NCBI RefSeq assembly: GCF_000235405.2
Contig: NC_017095.1
Location: 636,001 to 700,000 of the forward strand
Direction of reading: 5' to 3'
Length of the DNA: 64,000 nucleotides
Source: Fervidobacterium pennivorans DSM 9078
Lineage (GTDB): Bacteria > Thermotogota > Thermotogae > Thermotogales > Fervidobacteriaceae
This document shows positions 1 through 64,000 of this stretch, in pieces. The stretch's first letter is position 1, and every line of letters starts with the position of its first letter. A program made the translations under genes and the position numbers. Below the pieces are notes generated by a model. It saw only the letters and a program-made list of their open reading frames with translations, did no database searches and was not told where the DNA came from.

Positions 1-962
1 TAGTAAAGTGCTGTTCCAATTTCATTCTTCGTTAGGTGGTCTCTGACTCTGTCTCTTGTTTTTTCGTCTTCGAATTCAACAACATATTGATGGTAAACGT
101 GGCTTCTGTAACCTTTTTCTTCAACCTTTGGATACTTTATTGGGAGTTTCTTTTCTTCAAAAAGTCGTTGATATGTTTTCGCTATTTCTATTCTCCTTTG
201 GGTCCATTCTTCTAAGTGCCTAAGTTTGATGCTAAGTATTGCAGCATGAATTGAATCAAGTCTTGAATTGTAGCCTATCATTTCGTGATAATACTTTTTC
301 TTAGAGCCATGTTGTCTAAGCATTCGTGCACGTTCAGCAAGCTGGTCGTCATTTGTCACTATCGCTCCTGCATCTCCATAAGCTCCAAGGTTTTTAGTTG
401 GGAAAAAAGAAAAAATGCCAATATCGCCAAAGGTTCCTGATTTTTTGACAATATTGCCGATTTTCCCTTCGCTTCCTATAGATTGTGCGGCATCCTCCAA
501 TATTTTAACACCAAACTTTTGTTTTAGGAAGTCCAATTTTTCAAAATCAACAGTGCGACCGAATAGATGTACTGGGATTACAACTTTTATCTCTTCTTTC
601 TTTAACACTTGTTCTACCTGGTTCAGGTCTATGTTGTAAGTATCGGGTTCAACATCGACAAATACAGGAATACCTCCGTTGCGAACAATACACGAGGCAG
701 TAGCAAAGAAAGTGTAAGGAGTGGTTACAACCTTTTCACCCTTTTCTATTCCAATAGCATGGAGCGAAATAACAAGCGCGTCACTACCGTTAGCTACCCC
801 AATTGCATGTTTAACATCTAAATATTCTGCAAGTTCTTTTTCAAACTTTTCAACACTTGGTCCAAGTATAACTCTTCCATCCAAAATAACCTGGTCGATC
901 GCATCCAAGACTTCTTTTCTTATTTTTCCATACTGTCTTGTCAGATCGAAAAGTGGAATCAT
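1..962 (-). CDS. DegT/DnrJ/EryC1/StrS-family PLP aminotransferase (3' part outside window)
   Basis: Translating the minus strand from the ATG at 962 gives an open frame to the window edge, starting MIPLFDLTRQYGKIR. It has the features of sugar aminotransferases (fold-type I, PLP-dependent): GVANGSDALVISLHA near residue 55, TPYTFFATA, EDAAQSIG, and the PLP-lysine segment FFPTKNLGAYGDAG. Members transfer an amino group to nucleotide-linked keto-sugars for envelope glycans. GGAGGT lies just upstream of the ATG. It is the last visible gene of a leftward run and its C-terminus is missing only because the window ends. The sugar substrate cannot be told. Confidence 0.88.
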   Translation of the reverse strand, partial: MIPLFDLTRQYGKIRKEVLDAIDQVILDGRVILGPSVEKFEKELAEYLDVKHAIGVANGSDALVISLHAIGIEKGEKVVTTPYTFFATASCIVRNGGIPVFVDVEPDTYNIDLNQVEQVLKKEEIKVVIPVHLFGRTVDFEKLDFLKQKFGVKILEDAAQSIGSEGKIGNIVKKSGTFGDIGIFSFFPTKNLGAYGDAGAIVTNDDQLAERARMLRQHGSKKKYYHEMIGYNSRLDSIHAAILSIKLRHLEEWTQRRIEIAKTYQRLFEEKKLPIKYPKVEEKGYRSHVYHQYVVEFEDEKTRDRVRDHLTKNEIGTALY

Positions 963-982
963 ATTAGCACCTCCATAAGACC

Positions 983-2179
983 TTATCGTTTTGATGAATA
1001 GTTAATTTTGCAATGTTCTTCTGAGAAAACTAGCCTTACAAATTCAGTACTACGGAAGCTTATGTAAATATCATATCCTGGATTCTTTTCGATAAAATCT
1101 AAAATACCTTTATTTTCACTAACTGGCTGAAAATCCCTTGGCAGGTGAATGAACTGTTCCATACCTATTTTGGACTGCTTTAATGGTTTGGCGTAAATTT
1201 GGTATTCGCCGACTTGAACTTCAAAAGCTTTTAAATATTGTTCAGCAATTGTTCTATTGTTCATATTGTAATAAAGCATTCCCAAAAACAACTTACCTTC
1301 AGGGCTTTTTTCAAATTTTCTTATTTTGCTTAAGTCAACTTGGTACCCAGCTAGAAATTTCCTTGCCTCGATTGCCAACTGACCAAATACACACCATTCA
1401 GGAGCAGTTATAGTTTCACCTCTGAGATAGGCTTTGTGAACATTCAAACACGTATGGTTTTGGATAGGATAATCCCGGCTACTGTCAATGTAAACACCTA
1501 AGAGAACAACCAACGTAGCAAATCCTCTTTCACGCACAGCAGTGTTTAAGCTTTCCTCTGTTGCCTTGTTAAGATACATTTCGTAAATAAGGTTCCATAA
1601 TGATGATTTTCTTGCTAACAATGTTAATATTTTCTCTATGCCATCGCACGTTCCTTTTAATAGTTCCCTTTCAAGTAAAAGCAACAACGGGTAGATTTGT
1701 TCAGGATTGTTTTTTAAGAATGTAATAGCCTCTTGTGATATATCTTCTCCGTTGTACATAGCTGATAAAAGCCTGTTATAGTTCGCTTCGATTCCACTTG
1801 CTTGTTGGAAGGATTCTTTAGCCTGTGATATATTTCCTTCAAGTAAGCGAATTAAACCTTCGTAAATAATCTTCCAATTAATGTTTGTGACTCTCGTCAT
1901 GAAAGTTTTGAGAGTCTTAAGTACATCATCTATGCTTGCATCGTAATCTTGAAAGTTTATATCATAAAGCGTTAGACTTTTGCCTTCGGACAAATGAGCT
2001 GTGGTAACTACGCTTTCTCGAAGTTTTTTGATAGTTTCTTCGTCAACAGTAGATGGCTTTTGCTTATCTGTCTTCTTTTCCTTAAGCAACCCTTTCTTTT
2101 TCAAGTCTTTTTCGAGTTCCTCTTTAAGTTTCATAAGGTTTCTTAACTTATCGTCTTCGTTTTCGAAACCGCCAGTCAT
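983..2179 (-). CDS. Hypothetical protein with charged N-terminus and TPR-like helices
   Basis: 398 residues with no signal peptide or membrane segment. Residues 1-55 are very rich in Lys/Glu and look like a coiled coil; the rest is helical, with TPR-like stretches such as EGLIRLLEGNISQAKESF (about 105-125) and LGMLYYNMNNRTIAEQYLKAFE (near 305). I do not recognise a named family; a scaffold or interaction protein is inference from the repeats. AGAGGTGATG precedes the ATG. It sits 20 bp before the aminotransferase and 26 bp after radC, so it is probably cotranscribed with both. Confidence 0.7.
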   Translation of the reverse strand: MTGGFENEDDKLRNLMKLKEELEKDLKKKGLLKEKKTDKQKPSTVDEETIKKLRESVVTTAHLSEGKSLTLYDINFQDYDASIDDVLKTLKTFMTRVTNINWKIIYEGLIRLLEGNISQAKESFQQASGIEANYNRLLSAMYNGEDISQEAITFLKNNPEQIYPLLLLLERELLKGTCDGIEKILTLLARKSSLWNLIYEMYLNKATEESLNTAVRERGFATLVVLLGVYIDSSRDYPIQNHTCLNVHKAYLRGETITAPEWCVFGQLAIEARKFLAGYQVDLSKIRKFEKSPEGKLFLGMLYYNMNNRTIAEQYLKAFEVQVGEYQIYAKPLKQSKIGMEQFIHLPRDFQPVSENKGILDFIEKNPGYDIYISFRSTEFVRLVFSEEHCKINYSSKR

Positions 2180-2205
2180 ATCATCACCTCTTGTTCTGAA
2201 TAGAC

Positions 2206-2862
2206 TTACTTCAGGCGTTGCACAATACTGTAGTATGTGCTTCCTATAATTACGTGGTCATGGACAGTTATACCCAAGACTTTACCGGCCTCTACCAGAC
2301 GTTTGGTAATTTCTATATCATCTGCGCTCGGAGTAGGGTCCCCAGACGGATGGTTGTGGACTATAATTACCCCATGTGCATTTCTCGCAAGTGCTTCTCG
2401 AAATACATCACGTGGATGGGCAATTGATGTCGTTAACGTACCTCTTGAAATATCGGAAGAACCGATGATTCTAAGTTTTGAGTCTAAGAATATAACTCTC
2501 ACAACTTCTTGAGGAAAGTTCTGCATATCTAAGCAGTACTGAAAAACTTTTTCTGGAGAATTTAAAGGTCCTTCTGAATTCTTTACCTCTTCTTTTGCTA
2601 AGCGTTTTGCTATCTCTAAAGCGGCAATGAGTGTAACTATCTTCACCATTCCCAAACCTTTTACTTTTCTCAAATCTTGCACCGTGGCCCGCGATAGTTT
2701 ATATAAGCTTTTCCCGTTTTGTTCGAATATTTCTTTTGCAACAGTCATCACATCCTTGTTTTTTGTTCCTGTGCGCAAAAGTATTGCAAGCAGTTCTTCT
2801 GTACTGAGGGCTTGTGGACCCTCCTTAAGTAATTTTTCCCTGGGACCATTTTCGAGTGGCAT
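2206..2862 (-). CDS. radC: RadC family JAB/MPN-domain protein
   Basis: 218 residues from the ATG at 2862, starting MPLENGPREKLLKEGPQALS. An N-terminal helix-hairpin-helix region (KVKGLGMVKI) is followed by a JAB/MPN domain with the metal motif HNHPSGDPTPS. Despite the historical radC name, the cellular role of the family is unsettled. The frame can be extended upstream to 2922, but the start used here has a strong purine-rich RBS (GGGGGG) and is where family members begin. It overlaps the 3' end of maf by 38 bp, a sign of translational coupling. Confidence 0.9.
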   Translation of the reverse strand: MPLENGPREKLLKEGPQALSTEELLAILLRTGTKNKDVMTVAKEIFEQNGKSLYKLSRATVQDLRKVKGLGMVKIVTLIAALEIAKRLAKEEVKNSEGPLNSPEKVFQYCLDMQNFPQEVVRVIFLDSKLRIIGSSDISRGTLTTSIAHPRDVFREALARNAHGVIIVHNHPSGDPTPSADDIEITKRLVEAGKVLGITVHDHVIIGSTYYSIVQRLK

Positions 2863-3466
2863 ATTTTTGGATAACCCCCCTATCCAACAAAACCTGCCAA
2901 AGCTTTGGTACAGGTAATCCAACTACATTTGTATAATCACCAATAATTCTTTCAACAAAAACACTGCCAAGTCCTTGTATGCCATAAGCCCCAGCTTTGT
3001 CTAATGGTTCACCTGTTGAAATATAGTATGAAATTTCCCAATTGCTAAGCTGTCTGAATTTAACTTCTGTTTCTTCGAAAAATGTTATCTCTTCACCTGA
3101 TATTTTAACACAGACTCCAGTAAAAACTTTATGCCAATTTCCTGAAAGCCTTCTAAGCATTTTTTCAGCTTCACTTTCATTGGATGGTTTTCCAAAGATT
3201 TCCCCATCTAACCATACAATTGTATCAGCTGTGATAATAGCATCGACCTCGTCAAACCTAAAATGATAGCGATTTCTGTAGGTATTTAGTTTATTGAAAA
3301 CAGCTTCACATTTCAGTTTGGCAAGTTCTGTAACTACAACATCGGGATTGTATATTTTCCCATCCGGTACGTCTTCAGCGATATCTGGTTTTACAATCTC
3401 AAATGGCAAACCTAATAAGGAGAGCAACTGTATACGCCTTGGAGAAGAACTCCCGAGTATAATCAA
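2825..3466 (-). CDS. maf: Maf-like nucleoside triphosphate pyrophosphatase
   Basis: 213 residues starting MIILGSSSPRRIQLLSLLG, the signature N-terminus of Maf/HAM1-like house-cleaning pyrophosphatases that hydrolyse non-canonical or modified NTPs. Also visible are ITADTIVWLDGEIFGKP, the metal-binding region, and DKAGAYGIQGLGSVFVERI. The length is usual for the family. The gene lies in the leftward run between the NYN-domain gene and radC and overlaps radC. A maf-radC pairing is common in bacteria and fits a genome-maintenance setting. Confidence 0.92.
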   Translation of the reverse strand: MIILGSSSPRRIQLLSLLGLPFEIVKPDIAEDVPDGKIYNPDVVVTELAKLKCEAVFNKLNTYRNRYHFRFDEVDAIITADTIVWLDGEIFGKPSNESEAEKMLRRLSGNWHKVFTGVCVKISGEEITFFEETEVKFRQLSNWEISYYISTGEPLDKAGAYGIQGLGSVFVERIIGDYTNVVGLPVPKLWQVLLDRGVIQKYATRKWSQGKIT

Positions 3467-3482
3467 ATATATACCTCCCCGA

Positions 3483-4421
3483 TTACAATCTCAAATCATA
3501 CCAGATATTTCTGATGTTCATATTGTAATCTTTGAACTTATCTTTTGAACACACAACACCCTTGATCTCTCTTGCAAGTCCTAATATCAGCTCATCTGCC
3601 GGTGAATGATAGTAAGTGCGTTTGTAGTTAAAATATCTCGTATGAAACTTGTATTTAGCATTTGCATCGAAAACCAAATAAAATGGAAAGTAAGTTTGGT
3701 CTAATTTTGAGATTAATTCCAAAAGTGCATCTATCCTCTCTGGACCTCTAAGTTCAGAAGCAAGAAGTATGTTGTTTCCATCTATAACCACGGGAATTGT
3801 TTTTGATTTTGAGTTCAACACTTTCCATACATATGGATGCACTTTGTTTTTTATTTCACTTTTTTCTATAGGGCTTAGGTAATCAACAAAATCATTTATC
3901 CAAAGGTATTCTTCAAGGTTTTCGGGTTTAACTTTGAAAATCTCTTCCTTCACATCCCTCAAAAATGTGTCTTTTTCAATACTTTCCAGTGCATACAACT
4001 GAAGGAAATTTTCCAATTTTGCTTCTTTGAGCTTTTGGCGCTTTTTTGCAAGAAAAGCTTTGTAGTTTTCAACTTTCTCATTCGGGAACGGATACGTGGA
4101 AGGCTTTGACCAAAAGAGAATTTCGAAAAGAACGTATCGGGAAAGCTTGTTTTTCTCAAACTCTGATATCTTAATCTCAATACTTTCTCGGATTGTAAAA
4201 AGACTGTCGAGCAGGAATGACAAAATAATAGGATTGATTCTTCTCAATCCTTGCTTGTTGGGATGTTCTAGATTTTTTGTGAGCACTTCAACCTTTGCTT
4301 TGTCCAAAGCTTTGTAATTCTTCAAAATATCCACAATAACCTTTCGTTTGATTTCCAGGCTTCGTAGTCGTTCCAAGTAAGCTTGGTCATATATATCCGC
4401 GTTCCGAAACGATTTTAACAA
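3483..4421 (-). CDS. Uncharacterised protein with C-terminal NYN/PIN-like nuclease domain
   Basis: 312 residues, TTG start with AGGAAG upstream. The first ~200 residues are helical and charged with no family I recognise. From about residue 205 the sequence PVVIDGNNILLASELRG opens an NYN/Zc3h12a-like ribonuclease domain: VIDGNN is the first acidic motif, LVFDAN the second, HSPADELIL the third and CSKDKFKDY the fourth, so the usual acidic residues appear present. RNase activity is inference from this motif order. It lies between maf and an MBL hydrolase in the same run. Confidence 0.7.
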   Translation of the reverse strand: MLKSFRNADIYDQAYLERLRSLEIKRKVIVDILKNYKALDKAKVEVLTKNLEHPNKQGLRRINPIILSFLLDSLFTIRESIEIKISEFEKNKLSRYVLFEILFWSKPSTYPFPNEKVENYKAFLAKKRQKLKEAKLENFLQLYALESIEKDTFLRDVKEEIFKVKPENLEEYLWINDFVDYLSPIEKSEIKNKVHPYVWKVLNSKSKTIPVVIDGNNILLASELRGPERIDALLELISKLDQTYFPFYLVFDANAKYKFHTRYFNYKRTYYHSPADELILGLAREIKGVVCSKDKFKDYNMNIRNIWYDLRL

Positions 4422-4439
4422 ACTACCACTTCCTGGATT

Positions 4440-5057
4440 TTATTTGAAGAACGGATTTATTTCGAACAATCTTTTTATAGTAACTATATCACCATGTCCT
4501 GGACAGATATACCAATCTTCTGGGAGAGTTTTGAATAGTCCTCTCAATCTTTTTATCGTTGCTGTCATTTGTTTTCTCATTTCCGCTTGTTCTAATTTAT
4601 CTACATACAAATCGACCCTGCCAATTGAATTGGAAAATACAACATCACCTGTGAAGATAACCCCTTCAAAGATTATTATCCTTGAACCAGGTGTGTGACC
4701 AGGTGCAACAATTGTTTGAAAATATTCATCTATATTATACCACTCCACCTCAAAAGCGAAAGGTTCCGTGAAAAATGCCGATAGGTTTGATATGGGGTCC
4801 GTGAGTGCAATGCTGTCTTCTGGAGAAATGTATATTCTGTCAAAATCGATTTCAGGAAGCCCACTTATGTGGTCATAATGACCATGTGTGATTATAACGT
4901 CAACTTGTCTGTCTTTCTTAACTTTTCCGCCTATACCGAACCCAGGGTCTATAAGGTAAGTTATACCATCTAAATTGAATTTATACGTGCTGGTTTCGAA
5001 CTCTCCTGACGTCTTAAGTATTTCGATTTGGGAAAGACTAAGCTTTGCTAGGTTCAT
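4440..5057 (-). CDS. MBL-fold metallohydrolase
   Basis: 205 residues from the ATG at 5057 (GGGGGGTTATCCA upstream). All metallo-beta-lactamase fold motifs are present: ITHGHYDHISGLP (motif II), VAPGHTPGSRI (motif III), FTGDVVF (motif IV Asp) and YICPGHGDIVT near the C-terminus. The order and size fit glyoxalase II-like small hydrolases; the substrate cannot be assigned. Cytosolic. It is 18 bp upstream of the NYN gene and 37 bp downstream of the membrane protein gene, in the same leftward transcription unit. Confidence 0.87.
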   Translation of the reverse strand: MNLAKLSLSQIEILKTSGEFETSTYKFNLDGITYLIDPGFGIGGKVKKDRQVDVIITHGHYDHISGLPEIDFDRIYISPEDSIALTDPISNLSAFFTEPFAFEVEWYNIDEYFQTIVAPGHTPGSRIIIFEGVIFTGDVVFSNSIGRVDLYVDKLEQAEMRKQMTATIKRLRGLFKTLPEDWYICPGHGDIVTIKRLFEINPFFK

Positions 5058-5094
5058 TGGATAACCCCCCTTTGGAAATAGCATCCTTGAACTG

Positions 5095-6231
5095 TTAAAA
5101 GAATATTCTGTAGAGAATGTTTGCTGAAAATCCAGCGACTAATCCTCCAATTGTATGCGAAAGAATAGCCTTGCTTGTAAGATAACGATAACCCAGAGCA
5201 TCCATCATGCCAACATGCGTACTAAGGTATCCACTCCAAGTCATACCAACTGCTGTAAAAACAGCAACATCACTTGGCTTGATAAGCCCATGTTCGAGAA
5301 ACTTGGGAACCAACGCAAGTGCTGCACCTGTTGAACCAAGACAAGTTATTGGAAATGCGATAAGCTGTGGACTATCAAACCCGAAGAGGATTTTGATGGG
5401 CCAATATATGAGCTTTCCAAGTTTATCAAACAAAGCGATACCTTCATACGCTAAACCCTGATATCCTGTGGAAGGGTCTTTTGGTCCAAATGTTAGCATC
5501 ATAACCAAAGTACTTATAACAAGTACACCTGGAATTATGCCGAGACCTATGTCGACCCCTGTCTTTCCCCCGTCGAGCATAGCTTCTAAGAACCTTTCAA
5601 ATGCATTTCCTTCGCGAATATCTCGTAAATGGGACACACTCTTTTCCACTTCTTTGTGAACGCTTCCCAAACGTTTTTTGGTCGATATCGAAAATAATCT
5701 AACGCTCACAATGCTTCCAATCACTGTTCCTACGTTTCCTATAATAACAGCTGGTAGTAGATTAACACCAACTTTGCCACCTTGGGCAATAAAGAAAGTT
5801 GACACTATCATTCCCATTCCAAATGATGTTCCAAGATTACAAAGTAAAGGTTCCTGCCATTTTTCAAAATGTGATATGAAGGATTTATCTTTGGCAAGCG
5901 CTATTATCGCTGGGTTATCCGAAAAGTATGTAGAAATTATGCCCATTGCCGCGATACCTGGAAGACCATACAATGGACGCATAAGTCTATCAAGTAGTAA
6001 GTGAATCCAATGAACAATTCCAAACTCGTAAAGCAAACTAGCAAAAGCTCCTGTTAATACTGCCACAGCCATTATAAAAAAGACAGTATTCAGCAAAAGG
6101 TCATGAGCGGTTGCCATAAGAGTTTTAAAAAAGTTGGCACTACCCATCACAGATATAAATACCCAGAAAAAGATAATTACTACAGTCAAAAAGACAAAGC
6201 TCTCTAGTGAAAAGATGTGTTTCTTTTGCAC
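5095..6231 (-). CDS. Nucleoside-recognition (gate) domain membrane protein
   Basis: 378 residues, GTG start preceded by GGAGGT. About eight to nine hydrophobic segments are spread along the chain. The pattern (GIISTYFSDNPAIIALAKD, LGTSFGMGMIVSTFF, CLGSTGAALALVPKFLE, FTAVGMTWSGYLSTHVGMM) matches the gate/nucleoside-recognition membrane family, in particular the type annotated CD0519/CD1768-like. The transported molecule is unknown. It is the first gene of the leftward run, directly after the promoter at 6278-6306. Confidence 0.75.
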   Translation of the reverse strand: MQKKHIFSLESFVFLTVVIIFFWVFISVMGSANFFKTLMATAHDLLLNTVFFIMAVAVLTGAFASLLYEFGIVHWIHLLLDRLMRPLYGLPGIAAMGIISTYFSDNPAIIALAKDKSFISHFEKWQEPLLCNLGTSFGMGMIVSTFFIAQGGKVGVNLLPAVIIGNVGTVIGSIVSVRLFSISTKKRLGSVHKEVEKSVSHLRDIREGNAFERFLEAMLDGGKTGVDIGLGIIPGVLVISTLVMMLTFGPKDPSTGYQGLAYEGIALFDKLGKLIYWPIKILFGFDSPQLIAFPITCLGSTGAALALVPKFLEHGLIKPSDVAVFTAVGMTWSGYLSTHVGMMDALGYRYLTSKAILSHTIGGLVAGFSANILYRIFF

Positions 6232-6277
6232 ACGTATACCTCCCTGACTTTTTTAATTTTGTCCAAGCTCTACTGGA

Positions 6278-6306
6278 AGTCTATCATCTAAAAGAAACAT
6301 AGTCAA
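6278..6306 (-). promoter_or_regulatory. Sigma-A type promoter for the leftward run from 6.23 kb
   Basis: Minus strand: -35 TTGACT (6306-6301), 17-bp spacer, -10 TAGACT (6283-6278), about 45 bp before the GTG start at 6231. It diverges from the rnr promoter. Confidence 0.6.
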
Positions 6307-6395
6307 AAGTGTTCTGGTAGGAAAAATCCTGGTCGTTCAGTAATTAATCGTCGTTTGGTATTTAAAGTTTTATGAGATTCAACGCCGCTTAGGTA

Positions 6396-6404
6396 TGATA
6401 TAAT
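6396..6404 (+). promoter_or_regulatory. Extended -10 promoter of rnr
   Basis: TGATATAAT (TGn plus TATAAT at 6399-6404) lies 45 bp before the rnr start. No good -35 at the usual spacing, as expected for an extended -10 promoter. Confidence 0.6.
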
Positions 6405-6448
6405 TGACAGTAGATTAGCGAAGAAGACAATAAAGGAGGGAAATTTTT

Positions 6449-11422
<4,974 letters not shown>

Positions 11423-11458
11423 GGTAAATCATAATATTAATCTCAGGAGGAGATTTGC

Positions 11459-12523
11459 TTGGATGTGAAGAAGATTCTAAAAAACGTACTCATAGCTTTA
11501 GTAATAGGATTAGCTATAGTAAATATCATAGGCATATTCTTTGCAAAACAAGACCCCATAACAGCGCTTAAGAACTACCCATTTAAAGCCATCATTGTTC
11601 TAATCTTACTAATGTTTTCAGATTACAGCTCTCAAGCTATTCGAACGATGATAGTCGTGCGTAGTTTAGGTTACAAAATAACCTTTTTTCAATCACTCGA
11701 AAATTTCTTCCTTACAGTGTTCTTTTCTCATGTGACTCCTATGTCGATAGGTGGTCAGCCTTTTCAGATATACCATCTTACAAGGTTAGGAATTCCCTCT
11801 CATGAAGCTACAAACATCTCACTAACAAGAATGTTTGAAAGTGTTTTTATAACATTTACAATCGACATCATAATGTTGAAAACTATACTTAATGTTCTTA
11901 ACGGAACACTCGGTTTGTCGGTTATTATGTTAGGATTCTTTGTTACGCTCGGAATAACAATAGCTGGTATCTTAACGTTCACCAACAGAGACTTACTTTT
12001 CGTTGTCTTCAAGTTCTTCTCTCGAATAACGAAGTCAAAAAAACTCGAAGAAAGAGAAAAAAAGACTTTAGAATGGCTCGATATGATGACGAAATCGACA
12101 AAGGAGCTCTTCCGCAAGAACTACTGGACCTTGGCTGTTGATTTCATCCTGGGCTTATTAGTATCTTTAATTCCGTCTTTTATGATTAAGTATGCAATCG
12201 AAGTTATGAGTACTAAAAACGTTCCATTATCTGTTGTCTGGGGTGCAGTCAATATGCTCAACACTATTGTCTTTTATATCCCAACTCCAGGTTCAAGCGG
12301 TGGAGTTGAAGGGTTTTACCAATTGGTTTTCTCTCATCTTTATGAACCTAAGGCAGTGATGACAGGGATATTCGTGTTTAGGCTTGTAACATACTATCTT
12401 ATCGTTTTACTTGGAATATTCCTTATGTGGAAATTTGCAGCGTTCAGAGAGGAGGTTTCGCATGTCGATGAAATTGAACAAGGAAATGAACAAGCACAAT
12501 CAACTGTGGATGATAATAAGTGA
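11459..12523 (+). CDS. Lysylphosphatidylglycerol synthase TM-region / UPF0104 family membrane protein
   Basis: 354 residues with seven to eight hydrophobic segments. Family signatures: FFSHVTPMSIGGQPFQIYHLTRLGI (shorter core TPMSIGGQP), SLTRMFES and the C-terminal IPTPGSSGGVEGFY. Such proteins are the flippase-like integral membrane half of MprF and its free-standing relatives; here no synthetase domain is attached, so a lipid-linked transport role is inference. TTG start, CAGGAGG 9 bp upstream. It overlaps the next gene by 62 bp. Confidence 0.85.
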   Translation: MDVKKILKNVLIALVIGLAIVNIIGIFFAKQDPITALKNYPFKAIIVLILLMFSDYSSQAIRTMIVVRSLGYKITFFQSLENFFLTVFFSHVTPMSIGGQPFQIYHLTRLGIPSHEATNISLTRMFESVFITFTIDIIMLKTILNVLNGTLGLSVIMLGFFVTLGITIAGILTFTNRDLLFVVFKFFSRITKSKKLEEREKKTLEWLDMMTKSTKELFRKNYWTLAVDFILGLLVSLIPSFMIKYAIEVMSTKNVPLSVVWGAVNMLNTIVFYIPTPGSSGGVEGFYQLVFSHLYEPKAVMTGIFVFRLVTYYLIVLLGIFLMWKFAAFREEVSHVDEIEQGNEQAQSTVDDNK

Positions 12524-12980
12524 TTCGCATGATAACATACCTAAAATCAGGGAATTCATGGAAGTTGCCAAGCAAAGAGAAATCACACATGTTTTCCATT
12601 TAGGAGACATAGTTTCACCTTTTGTAGCTCCGTATTTTCTTTTGAATGGGGTTAAGTTCATAGGAGTATTTGGTAATAACGATGGAGAGAAACTGTTCTT
12701 AATGCAGAAATTTCAAAACAAACTTCACAACCAACCATATGAAATAGAGGAATCCGGTTTTAAAATCTTTCTGATGCACGAGCCGTATGCGTTGGTGCCG
12801 GCTATAAAATCCCAGCTTTACGACTTCGTTTTTTACGGCCATACACATCAAATTGACATTAGGAAAGAAGGCCGCACATTAGTAATCAATCCTGGCGAAT
12901 CTTGTGGTTATCTCACAGGAAAAGCTACCGCTGTGATTCTTAACCCCGAAACATGTGATTATGAAATCATTGAAGTTTAA
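12462..12980 (+). CDS. YfcE/MJ0936-type metallophosphoesterase
   Basis: 172 residues from the ATG at 12462, chosen because GAGGAGG ends 8 bp before it. Calcineurin-like phosphoesterase motifs are in order: IISDSHDN, HLGDIV, GNNDG, LMHEP and FYGHTHQIDI, followed by INPGESC. The size and motif spacing match small YfcE phosphodiesterases, which need divalent metal; the natural substrate is not known. The start lies inside the end of the membrane protein gene and the end overlaps comF. Confidence 0.88.
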   Translation: MSMKLNKEMNKHNQLWMIISDSHDNIPKIREFMEVAKQREITHVFHLGDIVSPFVAPYFLLNGVKFIGVFGNNDGEKLFLMQKFQNKLHNQPYEIEESGFKIFLMHEPYALVPAIKSQLYDFVFYGHTHQIDIRKEGRTLVINPGESCGYLTGKATAVILNPETCDYEIIEV

Positions 12981-13644
12981 CACCGAGCTGTCAAAACTAT
13001 TCAAATATTTTGAGAACGCATTTGAAAATGTATTAAACCTAACGACGGACACAGAGTGCGTGGTGTGCGGTTCGCAAAGTTTTGGTAAAAGACTTTGCAA
13101 AGATTGTGCTTTTGTAATTAATAGTCCTCCTGCAATAACAACACGAAAAGTAGGTCCCTACGAAATCCATTATTTTGGATTTTATGAAGATAAGCTCAGG
13201 GAATTCATCTTAGCTTATAAATTCAAAAACCATCATTCACTTGCAAAAAACTTTGGCGAAATGTTATATAAAACGGTTGTAGTAAATAACATACCAGCTG
13301 AAATGATAACATACGTTCCAGCGACAAAAAGCGCTAAGAAAAAGCGTGGATACGACCATATGAGACTTGTCGCTGTCGAACTTTCAAAAAAGTTACGGAC
13401 ACCGATGGTAGATGCATTGAAAGCCGTTCGCGAAACTGACCAGCTGTTAACAAAAGACAGGGCAGAAGCTGTTAAAGGAAAGTTTGCTTTAAGAAAGGAA
13501 GCGAAACTTTTAGAAGGTAAGAGAATACTTCTAATTGATGACGTTTTAACAACTGGTAGTACCATGTTAGAGGCTGTAAGGATACTGAAAAGTGCCAAAC
13601 CTGATAATATAAGTTGTTGTGTGATTGCTTTAAACAAAGGTTGA
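12961..13644 (+). CDS. ComF family phosphoribosyltransferase-like protein
   Basis: 227 residues from the ATG at 12961. An N-terminal CxxC...CxxC zinc ribbon (ECVVCGS, CKDCA) is followed by a PRTase fold: VPATKSAKKKRGYDH, and the PRPP loop LLIDDVLTTGSTM near 185-197. ComF/GntX proteins take part in DNA uptake in competent bacteria, although their reaction is not established. Start overlaps the end of the yfcE-like gene by 20 bp. Prepilin genes lie about 9 kb away, not in this operon. Confidence 0.85.
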   Translation: MKSLKFNTELSKLFKYFENAFENVLNLTTDTECVVCGSQSFGKRLCKDCAFVINSPPAITTRKVGPYEIHYFGFYEDKLREFILAYKFKNHHSLAKNFGEMLYKTVVVNNIPAEMITYVPATKSAKKKRGYDHMRLVAVELSKKLRTPMVDALKAVRETDQLLTKDRAEAVKGKFALRKEAKLLEGKRILLIDDVLTTGSTMLEAVRILKSAKPDNISCCVIALNKG

Positions 13645-13676
13645 TAAAATTTTGAATGAAGTAGGAGGGAAAATCA

Positions 13677-13937
13677 ATGGATAACATTCAAAACAACCAA
13701 GAGGTATACATAACTGAAAATACAAGCTTCGAAGAAATTGCTGAATATTTTCCATACTTAATACAGCCTTTACTTGAAAAGGGTATCAAGGTTATAGTCT
13801 GTGGAGATGTGAAATGGGGGACAATAGGTGAAGAATTAGAGAGATTAGGCTTGAAAAAAGAAGAAATTTTAAGGGAATTGAACGAAATTGCTAAGAAACA
13901 AGGAGGACCTGTGCGTTCTTTCAAATTGGACATCTAA
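13677..13937 (+). CDS. DUF1858-like small protein
   Basis: 86 residues, ATG with AGGAGGG upstream. The sequence (TSFEEIAEYFPYLIQPLLEKG, then VCGDVKWGTIGEELERLGL) follows the DUF1858 pattern, a small helical domain often attached to hybrid-cluster proteins. Only one Cys (in VCGD) is present where many members have CxxC, so a disulfide role is doubtful. Last intact gene of the rightward run, 90 bp before the IS element. Confidence 0.65.
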   Translation: MDNIQNNQEVYITENTSFEEIAEYFPYLIQPLLEKGIKVIVCGDVKWGTIGEELERLGLKKEEILRELNEIAKKQGGPVRSFKLDI

Positions 13938-13964
13938 AAAGTTAATGAAGTCTGAAAGTTTTAG

Positions 13965-13973
13965 TGGTATAAT
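13965..13973 (+). promoter_or_regulatory. Orphan extended -10 pointing into the IS element
   Basis: TGGTATAAT (TGn plus TATAAT at 13968-13973) lies 55 bp before the left end of the IS and reads into it. No gene starts between, so the transcript target has probably been lost. Confidence 0.4.
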
Positions 13974-14027
13974 AATTTGATGCAGCATAAAGATTGATGG
14001 ATTCTTCCGAGCTCTCACTAATCAAAC

Positions 14028-15086
14028 GATAGTGTTAACTTGTAGTGATGAAAGAGTGTAATTGTGAAAGAATGCGATTGATATTGCCATTGTGCGTTTT
14101 CCAAAGATTCTTCACTACACAAAATCCTTGAATATATTTCGCTAAGTTCTTCGTATTCTTCAGCCCTCGCTTGAGTCGGAAAAAGTCTTTCAACAATGAA
14201 AACTTAGATTCACATTGATTGTTTTTACCGAGCGGTACCACTACGTGATTGATATTTCTGAACAACAGCTTTACTGCACTTTCATATGCACCAAGTCCAT
14301 CAGTAATAAGTTCAATGTTTCTAGGTTTTGAATTACCAAAGAACTTCTCGAGCAATACTTTGACTTGTCCCATATCACGATACTTTGAGACATGCCAACA
14401 AAGAATTAAGTTAGTTTCGTGATCAACTAATAGCCAAACATAGTACTTTTGTTCTTTGAACACAAGAACAGTTTCATCAGCATGAACTGAGAAAACATTT
14501 TCGATGGTAAATGTTGGAAAAAGTACAGAGAATAAAGTACACAATTTAATAACCCATTTGTATATGGTGACATGAGATACTTTGATATTAAGAGAATGAG
14601 CAAGAGAGCGATAAGACATATTGTGTTTCATATACAAAACAAAAGCCTTTAAGACGAAAAAGATAGGGAAGCGGAAATATTTAAATTTCTCAGGAATAAG
14701 GGTGACTGGTTCGGGGAGGTTAAAAGGTACTCTATCTTTGGTACGACAAGCTCTACAACGGAAGACAACGAAAGAGCGACGGACTTTGTAAATTTGCATA
14801 GATTTACCACAAGAAGTGCATTTGGGATAAGGGAAAGGGAAGTTTTTGCGTTTTTGAGAATGGGAGAGTTTGAAAGAATGATGGCAGAGTTTGCAAAGGA
14901 ATTGTTGGTTACCGTATTTGTCATGACCGTTTTTGTATAAGCTGGTGGAACCGCATTTTGGACAAGAGAGCGTTGAGTTGTTCATATCGGGATACCTCCT
15001 TTGTCGAGAGTTGGTTGGGGGGTGTCCCCTCTTTATAAGGATAATGCAGTTTTTGGAAAGTTTCAATACTTTTAGTTAACATTATC
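14028..15086. mobile_element. IS6-like insertion sequence, full length (about 1059 bp)
   Basis: Ends are defined by comparison with the second copy at 23526-23790, which matches at both extremes. Terminal inverted repeats read GATAGTGTTAACT (14028-14040) and, on the other strand at the right end, GATAATGTTAACT (15086-15074). One transposase gene fills the element and its stop codon lies inside the left repeat. Flanks AATCAAAC and CATTATGG show no target duplication, unlike the second copy, which implies rearrangement after insertion. Confidence 0.9.
14035..14985 (-). CDS. IS6-like DDE transposase with zinc-ribbon N-terminus
   Basis: 316 residues from the ATG at 14985 (AGGAGGTATCCCGAT upstream). 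Two Cys clusters at the N-terminus (CPKCGS, CKLCHH; CTSCGK, CRACRT) form zinc ribbons, then a helix-turn-helix (YRSLAHSLNIKVSHVTIYKW), then a DDE domain: HADETVLVFKEQKYYVWLLVD, ITDGLGAYESA and NNQCESKFSLLKDFFR supply the D, D and E. This layout and the 8-bp duplication at the sister copy point to the IS6 family. The frame is intact, so it may be active. Confidence 0.88.
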   Translation of the reverse strand: MNNSTLSCPKCGSTSLYKNGHDKYGNQQFLCKLCHHSFKLSHSQKRKNFPFPYPKCTSCGKSMQIYKVRRSFVVFRCRACRTKDRVPFNLPEPVTLIPEKFKYFRFPIFFVLKAFVLYMKHNMSYRSLAHSLNIKVSHVTIYKWVIKLCTLFSVLFPTFTIENVFSVHADETVLVFKEQKYYVWLLVDHETNLILCWHVSKYRDMGQVKVLLEKFFGNSKPRNIELITDGLGAYESAVKLLFRNINHVVVPLGKNNQCESKFSLLKDFFRLKRGLKNTKNLAKYIQGFCVVKNLWKTHNGNINRILSQLHSFITTS

Positions 15087-15260
15087 CATTATGGCAAGGG
15101 AGGTAACACTCTTACCACTTCCAGATTCACCCACTATTCCAAGGGTTTCACCCTCGTAAACGTCAAAATCAACACCATCGACTGCCTTGACGACACCGTC
15201 TTCTGTATAGAAATACGTTCTTAGATTCCTTACACTCAAGAGTGGTTGCTTTTTTTCCAA
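15087..15260 (-). pseudogene. Oligopeptide ABC transporter ATPase (OppD/DppD), cut off by the IS
   Basis: TTG start at 15260 with GGAGGTGA upstream. Only about 58 codons remain: [22 protein letters not shown] and the Walker A segment [15 protein letters not shown]. At 15086 the frame runs into the IS end and stops after DNVN at a TAA inside the repeat (15074-15072). The signature motif, Walker B and peptide-transporter C-terminus are all missing, and no remainder lies beyond the IS. The product cannot hydrolyse ATP, so this transporter should be dead unless another ATPase serves it. Confidence 0.9.
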
Positions 15261-15287
15261 TTTATTCACCTCCAGCCATTTCAAACG

Positions 15288-16229
15288 TTATTTTAGTCTT
15301 GGGTCAAAGACGTCTCTTAAAGCATCACCGACAAGGTTCCAGGCAAGAACGAATAAAACCATTGCCATACCCGGATAAAAGACCGCATACCAGTATGTAA
15401 AAGCTGAACCGCTTGTTCCAAGTATCCAGTTCCTTGTAAAGTTGAGCATCGAGCCCCAGTCGGCATATCCCAGAGGCGCACCAAGTCCCAAGAACGAAAG
15501 ACCTGCTGCAGTGATAACAAGAGAACCCATACGCATCGATGCTTGAATGAGAACTGGGAATATAGTGTTTGGCAGGATGTGTTTTATTATAATGAAGAAG
15601 TCCTTAATTCCAAGTGCCTTGGCAGCTAAAACGAATTGCTCTTCTTTGACTTGAAGAATGTTAGCCCTTATAAGTCTGGCGGCACCCATCCATCCAAAAA
15701 CTGTCATTGCAATCATAACCTTGTCAAGACCGTTACCTAAGATTGTGGTTAGCACCATTGCTGCCAAAAGGAACGGGATGGACATGAAGGTATCTGTAAT
15801 TCTCATAAGTATTTCATCAATCCATCCACCGTAATAACCAGCAATTGAACCAATTATTATACCAAAAATCGTAGAGAGTATAGTAACAGTCAAGCCAATA
15901 TAGAACGCTGTCCTTGTGCCCCACACAACTCCGTAAAAAATATCCCTTCCCTGTATCATACCAAACGGATGTTCACGTGATGGTGGAACTGGTTCTGAGC
16001 TCCAAGTAATAATTGGCATTATGTATGGATTATCCAGCTTCATTGGTTTTCCTTCCTCATCAAGCATCATCGGGTTCAATGGCTTTGCAATAACTGGTGC
16101 GAATATAGCAACGAGGATAAAGAATATAAGAAGCGAAAAACCAAGAACAGCAGAAGGATTCCTAAGTATCTTTCTCAAAACTCTCCTGAATTCTGTGTTC
16201 ATCTTTGTCGTTGTTACACCTTCGCTCAT
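15288..16229 (-). CDS. Peptide ABC transporter permease, DppC/OppC type
   Basis: 313 residues with an N-terminal OppC-like segment, one leading TM helix, then a five-helix permease core. The EAA loop is visible as AAKALGIKDFFIIIKHILPN (about residues 205-224), which docks on the ATPase. MIQGRDIFYGVVWGTRTAFYIG is typical of the C subunit. It partners with the permease at 16244-17281 for uptake of peptides or oligosaccharides; the substrate-binding protein is not in the window. Its downstream ATPase gene is truncated. Confidence 0.92.
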   Translation of the reverse strand: MSEGVTTTKMNTEFRRVLRKILRNPSAVLGFSLLIFFILVAIFAPVIAKPLNPMMLDEEGKPMKLDNPYIMPIITWSSEPVPPSREHPFGMIQGRDIFYGVVWGTRTAFYIGLTVTILSTIFGIIIGSIAGYYGGWIDEILMRITDTFMSIPFLLAAMVLTTILGNGLDKVMIAMTVFGWMGAARLIRANILQVKEEQFVLAAKALGIKDFFIIIKHILPNTIFPVLIQASMRMGSLVITAAGLSFLGLGAPLGYADWGSMLNFTRNWILGTSGSAFTYWYAVFYPGMAMVLFVLAWNLVGDALRDVFDPRLK

Positions 16230-16243
16230 CTTCTGGCACCTCC

Positions 16244-17281
16244 TTAACCAAGTCTGACACGTGGATCAAATACTGCGTATAGTATATCAATGATGAGGTT
16301 ACCGAGCACTAAGATTATCGAATAGAACAGAGTAGTTCCTAACACTGTTGCGTAATCAAGTTGAACGGAAGCTTCAGCAGCTAATCTTCCTATACCTGTT
16401 CTGTTGAATATAACCTCGATTATAACTGTACCGGAGAGCAAACCTATTACCATAGCACCTGCAACTGTTACAACCGGAATCATCGCATTCCTTTTCGCGT
16501 GCTTGTGGATGACGTCCTTTTCAGGAACACCTTTTGCTCTTGCAGTCCTCACATACTCTTTGGAAAGAACTTCAAGCATACTCGACCTTGTGATTCTCAA
16601 CAAATATGCCCACCAAAGGAATGAGAGTGTTATAACCGGTCCTATTATATGCCTAAGTGCGTCCCAGAAAATATCAAGCCTTCCGTTGATAAGTGCATCA
16701 ATTGTAAGAAGATGCGTGACTTTTAAGTACTCGGGCGACTTGACAATTTCTTCAGCCCATTGTGAAAGGTTTCCCGGAGGGAACCAACCAAGCACTGAAT
16801 AAAAGACCATAAGCACGAGTAATCCAAAAACGAAGTCTGGGAAAGACCATCCAACGATTGCGATAATCCTAATGAAGTGATCAAGGAATTTATCGCGCTT
16901 AACCGCTGCAGTAACACCAAGCCAAATGCCTACGCCGACAACTGGTACTAATGCGTACAGAGCAAGTTCAAGTGTGTACGGGAACCTACCCCAAATCGCT
17001 TTCAAAACCGGTTCTTTACCTACCTGTGACCATCCAAGGTCACCTTGGAGTGCGTTGAATAACCATTTTCCATATCTCTCAATAAAAGGTTTGTTCAAAC
17101 CATACTTTTCCTTCAAAGCTTCCAGCTCAGCTGGCGTCAACTTATCAAATACGTTTGGGTTAACGTATGAAGCAAGAAGCTTATCTGGACCTAGTATCTG
17201 GAAGAGTGAGAAGATAATCAGCGACACACCCAACACGATGAGGGGTAACAAAAGTAACCTTCTGATGATAAATGTAGTCAA
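16244..17281 (-). CDS. Peptide ABC transporter permease, DppB/OppB type
   Basis: 345 residues, TTG start with GGGAGGTGG upstream, beginning MTTFIIRRLLLLPLIVLGVS, the usual DppB N-terminus. Six predicted membrane helices; EAA loop RTARAKGVPEKDVIHKHAKR near 245-264. First gene of the operon behind the promoter at 17387-17414; 14 bp separate it from the dppC-type gene. In Thermotogota such systems often import beta-glucan oligosaccharides rather than peptides, so the substrate stays open. Confidence 0.92.
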   Translation of the reverse strand: MTTFIIRRLLLLPLIVLGVSLIIFSLFQILGPDKLLASYVNPNVFDKLTPAELEALKEKYGLNKPFIERYGKWLFNALQGDLGWSQVGKEPVLKAIWGRFPYTLELALYALVPVVGVGIWLGVTAAVKRDKFLDHFIRIIAIVGWSFPDFVFGLLVLMVFYSVLGWFPPGNLSQWAEEIVKSPEYLKVTHLLTIDALINGRLDIFWDALRHIIGPVITLSFLWWAYLLRITRSSMLEVLSKEYVRTARAKGVPEKDVIHKHAKRNAMIPVVTVAGAMVIGLLSGTVIIEVIFNRTGIGRLAAEASVQLDYATVLGTTLFYSIILVLGNLIIDILYAVFDPRVRLG

Positions 17282-17386
17282 CTACATCCACCTCCCAAAG
17301 GAATATTTTAATGTGATAAGCACAGATTGACCTCTAGGTTTGCGTTATTAACGCTTCGAAACGCTTTAGACTCTTCCCTTGCTTAA

Positions 17387-17414
17387 ATTATAACACCTAT
17401 GAACCTTTTATCAA
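17387..17414 (-). promoter_or_regulatory. Promoter of the oligopeptide-type ABC operon
   Basis: Minus strand: -35 TTGATA (17414-17409), 16-bp spacer, -10 TATAAT (17392-17387), about 105 bp before the dppB-type start. The long leader has an inverted element AGCGTTTCGAAGCGTT (17366-17351) that may be an operator. Confidence 0.65.
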
Positions 17415-17430
17415 CTTACTTAACAAGAAT

Positions 17431-19122
17431 TTAAATGTCTTTCAGGTAAGATAGTTCGTTTAATAAACTTTCTGCAGCCTTTTTCCCAATTAATTGTTCA
17501 ATTTCTTCCCTTGACGCAGTTTTCAATTCTTCAACCGAGGAGTAACGCTCAAGTAATATTCTTTTTCTTTTAGGACCTATCCATTTTATCTCATCTAAGA
17601 AAGTTCTCAAGGACCTCTTAGTTGCCAGCTGTCTTGCAAACGTATTTGCAACTCTGTGTGTTTCATCTCTGAGTTTTACTAACAATCTCAAAACAGGATG
17701 GTCATAACTTAAGCTCACAGCCCCATGCTTGGTTACAATCACCTCTTCTTCCTTGGCTAATCCAATAACATCGCACTTTTTACCTATAGCTTCTAACGCT
17801 TCGTACACTGCATTAACCTGTCCGATGCCCCCATCAACAAAAATGAGGTCAGGTAATTCATGTTTAGTGTATCTTCTTTTTATAAGCATCCTTATACTTG
17901 CGTAGTCATCTAAAATATCACCCAATTTGTATCTTCTATACTCTTCCCTTTTGACTTCCCCGTTTTCGAAAACTATAAGCGAAGCGACCGTATTTTTGCC
18001 GGAGGTGTGAGATATGTCAATTCCTTCCATCCGATAAGGTACTCTACTCAAGCCTAACAATTCCTTCATCTGCCTAAGAATAGCCTTGTTGGAAAGTATC
18101 AACCCTATTTCGTAATTGAGGTTTTCAATAGCCTTGTCAAGTAGTTCGGAATAGAGTTCGGCTTTAGGTGATGGAACTATGAATTCTATTCCGAGCACTT
18201 TGGCTAGTTTTGTTAGCCCTCTGCTTTTTTGTTCAACTAAAACAATCTTTGGCAGTTCGGCCCCCCTCGATACATAAAACTGTTCTACAAAATCTTCAAG
18301 CGTGCCTTCAAATTCGTAAAGTAACTTACCAATCAGATAACCTGAACGGATTCTCAAGACCAAATAGGTATTGCTCTTACCAACTATGACATCTAAATTA
18401 ACTTGGTCAGGCAAGACTACACCTTGCGCTTCCATAACTTTGCTGAAATTCATCAATATATCTCTATACTTGGCTGCGTTTTCAAAATCTAACAGTTTCG
18501 CGTGTTGCTCCATTTTGGTTTTGACATATGCAACAACATCAGAGAAGTTTCCGCTAAGCACTGTTTCTAGCTTCTTCAACCTTTTTTTATATTCTTCAAC
18601 ACTTTCCTCACCTACGCATACTCCGGAACAAAGTCCAAGGTGGTAATCCATACAAGGTTTCTTTATCGATGTTAAGTCTTTCTTACATGTTCGAAATTTG
18701 TAAACTTTTCTAAGCACTTCGAAAAGTTGCCGAGTAAAGGCAACGTTCGTGTATGGACCGTAAAAAGTCCCTGTGCCTTTGCGTGAACGGACAATCTCTA
18801 AATACGGGACTTCATCATCACTTATACGTATGTAAGGATATACTTGTGTATCTTTTAGCATAGCGTTGTATTTTGGTTTGTGTTCAAAAATCAAATTGGC
18901 TTCAAGGATTAGTGCTTCCTTTTCATTTGAAACCAATATAATTTCCAAATCGTCCGCTTCCTCTACGATTAGCTTACTCTTCCCTGAGGTTGCTCTAAAG
19001 TGTGATGTTAACCTTTTTTTCAGGTCCTTTGCCTTGCCAATGTAGATATATTCGTTGCCTTTTTTAAATAAATACACCCCAGCTTTGTGAGGAATATCAT
19101 TTAGTATATCTGGATTAACCAT
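17431..19122 (-). CDS. uvrC: UvrABC excinuclease subunit C
   Basis: 563 residues from the ATG at 19122 (AGAGGTGAGAG upstream). Seen in order: GIY-YIG endonuclease domain (AGVYLFKKGNEYIYIGKAKDL, residues 15-35) for 3' incision; Cys-rich CKKDLTSIKKPCMDYHLGLC; UVR domain near 190-225; the RNase H-like 5' incision domain with GIDISHTSGK, FVDGGIGQVNA and DETHRVA; C-terminal helix-hairpin-helix. Nucleotide excision repair. A -10 TATAAT lies 45 bp upstream, divergent from pyrG. Confidence 0.96.
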   Translation of the reverse strand: MVNPDILNDIPHKAGVYLFKKGNEYIYIGKAKDLKKRLTSHFRATSGKSKLIVEEADDLEIILVSNEKEALILEANLIFEHKPKYNAMLKDTQVYPYIRISDDEVPYLEIVRSRKGTGTFYGPYTNVAFTRQLFEVLRKVYKFRTCKKDLTSIKKPCMDYHLGLCSGVCVGEESVEEYKKRLKKLETVLSGNFSDVVAYVKTKMEQHAKLLDFENAAKYRDILMNFSKVMEAQGVVLPDQVNLDVIVGKSNTYLVLRIRSGYLIGKLLYEFEGTLEDFVEQFYVSRGAELPKIVLVEQKSRGLTKLAKVLGIEFIVPSPKAELYSELLDKAIENLNYEIGLILSNKAILRQMKELLGLSRVPYRMEGIDISHTSGKNTVASLIVFENGEVKREEYRRYKLGDILDDYASIRMLIKRRYTKHELPDLIFVDGGIGQVNAVYEALEAIGKKCDVIGLAKEEEVIVTKHGAVSLSYDHPVLRLLVKLRDETHRVANTFARQLATKRSLRTFLDEIKWIGPKRKRILLERYSSVEELKTASREEIEQLIGKKAAESLLNELSYLKDI

Positions 19123-19166
19123 GCTGAGTCTCTCACCTCTGTGTAAATCAAACATCTTTTGGTTAT

Positions 19167-19172
19167 ATTATA
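19167..19172 (-). promoter_or_regulatory. -10 element of the uvrC promoter
   Basis: TATAAT on the minus strand, 45 bp before the uvrC ATG. No convincing -35. Confidence 0.4.
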
Positions 19173-19322
19173 CTACCTTACACCACAATTTGCACGAGGT
19201 TTCATATTCAACGCAAAAGTTAACTAAAGTTAATGAGTTTTTCGTTGAAGAAAAAACTGTTTGAGAGTAAACTTAACATGAATTGGTAGAAAAGCTATAC
19301 GTTTTTTCGTGGGGGTGTAATG

Positions 19323-20900
19323 ATGCCTGAAAAGTACATAGTAGTAACTGGTGGTGTTTTGAGCGGTATTGGAAAGGGAATATTCTCCGCATCACTTGCG
19401 AGACTTTTAAAAGAAGTTGGGGTTGACATAAATGTGTTAAAAATAGACCCTTATTTAAATGTCGATGCAGGAACGATGAACCCAAATCAACATGGAGAGG
19501 TTTTCGTCACTGATGACGGCTACGAAGCGGACCTGGACCTCGGACATTATGAAAGATTCTTAGGTGTTAGTATGTCAAGAAGAAACAACATCACAGCAGG
19601 GCAGATATATTCGACGATAATCCAACGTGAGCGCGAAGGAAAATATCTTGGCTCCACTGTTCAAGTCGTTCCACATGTTACTTCTGAAATAAAAGAGCGA
19701 ATTACATCAATGCCGGGGAAAGTGCTTTCAATCGAAATAGGAGGAACCGTTGGAGACATAGAAGGCGAAGTATTTCTTGAGGCAGTTAGAGAGCTCGCAT
19801 TTGAAAAGAACAGAAACGATTTTCTGTTTATTCATGTTACTTACGTGCCTTATCTAAGAGTTACCAACGAATTCAAAACAAAACCAACGCAGCAATCTGT
19901 CCAGTTACTGAGAAAAATAGGAATTCAGCCGGATGTTATTGTTGTCAGAAGTGAAATGCCAATAGATTCCCAAAGTCTTTATAAAATAGCACTTTTCAGT
20001 GGTGTTCCAAGAGACATGGTCATAAATCTACCTGATGTTGGAAATGTCTACCAAATTCCAGAAACACTCTACGAAGCGGGTGTTCACAAACTTGTTGCCA
20101 ATCGACTTAATATTCAAATCGAAGAAAAACCATTAGGCTGGTCATATCCAAAATCATTTAAACCATACAGAATAGCACTCGTTGGTAAATATCTTGGAAC
20201 GGACGATGCTTACAAAAGTATCATTGAATCGATTTTCCTTTCCGGTGTTCAAAAACCAGTTGTCATAGATGCGCAGGAACTTGAGGAACTGGACGATGAA
20301 GGTGTTGCACAAAAGCTCTCCAGTTTCGATGCATTGATAATCCCAGGTGGATTTGGCAGGCGTGGAATTGAAGGCAAGATAAAAGCTATAAAATATGCGA
20401 GAGAGAACAAAAAGCCCATCCTTGGTATATGCCTTGGAATGCAACTTATGGTTATAGAATTTGCAAGAAATGTCTTCAATTTGAAAGGTGCCAATTCAAC
20501 AGAATTTGATGTTGAAACTCCTTATCCCGTGGTAAATATGATGGAAGAGCAAAAGAAAATCATGAACCTTGGTGGCACAATGAGGCTCGGCGCTCAAAAG
20601 ATGCAGGTTCTTAAAGGCACAAAGCTTTATAGTATTTACGGACAAGAAGAGGTTTACGAAAGACATAGACATCGATATGAGGCAGATACTGTTAACTTTG
20701 GGTTTTTATACAAATTCCCAGGAGAAGAAGGTTACAAATTAACTATATCCGGAAAGTCTGAATTTCTCGAAGCTATAGAGTTAGATGACCACCCATTCTT
20801 TGTCGGTATCCAGTATCATCCCGAATACAAATCAAAAGTTGGGGCACCGCATCCACTCTTTACCGCTTTAATAAAGGCAATAGAGGAGGTTAACAAGTGA
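19323..20900 (+). CDS. pyrG: CTP synthase
   Basis: 525 residues. Makes CTP from UTP, ATP and glutamine. The synthetase half opens with KYIVVTGGVLSGIGKGIFSA (P-loop) and carries LKIDPYLNVDAGTMNP and HYERFLG; the amidotransferase half has the nucleophile in GICLGMQLM and the His-Glu pair in GIQYHPEY. Two ATGs stand in tandem (19320, 19323); the second is better spaced from GGGGGTG. The P-loop GVLSGIGKG differs slightly from the common GVVSSLGKG. The next gene overlaps its stop by 4 bp. Confidence 0.96.
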   Translation: MPEKYIVVTGGVLSGIGKGIFSASLARLLKEVGVDINVLKIDPYLNVDAGTMNPNQHGEVFVTDDGYEADLDLGHYERFLGVSMSRRNNITAGQIYSTIIQREREGKYLGSTVQVVPHVTSEIKERITSMPGKVLSIEIGGTVGDIEGEVFLEAVRELAFEKNRNDFLFIHVTYVPYLRVTNEFKTKPTQQSVQLLRKIGIQPDVIVVRSEMPIDSQSLYKIALFSGVPRDMVINLPDVGNVYQIPETLYEAGVHKLVANRLNIQIEEKPLGWSYPKSFKPYRIALVGKYLGTDDAYKSIIESIFLSGVQKPVVIDAQELEELDDEGVAQKLSSFDALIIPGGFGRRGIEGKIKAIKYARENKKPILGICLGMQLMVIEFARNVFNLKGANSTEFDVETPYPVVNMMEEQKKIMNLGGTMRLGAQKMQVLKGTKLYSIYGQEEVYERHRHRYEADTVNFGFLYKFPGEEGYKLTISGKSEFLEAIELDDHPFFVGIQYHPEYKSKVGAPHPLFTALIKAIEEVNK

Positions 20901-21628
20901 GCGCAAAAAGTAAAACCTTGTTAGCAGATTACCATATTCATAGTAGATACTCACCAGACTCACAGTCGGAAGTTGAGGACATAATTGAAACTGCTCGAGA
21001 AAAAGGAATAAATCACATAATAATTACAGACCACTATGAACTTGCCGATGAGCACGCGAATATCATAGATATTGATTCTTATCGTTCTGAAATGGAAAAA
21101 TACTCACTTCCAGTGGGGGTCGAACTCGGTTGGGATGGGTTGAAAGAACTAAAAGTCAATACAAAGAAATTTGACTACGTTTTGCTTTCCCATCACTATG
21201 TAGAAGAACCGATTACTCAAGAGAGTTACAAAAATTACCTTCTTCGTTTGCTCGATATAATGAGAAGATTCGACGAGTATCACACACTCGCACACCTTGA
21301 TTTTCCAAGAAGATATCACAGAAACAAAGAACCGTTTTCCGTGGAACTCTACGATATTATCAGTGAGATAATGAAGATACTTATCAAAAACGGCAAAATG
21401 TTAGAAGTAAACACCGCAGCTATTGAAATTTACGGAGAACCGAACCCTTCCACTGAACTTCTGAAACTTTACAAATCTCTTGGTGGCAGGAATATAACAA
21501 TCGGTTCCGATGCACATTCATTGGAACAGATAGGAAGAGGAATTGAGAGAGGTATTGAAATACTCAAAGAATTAGGTTACAATTATATCTTAGTGTTCGA
21601 TGCTGAATGGCGAGAAGTAAGGATTTAA
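20897..21628 (+). CDS. PHP-domain phosphatase, histidinol-phosphatase type
   Basis: 243 residues, GTG start overlapping the pyrG stop. PHP metal motifs are in order: DYHIHSRYSPDS, IITDHYE, VGVELGWDG, LSHHYVE, AHLDFPRRY, LEVNTAA and IGSDAHSLEQIG. This fits the HisK branch that dephosphorylates histidinol phosphate in histidine synthesis. No other his gene is in the window, so another phosphoester substrate is possible. Confidence 0.85.
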   Translation: MSAKSKTLLADYHIHSRYSPDSQSEVEDIIETAREKGINHIIITDHYELADEHANIIDIDSYRSEMEKYSLPVGVELGWDGLKELKVNTKKFDYVLLSHHYVEEPITQESYKNYLLRLLDIMRRFDEYHTLAHLDFPRRYHRNKEPFSVELYDIISEIMKILIKNGKMLEVNTAAIEIYGEPNPSTELLKLYKSLGGRNITIGSDAHSLEQIGRGIERGIEILKELGYNYILVFDAEWREVRI

Positions 21629-21674
21629 TAAGTGAAGTATACATCACAAAAATACGTAGAGGAGGTTGGATGGT

Positions 21675-22268
21675 ATGGAAATTAACGCCCAAATGGTTAA
21701 AGAACTTCGTGAAAGAACAGGTGCTGGTATGATGGATTGTAAAGCCGCACTCGCTGAAGCAAACGGCGATATGGAAAAGGCTATAGAAATACTCAGAAAG
21801 AAAGGGCTTGCAAAAGCTGCAAAAAAGGCAGGAAGAGAAACTAAGGAAGGACTTATCATCTCTTATGTTCACCACAACGGAAAAATAGGTGTCCTTCTCG
21901 AACTCAACTGTGAAACAGACTTTGTTGCAAGAACAGATGAATTCAAAGAACTTGGAAACAAAATTGCAATGCACATTGCAGCTATGGCTCCAAGATGGGT
22001 CAAAAGAGAAGATGTCCCAGCAGATGTTATCGAAAAGGAAAAAGAAATATACAGAGAACAACTGAAAGATTCTGGTAAACCTGCTCAGGTTATCGAAAAG
22101 ATAATTGAGGGAAAACTTGAAAGTTTCTATCAAGACAACTGCTTACTTGAGCAAAAATACGCGCTTGACCAAACAATTTCAATCAAAGATATGATACAAC
22201 AAGCAATTGCAAAGATAGGAGAAAACATCCAGGTTTCCAGATTTGTCAGAATGCAAGTTGGAGAATAA
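21675..22268 (+). CDS. tsf: Translation elongation factor Ts
   Basis: 197 residues from the ATG at 21675, 9 bp after GGAGG; a TTG at 21666 in frame overlaps the RBS and was rejected. Starts [33 protein letters not shown], the standard N-terminal UBA/EF-Tu contact region, with the core [17 protein letters not shown] (about 75-91). The short form, lacking the coiled-coil insertion of E. coli EF-Ts, is usual in Thermotogota. It recycles EF-Tu-GDP. rpsB, the usual upstream partner, is absent; pyrG and a PHP gene precede it. A strong terminator follows. Confidence 0.96.
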
Positions 22269-22296
22269 TAAACAAAAAAAAGAAAAGCCATAACAA

Positions 22297-22329
22297 AACA
22301 CCGCGGAATATAAACCGCGGTGTTTTTTT
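22297..22329 (+). terminator. Intrinsic terminator after tsf
   Basis: 10-bp stem AACACCGCGG / CCGCGGTGTT (22297-22306, 22315-22324), 8-nt loop, then a run of seven Ts. Very GC-rich for this DNA. Confidence 0.92.
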
Positions 22330-22471
22330 GTCTTTACACCAGTATTTTTGCAGTTCATTAGTTAGAGAAAGCTATTCATCTCAAAAAAGTAGCCTTTTGT
22401 GTTTTTGTAACGAAACGACAAAAAGAACGGTGTAAAATATTTTCGACATCTTTCAAAAAGTGGTGAGCAGT

Positions 22472-22890
22472 ATGAAAACAGGTTTCACTCTAATCGAACT
22501 GCTCATTGTTATAATAATTATCGCCATTTTGATAGCAGTGACGATATATCTAACACCTGCAAGCACAATTCACATATCAAAGCAAATCAGGTTGCGCAAA
22601 ATTTTAGAGCAATAAGAACGGTAGTGGAGAGTTACATAAAAATCGAAAAACACAAACCAGTGAGCATGGAAGAACTTGTTGAGAAGAATTATCTTTCATT
22701 TTCACCCGATGGCTTTTCAATTAATTTCGAAAATGCCGATGAAAATGGCGAGTACATTGTTCAGATAATTTATTCAAAATCGAATATTGACCTCAAGAAA
22801 GTTTTAGAAATTCTTCCAGATGTTCGAGAAAAAACTGAAGGAACAGAAAAACAGTTGGTTTACTCGTTTAGTATACAAAAATCTTGGTAG
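22472..22890 (+). pseudogene. Type IV prepilin-like gene broken by a frameshift
   Basis: From the ATG at 22472 (GGTGAG upstream) the frame gives MKTGFTLIELLIVIIIIAIL, a prepilin leader and hydrophobic helix, and stops at 22613 after 47 codons. The rest continues in another frame from about 22582: NQVAQNFRAIRTVVESYIKIEK to a C-terminus YSFSIQKSW. Both parts align with the intact prepilin at 23065-23469 (SQVAQNFRNIRVAFENYF, YTFSVQKWW). The offset corresponds to a net loss of one base or gain of two between about 22550 and 22590. A sequencing error is the main alternative. Confidence 0.85.
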
Positions 22891-23064
22891 TTGTTGTAAA
22901 AATTTCATCCTAAAATTAATGCACTTCATAATGATTTGCTTGCATTTTATCCCGAGATGCTAACCGTTTAACCCAAAACTATCCAAAAACAAAAAGCTTG
23001 TGCGATAATATTAATAGAAGATTTGAAAAAACAAATTCAAATCCTAAAAAAGGAGGTTGGGATT

Positions 23065-23469
23065 ATGAGAAAAGGTTTCACATTGGTTGAACTCTTGATT
23101 GTTCTTGCAGTTATCGCAGCGCTTATGTCAGTTGCAACACCACTTGCGCTTAACGCTGTGAAAAACGCAAAGGCAAGTCAGGTTGCACAGAATTTTAGGA
23201 ACATCAGGGTAGCATTTGAAAATTACTTCAACACGGAAAAATCAACCCCGACTGACCTTGACACACTGAAAAACGCTGGATATCTTAGCAGTGTACCAGC
23301 AAACTTTGAACTATCAGTTAGTGGACCTACAGGTGGAGAATACACAGTTACAATTACGTACACAGGTAAAGATGTTGATGCAAACAAAGTTAGACAAAAC
23401 GGATTACCGGAAGCAACAGAAACAGATGCGGGCTTAGAATATACATTCAGTGTGCAGAAATGGTGGTAA
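23065..23469 (+). CDS. Type IV prepilin-like protein
   Basis: 134 residues from the ATG at 23065 (AGGAGGTTGG upstream). The short leader MRKG is followed by FTLVELLIVLAVIAALMS, the class III signal cut by prepilin peptidase between G4 and F5 with methylation of F5, and Glu at +5. The C-terminal domain is small and acidic, ending FSVQKWW with no Cys pair. It could be a pilus or pseudopilus subunit, of a type IV pilus or a secretion or DNA-uptake system. No assembly genes are adjacent. It is a tandem copy of the broken gene just upstream. Confidence 0.9.
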   Translation: MRKGFTLVELLIVLAVIAALMSVATPLALNAVKNAKASQVAQNFRNIRVAFENYFNTEKSTPTDLDTLKNAGYLSSVPANFELSVSGPTGGEYTVTITYTGKDVDANKVRQNGLPEATETDAGLEYTFSVQKWW

Positions 23470-23489
23470 GAAAATTACCAATTTATCTA

Positions 23490-23520
23490 ACCCATCCCGA
23501 AAGGGATGGGGTTTCTTTTT
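23490..23520 (+). terminator. Intrinsic terminator after the prepilin gene
   Basis: 8-bp stem CCCATCCC / GGGATGGG (23491-23498, 23503-23510), GAAA tetraloop, tail GTTTCTTTTT. Confidence 0.9.
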
Positions 23521-23525
23521 AATAT

Positions 23526-23790
23526 GATAGTGTTAACTTGTAGTGATGAAAGAGTGTAAGTGTGAAAAAATGAGATTGATATTACCATTGTGCATTTTCC
23601 AAAGATTCTTGACTACACAAAAACCTTTTGAGCGTTTTTGTATAAGCTGGTGGAACCGCATTTGGGACAGGAGAGTGTTGAGTTGTTCATCTTGGAGAAC
23701 CTCGTTTGTCAAGAGTTGGTTGGAGGGTGTCCCCTCTTTAAAGGACAATGCGGTTTTTGGAAAGTTTCAATACTTTTAGTTAACATTATC
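23526..23790. mobile_element. 265-bp internally deleted derivative (MITE-like) of the IS at 14.0 kb
   Basis: Left about 100 bp match the left end of the full IS and the right about 155 bp match its right end; the middle (about 794 bp) is gone, with the join near 23630. Both terminal repeats remain. Flanks are an exact 8-bp duplication TTTAATAT (23518-23525 and 23791-23798). On the minus strand it still encodes FCVVKNLWKMHNGNIN, the transposase C-terminus, out of context. It could be moved only by transposase supplied from elsewhere. Confidence 0.92.
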
Positions 23791-23798
23791 TTTAATAT

Positions 23799-24130
23799 TG
23801 CAGGGTTTTTTCATTGAAGATGGAACAAAAAGATTCTTTGAACGGTTTTTACTCTCCTTAGGTCTAATAGATTGTAGTACTACTCAGAGATTGCTTTTTA
23901 AATGTGTCAAAAATTGTTTGCTTTGATTACATGAACGTGAGATGAACTTAAGGCACGGGGAAAGGCCGGGAACCCGGTGAGAGAGATGAAGATTTTTGGC
24001 TTGACATGGGTATCCTTTTGTGTTGGAAAAACGCAGACTCGAAGAGTATATTGCCCCCCCTTGCCAAACCTCCTTTCTCAAGTGGTGGTATTAGCGGGTA
24101 GAGATGTTATCTATGATAAGTTATTGAAAA
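23799..24130. other. Gene-free stretch with an unexplained GC-rich patch
   Basis: No gene with an RBS. About 23952-23984 is markedly GC-rich (core GGCCGGGAACCCGG), with a self-complementary centre. One plus-strand frame through it reads ELKARGKAGNPVREMKIFG and stays open for some 100 codons without a credible start; it could be the tail of a lost gene or transposase, or a structured RNA. I cannot decide. Confidence 0.35.
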
Positions 24131-24158
24131 AACCATCCCAACAGGGGATGGGTTTTTT
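24131..24158. terminator. Bidirectional terminator
   Basis: Stem AACCATCCC / GGGATGGGTT with a 5-nt loop (24140-24144), T-run on the plus side (24153-24158) and A-run on the other side. It most likely ends the leftward gene at 24171. Confidence 0.8.
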
Positions 24159-24170
24159 AAAAAAAAGAGC

Positions 24171-24731
24171 CTATTTTACAATTCCCGCAATACAAGTCGT
24201 TGTTTTTCTTGGAATCATAAGTCCTGTATCAAGCACTGTGATTTTGTCTGTAACACCAAGTAGTTCGACGTAAGTCTTGTTCACAGTTATGTGCAAATCA
24301 CCGTATCCCGGGGAAAATCTCATTGTTAGCTCGCAGTTGTTACGACTTTTGAAAATCTGTTCAAAAGTGTCATTGAGCTTTTCAATAGCTTCAGAACCCC
24401 AGGCGTCGAGTAACATAGCCTCAAGCGTTGATGTTTGCGAAAGATTTTCGATTTCTTCGTCGAGAGTGTTTCCTAGTGTGGAAATGAAAACCAGGAATGT
24501 ATCGTACTGTTTAAATTTCCCAGGTATTGCAGTTTCCGGAATTTGGTCTTTTTTGAAAACATCCCAGTAAACAAACGGTTTTGCTACTTCTAATCCTTTT
24601 AGATATATCTTGTTTGCAATCTCCAATAACTTTTCATCATCTATAGCCTTTGAATAAATCACACCCGCACGTGCAAGGAAGATTTTTTTGGAAGGCATAT
24701 ATTGATACTTTTCGGGGATAAAGATTTGCAG
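24171..24731 (-). CDS. Stand-alone methionine synthase activation-domain protein
   Basis: About 186 residues. The C-terminal half carries the AdoMet-binding signature of the MetH activation domain: MRFSPGYGDLHITVNK (about 137-152) and LDTGLMIPRKTTTCIAGI. Free-standing members exist in Thermotoga (TM0269). In MetH this domain reductively methylates cob(II)alamin; here no B12 or homocysteine domain is attached or adjacent. The RBS GGAGGTG ends 6 bp before CTG at 24731, in frame, with no ATG/GTG/TTG downstream until residue 12; a TTG at 24746 would overlap the RBS. The start is therefore probably CTG. Confidence 0.82.
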   Translation of the reverse strand: MQIFIPEKYQYMPSKKIFLARAGVIYSKAIDDEKLLEIANKIYLKGLEVAKPFVYWDVFKKDQIPETAIPGKFKQYDTFLVFISTLGNTLDEEIENLSQTSTLEAMLLDAWGSEAIEKLNDTFEQIFKSRNNCELTMRFSPGYGDLHITVNKTYVELLGVTDKITVLDTGLMIPRKTTTCIAGIVK

Positions 24732-24854
24732 TTCAACCACCTCCAATTGTTTGGTGATAAAATATATTGTAAGATGTTATGTAAGGTTTCTTTGGTTCAT
24801 ATGATATCACAAAGCTTTGCTAAAGTTAAGATACTGTAATAGGAGGTATATCTT

Positions 24855-25310
24855 ATGAATAAACCTATCGGGATTGAAAATCCTGAAGTTTGCAAGATTT
24901 GTGGTGGAAAATGTTGTAAAACATACCCTGGACTTGCGACACCTGAAGATTTTGGGGCACCGGATATTGAAAAATTCAGAGAAAATCTGTTCAAAGCCTT
25001 ATCTTCAGGTAGATGGACAGTTGATTGGGTTAGTCAGGAAGAAGGACTATATTTTGTCCGACCTGCCGTTAAAGGATTTGAGGGTAGTGTGTTTGACCAT
25101 AGATATTCGGGTGAATGCACGTTTTTGACACCAACCGGATGTGAGCTTTCATTTGAAACCCGTCCAGAAAGTTGCAGGATGCTTATCCCAAAAATTGATG
25201 AAAGGTGTGATCCTCAAGGCTACACACGAGCTGTGGTGGCACAGCGCTGGAAGGAATATTATGATATTTTGATTGATGTAGCCATTGATGTAGAAAATTC
25301 CAACTTTTGA
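24855..25310 (+). CDS. YkgJ-family Cys-cluster protein
   Basis: 151 residues, ATG with AGGAGG upstream. The N-terminal CKICGGKCCKTYPG (residues 13-26) and a later pair around GECTFLTPTGCELSFETRPESC match the YkgJ/CxxCxxxCC family of putative zinc- or iron-chelating proteins. The role is not established. It is followed 14 bp later by a flavodoxin gene, so a redox or metal-centre task is plausible but is inference. Confidence 0.8.
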   Translation: MNKPIGIENPEVCKICGGKCCKTYPGLATPEDFGAPDIEKFRENLFKALSSGRWTVDWVSQEEGLYFVRPAVKGFEGSVFDHRYSGECTFLTPTGCELSFETRPESCRMLIPKIDERCDPQGYTRAVVAQRWKEYYDILIDVAIDVENSNF

Positions 25311-25324
25311 AAGGGGGTTAGGGT

Positions 25325-25816
25325 ATGAAGAGCATAGTTATCTTCTATTCTCTTGATGGCCACACGAAGTTTGTTGCCGAGTTATTGGCACAAGAATTAA
25401 CGGCAGATTTAGTTGAACTTGAGTTAGTAAAACCTTTCCCAATGAAAGGGTTCAAGAAATACTTCTGGTGTGGGAAATCCTCGGTCTTCAGAGAAAAACC
25501 TGCACTGAAAACTAAAATTCCAAATCTACAAGAATACGACCTGATAGTAATTGGCACTCCTGTGTGGGCAGGAAATTGCGCCTCACCTATCAATACGCTA
25601 TTGTCTATAATGAGCAATGAGCAAAAACTTCAAGGAAAAAAAGTAGGTATCGTTGTTACAAACGGTGGTGGAACTATCAAAAGATGTGTGAAACAGATAA
25701 AAGAAGCTCTTCAAAACAACGAGTTCTTAGAACCTCTCCATTTCGTTAATCCATCAAAAGAGGATAAAGATGAAATCATCAAAAAGATTCGAGAGTGGGT
25801 CCAAGCCGTAAACTAA
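25325..25816 (+). CDS. Flavodoxin-family protein
   Basis: 163 residues, ATG with AAAGGGGG upstream. Flavodoxin fold: N-terminal strand and FMN-phosphate loop IFYSLDGHTKFVAELLA, then DLIVIGTPVWAGNCASPINT for the isoalloxazine loop and GVVTNGGG-like VGIVVTNGGGTI. It would bind FMN and act as electron carrier or small quinone/NADPH-type reductase. It lies in a two-gene unit with the YkgJ-like gene. Confidence 0.87.
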   Translation: MKSIVIFYSLDGHTKFVAELLAQELTADLVELELVKPFPMKGFKKYFWCGKSSVFREKPALKTKIPNLQEYDLIVIGTPVWAGNCASPINTLLSIMSNEQKLQGKKVGIVVTNGGGTIKRCVKQIKEALQNNEFLEPLHFVNPSKEDKDEIIKKIREWVQAVN

Positions 25817-25831
25817 GGGTAGTGTTTGTAG

Positions 25832-26347
25832 TTAACCATTTTGTCTAAGCAAATTCCCATTGCAATCTATAGCTACAACCAATGGAAAATCTTTTACAGT
25901 GATTTCATAAATTGCTTCTGGTCCGAGTTCTTCAAATGCAACGATTTTCCAATCTAAGATTTTTTCCGATAGATATGCAGCACATCCGCTCGGAGCAACT
26001 AAATATGGTGCTCTGTATTTCTTTATAGCCTCTATTGCCTCATGTGTTCTTTCTCCTTTACCAATAGTTGCAATTACACCTTTTGAAAGTGTGTATTCTA
26101 AGAATTTATCCATCCTTTTTGACGTCGTTGGACCTATTACCATCCTACCATTGGAAAATGTAGGACCCGCGTAGAAGATAATCTTACCATATAGAGATAT
26201 TGGCAGTTTGCCTGTTTCTCTTTCTTCTTCGATAATCCTTTTATGCGCTGCATCACGCATTACTAATAGAGTTCCAGAATAGTAAAACGATTCTCCTGCC
26301 TTCAAATTGCGTAAATCGCAGAGAGCAATTTTATCTATTTTATTCAT
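25832..26347 (-). CDS. Fumarate hydratase class I, beta subunit
   Basis: 171 residues from the ATG at 26347, which lies 8 bp inside the end of the alpha gene. Motifs of the swivelling beta domain: YYSGTLLVMRDAAHKRI, FYAGPT, GPTTSKRMDKFLE and APSGCAAYLSE. With the alpha subunit it forms a two-subunit oxygen-sensitive [4Fe-4S] hydro-lyase. Fumarase is the usual function; L-tartrate dehydratase uses the same architecture, so the substrate is inferred. The longer frame to 26389 has no RBS. Confidence 0.9.
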   Translation of the reverse strand: MNKIDKIALCDLRNLKAGESFYYSGTLLVMRDAAHKRIIEEERETGKLPISLYGKIIFYAGPTFSNGRMVIGPTTSKRMDKFLEYTLSKGVIATIGKGERTHEAIEAIKKYRAPYLVAPSGCAAYLSEKILDWKIVAFEELGPEAIYEITVKDFPLVVAIDCNGNLLRQNG

Positions 26348-27173
26348 TGATAACCACTCTCCCTGTGCGTGAGAGGTAGCAATCCACACTTATCGCGATG
26401 GGAAGTGTTGCTATGTGAGTAGGATAAGCGTATACCTTAACGCTTTGACAAGTGGGTCCAAAGCCCAGTGCCTGAACGCCGATGTGGAGTTCGTTTATGA
26501 GCGAATGTAGTTTTTGTGCTAAATCATCGTACCTTTCAAGATAAGGCAATTTGGGAAAATATTCATCTGTAAACAAGGCAAACCTTGAGATAAGTATGGC
26601 CATATCAGCTGTCCCACCGATACCTATACCAACGTTGATTGGAGGGCAAGCATTTGGTCCGTTCTTTAAAATATGCTGGACCACGATGTTGATTACATCG
26701 TCCTCAGTAGATGATGGCGGTATCATGTAAAGTGCAGATAAGTTTTCGCTTCCTCCACCTTTGGCAATCATCCAAATTTCTAATCCATCAGAAGTTTCAA
26801 CTTCAAACTCATGAATTATTGCTGGTAAATTATCACCCTTGTTCTTTCTTAAATAAAGTGGATCCAAAACTGTACTTTTTCGGTAGCCATTCTTTTCGTA
26901 AGTATCTTTAACAACTCTGAACAGAGTTTTTTGTAAAGATTCCTCAAGCGACAGGTTGTAAGGTTTAAATACAAAGAACTCAACAATTCCGGTGTCTTGA
27001 CAGAGTGGTATTTTCTTTTCTTTTGCAATCTTTATATTTTCTCTGATTTCATTTGCAAAGGGTCCTGTGTAACTTTCAAAAAGCCGTTGGGTATTCGGAT
27101 TGAGATTTGTGTTGATTTCTTCTAGTTTTTCCTGAACTTTTTCGTATATATTTTGACTTTTGATAATTTTCAT
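26340..27173 (-). CDS. Fumarate hydratase class I, alpha subunit
   Basis: 277 residues from the ATG at 27173 (AGGAGGAAGGAAT upstream). Cluster-binding and active-site segments: IPLCQDTGIVEFF, AKGGGSENLSALYM, NACPPINVGIGIGGTADMA and LGFGPTCQSVKVYAYPTH; the three Cys in CQDTG, ACP and TCQ fit the three iron ligands. It acts with the beta subunit encoded just downstream. MATE gene 30 bp upstream on the same strand, so the three probably share a transcript. Confidence 0.92.
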   Translation of the reverse strand: MKIIKSQNIYEKVQEKLEEINTNLNPNTQRLFESYTGPFANEIRENIKIAKEKKIPLCQDTGIVEFFVFKPYNLSLEESLQKTLFRVVKDTYEKNGYRKSTVLDPLYLRKNKGDNLPAIIHEFEVETSDGLEIWMIAKGGGSENLSALYMIPPSSTEDDVINIVVQHILKNGPNACPPINVGIGIGGTADMAILISRFALFTDEYFPKLPYLERYDDLAQKLHSLINELHIGVQALGFGPTCQSVKVYAYPTHIATLPIAISVDCYLSRTGRVVINE

Positions 27174-27202
27174 ATATTCCTTCCTCCTGAAACTGGATGA
27201 TA

Positions 27203-28573
27203 TCATAGGTGTTCTTCATGAACCTCGGGAATCACCAATTCAACGTTTTCTATTGTGACATTTTTTATCCATTTTTCGCTTTTGATTCTGAAAAGAACGA
27301 TAACGGCTTTCACGATTTCATCAGACAAAGTTAGGAAATAGACCCATGGAAGCGATAGTTTCAATACAAATGCACCAAGGAAAGTAAGAGGAATGCCAAT
27401 AGCCCACAGTGTAAGTGTTTCGAGAATGAATGCAAATTTCGCATCACCACCTGCTCGTAATATACCAACAACCCCAACACCGTTGAAAGATTTTATAGGT
27501 GCTCCGATGACCATAACCCACATGGTTGCGGTAAGCATTCTTTTTGTCACAGGGTCTATCTTAAAAGTTGGAAGTAATAAATAGTATACCCCAATAATTA
27601 CAAGTGCGGATGCCAAACCCATTACGGAGTTAATAATTAACATCCTTCTGCTGAACTTGTGAACCCTATCATATTCAAGCCTCCCAATCATTTTTCCAAC
27701 CATCACAGATGCTGCTATGACCAAACCAAAAGTTATTGTCCAAACGTAGTTTTCAAAGGAAGATAGAATGTTTCTTGCAGCGTAGACACGAACTCCCATA
27801 CGTCCAAAAATAATTCCATATGTAGTCATACCCAAAGACCAGGATATTTCATTCAAAGTTGTGGGCGTTGCAAACTCGAAGAATTTCTTTATAAAATTTC
27901 CGTCAATGTGTGAGAAAGTAAAGCTGTATGGAACTCTTAAAAAGGTTGCACGTATTATCTGATAGATTGGGATAAAAAACCTTGCGATAGTGGTCGCAAC
28001 TGCTATCCCCAGTAATCCAAGTTTCGGAAAGCCCAGTAAGCCGTGAATAAGTGTGTATGCAAGAAAAATTTGCAACGCTGTGCCAAAAATGTAAGATTCC
28101 ATAGGTATCAAGGCAAGCTCAATCCCGCGAAGAAGGGTTCTGAACGATATTTCTAAAGCCAAGCCAAAGTATGATATCGAGATGATTCTAAGAAATGGAA
28201 CAGAATTCTGTATCACAGACTTATCATTTGTGAAAATGGCTGAAAAGAATTCAGGAAAGAAAAAAGTAAAAACGAAGAACGCAAGCGCTATTATTAAGGA
28301 GGAGTAGATCATGAGAGTTGAAGCACGTCTTATACCTTCTTCATCCTTTTTACCCCAGTATTGAGAGACAAAAATAGCTCCTCCGGTATTCAGACCGAAT
28401 AGAAAAAGTATGACGAGGAAAGAACCTTGATTTGCAATCCCGTTTATGGTAACTTGCTTTTCTCCCATTTGTGATAAGAAGATAGTAAGGATGAATGTAC
28501 CCGTGTTAGCAATGAGATTCTCCACTGATACCGGAATGGCTATTTTAAGAATATCTTTGACAGTGTTACTCAT
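27203..28573 (-). CDS. MATE-family efflux transporter
   Basis: 456 residues with about 12 hydrophobic helices in two similar halves, opening MSNTVKDILKIAIPVSVENL and with the MATE segment FLFGLNTGGAIFVSQYWGKKDEEG. Members export drugs or metabolites in exchange for Na+ or H+. Given the Na+-type ATP synthase in this window, Na+ coupling is a reasonable guess. First gene of the leftward unit with the fumarase subunits. Confidence 0.9.
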   Translation of the reverse strand: MSNTVKDILKIAIPVSVENLIANTGTFILTIFLSQMGEKQVTINGIANQGSFLVILFLFGLNTGGAIFVSQYWGKKDEEGIRRASTLMIYSSLIIALAFFVFTFFFPEFFSAIFTNDKSVIQNSVPFLRIISISYFGLALEISFRTLLRGIELALIPMESYIFGTALQIFLAYTLIHGLLGFPKLGLLGIAVATTIARFFIPIYQIIRATFLRVPYSFTFSHIDGNFIKKFFEFATPTTLNEISWSLGMTTYGIIFGRMGVRVYAARNILSSFENYVWTITFGLVIAASVMVGKMIGRLEYDRVHKFSRRMLIINSVMGLASALVIIGVYYLLLPTFKIDPVTKRMLTATMWVMVIGAPIKSFNGVGVVGILRAGGDAKFAFILETLTLWAIGIPLTFLGAFVLKLSLPWVYFLTLSDEIVKAVIVLFRIKSEKWIKNVTIENVELVIPEVHEEHL

Positions 28574-28699
28574 ATGTTATCGTCTCACCCCGCGTGTATA
28601 AATGAGAATTTCTTCATTTTGTTCGAAAAACGAAGTTATCACTTCCTATTTTACCATAGAGAGTGTATAATTCAATGTGAGTGAGGAGGTATGGAGAGA

Positions 28700-29470
28700 A
28701 TGATAAAGAAATATGACCTTGGGGTATACCGGTGGGCACTTGTGACAGGTGCTTCCTCTGGAATTGGCAGAGAATTCGCTTTTCACCTTGCCAAAAGAGG
28801 ACTTAACTTAATACTCACTGGAAGAAACTTGAGAGCGTTGACAGAAACGGCAGATGAGATTCACAAAATCTCGAATTCAAGTGTTGTTATTTTGCAAGCA
28901 GACCTTACGAAAGATTTGGATATGATTCTCGATAATACTTCACGGTTCAATATTGATTTGCTCGTAAATAATGCTGGATTTGGACTTTACGGTGATTTCT
29001 TCAGCAATAGTCTTGATGATTATGTCCAGATGATAGAGTTAAACATCTCTTCGTTAACGAAATTAACTCATTACTACGGAAGTGAAATGGCAAAAAGAGA
29101 ATGTGGTGGGATAATAAATGTCGCATCAGTTGCGGGTTTCTTTCCAATTCCTCATTTGGCAGTGTATGGTGCAACAAAGGCTTATGTTTACAACCTTTCA
29201 ATGAGCTTGTGGGCTGAGTTGAAATCCAAAAATGTTCACGTTTTGTGTGTTGCTCCCGGTCCCACTGAGACAAAGTTTTTCGAAAGGGCAAAGATGGAAA
29301 CTAACGGTAAGTTAATGAAACCTGAACTGGTAGTAGCTGGTGCACTAAGGGCATTCGAAAAGGGTAAGCCCTTATACATTCCAGGCTTTGGTAACAAGAT
29401 GACTTACTATTTTGTCAGGAAGTTTTTTGGTGATAAGTTTATAGCGGAGTTCCTGGCTAAGTATTTTTAA
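28700..29470 (+). CDS. Short-chain dehydrogenase/reductase
   Basis: 256 residues from the ATG at 28700; the ATG at 28691 is only 1 bp from GGAGG and is unlikely. Classical SDR: cofactor loop ALVTGASSGIGREFAFHLA (residues 12-30), LVNNAGFGLYG, active-site Ser in NVASVAGF and YGATKAYVYNLS with Tyr/Lys. RNL after the glycine loop (GRNLRALTE) suggests NADP(H). Related to DltE/YqjQ-type oxidoreductases; substrate unknown. Confidence 0.9.
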   Translation: MIKKYDLGVYRWALVTGASSGIGREFAFHLAKRGLNLILTGRNLRALTETADEIHKISNSSVVILQADLTKDLDMILDNTSRFNIDLLVNNAGFGLYGDFFSNSLDDYVQMIELNISSLTKLTHYYGSEMAKRECGGIINVASVAGFFPIPHLAVYGATKAYVYNLSMSLWAELKSKNVHVLCVAPGPTETKFFERAKMETNGKLMKPELVVAGALRAFEKGKPLYIPGFGNKMTYYFVRKFFGDKFIAEFLAKYF

Positions 29471-29503
29471 TGTAAGAATACTTAAACCTCGAAGGTGTGA
29501 AAA

Positions 29504-30676
29504 ATGGTAATCTCAAGTAAAGATGTGAAAACCATATACTTTTGTCCAAGAAAGGCAAAGTTTGAAATAAGACACAGGGAAAGAAATAAAAAATCCCTAT
29601 TGTCTGTTTCTAACTTTCAAACAGACGCTTTTGGTTGTATTCTCGTTGCTGAAGTTGACGAAATCGTTTCTGAAAACCCACTTGTCGTGAAGATATTGAA
29701 AACTGGAAAAAAGCTTTCTGAATACCATATGCTTGAAAGTGCGTTCGTTGGATATGTCATTGAGAGCAACGGAAAAAAGTTGGATGCGATAATAATTGAG
29801 AGCCCTTATTACAGTGTTTCTGTTAACTGGAAACCATACGTTAGTAGAATGCTTTCCATGATAGGGAGTTTCTGTGAAACAGATGAATTCAGGGTAATGA
29901 AGACTCACTTATGTCGAACGTGCCCATTTTCTCCAGAATGTTTCAAGGAAATTGTCAATTCAGAAAGTTTAACATTTTTACACGGTGTAAAAGAAAAGAC
30001 CTTAGAGAAATTGAATTCGTATGGTATTAACACATTAAAAGATGTAATAAATATGAACCCAATAGTTGAGCAACTGCTTGGGAAGGAAAAAGCTAAACGG
30101 CTTGCTGTCCAAGCCAAAAGTATCATAGAAAATAGACCTATACTTATTAGACCTGTCCCGAAGATTTCCGAAGGGTTATATCTCGATATTGAAAGTTATA
30201 CTCCGTTAAATTTTGATTATCTTTTTGGAATACTGGATGATGGTGTTTATATACCATTTTTGGCTTCAGACCCAAGTTCAGAGTCCAATGTCTTTAAAGA
30301 AGTTGTTAATTACATTTCCAAGACAAATAAGCCGGTTTACCATTTTCATAACTACGAGATAAATAGGTTTAAAAAACTGGCTCGGAGATATAACGTTGAA
30401 CTGTCCAAAAACTTTTTTAATCGATTTATCGATGTGTACAAGCTGTATATCGACCACGTAGCCCTGCCAGTTCCTTCTTATTCACTCAAGAGTATAGCAA
30501 GGTACTTTGGCTTTAATTGGCGCACGCAGTTAAACGGTCAGCTTGTGGTTCACTCTTACGCAGAATATCTAACAACTGGAGATAAAAGGATACTCCAAGA
30601 GATACTGACCTACAACGAGGACGATGTGAGAGCTACGGAATTTATCTTGAAAAAACTGATAGAAATTATTGCTTGA
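29504..30676 (+). CDS. TM0106-type RecB-like putative nuclease
   Basis: 390 residues, GAAGGTG upstream of the ATG. N-terminal part is PD-(D/E)XK/RecB-like with CPRKAKFEIRH and a Cys group (TFLCRTCPFSPEC-like, HLCRTCPFSPECF) that may hold an Fe-S cluster; then a helix-hairpin-helix-like stretch; the C-terminal half is an RNase H-like 3'-5' exonuclease domain with LYLDIES, FHNYEINRF and YNEDDVRATEF (DEDD acids). It is the architecture named after Thermotoga TM0106; DNA-processing role is inferred. Confidence 0.85.
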   Translation: MVISSKDVKTIYFCPRKAKFEIRHRERNKKSLLSVSNFQTDAFGCILVAEVDEIVSENPLVVKILKTGKKLSEYHMLESAFVGYVIESNGKKLDAIIIESPYYSVSVNWKPYVSRMLSMIGSFCETDEFRVMKTHLCRTCPFSPECFKEIVNSESLTFLHGVKEKTLEKLNSYGINTLKDVINMNPIVEQLLGKEKAKRLAVQAKSIIENRPILIRPVPKISEGLYLDIESYTPLNFDYLFGILDDGVYIPFLASDPSSESNVFKEVVNYISKTNKPVYHFHNYEINRFKKLARRYNVELSKNFFNRFIDVYKLYIDHVALPVPSYSLKSIARYFGFNWRTQLNGQLVVHSYAEYLTTGDKRILQEILTYNEDDVRATEFILKKLIEIIA

Positions 30677-30740
30677 TTATAAAAAGATATCTTTGGTTTA
30701 AGAAGTACTAGCAAGGTTCGAAATTCAGTTAAATGAGGTA

Positions 30741-31208
30741 TCAGAAAGAAAGCCCAAGAGAGATGTAGAAATACTGAGGTGAAAAGTTGAATTGGAATTC
30801 CGGATCCCCAAATAGATAAAAGAGTCTTACTCCAGTTTCAGCCGTTAGGAACAAAACATTAAGACCTGCGCCTAATTTACCATAGATACCGAGTGTGCCA
30901 TTTTGCGAAAAGTTCATCACGTTACCGACGGTCGTATAAGCAGCACCACGTACGTATAAAAGCCCAAGTGGCAGCTTCAGGTTCAAACCAAACATCAGCT
31001 CGTTCACATCGAACTGTGATACCATACTAAATTCCTGAGTTTCAAAATCATATGAGCCAACTGGATACATCAGAGTGAGTATTCCTGCATCGAATCTTCC
31101 ATACAAAGCGTAAACCTGGTCTTGCAGATTTTCAGCCTGAACACCTATGAACGAAAATCCTGCCGCTGCCATCACCAAAACAACCATCAGTAACAACTTC
31201 CTCACCAT
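30741..31208 (-). CDS. Small secreted beta-barrel-like protein
   Basis: 155 residues: a Sec signal peptide (MVRKLLLMVVLVMAAAGFSF..., cut probably after VQA at about residue 25), then alternating hydrophobic/aromatic strands and a terminal Phe (YFYISLGLSF), the mark of outer-membrane barrels inserted by BamA. I do not recognise a family. In Thermotogota it would sit in the toga. It lies 111 bp downstream of the livM-hydrolase gene on the same strand and could be part of that unit, for instance as a pore. Confidence 0.65.
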   Translation of the reverse strand: MVRKLLLMVVLVMAAAGFSFIGVQAENLQDQVYALYGRFDAGILTLMYPVGSYDFETQEFSMVSQFDVNELMFGLNLKLPLGLLYVRGAAYTTVGNVMNFSQNGTLGIYGKLGAGLNVLFLTAETGVRLFYLFGDPEFQFNFSPQYFYISLGLSF

Positions 31209-31319
31209 AGTTCCCTCCCTTTCGTAATTTGATAAAACATAAATGTTCGAAACCTCTCACACGTCTCCAATAGTTTTGACATGTTCACTATCAAAATCGT
31301 TCAAAAATTTTTATGAAAA

Positions 31320-33035
31320 TTATGTTACTCCATCTGTGAGGTGCTTTATAACCTCTTCCGGTGCCTCTATAACCGGACTATGACCGATATCTTTCAGCAC
31401 TATCAACTTACCTTGTGGAAAAGCCTCCGCTGTTTTCTTCATACTTTCGTAATCGAGTATAACATCTTTATCACCGTAAATTACTACAACAGGTACTTCT
31501 ACCAAGAATGCTTTATCTGTGTAGTTATAATCTGCAAGAGCTTTTGCATTACCTATGAATGCTTTCTTTGCCATTCTTAGAGCATCTGATGTTATTTTAT
31601 CAAAGAACTTTTCATCATCGTAATTCGGAGCGTTCATCATCAAAGCTCGTTTAATCATATCTGGGTTTTTTCTGTAAACATCTACAATTTTGTAAGCCGA
31701 TTCATCGTAACGAGGCATACCAAATATCGGTGCTGGATCGACTAGTATCAATTTAGCTAAGTTTTTGGGATGTCTTACAGCGTAACCCATGGCGACTGCC
31801 CCACCTAAAGAATGACCAAGCAATATGAAGTTTTTTATTCCAAGGGTATCAACAAACTTTTCCAAGGCATCAACGTATTTTTCGATACTTACATCCCCCG
31901 GAAGCTCATCCGAAAAACCAAAGTTCGGCAAGTCAAGTGCGTAAACCGTGAACTGGTCTTTGGGAATCTTTTGTATGAACGGCTCAAAGAATCTGGAAGA
32001 AGCAAAATTTCCATGGACTAATACAACTGGGATATTTCCGTTTCCATGTTTAATATAGTGTATTCGTCCAACGTGGGTTTGAACAAACGTTCCAAAAGGT
32101 CTTCTGGATTTTTTTAGATACGCTATAATAGCGTTGAGGTAATTCATTCTGAACATCTTTACGTAGAAACTTATTCCCAAAGGCATGAACAGAACCACAA
32201 AAATCAGTAAAGCACCGAAAATAATAGTAAGTGAAAAGTTTGACCTGCTAAACAAAAATGGCATGGCAACGTAAATAAGTGCTCCGTAGAAAGGACCATC
32301 TACCGACGCCATACCACCTATAACGGATATAGCTAGCAAGTCGAGAGACTTTGCTATTCCAAAATCACTCGGGGCTATATAACCAATAACATGTGCATAA
32401 AGTGCACCAGCTATACCAGCGAACATGGAACCAATCGCAAAAGCAAGGACTTTGTACCAAGCAATATTTACACCCATCACAGATGCCGCAGTTTCATTCT
32501 CTCTAATCGCCATCCAAGCACGTCCGGTCTTGGAGTTTATTAGCCTATCAGCAACAACGTAAGCAACGAATAAGAAAGCAATTACTAACAAATACTTTTC
32601 TACATCGGAATTCCATAAGAATGGAAAAGGTATGTTCCTTATCCCTGCATGACCACCTGTAATGTGTTCAAGGTAACTGAAGAGTTGTTCAATAGCAACA
32701 ACAAACCCCATTGTTGCGATAGCAAGGTAAAAGCCTGACAATCTGAGTGCAGGAAAACCTATTAAAATACCAAAGATAAAAGCTGTTATTCCACCCAATA
32801 GGATTCCAAAAACAATGGGGATGTTATAGTGCATAACAAGCAGAGTTGAAGTGTAAGCACCTATGCTCATAAAGGCTGCGTGACCTATCGATATTTGCCC
32901 TGAATATCCCATAATCAAGTTTAAACCTAATGCGGCGAGCGCGTAAATTCCTACAAGGCTAAGTATGGTAATTATGAAAGCATTTTGTAGTAACAAAAAT
33001 GGCAACAACGCTAGTATTAACCAAATCCAAAACAT
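31320..33035 (-). CDS. LivM-type ABC permease fused to an alpha/beta hydrolase
   Basis: 571 residues in one unbroken frame, ATG at 33035 with AAGGAGG upstream. Residues 1 to about 297 are a full LivM permease: GYSGQISIGHAAFMSIGAY, the cytosolic loop KTGRAWMAIRENETAASVMG and LAISVIGGMASVDGPFYGAL. After a basic linker (LKKSRRPF) residues from about 315 are an alpha/beta hydrolase: oxyanion loop LVHGNFASSRFF, nucleophile GHSLGG, acid in YGDKDVILD and catalytic His in GHSPVIEAP. Both halves look complete. I know of no standard family with this fusion. The hydrolase probably faces the cytosol and cleaves the imported compound (inference). Confidence 0.92.
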   Translation of the reverse strand: MFWIWLILALLPFLLLQNAFIITILSLVGIYALAALGLNLIMGYSGQISIGHAAFMSIGAYTSTLLVMHYNIPIVFGILLGGITAFIFGILIGFPALRLSGFYLAIATMGFVVAIEQLFSYLEHITGGHAGIRNIPFPFLWNSDVEKYLLVIAFLFVAYVVADRLINSKTGRAWMAIRENETAASVMGVNIAWYKVLAFAIGSMFAGIAGALYAHVIGYIAPSDFGIAKSLDLLAISVIGGMASVDGPFYGALIYVAMPFLFSRSNFSLTIIFGALLIFVVLFMPLGISFYVKMFRMNYLNAIIAYLKKSRRPFGTFVQTHVGRIHYIKHGNGNIPVVLVHGNFASSRFFEPFIQKIPKDQFTVYALDLPNFGFSDELPGDVSIEKYVDALEKFVDTLGIKNFILLGHSLGGAVAMGYAVRHPKNLAKLILVDPAPIFGMPRYDESAYKIVDVYRKNPDMIKRALMMNAPNYDDEKFFDKITSDALRMAKKAFIGNAKALADYNYTDKAFLVEVPVVVIYGDKDVILDYESMKKTAEAFPQGKLIVLKDIGHSPVIEAPEEVIKHLTDGVT

Positions 33036-33913
33036 CAAGCTCGCCTCCTTACTCTTCTTCCAAACAAACCATTCGGGAAAAAGACCAAGACTATCACTAT
33101 AATAACCAGCGAGATGGAAGCCTTAAAACCTTCAGAAATGTAATTACCCACGATTTTCTCTATGACACCCAACAACAAACCGCCAAAAACTGCCCCAGCA
33201 AATGTCTCAAACCCGCCCAACACGGCAGCTGTAAAACCTTGTATTTGATAGAATGTAAGCATTGTTGGTGAGACAAAAACTTTAGGTGCAGCAATTACTC
33301 CAACCAGCGCAGCCATAGCTGTTCCAAAAGCCCAGGAAAATGCTAGAATTGACCCCACATTTATACCCATGTAGCCTGCAACTTCTTCGTTTTCCGAAAC
33401 CGCACGAACGGCGATACCAAACTTGGTAAACTTAGTAAACAAAGCGATAACAATCGAAATCACAGCAAGGATAGAAAATACTAGTATGTCCTGCCTGCGG
33501 ATAACCATTATTCCAAAATCTCCCCTTATTACATAAGGAGCCCCTGATATAAGTTCAGGGAACGACTTATATTCAGTTCCCCAGAGTTGGACAGCCAACC
33601 CTTCCAAAATCATGAGTATTCCAAATGTAACGATAAGCATTGAACCGTGAGAAAGATGTCTTATAGGTCTCAAGGCGTAGCGCTCAACTAAGATACCCAT
33701 AAGAGCTGCAAACATTATTCCTAGTGCTATGGAAACAAATATATTGAGCCCTATTGAAGAACTCAGCCACCAAATTACGTAAGTCATGAACATCCCCATA
33801 TTTCCGTAGGCGAAATTCATAACACCGCTCACTTTATACATCATGACAAGCCCTATAGCAACTAATGAATACATAGCGCCTGTTGAAAGACCAAGCAGTA
33901 TTTGGTTTATCAC
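33035..33913 (-). CDS. livH: Branched-chain-amino-acid-type ABC permease LivH
   Basis: 292 residues, GTG start overlapping the livF stop, GGAGGTG upstream. Eight or so membrane helices; family marks MINQILLGLSTGAMYSLVAI at the N-terminus and KVSGVMNFAYGNMGM, RAVSENEEVAGYMGINV (ATPase-contact loop) and VLGGFETFAGAVFGG. It forms the membrane channel with the LivM half of the next protein. The HAAT family also moves amides, urea and aromatic acids, so the substrate need not be Leu/Ile/Val. Confidence 0.92.
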   Translation of the reverse strand: MINQILLGLSTGAMYSLVAIGLVMMYKVSGVMNFAYGNMGMFMTYVIWWLSSSIGLNIFVSIALGIMFAALMGILVERYALRPIRHLSHGSMLIVTFGILMILEGLAVQLWGTEYKSFPELISGAPYVIRGDFGIMVIRRQDILVFSILAVISIVIALFTKFTKFGIAVRAVSENEEVAGYMGINVGSILAFSWAFGTAMAALVGVIAAPKVFVSPTMLTFYQIQGFTAAVLGGFETFAGAVFGGLLLGVIEKIVGNYISEGFKASISLVIIVIVLVFFPNGLFGRRVRRRA

Positions 33914-34641
33914 TTTTTAACACCTCCAAGATATTTCTCACGAACAACCGGATTATCTCTAAGCTCTTTTGCATTGCCCGAGAGTGCCACTCTTCCGTTT
34001 TCTAAAACATAACCATAATGTGCAATGCTGAGAGCTACGGAAGTGTTTTGTTCTACAAGTACAATTGTGATTTTCAAAGAATCGTTGATATGTTTTATTA
34101 CTTCTGTAATTTTCTCAATAACGATAGGAGCCAATCCAAGTGACGGCTCATCGAGGAGCAAGTATTTAGGATTGGCCATCAAAGCTCTTGCAATTGCCAA
34201 CATTTGTTGTTCTCCACCCGACAAAGTACCTGCTATTTGGTTGAGCCGTTCTTTTAAAAATGGAAAGATATCAAAAACAAAGTCAAAATCTGGTCTCCTG
34301 TTTGTGTAGGCCCCTGCCAAAAGGTTTTCTTTTACGGTCATTTGATAAAATATCCCTCTACCCTCTGGACACAACACAATTCCCTTCTTTACTCTCATAT
34401 GAACAGGTAGAGCATCTATGGATTCGTTTCCAAGGATTATCGTTCCACTGTATTTGACACTTCCAACAATAGCCTTTAATGTTGAGCTTTTTCCTGCTCC
34501 ATTGGCACCAAGAATGGCAGTTACTCTACCCGATGGAATATTCAGATCTATACCTTTTACGGCATGAACAGGTCCATACCAAACATTAAGTCCCTTGATT
34601 AGAATGTCCTTAGCATCCGTTGGCTGAAAAGGTTTCATCAT
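33910..34641 (-). CDS. livF: ABC transporter ATPase LivF
   Basis: 243 residues, ATG at 34641 after GAGGTGA. Walker A GANGAGKSS, Q-loop region PEGRGIFYQMTVKENL (PEGR is typical of LivF), signature LSGGEQQMLAIARAL, Walker B YLLLDEPSLGLAP and switch His region. Cytosolic ATPase of the importer; pairs with LivG. Overlaps livH by 4 bp. Confidence 0.95.
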   Translation of the reverse strand: MMKPFQPTDAKDILIKGLNVWYGPVHAVKGIDLNIPSGRVTAILGANGAGKSSTLKAIVGSVKYSGTIILGNESIDALPVHMRVKKGIVLCPEGRGIFYQMTVKENLLAGAYTNRRPDFDFVFDIFPFLKERLNQIAGTLSGGEQQMLAIARALMANPKYLLLDEPSLGLAPIVIEKITEVIKHINDSLKITIVLVEQNTSVALSIAHYGYVLENGRVALSGNAKELRDNPVVREKYLGGVKK

Positions 34642-34659
34642 TTTCACCTCTCTGAACCA

Positions 34660-35424
34660 TTATTGGGCGGTTGCCGTACCTGAACCAAGGTACGCTTTTA
34701 TAACTTCTTCGTTATTTATAACCTCTTGAGCGGACCCTTCCGCAATCTTTTTTCCAAAATTAATTACGGTTATTCTATCCGATATATCGAGCACCATTCG
34801 CATATCATGTTCAATCAGAAAAACAGTAATCCCCTTATCTTTTATCTTAATGATTCTCTCTTTGAGAATATCTGATTCCTTCTCGGTCAAACCTGCAGCG
34901 GGTTCATCGAGAAGGAGTATTTTTGGCTCCGTCATAAGTGCTCTTCCCACGTCAATGAGTTTTTGGAAACCGTATGGAAGTGTTCCAGCATAAACTCCCA
35001 GTATGCTCTTTATACCAAGCAAATCGGCTACTTCAATAGCTCGCAACCTTGCCTTGCGTTCCTCCAGTGAAAACCTACTCGTGTGCATAACCTCGTCGAG
35101 ATGATTGTAATTCAACCTCGAGTGATAGCCAAGCATTAAGTTCTGCAAAACAGTCATATATTTGAAAATAATGATGTTCTGGAAACTTCTTCCAAGACCA
35201 TGGTAAACTCTTTTGTGAACCGGCACGTGGGTAATATCCTTGCCATCAAGGATAACCCTCCCATCGTGTTTAACCAATCCAGATATAGCGTTAAAGACAG
35301 TGGTTTTCCCAGCACCGTTAGGTCCTATCAAGGAATGTATGGTCTTTTCCCCAACTTCCATCGAAAGATTGTCAACTGCAACAAGTCCAGAGAACCTAAC
35401 AGTTATATTCTCAAGCTTCAGCAT
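34660..35424 (-). CDS. livG: ABC transporter ATPase LivG
   Basis: 254 residues. Walker A GPNGAGKTT, GLGRSFQNIIIFKYMTVLQNL, signature segment LPYGFQKLIDVGRALM (the LSGGQ motif is replaced by LPYGF, as in many LivG), Walker B ILLLDEPAAGL and LIEHDMRMVL. First gene after the 35.4-35.6 kb hairpin; 18 bp before livF. ATG at 35424 rather than the preceding GTG because of GGGAGTTGAG upstream. Confidence 0.95.
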   Translation of the reverse strand: MLKLENITVRFSGLVAVDNLSMEVGEKTIHSLIGPNGAGKTTVFNAISGLVKHDGRVILDGKDITHVPVHKRVYHGLGRSFQNIIIFKYMTVLQNLMLGYHSRLNYNHLDEVMHTSRFSLEERKARLRAIEVADLLGIKSILGVYAGTLPYGFQKLIDVGRALMTEPKILLLDEPAAGLTEKESDILKERIIKIKDKGITVFLIEHDMRMVLDISDRITVINFGKKIAEGSAQEVINNEEVIKAYLGSGTATAQ

Positions 35425-35490
35425 CACTTCTCAACTCCCGTTTTTATTGTTTCCGTTGTTTACCCTTCATTCTTATTTTTACTTACAAAA

Positions 35491-35545
35491 GCCGCGGGCT
35501 TTTATCGTGAAGAGCCTTTATTTCACCTTGACTATCGCCCGCGGC
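35491..35545 (-). terminator. Long GC-rich hairpin between the binding protein gene and livG
   Basis: Perfect 9-bp stem GCCGCGGGC / GCCCGCGGC (35545-35537 and 35499-35491) around 37 nt, which holds a second stem GTGAA/TTCAC. On the minus strand CTTTTGT follows, a weak T-run. Placed as a partial terminator or RNA-stabiliser that would make more binding protein than permease. Confidence 0.7.
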
Positions 35546-35622
35546 ACACAAGCTTTCAGCAATCAAAATACTTTGCGATTACTACCTTGAAATATTCTTT
35601 TTCGAAAATATTGTTCAAACTG

Positions 35623-36783
35623 TTATGGCCTAATTAAGTCGGTGAGTGGCACAAATTGACCGTTCTTAACAACCATGAAATACATTGAGGACTTACCGCG
35701 CCTAAGGTTTGGACCCCATGTAATATCTTTTGCAAGTATACCATTCCAATTTTTGAAACTTTCAAGAGCCTTCACAAGACCTTCCCTTGTCAAGTTCTTT
35801 CCGGCCCTAATCAATCCTTCTGTGAACACCTCTGCTGCGATAAATCCGGCAACTGCATATGAGGACATTATTTCTTTTGGATACGTTTGTTGATAAATAG
35901 AGATAGCTCTTTGGTAATCTCTCACAAATTCTGGTCTATCAGGAGTTGGAAGTGGTACCCATCCTGTAAAAATAACACCTTCAGCATATTTACCTGCTAG
36001 TTTTATGAAGGAGGGGTCGGCATTTGGATAGATGGTAATTATCTTACTATCAAGCCCGTAGTCGCGAATTGTTTTGATCCATCTTATTGTGTCCGTAATA
36101 AGTCCGTAGATAACAATAACGTCTGGATTTTTTTCAACGAGCTTTACAACAAGTCCGCTGTAATCTGTATCAGCGGGGTTGTAGGAAATCTCAACAACCA
36201 GTTTCATTTTGTAGTCTTCAAGCTTGGCTTTAAACGCAGCGTAGCCTTCTAAGCCAACATCGTTGTTCATGTAAACGATTGCTGGATTTTTGAATTTCGC
36301 AATCTCTCCTACGTATTTACCAATAAGAGTTCCCTCAAGAGTGTAGTCTGGTTGGACACCGAAGATGTATTTTTTCGGAGGAATAACGAGTTTTGATGTT
36401 CCCGCACCTTGATATACAAATGGAACTTTGTTCTGTTCGAGGTAATCCATAACTGCCAAACAACCGTAGGTTCCGAGTCCACCGACAATTGCAAAAACTT
36501 TGTCTTGCTCAACTAACCTCTTGACCTCGACAACTGTCTTTGCTGGGTTGAGTTGATCATCAGCGATTATTAGTTCTATTTTTCTTCCATGGATACCGCC
36601 TCTGCTGTTAATCCAGTTGAAGTACGCTTTCATCCCTTTGCTCATTTCTTGCCCGATGACAGCATAAGGACCAGACAGCGCTTGAAATGTTCCAACAACA
36701 ACTTTGTCGTTATAGACACCAACTTCAGCAAACACGCTTACCAAAAAGATAAGCATAAGAATAACACTTAACAACTTCTTCAT
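35623..36783 (-). CDS. Periplasmic substrate-binding protein, LivK/J type
   Basis: 386 residues from the ATG at 36783 (GGAGGTGGGTTGT upstream). Signal peptide MKKLLSVILMLIFLVSVFA, then the type I periplasmic-binding fold: VVVGTFQALSGPYAVIGQEM, FNWINSRGGIHGRKIELI, DDQLNPAKTVVEVKRLV, ending in a helix-strand typical of LivK. It captures the ligand outside the membrane. It is separated from livG by a 200-bp gap with the hairpin and follows the CoA-transferase gene by 53 bp. Confidence 0.93.
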   Translation of the reverse strand: MKKLLSVILMLIFLVSVFAEVGVYNDKVVVGTFQALSGPYAVIGQEMSKGMKAYFNWINSRGGIHGRKIELIIADDQLNPAKTVVEVKRLVEQDKVFAIVGGLGTYGCLAVMDYLEQNKVPFVYQGAGTSKLVIPPKKYIFGVQPDYTLEGTLIGKYVGEIAKFKNPAIVYMNNDVGLEGYAAFKAKLEDYKMKLVVEISYNPADTDYSGLVVKLVEKNPDVIVIYGLITDTIRWIKTIRDYGLDSKIITIYPNADPSFIKLAGKYAEGVIFTGWVPLPTPDRPEFVRDYQRAISIYQQTYPKEIMSSYAVAGFIAAEVFTEGLIRAGKNLTREGLVKALESFKNWNGILAKDITWGPNLRRGKSSMYFMVVKNGQFVPLTDLIRP

Positions 36784-36836
36784 ACAACCCACCTCCTATG
36801 ATGGAATAAAATGGAAGCAAGAATAGCTCTACACAC

Positions 36837-38120
36837 TTAGATTAATCCCAGCTTTTGAGCTTCTTTTGTTAAGTAGTCACGAAAATCCGGATGTGCTATT
36901 GATATTAACGCAAGTGCACGTTTCCTTGTTGGTAATCCTCTAAGTCTTACCGCGCCCCATTCTGTCACAACGTAATCCAATTCTTGCCGTGGAACTGTGA
37001 TAGGTGAACCTTGTGGTAGTAGTGGAACTATCGTGGAAACCTGGCCTTCTTTAGCAGTTGACCTCATCGCTATGATGCCTTTACCTCCCTTGCTCTTTAC
37101 CGCACCCCTATGAGTATCCAGCTGACCACCCGTGCCACTATAATGACTTGTTCCAATTGCTTCAGAACAAACATTTCCTGTCAAATCGACCATGAGTGCA
37201 GTGTTGATACTGACCATCTTTTCGTTCTGGGCTATGATGTATGGGTCGTTCACATACCTACCTCTCAAGAACAGTACAGATGGATTGTCGTCAATGAACT
37301 TATACATTCTCTGGCTACCGTAAGCAAACGTACATACAAACTTTCCGTTCCAAAGAGTTTTTTTCTTATTCGTGATAACTCCTGCCTCAAAGAGGTCTAT
37401 CATGCTCTCCGTAAACATCTCTGTGTGTATACCCAAATCCTTTTTCTCAACTAAGAACTTTGCAACAGCATTTGGGATTCCGCCAATGCCCAGCTGAATA
37501 GTTGAACCATCTTCTATAAGTTCCACAATATGTTCTGCTATCTTTTTCTCAACTTCAGCTGGTTCAAGAAGTTCGGCTTGGGGCAAAGGATAGTCAACCT
37601 CTATTATGTAATCAACTTCGGAAATGTGAACATGAGTATCACCATGAGTTCTTGGAGCATTCGGATTTACTTCGAGTATAACTATATCTGCGTTCTCAAG
37701 TACATCCTTCTCGTAGACAACGCTTGCCGACAATGTGAAGAATCCTTTTTCATCCATAGGAGAGGCTACTCCGACAAAAACATTTATTTTTGTAGACTGT
37801 ATAAGGTTCATACCAGCTTGGTGCAGATTATTCGGAACATAATATGTGTTTTTTGAAAGCTTTCGGTTGTAAGGTCCAAAAAACCAAGAATAATTGTAAA
37901 ATCTATTGAAATATTCTTCGTTTGAACAAAATTCATAAGGTTCGGTGTTTAAACACGTATAAATTTCCAAGCCACTTACCTGTGTTCGATGCAAGTTTCT
38001 AAGGAAAACTTTCGGCTCCATGGGAGTCATTCCAACAACGATTGTCCAGTTATCTTGAAGGATCGACAGCACCTTGTCAATGTCAACAAGCTTTTTTTGA
38101 TATTCCTCTCTTAGATTCAC
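36837..38120 (-). CDS. Acetyl-CoA hydrolase/CoA-transferase family protein (4-hydroxybutyrate CoA-transferase type)
   Basis: 427 residues, class I CoA-transferase fold in two halves. Visible: VILEVNPNAPRTHGDTHVHI, IQLGIGGIPNAVAKFL (209-223), the probable catalytic Glu234 in HTEMFTESM, and the C-terminal VVTEWGAVRLRGLPTRKRA. It would move CoA from acetyl-CoA (or similar) to a carboxylic acid. Start overlaps the regulator stop by 4 bp. Between a tandem TetR and an ABC importer, it is well placed to activate an imported or released acid. Confidence 0.9.
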   Translation of the reverse strand: MNLREEYQKKLVDIDKVLSILQDNWTIVVGMTPMEPKVFLRNLHRTQVSGLEIYTCLNTEPYEFCSNEEYFNRFYNYSWFFGPYNRKLSKNTYYVPNNLHQAGMNLIQSTKINVFVGVASPMDEKGFFTLSASVVYEKDVLENADIVILEVNPNAPRTHGDTHVHISEVDYIIEVDYPLPQAELLEPAEVEKKIAEHIVELIEDGSTIQLGIGGIPNAVAKFLVEKKDLGIHTEMFTESMIDLFEAGVITNKKKTLWNGKFVCTFAYGSQRMYKFIDDNPSVLFLRGRYVNDPYIIAQNEKMVSINTALMVDLTGNVCSEAIGTSHYSGTGGQLDTHRGAVKSKGGKGIIAMRSTAKEGQVSTIVPLLPQGSPITVPRQELDYVVTEWGAVRLRGLPTRKRALALISIAHPDFRDYLTKEAQKLGLI

Positions 38121-39358
38121 ATCGCCACCCCCAAGCCTTCGGAGAGGTAAATGTAAATATCTTCCAAAAAGCGTTCCAACTTTTCTGTATCAGAAACTTT
38201 GCCTGCAAGAATGTATCGTTCACCCAAATAATGACCGATTCCCATTAGTAGAATGGCAATGTATTGTAAAATGCTTTTTGTATCAATAGTCTTGAATTTT
38301 TCCAAATTTAGTTGGAGTTTCCCGTCCTTAACTGAGTTTTCTAGAGCTTTGCAGTAAGAAATAAATATCGATGTGTAATAATCTTTCGCAATCTCTAAAT
38401 CTAATGACTGGCTTTCTCTGACGATTTTGTACATACTCGCGTGACTTTTGAAAAACTGGACAAAGGCATACAACCCAGCTATCTCTTGAACTAACCTTGG
38501 ATAGTGTTTAACATTTTCCATGGCTTTTCTAACGTTGTATCTTAGCCCCTTATTTATCCATCGTACTAATTCACGTAAGATTTGCTTTTTATTTTCAAAG
38601 TAGAGATACACTGTCCCAACTCCGATTCCAGATGCCCTTGCAATGTCGTATATCTGCGTTTTTTGGTAGCCGTAAGTTCCAAACAAGGTTTCTGCATTTG
38701 CAAGTATTAATTCTCGTTTTTCATCTACTTCGAGAACATGTTTTTCAGGTGTGAACGTAAATATTTCTTTTGGAAGATTTTGGAATTCCTTCTTTTCTTT
38801 TTGAATTCCGTTCATAATGAGCGAGAGAAAAACCTTAGGCTTTACTTGTACTCCCAACAGATTCCCAAAGTTAATTGCAAACCTTATTGGTGACCAGAAA
38901 TAGAAGAGCCCAACATCAGTTAATCCATGTTTCTCCGAGATAGAATGTATTACATCTTCAAATTCGTTCCTTAACCATTCGAAATGATATTCGTTGAGAT
39001 GCATGGCTTGGATTAAGTTCTTATTTCTCTTGCAGTATTCAAAATATTTTAGTGCGACATCTGTTATAGACTCCCCTTCCAATGACTCTTTAAGGTCTCT
39101 TATAAAATCGTCAACAATCTCTCGAAACAATTCATACTTGTTAATGTAGTATTGATAAAAGGCAGCCGTGCTCAAACCTGCATGTTTAGTAATTTGGGAG
39201 ATGGACACGTCGGCAAAGTTGTTTTTGCTAAAGAGTTCTATAGCAGCCATCTTCAGTTTATTCTTAGATTCTATACCATCAGCTCGTTGGGGTATTCTTT
39301 TTGCTTTCTTATTTCCGGTGATTGTCACATCCTTCTGAAACATTTCTCTCTTCTTCAC
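38117..39358 (-). CDS. Regulator with two TetR units in one chain
   Basis: 413 residues, GTG start 9 bp after GGAGGT. Two TetR-type DNA-binding domains are present: residues 33-80 (KMAAIELFSKNNFADVSISQ, HAGLSTAAFYQYYINKYELF) and 213-262 (ILANAETLFGTYGYQKTQIY, ASGIGVGTVYLYFENKKQIL), each followed by its own helical domain. TetR proteins normally are about 200 residues and dimerise; here the pair is covalent. It is likely to control this gene cluster in response to an acyl or CoA ligand (inference). It lies between the KAS III-like and the CoA-transferase genes. Confidence 0.9.
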   Translation of the reverse strand: MKKREMFQKDVTITGNKKAKRIPQRADGIESKNKLKMAAIELFSKNNFADVSISQITKHAGLSTAAFYQYYINKYELFREIVDDFIRDLKESLEGESITDVALKYFEYCKRNKNLIQAMHLNEYHFEWLRNEFEDVIHSISEKHGLTDVGLFYFWSPIRFAINFGNLLGVQVKPKVFLSLIMNGIQKEKKEFQNLPKEIFTFTPEKHVLEVDEKRELILANAETLFGTYGYQKTQIYDIARASGIGVGTVYLYFENKKQILRELVRWINKGLRYNVRKAMENVKHYPRLVQEIAGLYAFVQFFKSHASMYKIVRESQSLDLEIAKDYYTSIFISYCKALENSVKDGKLQLNLEKFKTIDTKSILQYIAILLMGIGHYLGERYILAGKVSDTEKLERFLEDIYIYLSEGLGVAM

Positions 39359-39428
39359 TCTCTATTACCTCCACACCTTCCCAAAGCGATTCGAAAAAAG
39401 TGAGAAATAATCAACAAAGGTCTAAACA

Positions 39429-40412
39429 TCATATTCTAAAAGCAGTAGCAACTTGCTGATATCCAACACCGGATGTCAAGAAAATAACTACTTTACCTTT
39501 CACTTGCTCAATTTTTCCTTCATCAAACGCGTCATCGTAGGCCATGTACACACATGCAGAACCAGTGTAACCGTACTTATGCATAATCATATGTGCTTTT
39601 TCTATGGGCAGCCCAAGCGTTTCCATAACCTTTTCGATTGTCTTTTTCCTCACTTGTGTAAAGAATATCATACCTATTTCATCTTTTGTGATGTTGTATT
39701 TTTCCATAAGTTTATTAATCAACATGGGCCATCCTTCTTCGTTGACTGTAGATGGGTAAGCCGCTCTGAGATCCAGTTTGTGAAGCCCTCTTTCAAAACC
39801 TGCCAAGTTCATGGTGCCTGCCCCTATGTATATTCCCCAGTTTTGCCACCAACTACCGTCAGCGCGTGCCACACTACCTATAAACCCAGGTTCGTCCGAA
39901 GCCGTAAGTATTAGTGCACCTGCACCATCACTGAAAAGAGCTTCCCATGAATATTTCCAACTTAGAAACTTGGTCATCGCATATGTGCCTATAACGAGGA
40001 CATTCTTGTAATCCCCCATGGCTATATACCTTGCTGCGATATCAAGCATCAACGCTCCATTTGCACATGAAGCATTTACGTTAAAAGCAAGTGGTTCTGC
40101 TTTGTGGGCACCTATGAGGTACTGAACCCTTGGAGCATCTGGTGGGGATACCGCTTCCGGAGTATCTGTACCAACAATTATCAAATCAATTTCTTCCGGT
40201 TTCATACCAATTCGAGCAAGTGCCTTTTTAGCTGCTTCTGCAGCCATGTAAGTAGGAGTCTCCCACTCTTCTGAAATATGTCTGTGATTGATACCAATCA
40301 CATCTGAGAAATATGGGTCAATAGTAAACATCGTTAGCTTTTCGAACTCCGCATTCGTCATCACTTTCTTGGGAACATACATTCCAGAGGAAATAATCTT
40401 TGCGTACTTCAT
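39429..40412 (-). CDS. KAS III (FabH)-like thiolase-fold enzyme with altered active site
   Basis: 327 residues; AAAGGAGGT before the ATG. FabH-like throughout: SSGMYVPKKVMTN, IIVGTDTPEAVSPPDA, nucleophile Cys116 in NASCANGA and SDGAGALIL. The His of the usual triad, normally in an HQAN motif, is replaced: the aligned piece is MIFFTQVRKKTIEKV (249-263); the Asn, normally in GNTSAA, is Tyr282 in HKYGYTGSAC. Decarboxylative Claisen chemistry needs His and Asn, so it may be an acyltransferase or thioesterase instead. First gene of the cluster, behind an extended -10. Confidence 0.85.
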   Translation of the reverse strand: MKYAKIISSGMYVPKKVMTNAEFEKLTMFTIDPYFSDVIGINHRHISEEWETPTYMAAEAAKKALARIGMKPEEIDLIIVGTDTPEAVSPPDAPRVQYLIGAHKAEPLAFNVNASCANGALMLDIAARYIAMGDYKNVLVIGTYAMTKFLSWKYSWEALFSDGAGALILTASDEPGFIGSVARADGSWWQNWGIYIGAGTMNLAGFERGLHKLDLRAAYPSTVNEEGWPMLINKLMEKYNITKDEIGMIFFTQVRKKTIEKVMETLGLPIEKAHMIMHKYGYTGSACVYMAYDDAFDEGKIEQVKGKVVIFLTSGVGYQQVATAFRI

Positions 40413-40465
40413 CTTAGTAAACCTCCTTTATGTTCAAAGTAAGTTTTAACTGTGTATGTTAAAAG

Positions 40466-40496
40466 ATGAATCATATATCATATTTTATATGAATCA
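40466..40496. promoter_or_regulatory. Candidate operator in the KAS III-like leader
   Basis: Direct repeats ATGAATCA at 40466-40473 and 40489-40496, 23 bp apart (two helix turns), with the perfect palindrome TCATAT-TTT-ATATGA (40478-40492) between and overlapping. It lies directly downstream of the -10, a usual repressor position. Confidence 0.45.
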
Positions 40497-40504
40497 CCTT
40501 TCAG

Positions 40505-40513
40505 ATTATAGCA
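40505..40513 (-). promoter_or_regulatory. Extended -10 promoter of the KAS III-TetR-liv cluster
   Basis: Minus strand TGCTATAAT: TATAAT (40510-40505) with TGn before it. No good -35. About 95 bp before the KAS III-like ATG. Confidence 0.55.
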
Positions 40514-40650
40514 CCTTTAACATCATAAAAGATATATTGAAATTCGAAAATATTTCGAGGATTGGTTTGAGAAATCAGTAATATTTGAAATATATTCTCG
40601 ATATTGCACATTTTCTTAAATATTCTGGCTTTTACAGTAGAGAATAAAAA

Positions 40651-40680
40651 TCCCACCCTTTTCCGGGTGGGAATAAATTT
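40651..40680. terminator. Bidirectional intrinsic terminator
   Basis: 8-bp stem TCCCACCC / GGGTGGGA (40651-40658, 40665-40672), 6-nt loop, A-run on one side and AATTTTT on the other. Ends the leftward DUF4438 gene and insulates the cluster behind it. Confidence 0.85.
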
Positions 40681-40687
40681 TTACTCA

Positions 40688-41572
40688 TCAGATATTAAGG
40701 TAGTTTTTTATGTTACTATCCTTATCGAGAACTGGCACTATGTTATCTTCTTTTGATGTCATTATTATTACCATACCGGGACCATGTCCTGTTTTGTAGC
40801 AGTTCGAATGAACGACAACACCTATTGAAACGGCACCTTCTTTGTAACCTCCGGCTCCGTAACCGTTGTAATGGTCTGATATTGCAACTAAATCTCCTAT
40901 CCTTACTTTATCAAGTTTAAACTTCTTAATTTCTTCTTTATCTAAGGTATTCATATCATAATCGGTAGATGCTGGATTACCCGCCCCAATTCCAGAACCT
41001 GTTAAGTGTGCAGGAACGATTGCCGTGACTGGGACGTGTAATTTTCTATTCTTAATTTTTATTGGTATCTTTTCAAACAAATCGGGGTCAATATTCATGA
41101 CTTTTACTTCAGGATAATTAACTATTTCAAGTCCTTGCCCCCAGGCTTTAATCTGTATCTTATCTCCGATTGCCAGCTTCTCTTTCTCAGGGAACCAGAT
41201 TAATATGTGATCTATTCCTCCATGTTTTCCTATTACGTATCCTTTCATGCCTTTCGCATCTCCGGATATTAATGTTGCTTCGTTCCCAATGCATGCAAGA
41301 GCCATACAAGTTGGATTTAAATCCTTGTCTTTGTTTTTGGCGCTAACATCAGGTTCGATATGGTCACCATGCATCTTGAATGCACTGTCACCAAGCCCGA
41401 AGTTGTATGTGATACCTCCAACTCCGGGAATGTAAAACGAAGTGCCATTACCATCTACAACAGGCATACGGACAACAGGGTGTGCCACCTCAACCAATAT
41501 CGAAAGCTGAACAACTTGGTCCTTGTTCGTTCTGATAGAGTTGTTTTCTTTCGTTTTGTTAACTCCTCTCAT
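40688..41572 (-). CDS. DUF4438 family protein
   Basis: 294 residues, GAGGAGG before the ATG. The sequence (VVRMPVVDGNGTSFYIPGVGGI, GDHIEPDVSA, LTGSGIGAGNPASTDYDMNT, GDLVAISDHYNGYGAGGYKEGAVSIGV) matches the DUF4438 family, for which a Thermotoga member (TM1086) has a known structure but no known function. His, Asp and Gly clusters look like a conserved site, maybe metal-binding. 41 bp downstream of the nitroreductase gene. Confidence 0.82.
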   Translation of the reverse strand: MRGVNKTKENNSIRTNKDQVVQLSILVEVAHPVVRMPVVDGNGTSFYIPGVGGITYNFGLGDSAFKMHGDHIEPDVSAKNKDKDLNPTCMALACIGNEATLISGDAKGMKGYVIGKHGGIDHILIWFPEKEKLAIGDKIQIKAWGQGLEIVNYPEVKVMNIDPDLFEKIPIKIKNRKLHVPVTAIVPAHLTGSGIGAGNPASTDYDMNTLDKEEIKKFKLDKVRIGDLVAISDHYNGYGAGGYKEGAVSIGVVVHSNCYKTGHGPGMVIIMTSKEDNIVPVLDKDSNIKNYLNI

Positions 41573-41613
41573 GGTTCTTTCCTCCTCATCACATTAGGAT
41601 GCAATAAAAGAAC

Positions 41614-42132
41614 CTACCATTTCTCTACATGGATTTTGTTATCATCAACTTCTTTTAACGTATGCGCATCTTTTTCTTCGTCTGGATATCCAATTCCTAT
41701 CACGCAAAGCACCCTGTAACCATCTGGAATACCAACAATCTCTTTAATCTTTCCTTCGACTGACACCCCATCTTGGAAGCGGTCATGCGCATGACCCCAG
41801 CAACTTCCGAGTCCGTAATCAACACATAGAAGCTGTATATACGTTGCCACAATAGAGGCATCTGACATCCAGGTTGAACTGGCCTCATTTGCTGTGACAA
41901 TTATACATGCAGGTGCAGTTTTTAGGAATGAGAACGCTCCTTCTCTTGCTTTCATTATGCGTTCGATTTTGTCTTTTTCGGTTACAATAACCAAATCAAC
42001 AGGTCTAGAGTTCCTCCCACTTGGAGCCAATAAAGCATACTTTGCAATTTCCGCAAGAGTTTCTGGTGAGATTTCCTTATTTTTGAATTTTCTTATGCTC
42101 CTTCGTTTTAGGATGACATCTTTCAGTTCCAT
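41614..42132 (-). CDS. Nitroreductase-family flavoprotein
   Basis: 172 residues, GGAGGTGAGAGG before the ATG. N-terminal ILKRRSIRKFKNKEISPETL and LLAPSGRNSRPVDLVIV are the FMN-phosphate and flavin contacts; LCVDYGLGSCWGHAHDRF and VLCVIGIGYPDEEK complete the fold. NAD(P)H-dependent reductase of unknown natural substrate. It leads a two-gene unit with DUF4438, behind a clear promoter. Confidence 0.9.
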   Translation of the reverse strand: MELKDVILKRRSIRKFKNKEISPETLAEIAKYALLAPSGRNSRPVDLVIVTEKDKIERIMKAREGAFSFLKTAPACIIVTANEASSTWMSDASIVATYIQLLCVDYGLGSCWGHAHDRFQDGVSVEGKIKEIVGIPDGYRVLCVIGIGYPDEEKDAHTLKEVDDNKIHVEKW

Positions 42133-42204
42133 CCTCTCACCTCCGGCTTTTTAACATATGAATTTTTATGCATTATTGTTCGTATTACAAACTTTCCTGA
42201 CATA

Positions 42205-42232
42205 ATTATACACCTACGCAGGTTAGTTTCAA
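42205..42232 (-). promoter_or_regulatory. Promoter of the nitroreductase-DUF4438 unit
   Basis: Minus strand: -35 TTGAAA (42232-42227), 16-bp spacer, -10 TATAAT (42210-42205), 73 bp before the start. Confidence 0.7.
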
Positions 42233-42261
42233 ATACCTGTTTAACTTTTTTCGAGATAATA

Positions 42262-42295
42262 CAAAATAAAAACCCGGAAGACAACGTCCCCGGGT
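42262..42295 (-). terminator. Terminator after the NADH oxidase gene
   Basis: Minus strand: stem ACCCGG (42295-42290) / CCGGGT (42277-42272) with a 12-nt loop, then TTTTTATTTTG. Confidence 0.75.
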
Positions 42296-42381
42296 CTGTA
42301 AAAGTGTCTTTGGTTCAGATGCTTTCTGCTCAAGTATCTTTAACCAAAAAGTCAGCTTATCTTTCCGAAAGATTCCGAAGG

Positions 42382-43725
42382 TTAAACTAATCTTTCCAGA
42401 GCTTTCAATGCGACGGTGTTCAAGAAGTTCCAAGGTTTGTTGAAATATGGCTGGAAGAAGAAATCAGCAAATGCCAGGTCTTTGACTGTCATCTTGTTCT
42501 GCATAACAATTGATAACGTGTTCGCACTTTCTGTAACATCTGCTTTCGACATAACTTGTCCACCTATTATTGTGTGGTCGTCTTTTCTGTAAAGAAGCTT
42601 AACATAAACAGGTTCATACTCTGGCATAAATTCTGGTCTGTTGTTTTCTACACCGTAAATCGTTCCATAGTTTATACCTTTCTCTTGAGCAAGCAATTCA
42701 TTTAAGCCGGAAGTGGCAACGTTGTAAGAAAACACCTTCACACCCGATGTCCCTTGAGTCCCTGAGTATTTAAGTCTGTCCTCAAATATATTGTATGCGA
42801 CTATAGTTCCCATTCTTACGGCATTTGTAGCAAGAGGGATATATTCGTAACTGTTAGTTGGAGTATACCAAACCGCTGCACTATCACCTGCGGCAAAAAT
42901 ATCAGGATGAGACGTGTGCAGATAAGAGTCAACAATCAATGCACCGTTGGGCAACATCTCCAATTTGCCTTTGAATAGGTCTGTATTTGGTCTGAAACCT
43001 GTAGCTAACACAACCATATCGGTATCGAAGGAGTCCTTGTCTGTTATGACTTTTTTCACAAAACCATCTTCTCCTTCAAATTTCACAACTTTTTGCCCCA
43101 GCGCCAACTTAATCCCATTTACAGTAAGCTCATTTTCGAGTATATCGGTAAATTCCTTGTCCAAATACTTGGCTAATATTCTATCTGCTATATCTATCAA
43201 GACTACTTCTTTATTATTATGCCTAAAGGCTTCTGCAAGCTCAACGCCTATGTAACCAGCTCCGACTATAGTTATCTTGTTGGCATTTTTTGAGTGTTTT
43301 ACAATGTCTTGTGCATGGTAAAAATTCTTTGAAAGCATTATACCTTTCAACTCAACACCTGGAACATTTGGAATTATGGGCCAAGAACCAGTAGTTATCA
43401 CAAGTTTATCAAAGGTTTCTTTGAAAGTTTCGCCATTTTCGAGATTTCTGACAAGAACTGCTTTTTCTTCGATGTTAACATCAATTACTTCGTGCCTCAT
43501 CATCATTTTTGCTCCCAAATCTGAGAGAACCTTGGGCGAGGAATAAAAGAGCTTCATGGGGTCTTTTACTACTCCACCAACATGGAGGGCAATCCCACAA
43601 GAGAGAAATGAAACTGTGTCGTTTCGTTCATACACCGTTATTTGGACTTTGTCACCATAAAGCCTTTTTGCTGTCGTGGTGAAAGCCGTTCCTGCATGTG
43701 TGCAACCAATAACTACTACCTTCAC
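42382..43725 (-). CDS. NADH oxidase / CoA-disulfide reductase family flavoprotein
   Basis: 447 residues from the GTG at 43725 (AGAGGAGG 9 bp upstream); the frame reaches 43767 but that part carries the RBS. FAD-binding VVVIGCTHAGTAF at the N-terminus, redox Cys in VSFLSCGIALHVGG, NAD-binding ITIVGAGYIGVELAEAF, and the second FAD site PDIFAAGDSAAVWY. The single Cys points to water-forming NADH oxidase or CoA-disulfide reductase. In an anaerobe it would remove O2. Single gene with its own near-consensus promoter. Confidence 0.9.
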   Translation of the reverse strand: MKVVVIGCTHAGTAFTTTAKRLYGDKVQITVYERNDTVSFLSCGIALHVGGVVKDPMKLFYSSPKVLSDLGAKMMMRHEVIDVNIEEKAVLVRNLENGETFKETFDKLVITTGSWPIIPNVPGVELKGIMLSKNFYHAQDIVKHSKNANKITIVGAGYIGVELAEAFRHNNKEVVLIDIADRILAKYLDKEFTDILENELTVNGIKLALGQKVVKFEGEDGFVKKVITDKDSFDTDMVVLATGFRPNTDLFKGKLEMLPNGALIVDSYLHTSHPDIFAAGDSAAVWYTPTNSYEYIPLATNAVRMGTIVAYNIFEDRLKYSGTQGTSGVKVFSYNVATSGLNELLAQEKGINYGTIYGVENNRPEFMPEYEPVYVKLLYRKDDHTIIGGQVMSKADVTESANTLSIVMQNKMTVKDLAFADFFFQPYFNKPWNFLNTVALKALERLV

Positions 43726-43809
43726 AGCTTTTCCTCCTCTCATATTGAAGAGTTTTGTAATTTGCACTTCGAAATATTTTTGTGATAAAATTAACTTACA
43801 TCTAATTAG

Positions 43810-43838
43810 ATTATACTAAGTCTATAATTATTTGTCAA
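43810..43838 (-). promoter_or_regulatory. Near-consensus promoter of the NADH oxidase gene with palindromes
   Basis: Minus strand: -35 TTGACA (43838-43833), 17-bp spacer, -10 TATAAT (43815-43810). An inverted repeat ATTATA-N7-TATAAT (43810-43828) spans the spacer and a 12-bp palindrome ATCTAATTAGAT (43800-43811) covers the start side of the -10. These are likely operator sites. Confidence 0.8.
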
Positions 43839-43942
43839 CTAAAATCTTATGATGTCTGGACAATAAATTCCTATTTTCCGCGAAATTTAAGATTTTCTGT
43901 AAATTCTTACTATAAACGTCGTTTTGTTTTTTCATACTTTTC

Positions 43943-43971
43943 TTGACTTTGTGGTTCTGAAGTGATATATT
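43943..43971 (+). promoter_or_regulatory. Promoter of the thiamine operon
   Basis: -35 TTGACT (43943-43948), 17-bp spacer, -10 TATATT (43966-43971), 20 bp before the riboswitch. Confidence 0.8.
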
Positions 43972-43991
43972 GTAAGTGAAAAAATTAAATA

Positions 43992-44089
43992 GCCCAGAGG
44001 GGAGCTCCATACTGCGGGGCTGAGAGGAAGGGGGCAACCCTTCGACCCTTTGAACCTGATCCGGGTAATACCGGCGGAGGGACATGGGC
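43992..44089 (+). ncRNA. TPP riboswitch (THI element)
   Basis: Closing stem P1 GCCCA / TGGGC (43992-43996, 44085-44089). The pyrimidine-sensing CTGAGAGG (44020-44027), the variable arm GGGGGCAACCC, and the diphosphate-sensing TGAACCTGATCCGGGTAATA (44051-44070) followed by CCGGCGGAGGGA are all present. It controls the thi4-thiC-TIM-thiDN operon by transcription termination (see the terminator at 44136). Confidence 0.96.
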
Positions 44090-44135
44090 AATACAAAGAA
44101 AGATAGAAATCTAATAAAATGTTTTTAACTGAACA

Positions 44136-44168
44136 GTCCCTCCGAGAAATTCGGAGGGATTTTATTTT
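44136..44168 (+). terminator. Riboswitch-controlled terminator
   Basis: 9-bp stem TCCCTCCGA / TCGGAGGGA (44137-44145, 44151-44159) with a T-rich tail. Its 5' side GTCCCTCCG (44136-44144) is exactly complementary to CGGAGGGAC (44075-44083) in the aptamer 3' end, which gives a clean antiterminator when TPP is absent. Confidence 0.92.
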
Positions 44169-44198
44169 CTGAAAAGTTTTGCATGGAGGTGTAAAAGG

Positions 44199-45026
44199 AT
44201 GAAGAAAGATTTGATTATCTCCAGGTTGATAGTCGAAAGTTTTTTTGAAAAGTTGAACAAAGGTTTGGAAGTTGACGTAGCTATCGCAGGATGTGGTCCT
44301 AGCGCTCTTGCACTTTCTCTTGCACTTTCTAAGAAAGGGTACAAGGTCGCAATTTTTGAAGCGAAGAACGAACCAGGTGGAGGCATTTGGGGTGGAGGAA
44401 TGATGTTCAATGAGTTGGTACTTGAAAGAGAATTGAAAGGCTATGTGGAAGAACTTGGTGTTAACTACAAAGAATTTGGGGAGTTTTTGGTTGTTGACTC
44501 TGTACACTTCGCATCGGCATTATTGTATCACACCACAAAAGCAGGAACATTAGTGTTTAACAATGTTTTTGTTGAAGACCTTGTAATGTACGACAAAAGG
44601 GTTTCTGGAGTTGTAATAAATTGGATGCCAACAATTAGAGAAAGATTGCACGTTGATCCGATAAGCGTTATTGCAAAGTTTACAGTCGATGGGACAGGAC
44701 ATCCAGCTAACCTCGTAAGATTGCTTTCTAAACGCGGAATTCTGCTCTCTGTTACTGGTTCTACCGAAAATCTATGTAGTTGTGGAACTGTTGAATATGA
44801 ATTCCCCATGGATGCGGAAAATGGTGAGAAATTTGTTGTGGAAGGAACAAGAGAAATTTACCCTGGACTTTATGTAATGGGGATGGCCGCAGTAAGCGTT
44901 GGTGGTGGTCCAAGAATGGGACCTATCTTCGGTGGAATGATTTTGTCAGGTCTTAGAGCTGCAGAACTAATCGAGGATGGTTTAAGAAGAGAAGTAGCGA
45001 AAATTGATAGGGAGACGAGAATATGA
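44199..45026 (+). CDS. thi4: Thiazole synthase, Thi4 family (sulfide-dependent type)
   Basis: 275 residues. Rossmann FAD/NAD site [20 protein letters not shown] (26-45), then [14 protein letters not shown] and the C-terminal [18 protein letters not shown] typical of Thi4. It builds the thiamine thiazole from NAD, glycine and sulfur. Yeast Thi4 gives up a Cys sulfur; the matching stretch here ([15 protein letters not shown]) has no Cys, so a catalytic, sulfide-using enzyme like the methanogen ones is expected (inference). First gene after the riboswitch; overlaps thiC by 4 bp. Confidence 0.92.
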
Positions 45027-46306
45027 CGCAACTCGAATTGGCACGTGCTGGGCTTATCACAAAGGAAATGAAGTATTGCGCTGAGTTTGAGGGTATCGAG
45101 TTTGAAAGGCTCAGAGCACTGGTTGCCGATGGAAAAGTCGTGATACCAAGAAATAAATTACACAGTTTGGAAAGGCCAGTAGCAATAGGTGAACAAATGA
45201 CAGTAAAGGTCAACGCAAATATAGGCACATCCGTTGGATATTCCTCCTTAGAAGAAGAGTTAGGAAAGTTAGAAGTAGCGTTGAATGCTGGTGCTGATGC
45301 TGTGATGGTCTTATCGACCTGGGGTAATTTATCAGAGATGCGAAGGGAAATTGTGAAAAGAAGCCCTGCCCCGGTTGGTTCTGTTCCTATATATGATTCG
45401 GCTGTAAAGGCCTACGCGGAAAAGAGGAACGTGGTAGATTTTTCTGAAAAGGATTTCATCAACATGGTTCTTCAACATGCTGAAGATGGTATTGATTTTA
45501 TGACAATTCATGTTGGGATAACAAAGCGAGTGCTGGAGAAATTGAAAAACTCAAAGAGAATTTTGAAGATTGTCAGCCGTGGGGGTTCGATTATTGCTGG
45601 TTGGATGATTAAAAACAATAAGGAAAACCCATTCTACGAACATTTTGATGAGATACTTCAAATCGCAAGGGAGTATGATATTACACTAAGCTTAGGTGAT
45701 GGGATGAGACCAGGTGCTATTGTGGATTCTACGGATCCCCAGCAACTTGAAGAACTCTTTTTTATGCAAGAACTTGTTCTGAAAGCTTACGATGCTGGTG
45801 TGCAAGTTATGTTGGAAGGTCCAGGACATGTTCCTTTAAATGAAATCGAATTGAACGTGAAGCTTATGAAAAAGATAGGATTGGGACGACCTATATTTCT
45901 TCTTGGACCACTTCCAACAGATAGAGGAGTTGGTTATGACCATATTGTTAGTGCAATTGGTGGTGCATTGGCAGGTTATTATGGCTGTGATTTTCTATGT
46001 TATGTAACTCCTGCAGAACATGTAGGGTTACCGGATGCTGAGGAAGTAAAGGAAGGAGTAATTTCGGCAAAAATCGCGGCAGTTGTTGCAGATGTTGCAC
46101 GTGGCAACAGAAAAGCAATGAAATTAGAAGAAGAAATGGCGATAGCAAGAAGGGATTTTGACTGGAATAAGATGTTCAAACTTGCCATACATGCGGAAAG
46201 GGCTCAAAGAAAATTTGAGAAGATGAAATATACAGATGACGGTTGTTCTATGTGTGGACCTTTCTGTGCCATAAAAATAACTAAAGATTTTGCGGAGGAA
46301 AAATAA
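45023..46306 (+). CDS. thiC: Phosphomethylpyrimidine synthase
   Basis: 427 residues. Radical-SAM enzyme that turns aminoimidazole ribotide into HMP phosphate. The C-terminal cluster motif [11 protein letters not shown] (CX2CX4C, residues about 410-420) is present, with [36 protein letters not shown] and [12 protein letters not shown]. Length is that of the short bacterial form without the plant-type N-terminal extension. Second gene of the TPP-controlled operon. Confidence 0.96.
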
Positions 46307-46310
46307 ACAA

Positions 46311-47099
46311 ATGAAAGGTTATCGCTGCAAAAAGAGGAAAGGGATTTCCACAAGCACTATTCGAGCAAATATATTAAAGATAGAAGAACTGCCGTTTGCA
46401 GAATTGTATGAATTAACGTTTTTTCAAAAGCAAGACTTGGACACATTAAAAGAATTTCTAGAGAAACGTGGTAAACCATTTGGTATCCATTTGCCATTTG
46501 TTTTTAGATACGCAGCAGTTCATCCAAATCCAACTTCATTAGATATAAATTTAAGAAAGGATACCTACGTAGTTAACATTGAAAGCGCAAGTTTTGCCAA
46601 AAGTTTTGGTGCAGAATACGTTGTTGTTCACTTTCCAAATGCGAAACAAAATGAGGCTTGGAAAGACGTTTACGGTATCGTCATGGAAAGCCTTGAACAC
46701 TTCTATGAATTAAACAAAATCATTGAAACTCGTCTGGAAAACGTTTATATGAATGATTATTTCCATTCACCAGATGATTATTTATTTGTTCTTAAGGAGA
46801 CTGGTTGCACAATGTGTTTAGACATCGGGCATTTATTAATTGACTCCGAAGTTTACGATTTTGACCCTGTTTATTTTATTGAGAAATTAGCGGACTTCAT
46901 AACTGAATTTCACATTTACTATGCTGATCTAAGAACTTATGAGCAATGCCACCACGCGCCGTGGGGGGATTCTTTCAACTTTAGAAGAGTTTTAGATGTA
47001 ATAAAGGAATTTGATGGTGTGGACTTTGTCGCAGAACCTTCTAACGACTGTCCTAACCAGTTGTCAAAATTAATAGAATTCTTGGAGGTGATGCTTTGA
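46311..47099 (+). CDS. AP-endonuclease-2/xylose isomerase-like TIM-barrel protein
   Basis: 262 residues from the ATG at 46311. TIM-barrel pattern of the sugar phosphate isomerase/epimerase superfamily: FGIHLPFVFR, AEYVVVHFPNAK, TGCTMCLDIGHLLID (metal-ligand Asp/His), EFHIYYADLR and DGVDFVAEPSND. The Cys-rich, basic N-terminus (GYRCKKRKG) is unusual. Its place between thiC and thiDN under a TPP riboswitch implies a step in thiamine synthesis or salvage, but no such enzyme is known to me. Confidence 0.75.
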   Translation: MKGYRCKKRKGISTSTIRANILKIEELPFAELYELTFFQKQDLDTLKEFLEKRGKPFGIHLPFVFRYAAVHPNPTSLDINLRKDTYVVNIESASFAKSFGAEYVVVHFPNAKQNEAWKDVYGIVMESLEHFYELNKIIETRLENVYMNDYFHSPDDYLFVLKETGCTMCLDIGHLLIDSEVYDFDPVYFIEKLADFITEFHIYYADLRTYEQCHHAPWGDSFNFRRVLDVIKEFDGVDFVAEPSNDCPNQLSKLIEFLEVML

Positions 47100-48328
47100 T
47101 GAGCGATACATCTGAGAAAAGAGTAATGGTAATTTCAGGATTTGACCCATCAGCTGGGGCAGGAATTTTACAAGATATTAAGTCATTCGCTTTATTAGGA
47201 ATCAGTGCTATGGGTGTTGTTAGTGCGTATACTATCCAAAATACCCACAAGGTTTTTCTTGCGAGATTCCGCAAATGGGAAGAAATAGATCAAGAATTAT
47301 CCGTCCTCCCCGAACCGGGCATTATAAAAGTAGGTTTGATATCCCCGGAGATGCTTAGGCTCATAAGGGAAAAATATCCATCAGCAGTCATCGTTTGGAA
47401 CATAGTTTTACGTTCAAGTTCTGGCTATGATTTTGAACCCCCTGAAATTGTCAAGGAGAACTTGACCTATGCTGATTTCGTAATTCTGAATAATGAAGAG
47501 GCAGGTATATTAGGGTTAGAACCTTCAGATAGAGTTGTCGTAACAGGGGGTCATGGAAAAGAAGCTGAAAAAGTGATTGTAAAGTTTGGTCGCCTTGCTT
47601 TTGAAACAACGCGATTACCAGGAAGATACCACGGAACGGGATGTGCATTTTCTAGCTTATTTGCGGGGCATCTGTACCTTGGTTATTCTCCAGAAGAAGC
47701 TGTAAAGGCTTCTATAGAGATATTGCAAAAAGTCCTTGAAAAAAGCAATCAGCAAGTGCAACCGGAAATGCTTGCAAGAGATTGGATGAAGTTTGACGTA
47801 CTCGATTCATTGAACAGTGTAAAGAAAGAGCTCTTAACAGTTGGAGAAAAAACTATTCCAGAGGTCGGACAAAACGTCTCGTATGCGTTACCGTGGTCAA
47901 AAGATGAATTTGAAGTTGCTAAATTTCCAGGAAGGATTCGACTAAAAGAAGGAAAACCTGTTTTCGTTTCGGATGCGTCTTTTGCTGATTATTCTCACAC
48001 AGCAAGAATGGCACTTGTTGCAAAATCCTTTTCGCCCCATATAAGATGTGTCACAAATGTTAGGTATTGTGCTGAGTATATTGATAATGCTATCAAATCC
48101 GGATTAACAGTTTTCAAATATGATAGAAATTCCGAACCGGAAGATGTCAAAAGTGTTGACGGAAAATCAATGGAATGGATGATTCAACAAGCATACAAAA
48201 CATTTGGAAAGATACCAGATATAATATATGATGAAGGATTCTGGGGAAAGGAAGCGATGATTAGGATTTTTGGAAGAAATCCAAAAGAGGTTATTGAAAA
48301 GATGAAAAAAATTATAGGAATCCTCTGA
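47099..48328 (+). CDS. thiDN: Bifunctional HMP(-P) kinase / thiamine-phosphate synthase (ThiD-ThiN)
   Basis: 409 residues from the ATG at 47099 (GGAGGTG 8 bp upstream; the TTG at 47096 is too close). Residues 1 to about 235 are ThiD: VISGFDPSAGAGILQDIKSF, KVGLISPEML, ILNNEEAGIL and GRYHGTGCAFSS with the anion hole. Residues about 245-409 are ThiN, which joins HMP-PP and thiazole phosphate: ALPWSKDEFEVAKFPGRI, SFADYSHTARMALVAKSF, PDIIYDEGFWGKEAMIRIFG. ThiN stands in for ThiE, which is absent from the operon. Confidence 0.92.
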   Translation: MSDTSEKRVMVISGFDPSAGAGILQDIKSFALLGISAMGVVSAYTIQNTHKVFLARFRKWEEIDQELSVLPEPGIIKVGLISPEMLRLIREKYPSAVIVWNIVLRSSSGYDFEPPEIVKENLTYADFVILNNEEAGILGLEPSDRVVVTGGHGKEAEKVIVKFGRLAFETTRLPGRYHGTGCAFSSLFAGHLYLGYSPEEAVKASIEILQKVLEKSNQQVQPEMLARDWMKFDVLDSLNSVKKELLTVGEKTIPEVGQNVSYALPWSKDEFEVAKFPGRIRLKEGKPVFVSDASFADYSHTARMALVAKSFSPHIRCVTNVRYCAEYIDNAIKSGLTVFKYDRNSEPEDVKSVDGKSMEWMIQQAYKTFGKIPDIIYDEGFWGKEAMIRIFGRNPKEVIEKMKKIIGIL

Positions 48329-48362
48329 AACAACTTACTGTATTTTTTACTGTATTTTATAC

Positions 48363-48398
48363 AGCAAAGTGCCCCGTCACGGGGCACTTTGCTTTTTA
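48363..48398. terminator. Strong bidirectional terminator between thiDN and hpf
   Basis: Perfect 14-bp stem (48363-48376 with 48380-48393; core GTGCCCCG / CGGGGCAC) with a 3-nt loop, TTTTT on the plus side; serves both converging genes. Confidence 0.93.
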
Positions 48399-48407
48399 AC
48401 TTTATCA

Positions 48408-48962
48408 TTATTCTTGGAATTCTATCAATCCGTACTTTCCGTTCTTTCTGTAAATCATATTTATCTCACCGGTATCAACGTTTCTAAAGACAAAGAACTG
48501 ATGTCCCATAACATCCATCTGAGCAATTGCTTCCTCCAGTGTTGCCTGCATCAGGTAAACCCTCTTAACTGTATCTATTTTGTCTTCTTCTTCCTCGATT
48601 TCATATCTTGGAGCAAGCTCTTCAACCATTGCCTCGGTTAGTCCCTTGACATTGGATTTATGATAGGATTTGTGCAGCTCCTTTTCTCGCTTGACCGATT
48701 TTTCAAAAGCGTCAGTTGCAGTGTCAATAACACCATAAATATCATTTGCTTTTTCCTGAACAACAATATCTTTACCATTGATGTGTGTCATCAACCTTAG
48801 GGTGTAATATGGTCCATCTTTGTCAAAACGCGCTTCGATGTTCACATCATCCCGTGAAACAAAAGTTTGTAATGCCCTTTTGACTGTTTCTAACCTTTTG
48901 TTGAGGTAACTTTCGATAGCTTCTGATAGTTCAAAGCCGCGAGCGAATGTCTTGATGTCCAT
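48408..48962 (-). CDS. hpf: Ribosome hibernation-promoting factor, long form
   Basis: 184 residues, GGAGGTGATT before the ATG. The N-terminal beta-alpha domain (MDIKTFARGFELSEAIESYL to about 105) binds the 30S decoding site; the C-terminal domain (VKRVYLMQATLEEAIAQMDV, GHQFFVFRNVDTGEINMIYR) dimerises 70S into 100S. Last gene of a leftward unit with a membrane protein and two DegV genes. Confidence 0.93.
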   Translation of the reverse strand: MDIKTFARGFELSEAIESYLNKRLETVKRALQTFVSRDDVNIEARFDKDGPYYTLRLMTHINGKDIVVQEKANDIYGVIDTATDAFEKSVKREKELHKSYHKSNVKGLTEAMVEELAPRYEIEEEEDKIDTVKRVYLMQATLEEAIAQMDVMGHQFFVFRNVDTGEINMIYRKNGKYGLIEFQE

Positions 48963-48966
48963 AGAA

Positions 48967-49449
48967 TCACCTCCGCATGATTTGTTCGTTCAGCTCAGTC
49001 ACAAGCTCCATCGTGTAGAAAGACAAAGTGATAAAGAAATAAGAGACCAATTTACCAACAAACAATTGCTCTTCTCCAAGAATAAACTTTTTTGCAGTCA
49101 TAATCAATGCAATGATAAGTGCTACAGTTACTAAGAAAAGAAACGGAACAAAGTAGGACATAAAAGCAAAGACTAATGTGAACGTAAGGTATAAATTTGC
49201 AAGAGCATAAAGCTTTTCATCGGTATTTTTGAACCATTTTGAAAGAACCACACTAATACCCACAACACCAATAAAGAAAACCGTATTCGCAATCCCGATA
49301 AAGACCTTCACTACTGGATGATTAATGAAAAAGAACGCATTAGAAATTATCGATAGGACGAAACCTAACGAAAAAATCACAGACGAAAAAACTATAAAGT
49401 CTTTTGAAGACTTTTCCTCGATAACGCTGTTTAAATAATCCTTAATCAT
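48967..49449 (-). CDS. Four-helix membrane protein, unknown
   Basis: 160 residues from the ATG at 49449 (GGGGGTATT upstream). Four hydrophobic segments (about 20-45, 48-70, 85-118 and a weaker one near 130-150), charged ends, no known motif. Between a degV gene (3 bp away) and hpf (4 bp), so surely cotranscribed with them. Function unknown. Confidence 0.75.
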   Translation of the reverse strand: MIKDYLNSVIEEKSSKDFIVFSSVIFSLGFVLSIISNAFFFINHPVVKVFIGIANTVFFIGVVGISVVLSKWFKNTDEKLYALANLYLTFTLVFAFMSYFVPFLFLVTVALIIALIMTAKKFILGEEQLFVGKLVSYFFITLSFYTMELVTELNEQIMRR

Positions 49450-49452
49450 CAA

Positions 49453-50280
49453 CTAATACCCCCTTCCAACTACCAGTCCAAATACCTCTGGCCCAACATG
49501 TGCAGCAATTGCTGGTCCTATTCGTGCTATCGAGTGAACATTGAACCCTTCCAAGAGTTTGTCGAGATGTTCTTTCATGTAGGAAACTCCGTATCCGCCA
49601 ATTACAATATGACTTCCAATTTTTGCCATAAATTCTTTAGTAAGTTCTCTCATCCGTCTTATAAGTCCATCATGTGTTCTTTCCATTCCTAACGAAGCAG
49701 TATAACCATCCTCTGTTGTTGTAAGAATAGGTTTAATCCTTAAAAGTTTCCCAAGAAGTGCCTTCGCATGGCCTATCCTTCCCCCACGTTCGAGATATTC
49801 AAGTGAAGAGACTGAAAAAACCAATAAACTATCTTTTACAAATGTATCGACAATTTCCTGGGTAACCTTTAAGCCATTTTCTACTGCGTTAATAACTCGA
49901 TACAAAACATACGTTGTTTTTACACTCCCACTTTTGGAGTCCAAGACTGTCACATTTTTCAGCTTTTCCTCTTTAACAATGGATGAAATAGTATCGTACG
50001 TTCCACTTAGTTTCTGAGATATCGTGACTACGTATACGTTTTCGTATTCTTTTGAGTATTTTGTCAATTTTTCTCTCATCATTTCGGGTTTCGGTTGCGA
50101 CGTTGAAACCTTAGCTCCGGAGAGACAAAAGTTATAAAACTGTTCATCAGTTATCGTTACCTTATCGATGTATTCCGTGTCATCTATATACACACGCAGT
50201 GGGAACATATCGGTCGGAACTCCAAATTCAAGACCAGGTTGATAATCTACAGAACTGTCGAAGAGGTATATGTTTTTCAT
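49453..50280 (-). CDS. DegV-family fatty-acid-binding protein
   Basis: 275 residues. N-terminal YLFDSSVDYQPG, then RVYIDDTEYIDKVTITDEQF, LSGAKVSTSQPKPEMMREKL, and C-terminal RIGHAKALLGKLLRIKPIL and IGPAIAAHVGPEVFGLVVG. DegV proteins bind a fatty acid; in Firmicutes some (FakB) hand it to the FakA kinase. No fakA lies here. Tandem with a second DegV gene upstream (about 40 bp). Confidence 0.9.
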   Translation of the reverse strand: MKNIYLFDSSVDYQPGLEFGVPTDMFPLRVYIDDTEYIDKVTITDEQFYNFCLSGAKVSTSQPKPEMMREKLTKYSKEYENVYVVTISQKLSGTYDTISSIVKEEKLKNVTVLDSKSGSVKTTYVLYRVINAVENGLKVTQEIVDTFVKDSLLVFSVSSLEYLERGGRIGHAKALLGKLLRIKPILTTTEDGYTASLGMERTHDGLIRRMRELTKEFMAKIGSHIVIGGYGVSYMKEHLDKLLEGFNVHSIARIGPAIAAHVGPEVFGLVVGRGY

Positions 50281-50321
50281 GAGGTTCCCCCTTCCTTAGG
50301 GCACGATAACAATAAAACGAA

Positions 50322-51155
50322 TCAAAAATCTAAACCCAAGAGTATTCCAAAGCCTTCTTTACCTACATGCGTCGTAACAGCGGGTCCGATGTCAACAAAA
50401 TAAGGTTTTACGTCGTATAGTTGTGCTACTTCGTAGATAAAGTCTTTGTAATCTTCTTTACCAACTGCAGCGTAAATTCTTATTCCTTTTTCTTTTTTTC
50501 TTGCTTTTTCAACGAATTCCTCTGCTTTCTCTTTGATTACCTCTTTTACTTTTTTGATACCTATGGCTTTTTGGACTAACTGGACCTCACCATTTCGGGC
50601 TATAGTAAGAATAGGTTTTACATGTAGCATCTTTCCTAATACTGAAGTAATCTTTCCAATTCTTCCGCTTTTTTGAAGCTGTGTCACATCGAAAACGGCT
50701 ATTAAAAAGAGCGAGTCGTCTCTATATGATATTATATCATCTTCCTCTATTTTTTTACCAAGCTCTATATCCTTTAACATCCTCTCTAAAACGTAAGTAT
50801 TCTGTATACTAACACTTTTTGAGTCGAAAACGAAAACATTCTCGTATTTGTTTGCTATTGTGTAGAAAAGATTGTATGTTCCACTGAGCAGTGAGGAAAT
50901 TGACAATACGTAAACAGCATCATATTTTTTGTGCAGTTCGTGAAAAGTTTTTTCAACCACATCCACGCGCGGTAAGGAGGTTTCCACTTTTTCGCCCTTC
51001 TCAATAGCCTCAAGTATCTTATCTGTTATATCATCTGAATCCTCGAGTTCCTCGTCATTTATAAACACCCGAACAGGTATGGTGTATATCTCTATATCTG
51101 TGTGGAAATCTTTCCTCAATTTTGTTGTACTATCTACAACAACTGCAGTTTTCAG
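50322..51155 (-). CDS. DegV-family protein with probable CTG start
   Basis: 277 residues if started at CTG 51155. The family's first strand TAVVVDSTTKL is encoded only upstream of the first ordinary start (TTG at 51119), so that start would delete it. AGAGGTGA ends 6 bp before the CTG; the only other codons before the upstream TGA are AGG and AAT. C-terminal RIGKITSVLGKMLHVKPIL and IGPAVTTHVGKEGFGILLG confirm DegV. Paralogue of the next gene. First gene of the unit. Confidence 0.9.
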   Translation of the reverse strand: MKTAVVVDSTTKLRKDFHTDIEIYTIPVRVFINDEELEDSDDITDKILEAIEKGEKVETSLPRVDVVEKTFHELHKKYDAVYVLSISSLLSGTYNLFYTIANKYENVFVFDSKSVSIQNTYVLERMLKDIELGKKIEEDDIISYRDDSLFLIAVFDVTQLQKSGRIGKITSVLGKMLHVKPILTIARNGEVQLVQKAIGIKKVKEVIKEKAEEFVEKARKKEKGIRIYAAVGKEDYKDFIYEVAQLYDVKPYFVDIGPAVTTHVGKEGFGILLGLDF

Positions 51156-51231
51156 ATTCCTTCACCTCTTCGTTAAAGATATTAGAAATTGACCAAAATA
51201 TCCACCTGAACTAGTTGAACTAACAATCTTA

Positions 51232-51259
51232 AGTTGACTTTATTCAGTTGACTTTATTC
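51232..51259. repeat. Tandem 14-bp direct repeat at the end of atpC
   Basis: Two exact copies of AGTTGACTTTATTC, 51232-51245 and 51246-51259; the second contains the atpC stop codon. Confidence 0.9.
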
Positions 51260-51541
51260 TTCCTTTCGAAACTTGTGTGGATCAAACTCTTCAGGTTTTC
51301 CAACTTCCTCGGTAAGTATCACTACGTTACTGTTACCATCGCAGTGGAGAAAACCATCAATTACCTTTAGCTTTTCTTCGCCTTCTTCGGTTTGAATACG
51401 AACATCTGAAATCGCTAGCTTTGTAATAATGGGTGCTCTCTTATCGAGAACACCCATTTCACCTTCTACAGTTTTAAAAACTATCAATTTTGCATTATTA
51501 AACTCGACAATTTTGTATGGAGTAACTATCTTTATTTTCAT
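51254..51541 (-). CDS. atpC: ATP synthase epsilon subunit, short form
   Basis: 95 residues, AGGAGTTGAG before the ATG. Only the N-terminal beta-sandwich is present (MKIKIVTPYKIVEF, GEMGVLDKRAPIIT, DGFLHCDGNSNVVILTEEV). The C-terminal helical hairpin that inhibits ATP hydrolysis in E. coli (usual length about 135) is missing. Last gene of the atp operon. A tandem 14-bp repeat covers its stop codon. Confidence 0.93.
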   Translation of the reverse strand: MKIKIVTPYKIVEFNNAKLIVFKTVEGEMGVLDKRAPIITKLAISDVRIQTEEGEEKLKVIDGFLHCDGNSNVVILTEEVGKPEEFDPHKFRKEE

Positions 51542-51606
51542 CTAGCTCAACTCCTAATCAAGCTTTTTTCAGAGGTAAATGTTCAATATGACTTCGTGAT
51601 TCTATA

Positions 51607-53073
<1,467 letters not shown>

Positions 53074-53077
53074 TTAT

Positions 53078-53908
53078 TCATTCTTCTTTCAATGCATCAG
53101 CACCGGTGACTATTTCTATGAGTTCTTGGGTTATAGATGCTTGACGTGCTTTGTTATATTCGATAGTTAACAGTCTAACAACCTCTTCTGCGTTTTCTGT
53201 GGCGTTTCTCATCGCATTCTGACGTGCGTAGAGTTCGCTTATTTTTGTTTCAAAAGCCAATGCGTATAAGACACTTGAGGCATAGAATTCTACTAATGCG
53301 TTCTGAAAGCTTTCTTCCGCTGGTTCAAATTCGTACCTGTCACCTTTTTCAGAGGAACTTGGCTCCATCCTTATTGGTGTTAAATCGTATACATCCGGAA
53401 TTTGTGCTAGCTTGTTTTTAAACTTTCCATATACGACCTTTACCGTCCCAACACCGTTTGCCAGCAAGTCGTTAATCAAAGTCTTCATGAAGTCGAACGT
53501 TGGAGTTTCGTAGACATGCTCGTATATTCGAACAACTTTTGGATTGCTTCTAAATATAGGTGCAATCTTTGCTCCGACAACGTAAAGTTGATCAAAGTTC
53601 TCTTTTTTATCAACATATATCGCTTTCTTTGTAATTTCCGTTGGGAATGACCCACACAAGCCCATATCTGTTCCTATAACAACGAGTGCCTTTTTTCCTT
53701 GCCCTGTCACAAACGGATGTTTTACTTCGAAATGAACACGGGCTGCTATCTTCTTCGTCTCATTTAAAAACTCCCGTGCCATTTGCAATCTTTTTTCAAC
53801 CTTTTTAATACGTGCAGTTGAAACCATCTCCATTGCTTTTGTTATCTTCTTCAACGATTGGGTGGCGTTGATTTTTCTTTTAATCTGGAGTAATTTACCT
53901 CGACTCAT
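53078..53908 (-). CDS. atpG: ATP synthase F1 gamma subunit
   Basis: 276 residues. Central rotor shaft: N-terminal helix SRGKLLQIKRKINATQSLKK, the segment VIGTDMGLCGSFPTEI and C-terminal helix RNATENAEEVVRLLTIEYNK with ITQELIEIVTGADAL. The two long terminal helices form the coiled coil inside the alpha3beta3 ring. Confidence 0.96.
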   Translation of the reverse strand: MSRGKLLQIKRKINATQSLKKITKAMEMVSTARIKKVEKRLQMAREFLNETKKIAARVHFEVKHPFVTGQGKKALVVIGTDMGLCGSFPTEITKKAIYVDKKENFDQLYVVGAKIAPIFRSNPKVVRIYEHVYETPTFDFMKTLINDLLANGVGTVKVVYGKFKNKLAQIPDVYDLTPIRMEPSSSEKGDRYEFEPAEESFQNALVEFYASSVLYALAFETKISELYARQNAMRNATENAEEVVRLLTIEYNKARQASITQELIEIVTGADALKEE

Positions 53909-53914
53909 TCAACA

Positions 53915-55438
53915 TCACTTCCCGTAGACTTTTACAAACTCTTCTTTGAACTCCTTGATTATCTTGTGCAGTCTTTCCTCAAGTTCTTTTGATATTTGTT
54001 TGCTCGTTCTTATTTCCTCAAGAACATCATTGTACTTCTCTTTCACAAACTTTAAAAATCCATCCTCGAACGGTCGAACCGCCGAGACTGGTAAATCATC
54101 AAGGTAGCCATTAACTCCAGCAAAGAGTACAACTACCTGCTCTTCAACTTCCATAGGACTGTATTGAGGTTGTTTCATGAGTTCCATCAACCTCTGACCT
54201 CTTGTTATTTGAGCTTGAGTTGCTGGGTCGAGTTCTGTAGCAAACTGTGCAAATGTTTCAAGTTCTCGGTATTGGGCTAAATCAAGTTTAAGTGAGCCAG
54301 CGACTTGTTTCATAGCCTTTATTTGTGCCGCTCCACCAACACGTGAAACGGAAAGACCTATGTTAACAGCGGGTCTTTGCCCTGCATAAAAGAGGTTTGG
54401 TTCAAGGTATATTTGACCATCTGTAATTGAAATAACGTTTGTTGGAATATATGCTGAAATGTCGTTTGCTTGTGTTTCGATTATCGGAAGAGCCGTAAGT
54501 GAGCCTCCTCCGTATTTTTCATTAAGACGCGCTGCACGTTCTAATAACCTTGAATGAAGATAGAAAACATCGCCGGGATAAGCTTCCCTTCCTGGAGGCC
54601 TTCTAAGCAACAGTGAAATTTGCCTATAAGCAACAGCATGTTTGGATAAGTCGTCGTAAACTACGAGCGCGTCCTTGCCGTTAAACATGAAGTATTCTCC
54701 CATTGCACAACCAGCATATGGTGCAAGGTATTGTAGCGTTGCAGGATCTGAAGATGTTGCAACAACAACAATTGTATATTCCATAGCACCTGTTTGCCTT
54801 AGTTTTTCAACTATTCGGGCAACAGCAGATGCTTTCTGCCCAATTGCCACGTAGATACAGTAAACTCCTTTTCCTTTTTGGTTAATAATAGTGTCTATGG
54901 CTATCGCTGTCTTTCCGGTCTGTCTATCTCCAATTATTAATTCCCTTTGCCCTCTTCCAATAGGTATTAAAGAGTCTATAACCTTAAGTCCTGTCTGGAG
55001 AGGTGTATCGACAGGTTTTCTGTAAATAACACCTGGTGCTTTGAATTCAACAGGACGGGTTTGGCTGTACTGAATCGGTCCGAGGCCGTCAAGTGGTTCT
55101 CCCAGAGGATTTACAACACGTCCCAGAAGCCCCTCGCCAACAGGAACTTCCATGATTCTATTCAGTCTTCTGACTGTATGACCTTCTTTGATTTCTTTGT
55201 AATCACCAAGGATTATTATACCAACGTTATCCTCTTCCAAGTTGAACGCCAAACCTTTAGTTCCGGTTTCTACGAACTCGACCATTTCGTTTGCCATCAC
55301 GTTATTCAATCCGTAAACTCTTGCGATACCATCTCCAACTTGAATTACCTTTCCAACATCTTCAAGCTTTATTTCTTCCTGATACTCTGCTATTTTACTT
55401 TCCAAAACTCTTACAATCTCTCCAGGGTTTAATCTCAA
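53915..55438 (-). CDS. atpA: ATP synthase F1 alpha subunit
   Basis: 507 residues, TTG start with AGAGGGGTG upstream. Non-catalytic nucleotide-binding subunit: [17 protein letters not shown]-type C-terminus, and the alpha signature [17 protein letters not shown]. 6 bp before atpG. Confidence 0.97.
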
Positions 55439-55442
55439 GGTA

Positions 55443-55988
55443 TCACCCCTCTCTTCTTAGCACGTTACGGGCTAAATTCTCAAGTCTACCTTTGATACTT
55501 GCATCGAACCTTTTTCCGGCAAATTCCATAACAACACCTGCAATTAAATCCTCGTCAACGCTAACATTGAACACCGGTTCCCTACCTGTATGTTTTTTGA
55601 CAAATTCCGACAGCAACTGTTCTTCTTCGGTATTCAATTCGACAGCAGTAGTTAAATCAACAGGTATTAGACCTTTATCTTCAAGAACAGTGAAATCAAA
55701 AAACGCAAGTATTTGTTTGATATATTTGAGCCTCTTGTTACTTATCAACAGATAAACAAATCTACTGAAAGGTTGGTCTGCAGGAAAACCTAATTCGTTC
55801 ATCAATTGACAAACAACCTGAGCACGCTTCTCAGGTTTTATTGCCTGGTTATTTAAAAAGACAGACATATAGTCGTATATCTGTGCCAAAACCCTTAGCC
55901 TGTCTTTATATTCCTCTGTCTTGTTATTTGCTTTTGAAACATTGTACAAAGCCATTGCGTATTTACTAGCTATAGCTGAGTACATCAT
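55443..55988 (-). CDS. atpH: ATP synthase delta subunit
   Basis: 181 residues. N-terminal helical domain [16 protein letters not shown] and C-terminal [40 protein letters not shown]. It joins the F1 head to the b-subunit stator. Start overlaps the atpF stop (ATGA). Confidence 0.94.
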
Positions 55989-56470
55989 TTTTCATACTCC
56001 CTTATGATTTTCATAAGGTATTCTCTCTTTGCCTTTTCATCTACAACATCTTTTAAAACCTTCATTGCAAGGCTAATTGCAATTTCAGTTGCTATAGATT
56101 GAACCTGGGAAATAACCTCTTGTCTTTGCCTTTCAATTTCTGATTGAGCATTGATAATTATTTTCTCGGCTTCTTTTTGAGCTCTTTGTTTTGCATCCTC
56201 GATTATTTTTTCAGCTTCTCTCTCTGCCGCAGCTATAACCTGCTCTGCTCTTTGACGCGCAGCCTTAAGTTCTTCTTCGGCTTGTTTTTTCATTGCGTCC
56301 GCGCTTTTACGAAGTTGCTCAGCTTCGGCTAAATCGCTTTCTATTTTCTCTCTTCTCTTATCCATCATCGAGAAGAAGGGTTTATAGAGAAGCTTGTTCA
56401 GCATCCATAGCAAGAATAAAAAGCTAAGGAGCTGAACAACAGCTGTTAAATTAATTTCAAAAAGATCCAT
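55985..56470 (-). CDS. atpF: ATP synthase Fo b subunit
   Basis: 161 residues from the ATG at 56470 (GAGGCGATCC upstream). One N-terminal membrane helix (LTAVVQLLSFLFLLWMLNKL), then a long Ala/Glu/Lys/Arg-rich coiled coil (about 35-140), the peripheral stalk. The frame reaches 56491 within atpE, but that is not the start. Confidence 0.94.
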   Translation of the reverse strand: MDLFEINLTAVVQLLSFLFLLWMLNKLLYKPFFSMMDKRREKIESDLAEAEQLRKSADAMKKQAEEELKAARQRAEQVIAAAEREAEKIIEDAKQRAQKEAEKIIINAQSEIERQRQEVISQVQSIATEIAISLAMKVLKDVVDEKAKREYLMKIIREYEK

Positions 56471-56480
56471 AAGGATCGCC

Positions 56481-56753
56481 TCACAACACAAAAAGTATCA
56501 AAAACGCGATAACAAGAGAATAAATACCTGTTGTTTCGGCAATAGCGTCGGCAAGAATCATACGTGTTGTTATTACGTTTGTTAACTCAGGTTGTCTTGC
56601 GATAGCATCCATAGCATGTGCACCAACGTTACCTTCACCGATACCAGGACCGATAGCACCAATTCCCATAGCAAGCCCTGCACCTATAGCCTTCCCCGCA
56701 ACTGCAATAGCCTTTGCAAGTTCACTGATAACCTCAGGTGTGAGTTGTTCCAT
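56481..56753 (-). CDS. atpE: ATP synthase Fo c subunit, Na+-type with two carboxylates
   Basis: 90 residues, two membrane helices. The ion-binding Glu73 lies in AIAETTGIYSLVIAF; the first helix carries Glu40 in GPGIGEGN, where the Na+ enzyme of Ilyobacter has Gln. This pair equals the two-carboxylate motif described for the Fusobacterium nucleatum Na+ rotor, with Thr74 in place of the usual Ser next to the Glu. Na+ coupling is thus very likely. RBS GGAGGGAG. Confidence 0.96.
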   Translation of the reverse strand: MEQLTPEVISELAKAIAVAGKAIGAGLAMGIGAIGPGIGEGNVGAHAMDAIARQPELTNVITTRMILADAIAETTGIYSLVIAFLILFVL

Positions 56754-56789
56754 AAATACTCCCTCCTCGTAATAAGTTTTTGAACTTAA

Positions 56790-57662
56790 TCAACCTTCAA
56801 TTTGTGAAGACATATAAGCAATTGCCAACGTTGAAAAGACGAAAGCTTGTATTAAACCTGAGAATATTCCAAAGTAAGCCCATAGGAAAGGTGGTAAGAA
56901 CATGTATTTGACTAAATAACTAATGACCAAAACAAGTATACCACCACCCGTAACATTGCCAAAAAGACGCATTGCATGTGACAGAGGTTTAGCAAGCTCT
57001 CCAACGATGTTCATTGGTAGCATAAATGCAACAGGTTCAAGAAATCCTTTTAACCATCCTTTCACGCCTTTTGTCTTTATTGCAAAATACTGACTTATTA
57101 TGAATACCATAACTGCATAAGTAAGGTTGGTGTTCAAATCACCTGTGGGTGGGAACCATGTATCGCTGAAAAGGACAAATTTAACAGTCCTTGCACCATT
57201 CTCAGCTATCGAAACATCTGCCGAAATTCCTGGAATGAAACCACCAATAAGGTTTGAAACAGCAATGTATATGAACAAAGTCATGGAGATTTTGAAAATA
57301 CTTCTTGCATACTTTTCATTTGGAACACTACTTTCAACAATCTCGTACAAGAAATCCATTAAAGATTCGGCAAAAGCTTGCTTTCTACTTGGTATAAGAG
57401 AAAATTCTTTGTGAACAGACCTTGCAAAAGCGAGTATAACTATAATTACAAGAAAAGACATGATTACCGTCATAGGGTTGATACGGTAATACCACGCATT
57501 TGTTGGACCAAACTGAACAATCCAACGATTAGCTATGTTCTTAAGAGCCTCTGAAGGAGGAGCAGTCATAAGCTTAGCATTTAAAAGTCCGACTGTTATG
57601 TAAACTATAAGAAAAATAGTTAGTTGTATTTTTGCTTTGGTACTCATTTTCTTTTTGCTCAA
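56790..57662 (-). CDS. atpB: ATP synthase Fo a subunit
   Basis: 290 residues from the TTG at 57662 (GGAGGTG 7 bp upstream; overlaps the atpI stop). Five to six membrane helices; the stator Arg is in ELAKPLSHAMRLFGNVTGGGI, with SYLVKYMFLPPFLWAYFGIFSGLIQAFVFS after it (core LIQAFVF). Forms the ion half-channels against the c ring. Confidence 0.94.
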   Translation of the reverse strand: MSKKKMSTKAKIQLTIFLIVYITVGLLNAKLMTAPPSEALKNIANRWIVQFGPTNAWYYRINPMTVIMSFLVIIVILAFARSVHKEFSLIPSRKQAFAESLMDFLYEIVESSVPNEKYARSIFKISMTLFIYIAVSNLIGGFIPGISADVSIAENGARTVKFVLFSDTWFPPTGDLNTNLTYAVMVFIISQYFAIKTKGVKGWLKGFLEPVAFMLPMNIVGELAKPLSHAMRLFGNVTGGGILVLVISYLVKYMFLPPFLWAYFGIFSGLIQAFVFSTLAIAYMSSQIEG

Positions 57663-58033
57663 GGTTTCCACCTCCAGGCAAAGAGAAATACCACTATTTT
57701 TAAACTCATCAGTCCTGCAAAAACCCCCAATATGCCTTCTGTCGGATTTTTCAAAATAAGTGATGCCAACAAGAATAACGATGCATAAAGAGCATATCTT
57801 AAAAGGTATCCAGTCCTAAGGTATCCTTTCCCAAATTTGATAAATCGGTCCTTTGTTGTAACACTTGATATTAATCCAATTATAACACCAACCTCGCCAA
57901 TTAGTACACCTAAAGCAAAGCTAAAACGCCTCAATAACACACCTAAAAGAAGTGTCACGGAAGAAACCACTAAAGAATAGATTATTATCCTTACCACAAA
58001 TCGCAGAACATCATTACTTGGAGAGTTACTCAT
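57659..58033 (-). CDS. atpI: ATP synthase subunit I-like protein
   Basis: About 124 residues (start at 58033, or ATG 58042). Four hydrophobic segments and the position between atpZ and atpB fit AtpI, the chaperone that helps assemble the c ring, especially in Na+ ATP synthases. Sequence similarity within this family is weak, so the call rests mainly on place and topology. Confidence 0.8.
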   Translation of the reverse strand: MSNSPSNDVLRFVVRIIIYSLVVSSVTLLLGVLLRRFSFALGVLIGEVGVIIGLISSVTTKDRFIKFGKGYLRTGYLLRYALYASLFLLASLILKNPTEGILGVFAGLMSLKIVVFLFAWRWKP

Positions 58034-58385
58034 CTTTTTCATCTTCCCCGTGCTTATGCTCGTGGTTCTTGAAGTCAGTTGCTCTGTTGTTTCCACTATC
58101 AACACTGTCTATTTTATCATATCTTTCGAGCTCTTTAATCAGGAACTTTATCCCGTTATAAACACCTGATAAGGTTCCAAGGACTATGAAAACTATTTTA
58201 AAAAGCCTTGCAGTTGAGAACAAATTATCCAGAAAAGCACCTAGGACGAAACCAACTAAGATATTTGCTATAATTGTGAATCCTAAACTGGATATAAGGT
58301 TCAGTTTTGATAATTCTTTACCGATGCCTTTGCCTTGATGCGGTTTTTGCCCACCTTTGCTATGTTGACCAACCACGATTTTCAT
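58026..58385 (-). CDS. atpZ: AtpZ/AtpI-like protein
   Basis: 119 residues: basic N-terminus, two membrane helices (LISSLGFTIIANILVGFVLGAFLDNLF and IVFIVLGTLSGVYNGIKFL, quoted in part), then an acidic/His-rich tail ending HEHKHGEDEKDE. This two-helix form is AtpZ, linked to Mg2+/Ca2+ transport or assembly. A GTG at 58376 fits the RBS better than the ATG at 58385. First gene of the atp operon proper, 4 bp after the aminopeptidase. Confidence 0.8.
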   Translation of the reverse strand: MKIVVGQHSKGGQKPHQGKGIGKELSKLNLISSLGFTIIANILVGFVLGAFLDNLFSTARLFKIVFIVLGTLSGVYNGIKFLIKELERYDKIDSVDSGNNRATDFKNHEHKHGEDEKDE

Positions 58386-58389
58386 TCCC

Positions 58390-59484
58390 TCAAATGATTA
58401 TCAATTCTCTTGTCAAAGTTGTTAAGACCTCGCAGCCGTTCTCCCTAACAACGACATCTTCTTCTATCCTTATACCGAATTCACCTTCGAGATATATGCC
58501 CGGTTCCACGGTAACAACTTGCCCCGGCTGTAAATGTTTATCCCATCTGAAACTGAGACTTGGATTTTCGTGGACTTCAAGTCCCAACCCGTGACCTAAG
58601 CCATGACCGAAGTATTCTCCATATCCAGCTTCTTGGATATGATTTCTTGCTATAGCATCTATCTCTTTTCCAGTAACACCAGCTTTTATAGCTTCCAAAG
58701 CTTTTTGCTGGGCTTCAAAAACTATCCTGTGCACTTCCTTAACTTTTGAGTTTGGTTCACCGATACAAAACACACGCGTTAGGTCACTATTGTAACCCTT
58801 ATATCTTGCACCCCAATCAACGACTACAGGTTCACCTTTCCCAATAGTTTTGTCAGAAGCACGCCCGTGTGGAAGCGCTCCCCTGTAACCGGAAGCAATA
58901 ATAGTATCAAATGCTATATCATCTGCTCCCAACAGTTTCATCTGGTACTCAAGATATGCCGCAAGTTCTCTTTCTTTCATCCCTGGTTTGGCAATTTCTA
59001 GCATCTTTTTGAACGCCTCTTGCGCGATTTCAACAGCAATTTTCATTGTTTCAATTTCATCCTCATCCTTAACAGACCTCACATCCACAACCAACGAAGA
59101 TATATCCTCAAATTCACAATCTGGAAGCTTTTCTTTGAGTGTGTCGTAAATACTTGCAGAGATTCGCTCTTTTTCTAAAGCCAACTTTCTCAAGTCGAGA
59201 TTTCTAATCAACTCAACAACGGTATCCAAAAAGCTTCTTGGTGGAACATACTTAACAAGTTCAAAAGTGCTTTCTTCTTTAACCTGTACCCAGTATCTAG
59301 AATCTGTGATTATTATGTGCCTTCTTGGTGTAATCAAAAGCGCGGAAAAACTTCCTGTGAACCCAGATAAGTATCTTGTGGTAACACTGTTGGAATTTTC
59401 AATGTTTATGACGAGGATGGCATCTACATCCTTTTCGAAAACACGCGCTTTTACCTTCTCGAGTTTTGAATTTGTAGGTTTCAT
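58390..59484 (-). CDS. Xaa-Pro aminopeptidase/dipeptidase (M24 family)
   Basis: 364 residues from the ATG at 59484 (AGGAGGCTACTTT upstream). Creatinase-like N-domain then pita-bread domain with metal ligands in VVVDWGARYKGYNSDLTR (two Asp), FGHGLGHGLGLEVHENP (His), VVTVEPGIYLEGEFG and IRIEEDVVV (Glu). Removes residues before proline. The open frame continues upstream through the tRNA gene, which is chance. Confidence 0.93.
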   Translation of the reverse strand: MKPTNSKLEKVKARVFEKDVDAILVINIENSNSVTTRYLSGFTGSFSALLITPRRHIIITDSRYWVQVKEESTFELVKYVPPRSFLDTVVELIRNLDLRKLALEKERISASIYDTLKEKLPDCEFEDISSLVVDVRSVKDEDEIETMKIAVEIAQEAFKKMLEIAKPGMKERELAAYLEYQMKLLGADDIAFDTIIASGYRGALPHGRASDKTIGKGEPVVVDWGARYKGYNSDLTRVFCIGEPNSKVKEVHRIVFEAQQKALEAIKAGVTGKEIDAIARNHIQEAGYGEYFGHGLGHGLGLEVHENPSLSFRWDKHLQPGQVVTVEPGIYLEGEFGIRIEEDVVVRENGCEVLTTLTRELIII

Positions 59485-59530
59485 AAAGTAGCCTCCTTCT
59501 ATCTTAAGCATTATTTTGTATCGAAATTGT

Positions 59531-59607
59531 TGGCGTGCTCGGCGGGACTTGAACCCGCAATCTTCGGATCCGGAGTCCGACGCTCTATCCAATTGAGCTA
59601 CGAGCAC
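59531..59607 (-). tRNA. tRNA-Arg (anticodon CCG)
   Basis: 77 nt. Acceptor stem GTGCTCG / CGAGCAC closed by G and an encoded CCA; D arm GCTC...GAGC; anticodon stem TCGGA/TCCGA with loop CTCCGGA, anticodon CCG (reads CGG); T arm GCGGG TTCAAGT CCCGC. A TGATAAAAT extended -10 lies about 16 bp upstream. Confidence 0.97.
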
Positions 59608-59620
59608 GCGCTAACACAGT

Positions 59621-60286
59621 TCATTTTATCACAACTTTGAAAAAGAGGATTAATTTTTGCAAATTTTCAATATCTAATTCCGATATAACCTGTCTATTTT
59701 CTATGTTCATTATAACGTACTCTGGAGCTTTTTCAAGATTTATAATCGCTTCTCGAAAATCCTTCCAAACCCTATACACGAAAATCCCGTGTTTATAGAG
59801 GGTATAAGCAATGTATGGATCTTTAGAAAATCCTATACCTTCTCTTACAGAGAATGAACCATCGTAAGGAACTTCTATGAACACTGCAAAATTGCAGAAA
59901 ACTGGTTTGGATTCTAGTACTTTATATTCTTTCAACTCGATAGCTCTATCTGGATTTTGAATGTACTCAAGGAGTAGTTGTTCTGCGCTGAATCTATCAT
60001 CATCTTTCTTCTCGAAAGACTTCGCCATCTTTGTGGTTACTCTCTCGTCAAGCAACAAAACCTTTTTTCCTGAATTTTTGATTTTCAGAGCAAACTTGAT
60101 TACTTCAAACGTTTGTGTCGAGTAGTTTCCACTCATGGAAAGAGGTAAACCGAACAAAACTGTGTCATATCTCTCGATTTTCTTTACCAAATCTGCGGTT
60201 TTTATTGTTCCACTTTCAGCTACAAAGACACTACCTATTGCATATCCACACTTGCTTTTTCCGTAATCAATTGCTATCAATGCCAT
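59621..60286 (-). CDS. YqgF/RuvX-like RNase H-fold protein with C-terminal extension
   Basis: 221 residues. The first ~135 follow YqgF: IAIDYGKSKCGYAIG, LFGLPLSMSGNYSTQT, LLLDERVTT and FSAEQLLLEYI, giving the three acidic sites (the last as Glu rather than Asp). About 85 residues follow that standard YqgF proteins (about 140) do not have. The family processes 16S rRNA ends or Holliday junctions. Upstream of the tRNA and downstream of recJ. Confidence 0.82.
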   Translation of the reverse strand: MALIAIDYGKSKCGYAIGSVFVAESGTIKTADLVKKIERYDTVLFGLPLSMSGNYSTQTFEVIKFALKIKNSGKKVLLLDERVTTKMAKSFEKKDDDRFSAEQLLLEYIQNPDRAIELKEYKVLESKPVFCNFAVFIEVPYDGSFSVREGIGFSKDPYIAYTLYKHGIFVYRVWKDFREAIINLEKAPEYVIMNIENRQVISELDIENLQKLILFFKVVIK

Positions 60287-60312
60287 GTTTTAACTGCTCC
60301 TATATTGAAGAC

Positions 60313-63273
60313 TTAGACAATCAGTTCTGCATCGTAAAGATACCTTTCATCGATAAGCTTAAACATTTCCTTGACGTTGAGTGACTCTATTTGCAAGGTG
60401 TAGCGTTCAAAGTATCCTAACTCGATGTTCCGTTCCTTAAGTCTTGTTATTTTTTCAGGCTCAAAGTCAACAGCACAAACAAGGTTTTCCCTGATACCGC
60501 CAAGGTCTCTGTAAACGCTCTTGATAACACCCTTTGGCACACTATAGTTAGAAAGGAATTGTTCGAATTCCTCTAATTTCATTGGTAGGTATACGTTGAG
60601 TTCTTCCACAATTTTCTCCAATTCTTCTTTCGATGGGAAAAGTTTTCTGAGCGAATCACGTTTCCTAGAAACATCTTGAGTCGAGTAGTTCAGTTGCAAG
60701 AGTATGTTTCCCTCGCCGCTTACAGTGTCTATTATCTCACTCAAAGTATATGGAAAGTCAAAAAGCCTTACTTCGACCTTTCCAAAAAGCGAAGGCAACG
60801 AATCATTATTGGTAGAAGAAATAAGTTTTTTTACCTTTCTTTTCCTCACCAAATGCGAAATTATCAGTCTCTGGAATGGCTCAAGTTGAGACGAGTAGAA
60901 AACAGTATCTCTGCTTGATACACGCTTTATGTAATTATTGAAGAACACTTCTACTGAATTGTGTGTGGAAAACAGATAAACCAAGGAGGAATTAGAATTG
61001 TTCAAAGATTTTGGTTGATTTCTTTTATCTTCAATTGAAAAATCACTCTTTCCGTTAACTTCATAAGTCGGGAGATTGGTTTCAAATGTATACAGTGTTG
61101 TGAAAAACGCAGTTTTTCCAAACTTTCTTAAAACCTTTTCATAAAGTTCCGGGTCAAAGTTCCTCATAAAATGAATTTCGTTAAGCACAATGAAATCGAA
61201 ATCAGAAAGGTTGTCTAGAAATTTTTCTGCGTAAACGGCATTAGTTACCAAATGTTTCCCTGCGACACGATGGATAGAATTTGCAAGTGCTAATCCCGGG
61301 ATGTTGTGTCTTTGCAAACTTTCGTAGACATGCATTGCTTCCGTGCTTGAAGGATTCACTATGAGGGTTCTTCCCTTTCTCATCAAATGGAAGAAAAAGG
61401 CATTTCTATACGGTATATCGAAACGTATCAATGCAGGCCTTTTAATTTCAACAAGTTCAGCAATGCGCGGCAGTCTTTGGTATATGTCATCTTCTATCCG
61501 TTGATGGTCATAATCTTCTTCTCTTTGCTGTCGCCAGTTCGATATGAACGAATGTATAAATGTCCTGTCAGCTAAATCTTCATCGTTAACATGTGTCACT
61601 TTTAAGTCTATTAAGTTCAGTTGCAAACCACTTTCTCCCATTCTTAGATTGCCAACGACATCCATTCTAAGAAATTGTGGTTGCAGTCCATATAATTCAG
61701 ATGGTTGAATTTTCAATCCAAAACCGACTCCTTCTATGCTTTTATTATTACCTTTTAACGTTACTCGAACATTGTACCCAGTTTCCCCAAAGATTTTGAA
61801 TCTTTCAACAGCACTGTTTTGAATTAGAAACACTGGTTCCGGGTTACCGTGGCCATATGGTTCGAGCAACTCAATGGCCCTTATTATACCATCATTAATC
61901 TCATCGATTGTTATCTTCTCATCTATCATAACGACAGGCTCAACTTTTACATCGTCTTCCGTTATATGCGTTTTAATTGCCTCTATTAAGTCTGGTATTT
62001 TTTCCTCTCTAAGACTAAATCCTAATGCCATTGTATGACCACCAAAGTCTTCAAAAATATCCCTGAACCTTTCGAGAAGCTCTATAATGTTTACTCCCTG
62101 AACACTCCTTGCAGAACCTCTTGCAACACCATCTTCTTCAATAGAAATAACCATAACAGGTTTATTGTACAAATGAACAAGCCTTGTAGCAACTATTCCG
62201 ATAACACCCAAGTGCCACCCGTGACCGTATGCAACAACTATTGGAAGTGAACTGAGGCCTTTTTCTTCAACCATTTGAACTGCTTCATTGTATATCTTTG
62301 CCTCAATACTTTGCCTTGTTACGTTGTAACCCAACAACAATTCAGCCAGTTCGGTAGCACTTGCTTCGTCCTTTGTTATGATTAGCTTGAACGCATCATC
62401 TGGCGAATCGAGTCTACCAGCAGCGTTGAGTTTTGGAGCTATTCTATAGCCGATGTCACGAGAGCTTATGATTGATATCCCAAGTTTTTGCACCAAACGA
62501 ACAATACCAAGCTTTGCGGTATTATTTAATCTTCTAAGTCCTTCTTTAACTATGTAACGGTTCTCGTCAAGTAACTCGACCATGTCTGCAACAGTTCCCA
62601 ACGCCACGAGGTCAAGCAATTCATCAACAACTGCCGGATGAATGTTAAGCCTTTCAGCCAATGCAGATACCAGTTTATAAGCGACTCCAACGCCTGCGAA
62701 CTCTTTAAATGGATATTCCTCGTCATGACGTTTGGGGTTAACAATAGCATCCGCATTTGGGAAGGTTTCTTTGGGTTGGTGGTGGTCAGTAATCACAACT
62801 TTCATTCCCAATTCTTTGGCTTTATCAACAGCTTCAAATGCTGTAATTCCACAGTCTACGGTTAAGAGAACCCTTGCACCATTTTTATAAGCATCTTCTA
62901 CAAACTGCGACTGGATTCCATAACCGTCATCCGCACGCTTAGGAATGAAATAATCTACATCCCAACCATTTTCCGAAAGGAAGGTGTATAATACGGCAGT
63001 TCCAGTTATACCGTCAACATCATAATCTCCGTGAACAACAACTTTCTCACGGTTATCCCTTGCTCTTAGCAAAATATCAGTAGCTTTGTCCATGTCTTTC
63101 ATTAGAAATGGTGAACGTAAAATTTTTCTTGTTGGATACAAGAAATTCTTAGCTTCTTCGGCAGTTTTTATACCACGAAGCACTAACAGTTTTGCCACCA
63201 AACGGTCAATTCCCAGCTCCCTGGTAAGCTGGTCGACAAGTGTTTCATCAACTTCTCTTATTTCCCATCTCAT
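60313..63273 (-). CDS. recJ: Single-strand DNA exonuclease RecJ with long C-terminal extension
   Basis: 986 residues; E. coli RecJ has 577. Residues 1 to about 570 are RecJ: VVHGDYDVDGITGTAVL (DHH motif I), LTVDCGITAF, VITDHHQ, then DHHA1 with VQGVNIIELLERF and GGHTMALGFSL, then OB fold. Residues about 600-986 are an extra domain with a helicase-like outline: RKGRTLIVNPSSTEAM, DFDFIVLNEIHFM (as motif II) and TAFFTTLY (as motif III), with no Walker A lysine seen. Similar tails occur on Firmicutes RecJ. GGTTGAGGGG before the ATG. Confidence 0.93.
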   Translation of the reverse strand: MRWEIREVDETLVDQLTRELGIDRLVAKLLVLRGIKTAEEAKNFLYPTRKILRSPFLMKDMDKATDILLRARDNREKVVVHGDYDVDGITGTAVLYTFLSENGWDVDYFIPKRADDGYGIQSQFVEDAYKNGARVLLTVDCGITAFEAVDKAKELGMKVVITDHHQPKETFPNADAIVNPKRHDEEYPFKEFAGVGVAYKLVSALAERLNIHPAVVDELLDLVALGTVADMVELLDENRYIVKEGLRRLNNTAKLGIVRLVQKLGISIISSRDIGYRIAPKLNAAGRLDSPDDAFKLIITKDEASATELAELLLGYNVTRQSIEAKIYNEAVQMVEEKGLSSLPIVVAYGHGWHLGVIGIVATRLVHLYNKPVMVISIEEDGVARGSARSVQGVNIIELLERFRDIFEDFGGHTMALGFSLREEKIPDLIEAIKTHITEDDVKVEPVVMIDEKITIDEINDGIIRAIELLEPYGHGNPEPVFLIQNSAVERFKIFGETGYNVRVTLKGNNKSIEGVGFGLKIQPSELYGLQPQFLRMDVVGNLRMGESGLQLNLIDLKVTHVNDEDLADRTFIHSFISNWRQQREEDYDHQRIEDDIYQRLPRIAELVEIKRPALIRFDIPYRNAFFFHLMRKGRTLIVNPSSTEAMHVYESLQRHNIPGLALANSIHRVAGKHLVTNAVYAEKFLDNLSDFDFIVLNEIHFMRNFDPELYEKVLRKFGKTAFFTTLYTFETNLPTYEVNGKSDFSIEDKRNQPKSLNNSNSSLVYLFSTHNSVEVFFNNYIKRVSSRDTVFYSSQLEPFQRLIISHLVRKRKVKKLISSTNNDSLPSLFGKVEVRLFDFPYTLSEIIDTVSGEGNILLQLNYSTQDVSRKRDSLRKLFPSKEELEKIVEELNVYLPMKLEEFEQFLSNYSVPKGVIKSVYRDLGGIRENLVCAVDFEPEKITRLKERNIELGYFERYTLQIESLNVKEMFKLIDERYLYDAELIV

Positions 63274-63408
63274 CAGCCCCTCAACCTTTCTTTCTTAGAT
63301 TATTTAATTCTACTTTGAATTTTACCACAAAATCAAAAGTTTTGGGCATGTAACAAGGTTAAATTTCAGAAAAATCTGGAATTCTTAATTCGCTTTACGA
63401 ATTATATG

Positions 63409-63417
63409 TGTTATAAT
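63409..63417 (+). promoter_or_regulatory. Extended -10 promoter of the amidohydrolase gene
   Basis: TGTTATAAT (TATAAT at 63412-63417), 46 bp before the start. Confidence 0.6.
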
Positions 63418-63463
63418 CATTTTGAACACCGCTAGCCCACAATAACTTGGAGGTGAAAGAGGT

Positions 63464-64000
63464 ATGAAAAAACTAATAAAGGGAGGAACTCTTGTAACAA
63501 TAACATCTGGAACTTTTGTTGGTGACCTTCTTATAGAAAACGGAAAGATAAAAAAGATAGCAAAATCCATAAATCTGAAAGAAAAGAACGTTGAAATCAT
63601 CGATGCAGCGGGAAAATACGTCCTACCGGGTTTCATTGATGCACACTCACATATAGGACTATTTGAGGAAGGCATAGGTTTTATGCAGGATGGCAACGAG
63701 ATGACTGACCCTGTAACTCCGGATGTTCGAGCAATAGATGCATTCAACCCATACGATGTTGCAATCAAACGAGCTCTCAACGGTGGCTTCACAACTGTGA
63801 TGATTGTTCCCGGAAGTGCGAATGTCATTGGTGGTCAAGGTGCAATTATAAAGTTCAAATCGCACATTGTTGATTACTGCATCGTAAAATCACCAGCTGG
63901 TTTGAAAATGGCGACTGGCGAAAATCCAAAGCGTGTCTACGGAGAAATGAAAAAGATGCCTTCCACTAGAATGGGGATAGCTGCAGTTATGAGGAATTAC
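63464..64000 (+). CDS. Amidohydrolase family protein (3' part outside window)
   Basis: 179 codons seen from the ATG at 63464 (GGAGGTGA 7 bp upstream). Amidohydrolase start: MKKLIKGGTLVTITSGTF, LIENGKIKKI, then the metal motif VLPGFIDAHSHIG (HxH) near residue 60 and LNGGFTTVMIVPGSANVIGG. Related to imidazolonepropionase-like and dihydroorotase-like hydrolases. Metal-ligand Lys/His and Asp of the second half lie beyond the window, so substrate class is open. Confidence 0.85.
   Translation, partial: MKKLIKGGTLVTITSGTFVGDLLIENGKIKKIAKSINLKEKNVEIIDAAGKYVLPGFIDAHSHIGLFEEGIGFMQDGNEMTDPVTPDVRAIDAFNPYDVAIKRALNGGFTTVMIVPGSANVIGGQGAIIKFKSHIVDYCIVKSPAGLKMATGENPKRVYGEMKKMPSTRMGIAAVMRNY

Follow-up and report, generated by a model that had tools for sequence, protein, structure and literature searches.

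A conserved LivM permease–alpha/beta-hydrolase fusion in Thermotogota and its tentative link to the import and cleavage of short acyl esters

A gene of Fervidobacterium pennivorans encodes a LivM-type permease joined in one reading frame to an alpha/beta-hydrolase, and this fusion is real and conserved: 52 of the 103 genomes compared from its phylum, the Thermotogota, carry it in a single stop-free frame. We tentatively propose that the hydrolase domain, predicted to lie on the cytoplasmic side, could break down a short (3-hydroxy)acyl ester after import, for example a 3-hydroxybutyrate oligomer, into acids, a reading to which we give somewhat less than an even chance. The gene lies in a stretch of 64,000 nucleotides of the genome, referred to here as the window, and the features of the fusion are as follows (window coordinates).

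31320..33035, minus strand: livM-hydrolase fusion gene (ORF, Pfam, homologues); its ATG overlaps the livH stop by one base
32175..33038, minus strand: LivM permease domain, residues 1-288 (Pfam BPD_transp_2 at 22-281; helices of the AF2 model)
32091..32174, minus strand: linker, residues 289-316, a helix at 289-309 and then a basic cluster, predicted to be cytoplasmic (AF2 secondary structure; hydrophobicity and charge in 116 sequences)
31320..32090, minus strand: alpha/beta-hydrolase domain, residues 317-572, including the stop (Pfam Abhydrolase_1 at 337-560; fold match to PhaZ)
32007..32015, minus strand: HGN motif, residues 342-344, probable end of the oxyanion-hole strand, invariant (116/116)
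31809..31811, minus strand: nucleophile Ser410 in GHSLGG (116/116)
31464..31466, minus strand: acid Asp525 (116/116)
31380..31382, minus strand: base His553 (116/116)

Residues are numbered from a TTG start, which gives a protein of 572 aa (31320-33038, minus strand); the ATG (31320-33035), which has one base in common with the LivH stop (TGATG), gives 571 aa. Both parts of the protein exceed their Pfam cut-offs, the N-terminal part with 157.8 bits for BPD_transp_2 (cut-off 26.8) and the C-terminal part with 118.3 bits for Abhydrolase_1 (cut-off 25.8), and the AF2 model has a pLDDT of 94. In the window's genome (G000, one contig, 2.17 Mb), the fusion is present once, and the remaining matches are single-domain proteins. 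An alignment of 116 sequences combined the window's protein with those homologues, 115 out of 120 listed, that have at least 540 aa; the five shorter ones were left out. In this alignment the His-Gly-Asn motif and all three catalytic residues are invariant, so that the C-terminal part has the Ser-Asp-His triad and nucleophile elbow of the alpha/beta-hydrolase superfamily.

An earlier note on this DNA had described a LivM permease and a hydrolase with GHSLGG, acid and His in one stop-free frame, and both descriptions hold. It had named a missed stop or frameshift at the junction, or homologues with the two genes always separate, as findings that would speak against a true fusion, and had suggested looking at the conservation of the catalytic residues and at other Thermotogota genomes. 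Because the triad is invariant and about half of the phylum genomes compared (52/103) have the two parts fused in one frame, a sequencing or assembly artefact, missed stop or frameshift is ruled out; the fusion is split into two genes in four genomes. Its remark that enzyme-bearing ABC permeases are rare does not apply within this phylum, where the fused form is common.

A fusion-type match (E up to 1e-60) was found in 58 of the 103 genomes. The 52 stop-free fusions, retained down to about 40% identity, comprise 46 that are near full length and six partial ones (G009, G038, G042, G047, G057 and G089). Genus g26 accounts for the four genomes with a split at the junction: the permease and hydrolase are adjoining genes in G058, G061 and G062, and G063 has two ORFs with two stops between them, located exactly at the linker (L117 7930-9663), which looks like a recent fission. 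The linker of G063 retains the basic cluster. In the two remaining genomes the fusion is damaged, by stops in G014 and by an insert in G030, where several hundred bases within the hydrolase part interrupt the gene (L064 9568-11770). The closest named homologues are Fervidobacterium proteins, and one fused homologue among those listed, P0118, is labelled as a Spirochaetales MAG.

The other importer genes stand next to the fusion gene:

33035..33913, minus strand: LivH-type permease (ORF, Pfam)
33910..34647, minus strand: LivF-type ATPase (ORF, Pfam)
34660..35427, minus strand: LivG-type ATPase with BCA_ABC_TP_C (ORF, Pfam)
35623..36792, minus strand: binding protein (Peripla_BP_6), with Tyr in place of LivJ Glu226 (Pfam, alignment)

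These genes are intact, as had been noted before. Together with the fusion they provide, in one operon, a Peripla_BP_6 binding protein, two BPD_transp_2 permeases and two ABC ATPases, which is the same five-part layout as that of the HAAT (LIV-I type) importers LivJ/K-H-M-G-F. The system differs from these importers in that one permease bears a C-terminal hydrolase and the binding protein lacks LivJ Glu226, the residue that holds the amino group of the ligand. The corresponding column contains Tyr in nine of nine operon binding proteins and Glu in E. coli LivJ and LivK. By annotation, the chains closest to the binding protein are leucine-type, HAAT or unspecified ligand-binding proteins, and some of them bind aromatic or keto acids. 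Modelling the binding protein from five sequences gave a poor structure, with a pLDDT of 49.8. Both the residues in the binding protein and the neighbouring genes make import of branched-chain amino acids unlikely.

Three further genes follow in the window:

36837..38120, minus strand: CoA-transferase of the 4-hydroxybutyrate/butyrate type (family profiles, solved relatives)
38117..39358, minus strand: regulator with two TetR-type DNA-binding domains in one protein (family profiles)
39429..40412, minus strand: KASIII-like protein KS3a, with the Cys kept and without the FabH His and Asn (profiles, alignment)

The closest solved relatives of the CoA-transferase are 4-hydroxybutyrate CoA-transferases (9vag, 9.5e-101; 3eh7, 3.1e-99), and its score against TIGR03948 is 305 bits, under the equivalog cut-off of 674.8. 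In the three KS3a-type sequences aligned, the Cys is present and the FabH His and Asn are missing. Between most loci of the Fervidobacterium and Pseudothermotoga types, KS3a shares 79-98% identity.

Neighbours were counted at 23 fusion loci (21 fused, one split, one interrupted) out of 30 fetched, leaving out the damaged copy L062 and the short or fusion-free L065, L066, L068, L069, L070 and L071. A binding protein occurs at all 23 loci, the CoA-transferase at 22, KS3a at 18, a FabG-like SDR at 16, the TetR regulator at 14, a second KASIII-like protein (KS3b) at 11 and a thiolase at 8. Each of these counts was zero at 20 control loci, whose permeases belong to the same Pfam family without a hydrolase and were found by similarity; some may be of the sugar type. 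At 15 further loci, mostly from other families, the binding protein and TetR regulator were found 15 times each, the CoA-transferase 11, the thiolase 10, KS3b nine and the SDR eight times; the thresholds differ between the two counts, with identity limits and E up to 1e-15 for the 23 loci and E up to 1e-10 for the 15. The CoA-transferase, SDR and thiolase are all missing from the stretch read at four of these 15 loci (L107, L109, L110 and L120). In G096, the genome of L107, all three lie in one run with a second HAAT set, 12 kb away. The window's genome has a thiolase (74% identical to an operon copy) and an SDR (75%) together, about 430 kb from the fusion. Between this thiolase and SDR lies an IS240-type transposase gene (L078 7896-10911; G000 C1 about 231.9-234.9 kb).

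The CoA-transferase (E up to 1e-90) also follows the fusion across genomes: where a fusion-type match exists, 57 of 58 genomes contain it, against 11 of 45 where there is none. The sole exception with a match is G014, which has a damaged fusion; the 11 genomes without a match are the nine of genus g31 and two of g19 (G049 and G059). Among the 57, weaker CoA-transferases occur in G101 (45% identity), in G089 (a stop-bearing fragment) and in three genomes of the window's own genus, G001, G003 and G004, whose only CoA-transferase is 59% identical and, in G001, is on a different contig from the fusion. All 35 relatives that have a fusion-type match possess a thiolase, as do 9 of the 26 that lack one. 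The SDR was found in 91 of all 103 genomes; at the same threshold it is missing from the fusion genomes G016 and G101. The mere presence of a thiolase or SDR therefore says little.

In genus g31 (nine genomes; probably Mesotoga, to judge by the named protein P0168), all three loci read (L121, L124 and L125) contain an operon in the order KS3b-SDR-TetR-CoA-transferase-thiolase followed by a different HAAT importer. These operons end in a free hydrolase homologue with 37-38% identity, which keeps GHSLGG and has a signal-peptide-like N-terminus as judged by eye. Since the g31 operon holds this free homologue, the hydrolase is part of the pathway with or without the fusion. The site of cleavage may differ between lineages; our reading is that the importer of g31 would take up the cleaved acid and the fused importer the uncleaved ester. 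One source labels free hydrolases as 'branched-chain amino acid transport system permease protein', a label that probably spread from fused proteins.

A permease tree of 231 sequences (116 fused, 114 unfused, one split) places the fused forms in one clade with a support of 0.841. The clade also contains the split form of G058, P0252 beside G058, P0344 and the short fragments P0240 and P0241. Because the fused permeases form one clade, this sequence tree favours one fusion followed by fissions. The hydrolase tree, in which free and fused copies interleave and support is low, does not decide between a single fusion and repeated fission.

The C-terminal domain could be an ordinary soluble hydrolase of the operon, tethered by gene fusion, with membrane localisation and fixed stoichiometry as the result and no coupling to transport. 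We consider this a real, if minority, possibility. The operon also occurs with the hydrolase unattached, as an adjoining gene in the four g26 genomes and as a free gene in g31, and the split forms are nested inside the fused permease clade, so that loss of the tether is tolerated. Strict coupling is likewise argued against by the separate halves of g26 and by g31, which has only the free, apparently exported hydrolase. However, the joined state has been kept in about half of the genomes despite wide divergence, beyond what would be expected of an accidental tether, and free copies are interleaved in the hydrolase tree.

PhaZ is a free enzyme acting on stored polymer. The best match of the hydrolase domain in both sequence and fold is PhaZ of Bacillus thuringiensis (PDB 8ynv, 8ynw), and the fold agrees with that of the intracellular scl-PHA depolymerases (NF050089), with the HGN motif and the surroundings of G-x-S-x-G in common; the fold-search matches listed are hydrolases only and bear on the hydrolase part of the protein. 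The fusion hydrolase differs from PhaZ in its score of 137 bits against NF050089, below the curated cut-off of 300, and in its genomic setting, with no PHA synthase in any of the 61 relatives searched. A PHB storage cycle was rejected on the latter ground. Esterase_PHB matches occur in 13 of the 61 relatives, above the cut-off in only six and none in the window's genome, which speaks against a known secreted PHB depolymerase as the feeder. Given these counts for both families, no source of oligomers is evident.

The enzymes recognised around the fusion (CoA-transferase, dehydrogenase and thiolase) would act on acids that already carry a hydroxyl at C3. Taken with the type of the CoA-transferase, the Tyr at the Glu226 position and the resemblance of the hydrolase to PhaZ, this points to oligomers of 3-hydroxybutyrate, or some comparable short ester, as the substrate. 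Of the 'ester or amide' that the earlier note had put forward, the ester part is thus narrowed to a short (3-hydroxy)acyl ester by the neighbours and the binding protein, and an amide is retained only in the following alternative. The substrate could be another small ester, lactone or amide, such as an aromatic or branched acid ester or an enol-lactone, the neighbours handling a beta-hydroxy or beta-keto acid different from 3-hydroxybutyrate; we regard this as possible but rather unlikely. Enol-lactonase and esterase families also give good scores for the hydrolase domain, a PcaD-like second hydrolase occurs in several operons, and the annotations of the chains nearest to the binding protein would fit such a ligand. 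Against this, PhaZ is the best match in sequence and fold, and no acyl-CoA dehydrogenase or ring-cleavage gene is among the genes identified next to the fusion.

In the proposed route for a (3-hydroxy)acyl ester, the ligand taken up through the binding protein would be not an amino acid but a small carboxylic ester, and the hydrolase at the inner mouth of the permease would split the imported ester. The CoA-transferase would then activate the freed acid, the FabG-like dehydrogenase would oxidise the 3-hydroxyacyl-CoA, and the thiolase would give acetyl-CoA, leading to acetate and ATP formation. In a bolder version, which we hold to be doubtful, the importer would digest its cargo as it comes in: the permease would pass the ester straight into the fused active site, uptake would be made one-way by chemistry as well as ATP, and the system would constitute an unrecognised 3-hydroxybutyrate-oligomer route of Thermotogota and an import counterpart of the PCATs.

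Both versions place the hydrolase in the cytoplasm. No solved structure matched the permease by sequence at E up to 1, and its topology therefore rests on helix order, hydrophobicity and charge. The linker helix has charged residues in every one of the 116 sequences, a basic cluster comes after it, and by the positive-inside rule the C-terminus is therefore predicted to be cytoplasmic. The linker charge and AF2 helices thus agree with the earlier note, which had asked on which side the C-terminus lies and had placed the hydrolase where the substrate emerges. A periplasmic hydrolase that cuts the substrate prior to uptake is improbable on the same grounds, even though the free g31 enzymes, with their signal-peptide-like N-termini, indicate that an exported version exists.

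In the two genome pairs unsaturated in both halves, the permease has dN/dS values of 0.052 and 0.109 and the hydrolase values of 0.077 and 0.124; each of the remaining five pairs, out of seven, showed saturation in one half or both. The sequences thus indicate purifying selection on both halves of the fusion. ABC importers can carry accessory regulatory domains, but that the fused domain has ceased to work as an enzyme and is regulatory or structural, for instance a substrate sensor gating the importer, is very improbable in view of this selection, the invariant triad and HGN motif, and the GHSLGG kept by the free g31 copies.

The fusion is a variant of the known HAAT importer type that is undescribed in the literature searched: within titles and abstract openings of non-subscription papers, no description of a LivM-hydrolase fusion was found. 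PMC9878459, in the part covered, concerns a F. nodosum lipase and PCL. PCATs, according to the parts of PMC6959990 and PMC13001449 covered, are ABC transporters in which a fused enzyme domain processes the cargo. They differ from the present fusion in being peptide exporters with protease domains, of unrelated fold and opposite direction; the fused domain here is an alpha/beta-hydrolase on an importer permease and not a C39 peptidase domain on an exporter. Of the 2606 plasmid records that gave a match, a single one, NZ_CP011480.1 of Hoeflea sp. IMCC20628, aligns with 80% or more of the query. It has HAAT genes directly followed by an alpha/beta-hydrolase gene, near acyl-CoA genes, and differs in that the two halves are separate adjoining genes with only 25.8% identity to the fusion.

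If the proposal is true, a large part of a fermenter phylum has a carbon route hidden by present labels; sources name the fused protein either a branched-chain amino acid permease or an alpha/beta-fold hydrolase. It would also offer a natural thermostable permease-enzyme fusion for testing the coupling of import and catalysis, in which the split versions could serve as controls, as well as a possible entry of short polyester fragments into anaerobic metabolism. Chemoreceptor genes were observed beside importer or pathway genes at three loci (L107 13529-15526, L110 2084-4084 and L078 5574-7559), and these chemoreceptors possibly sense the same substrate.
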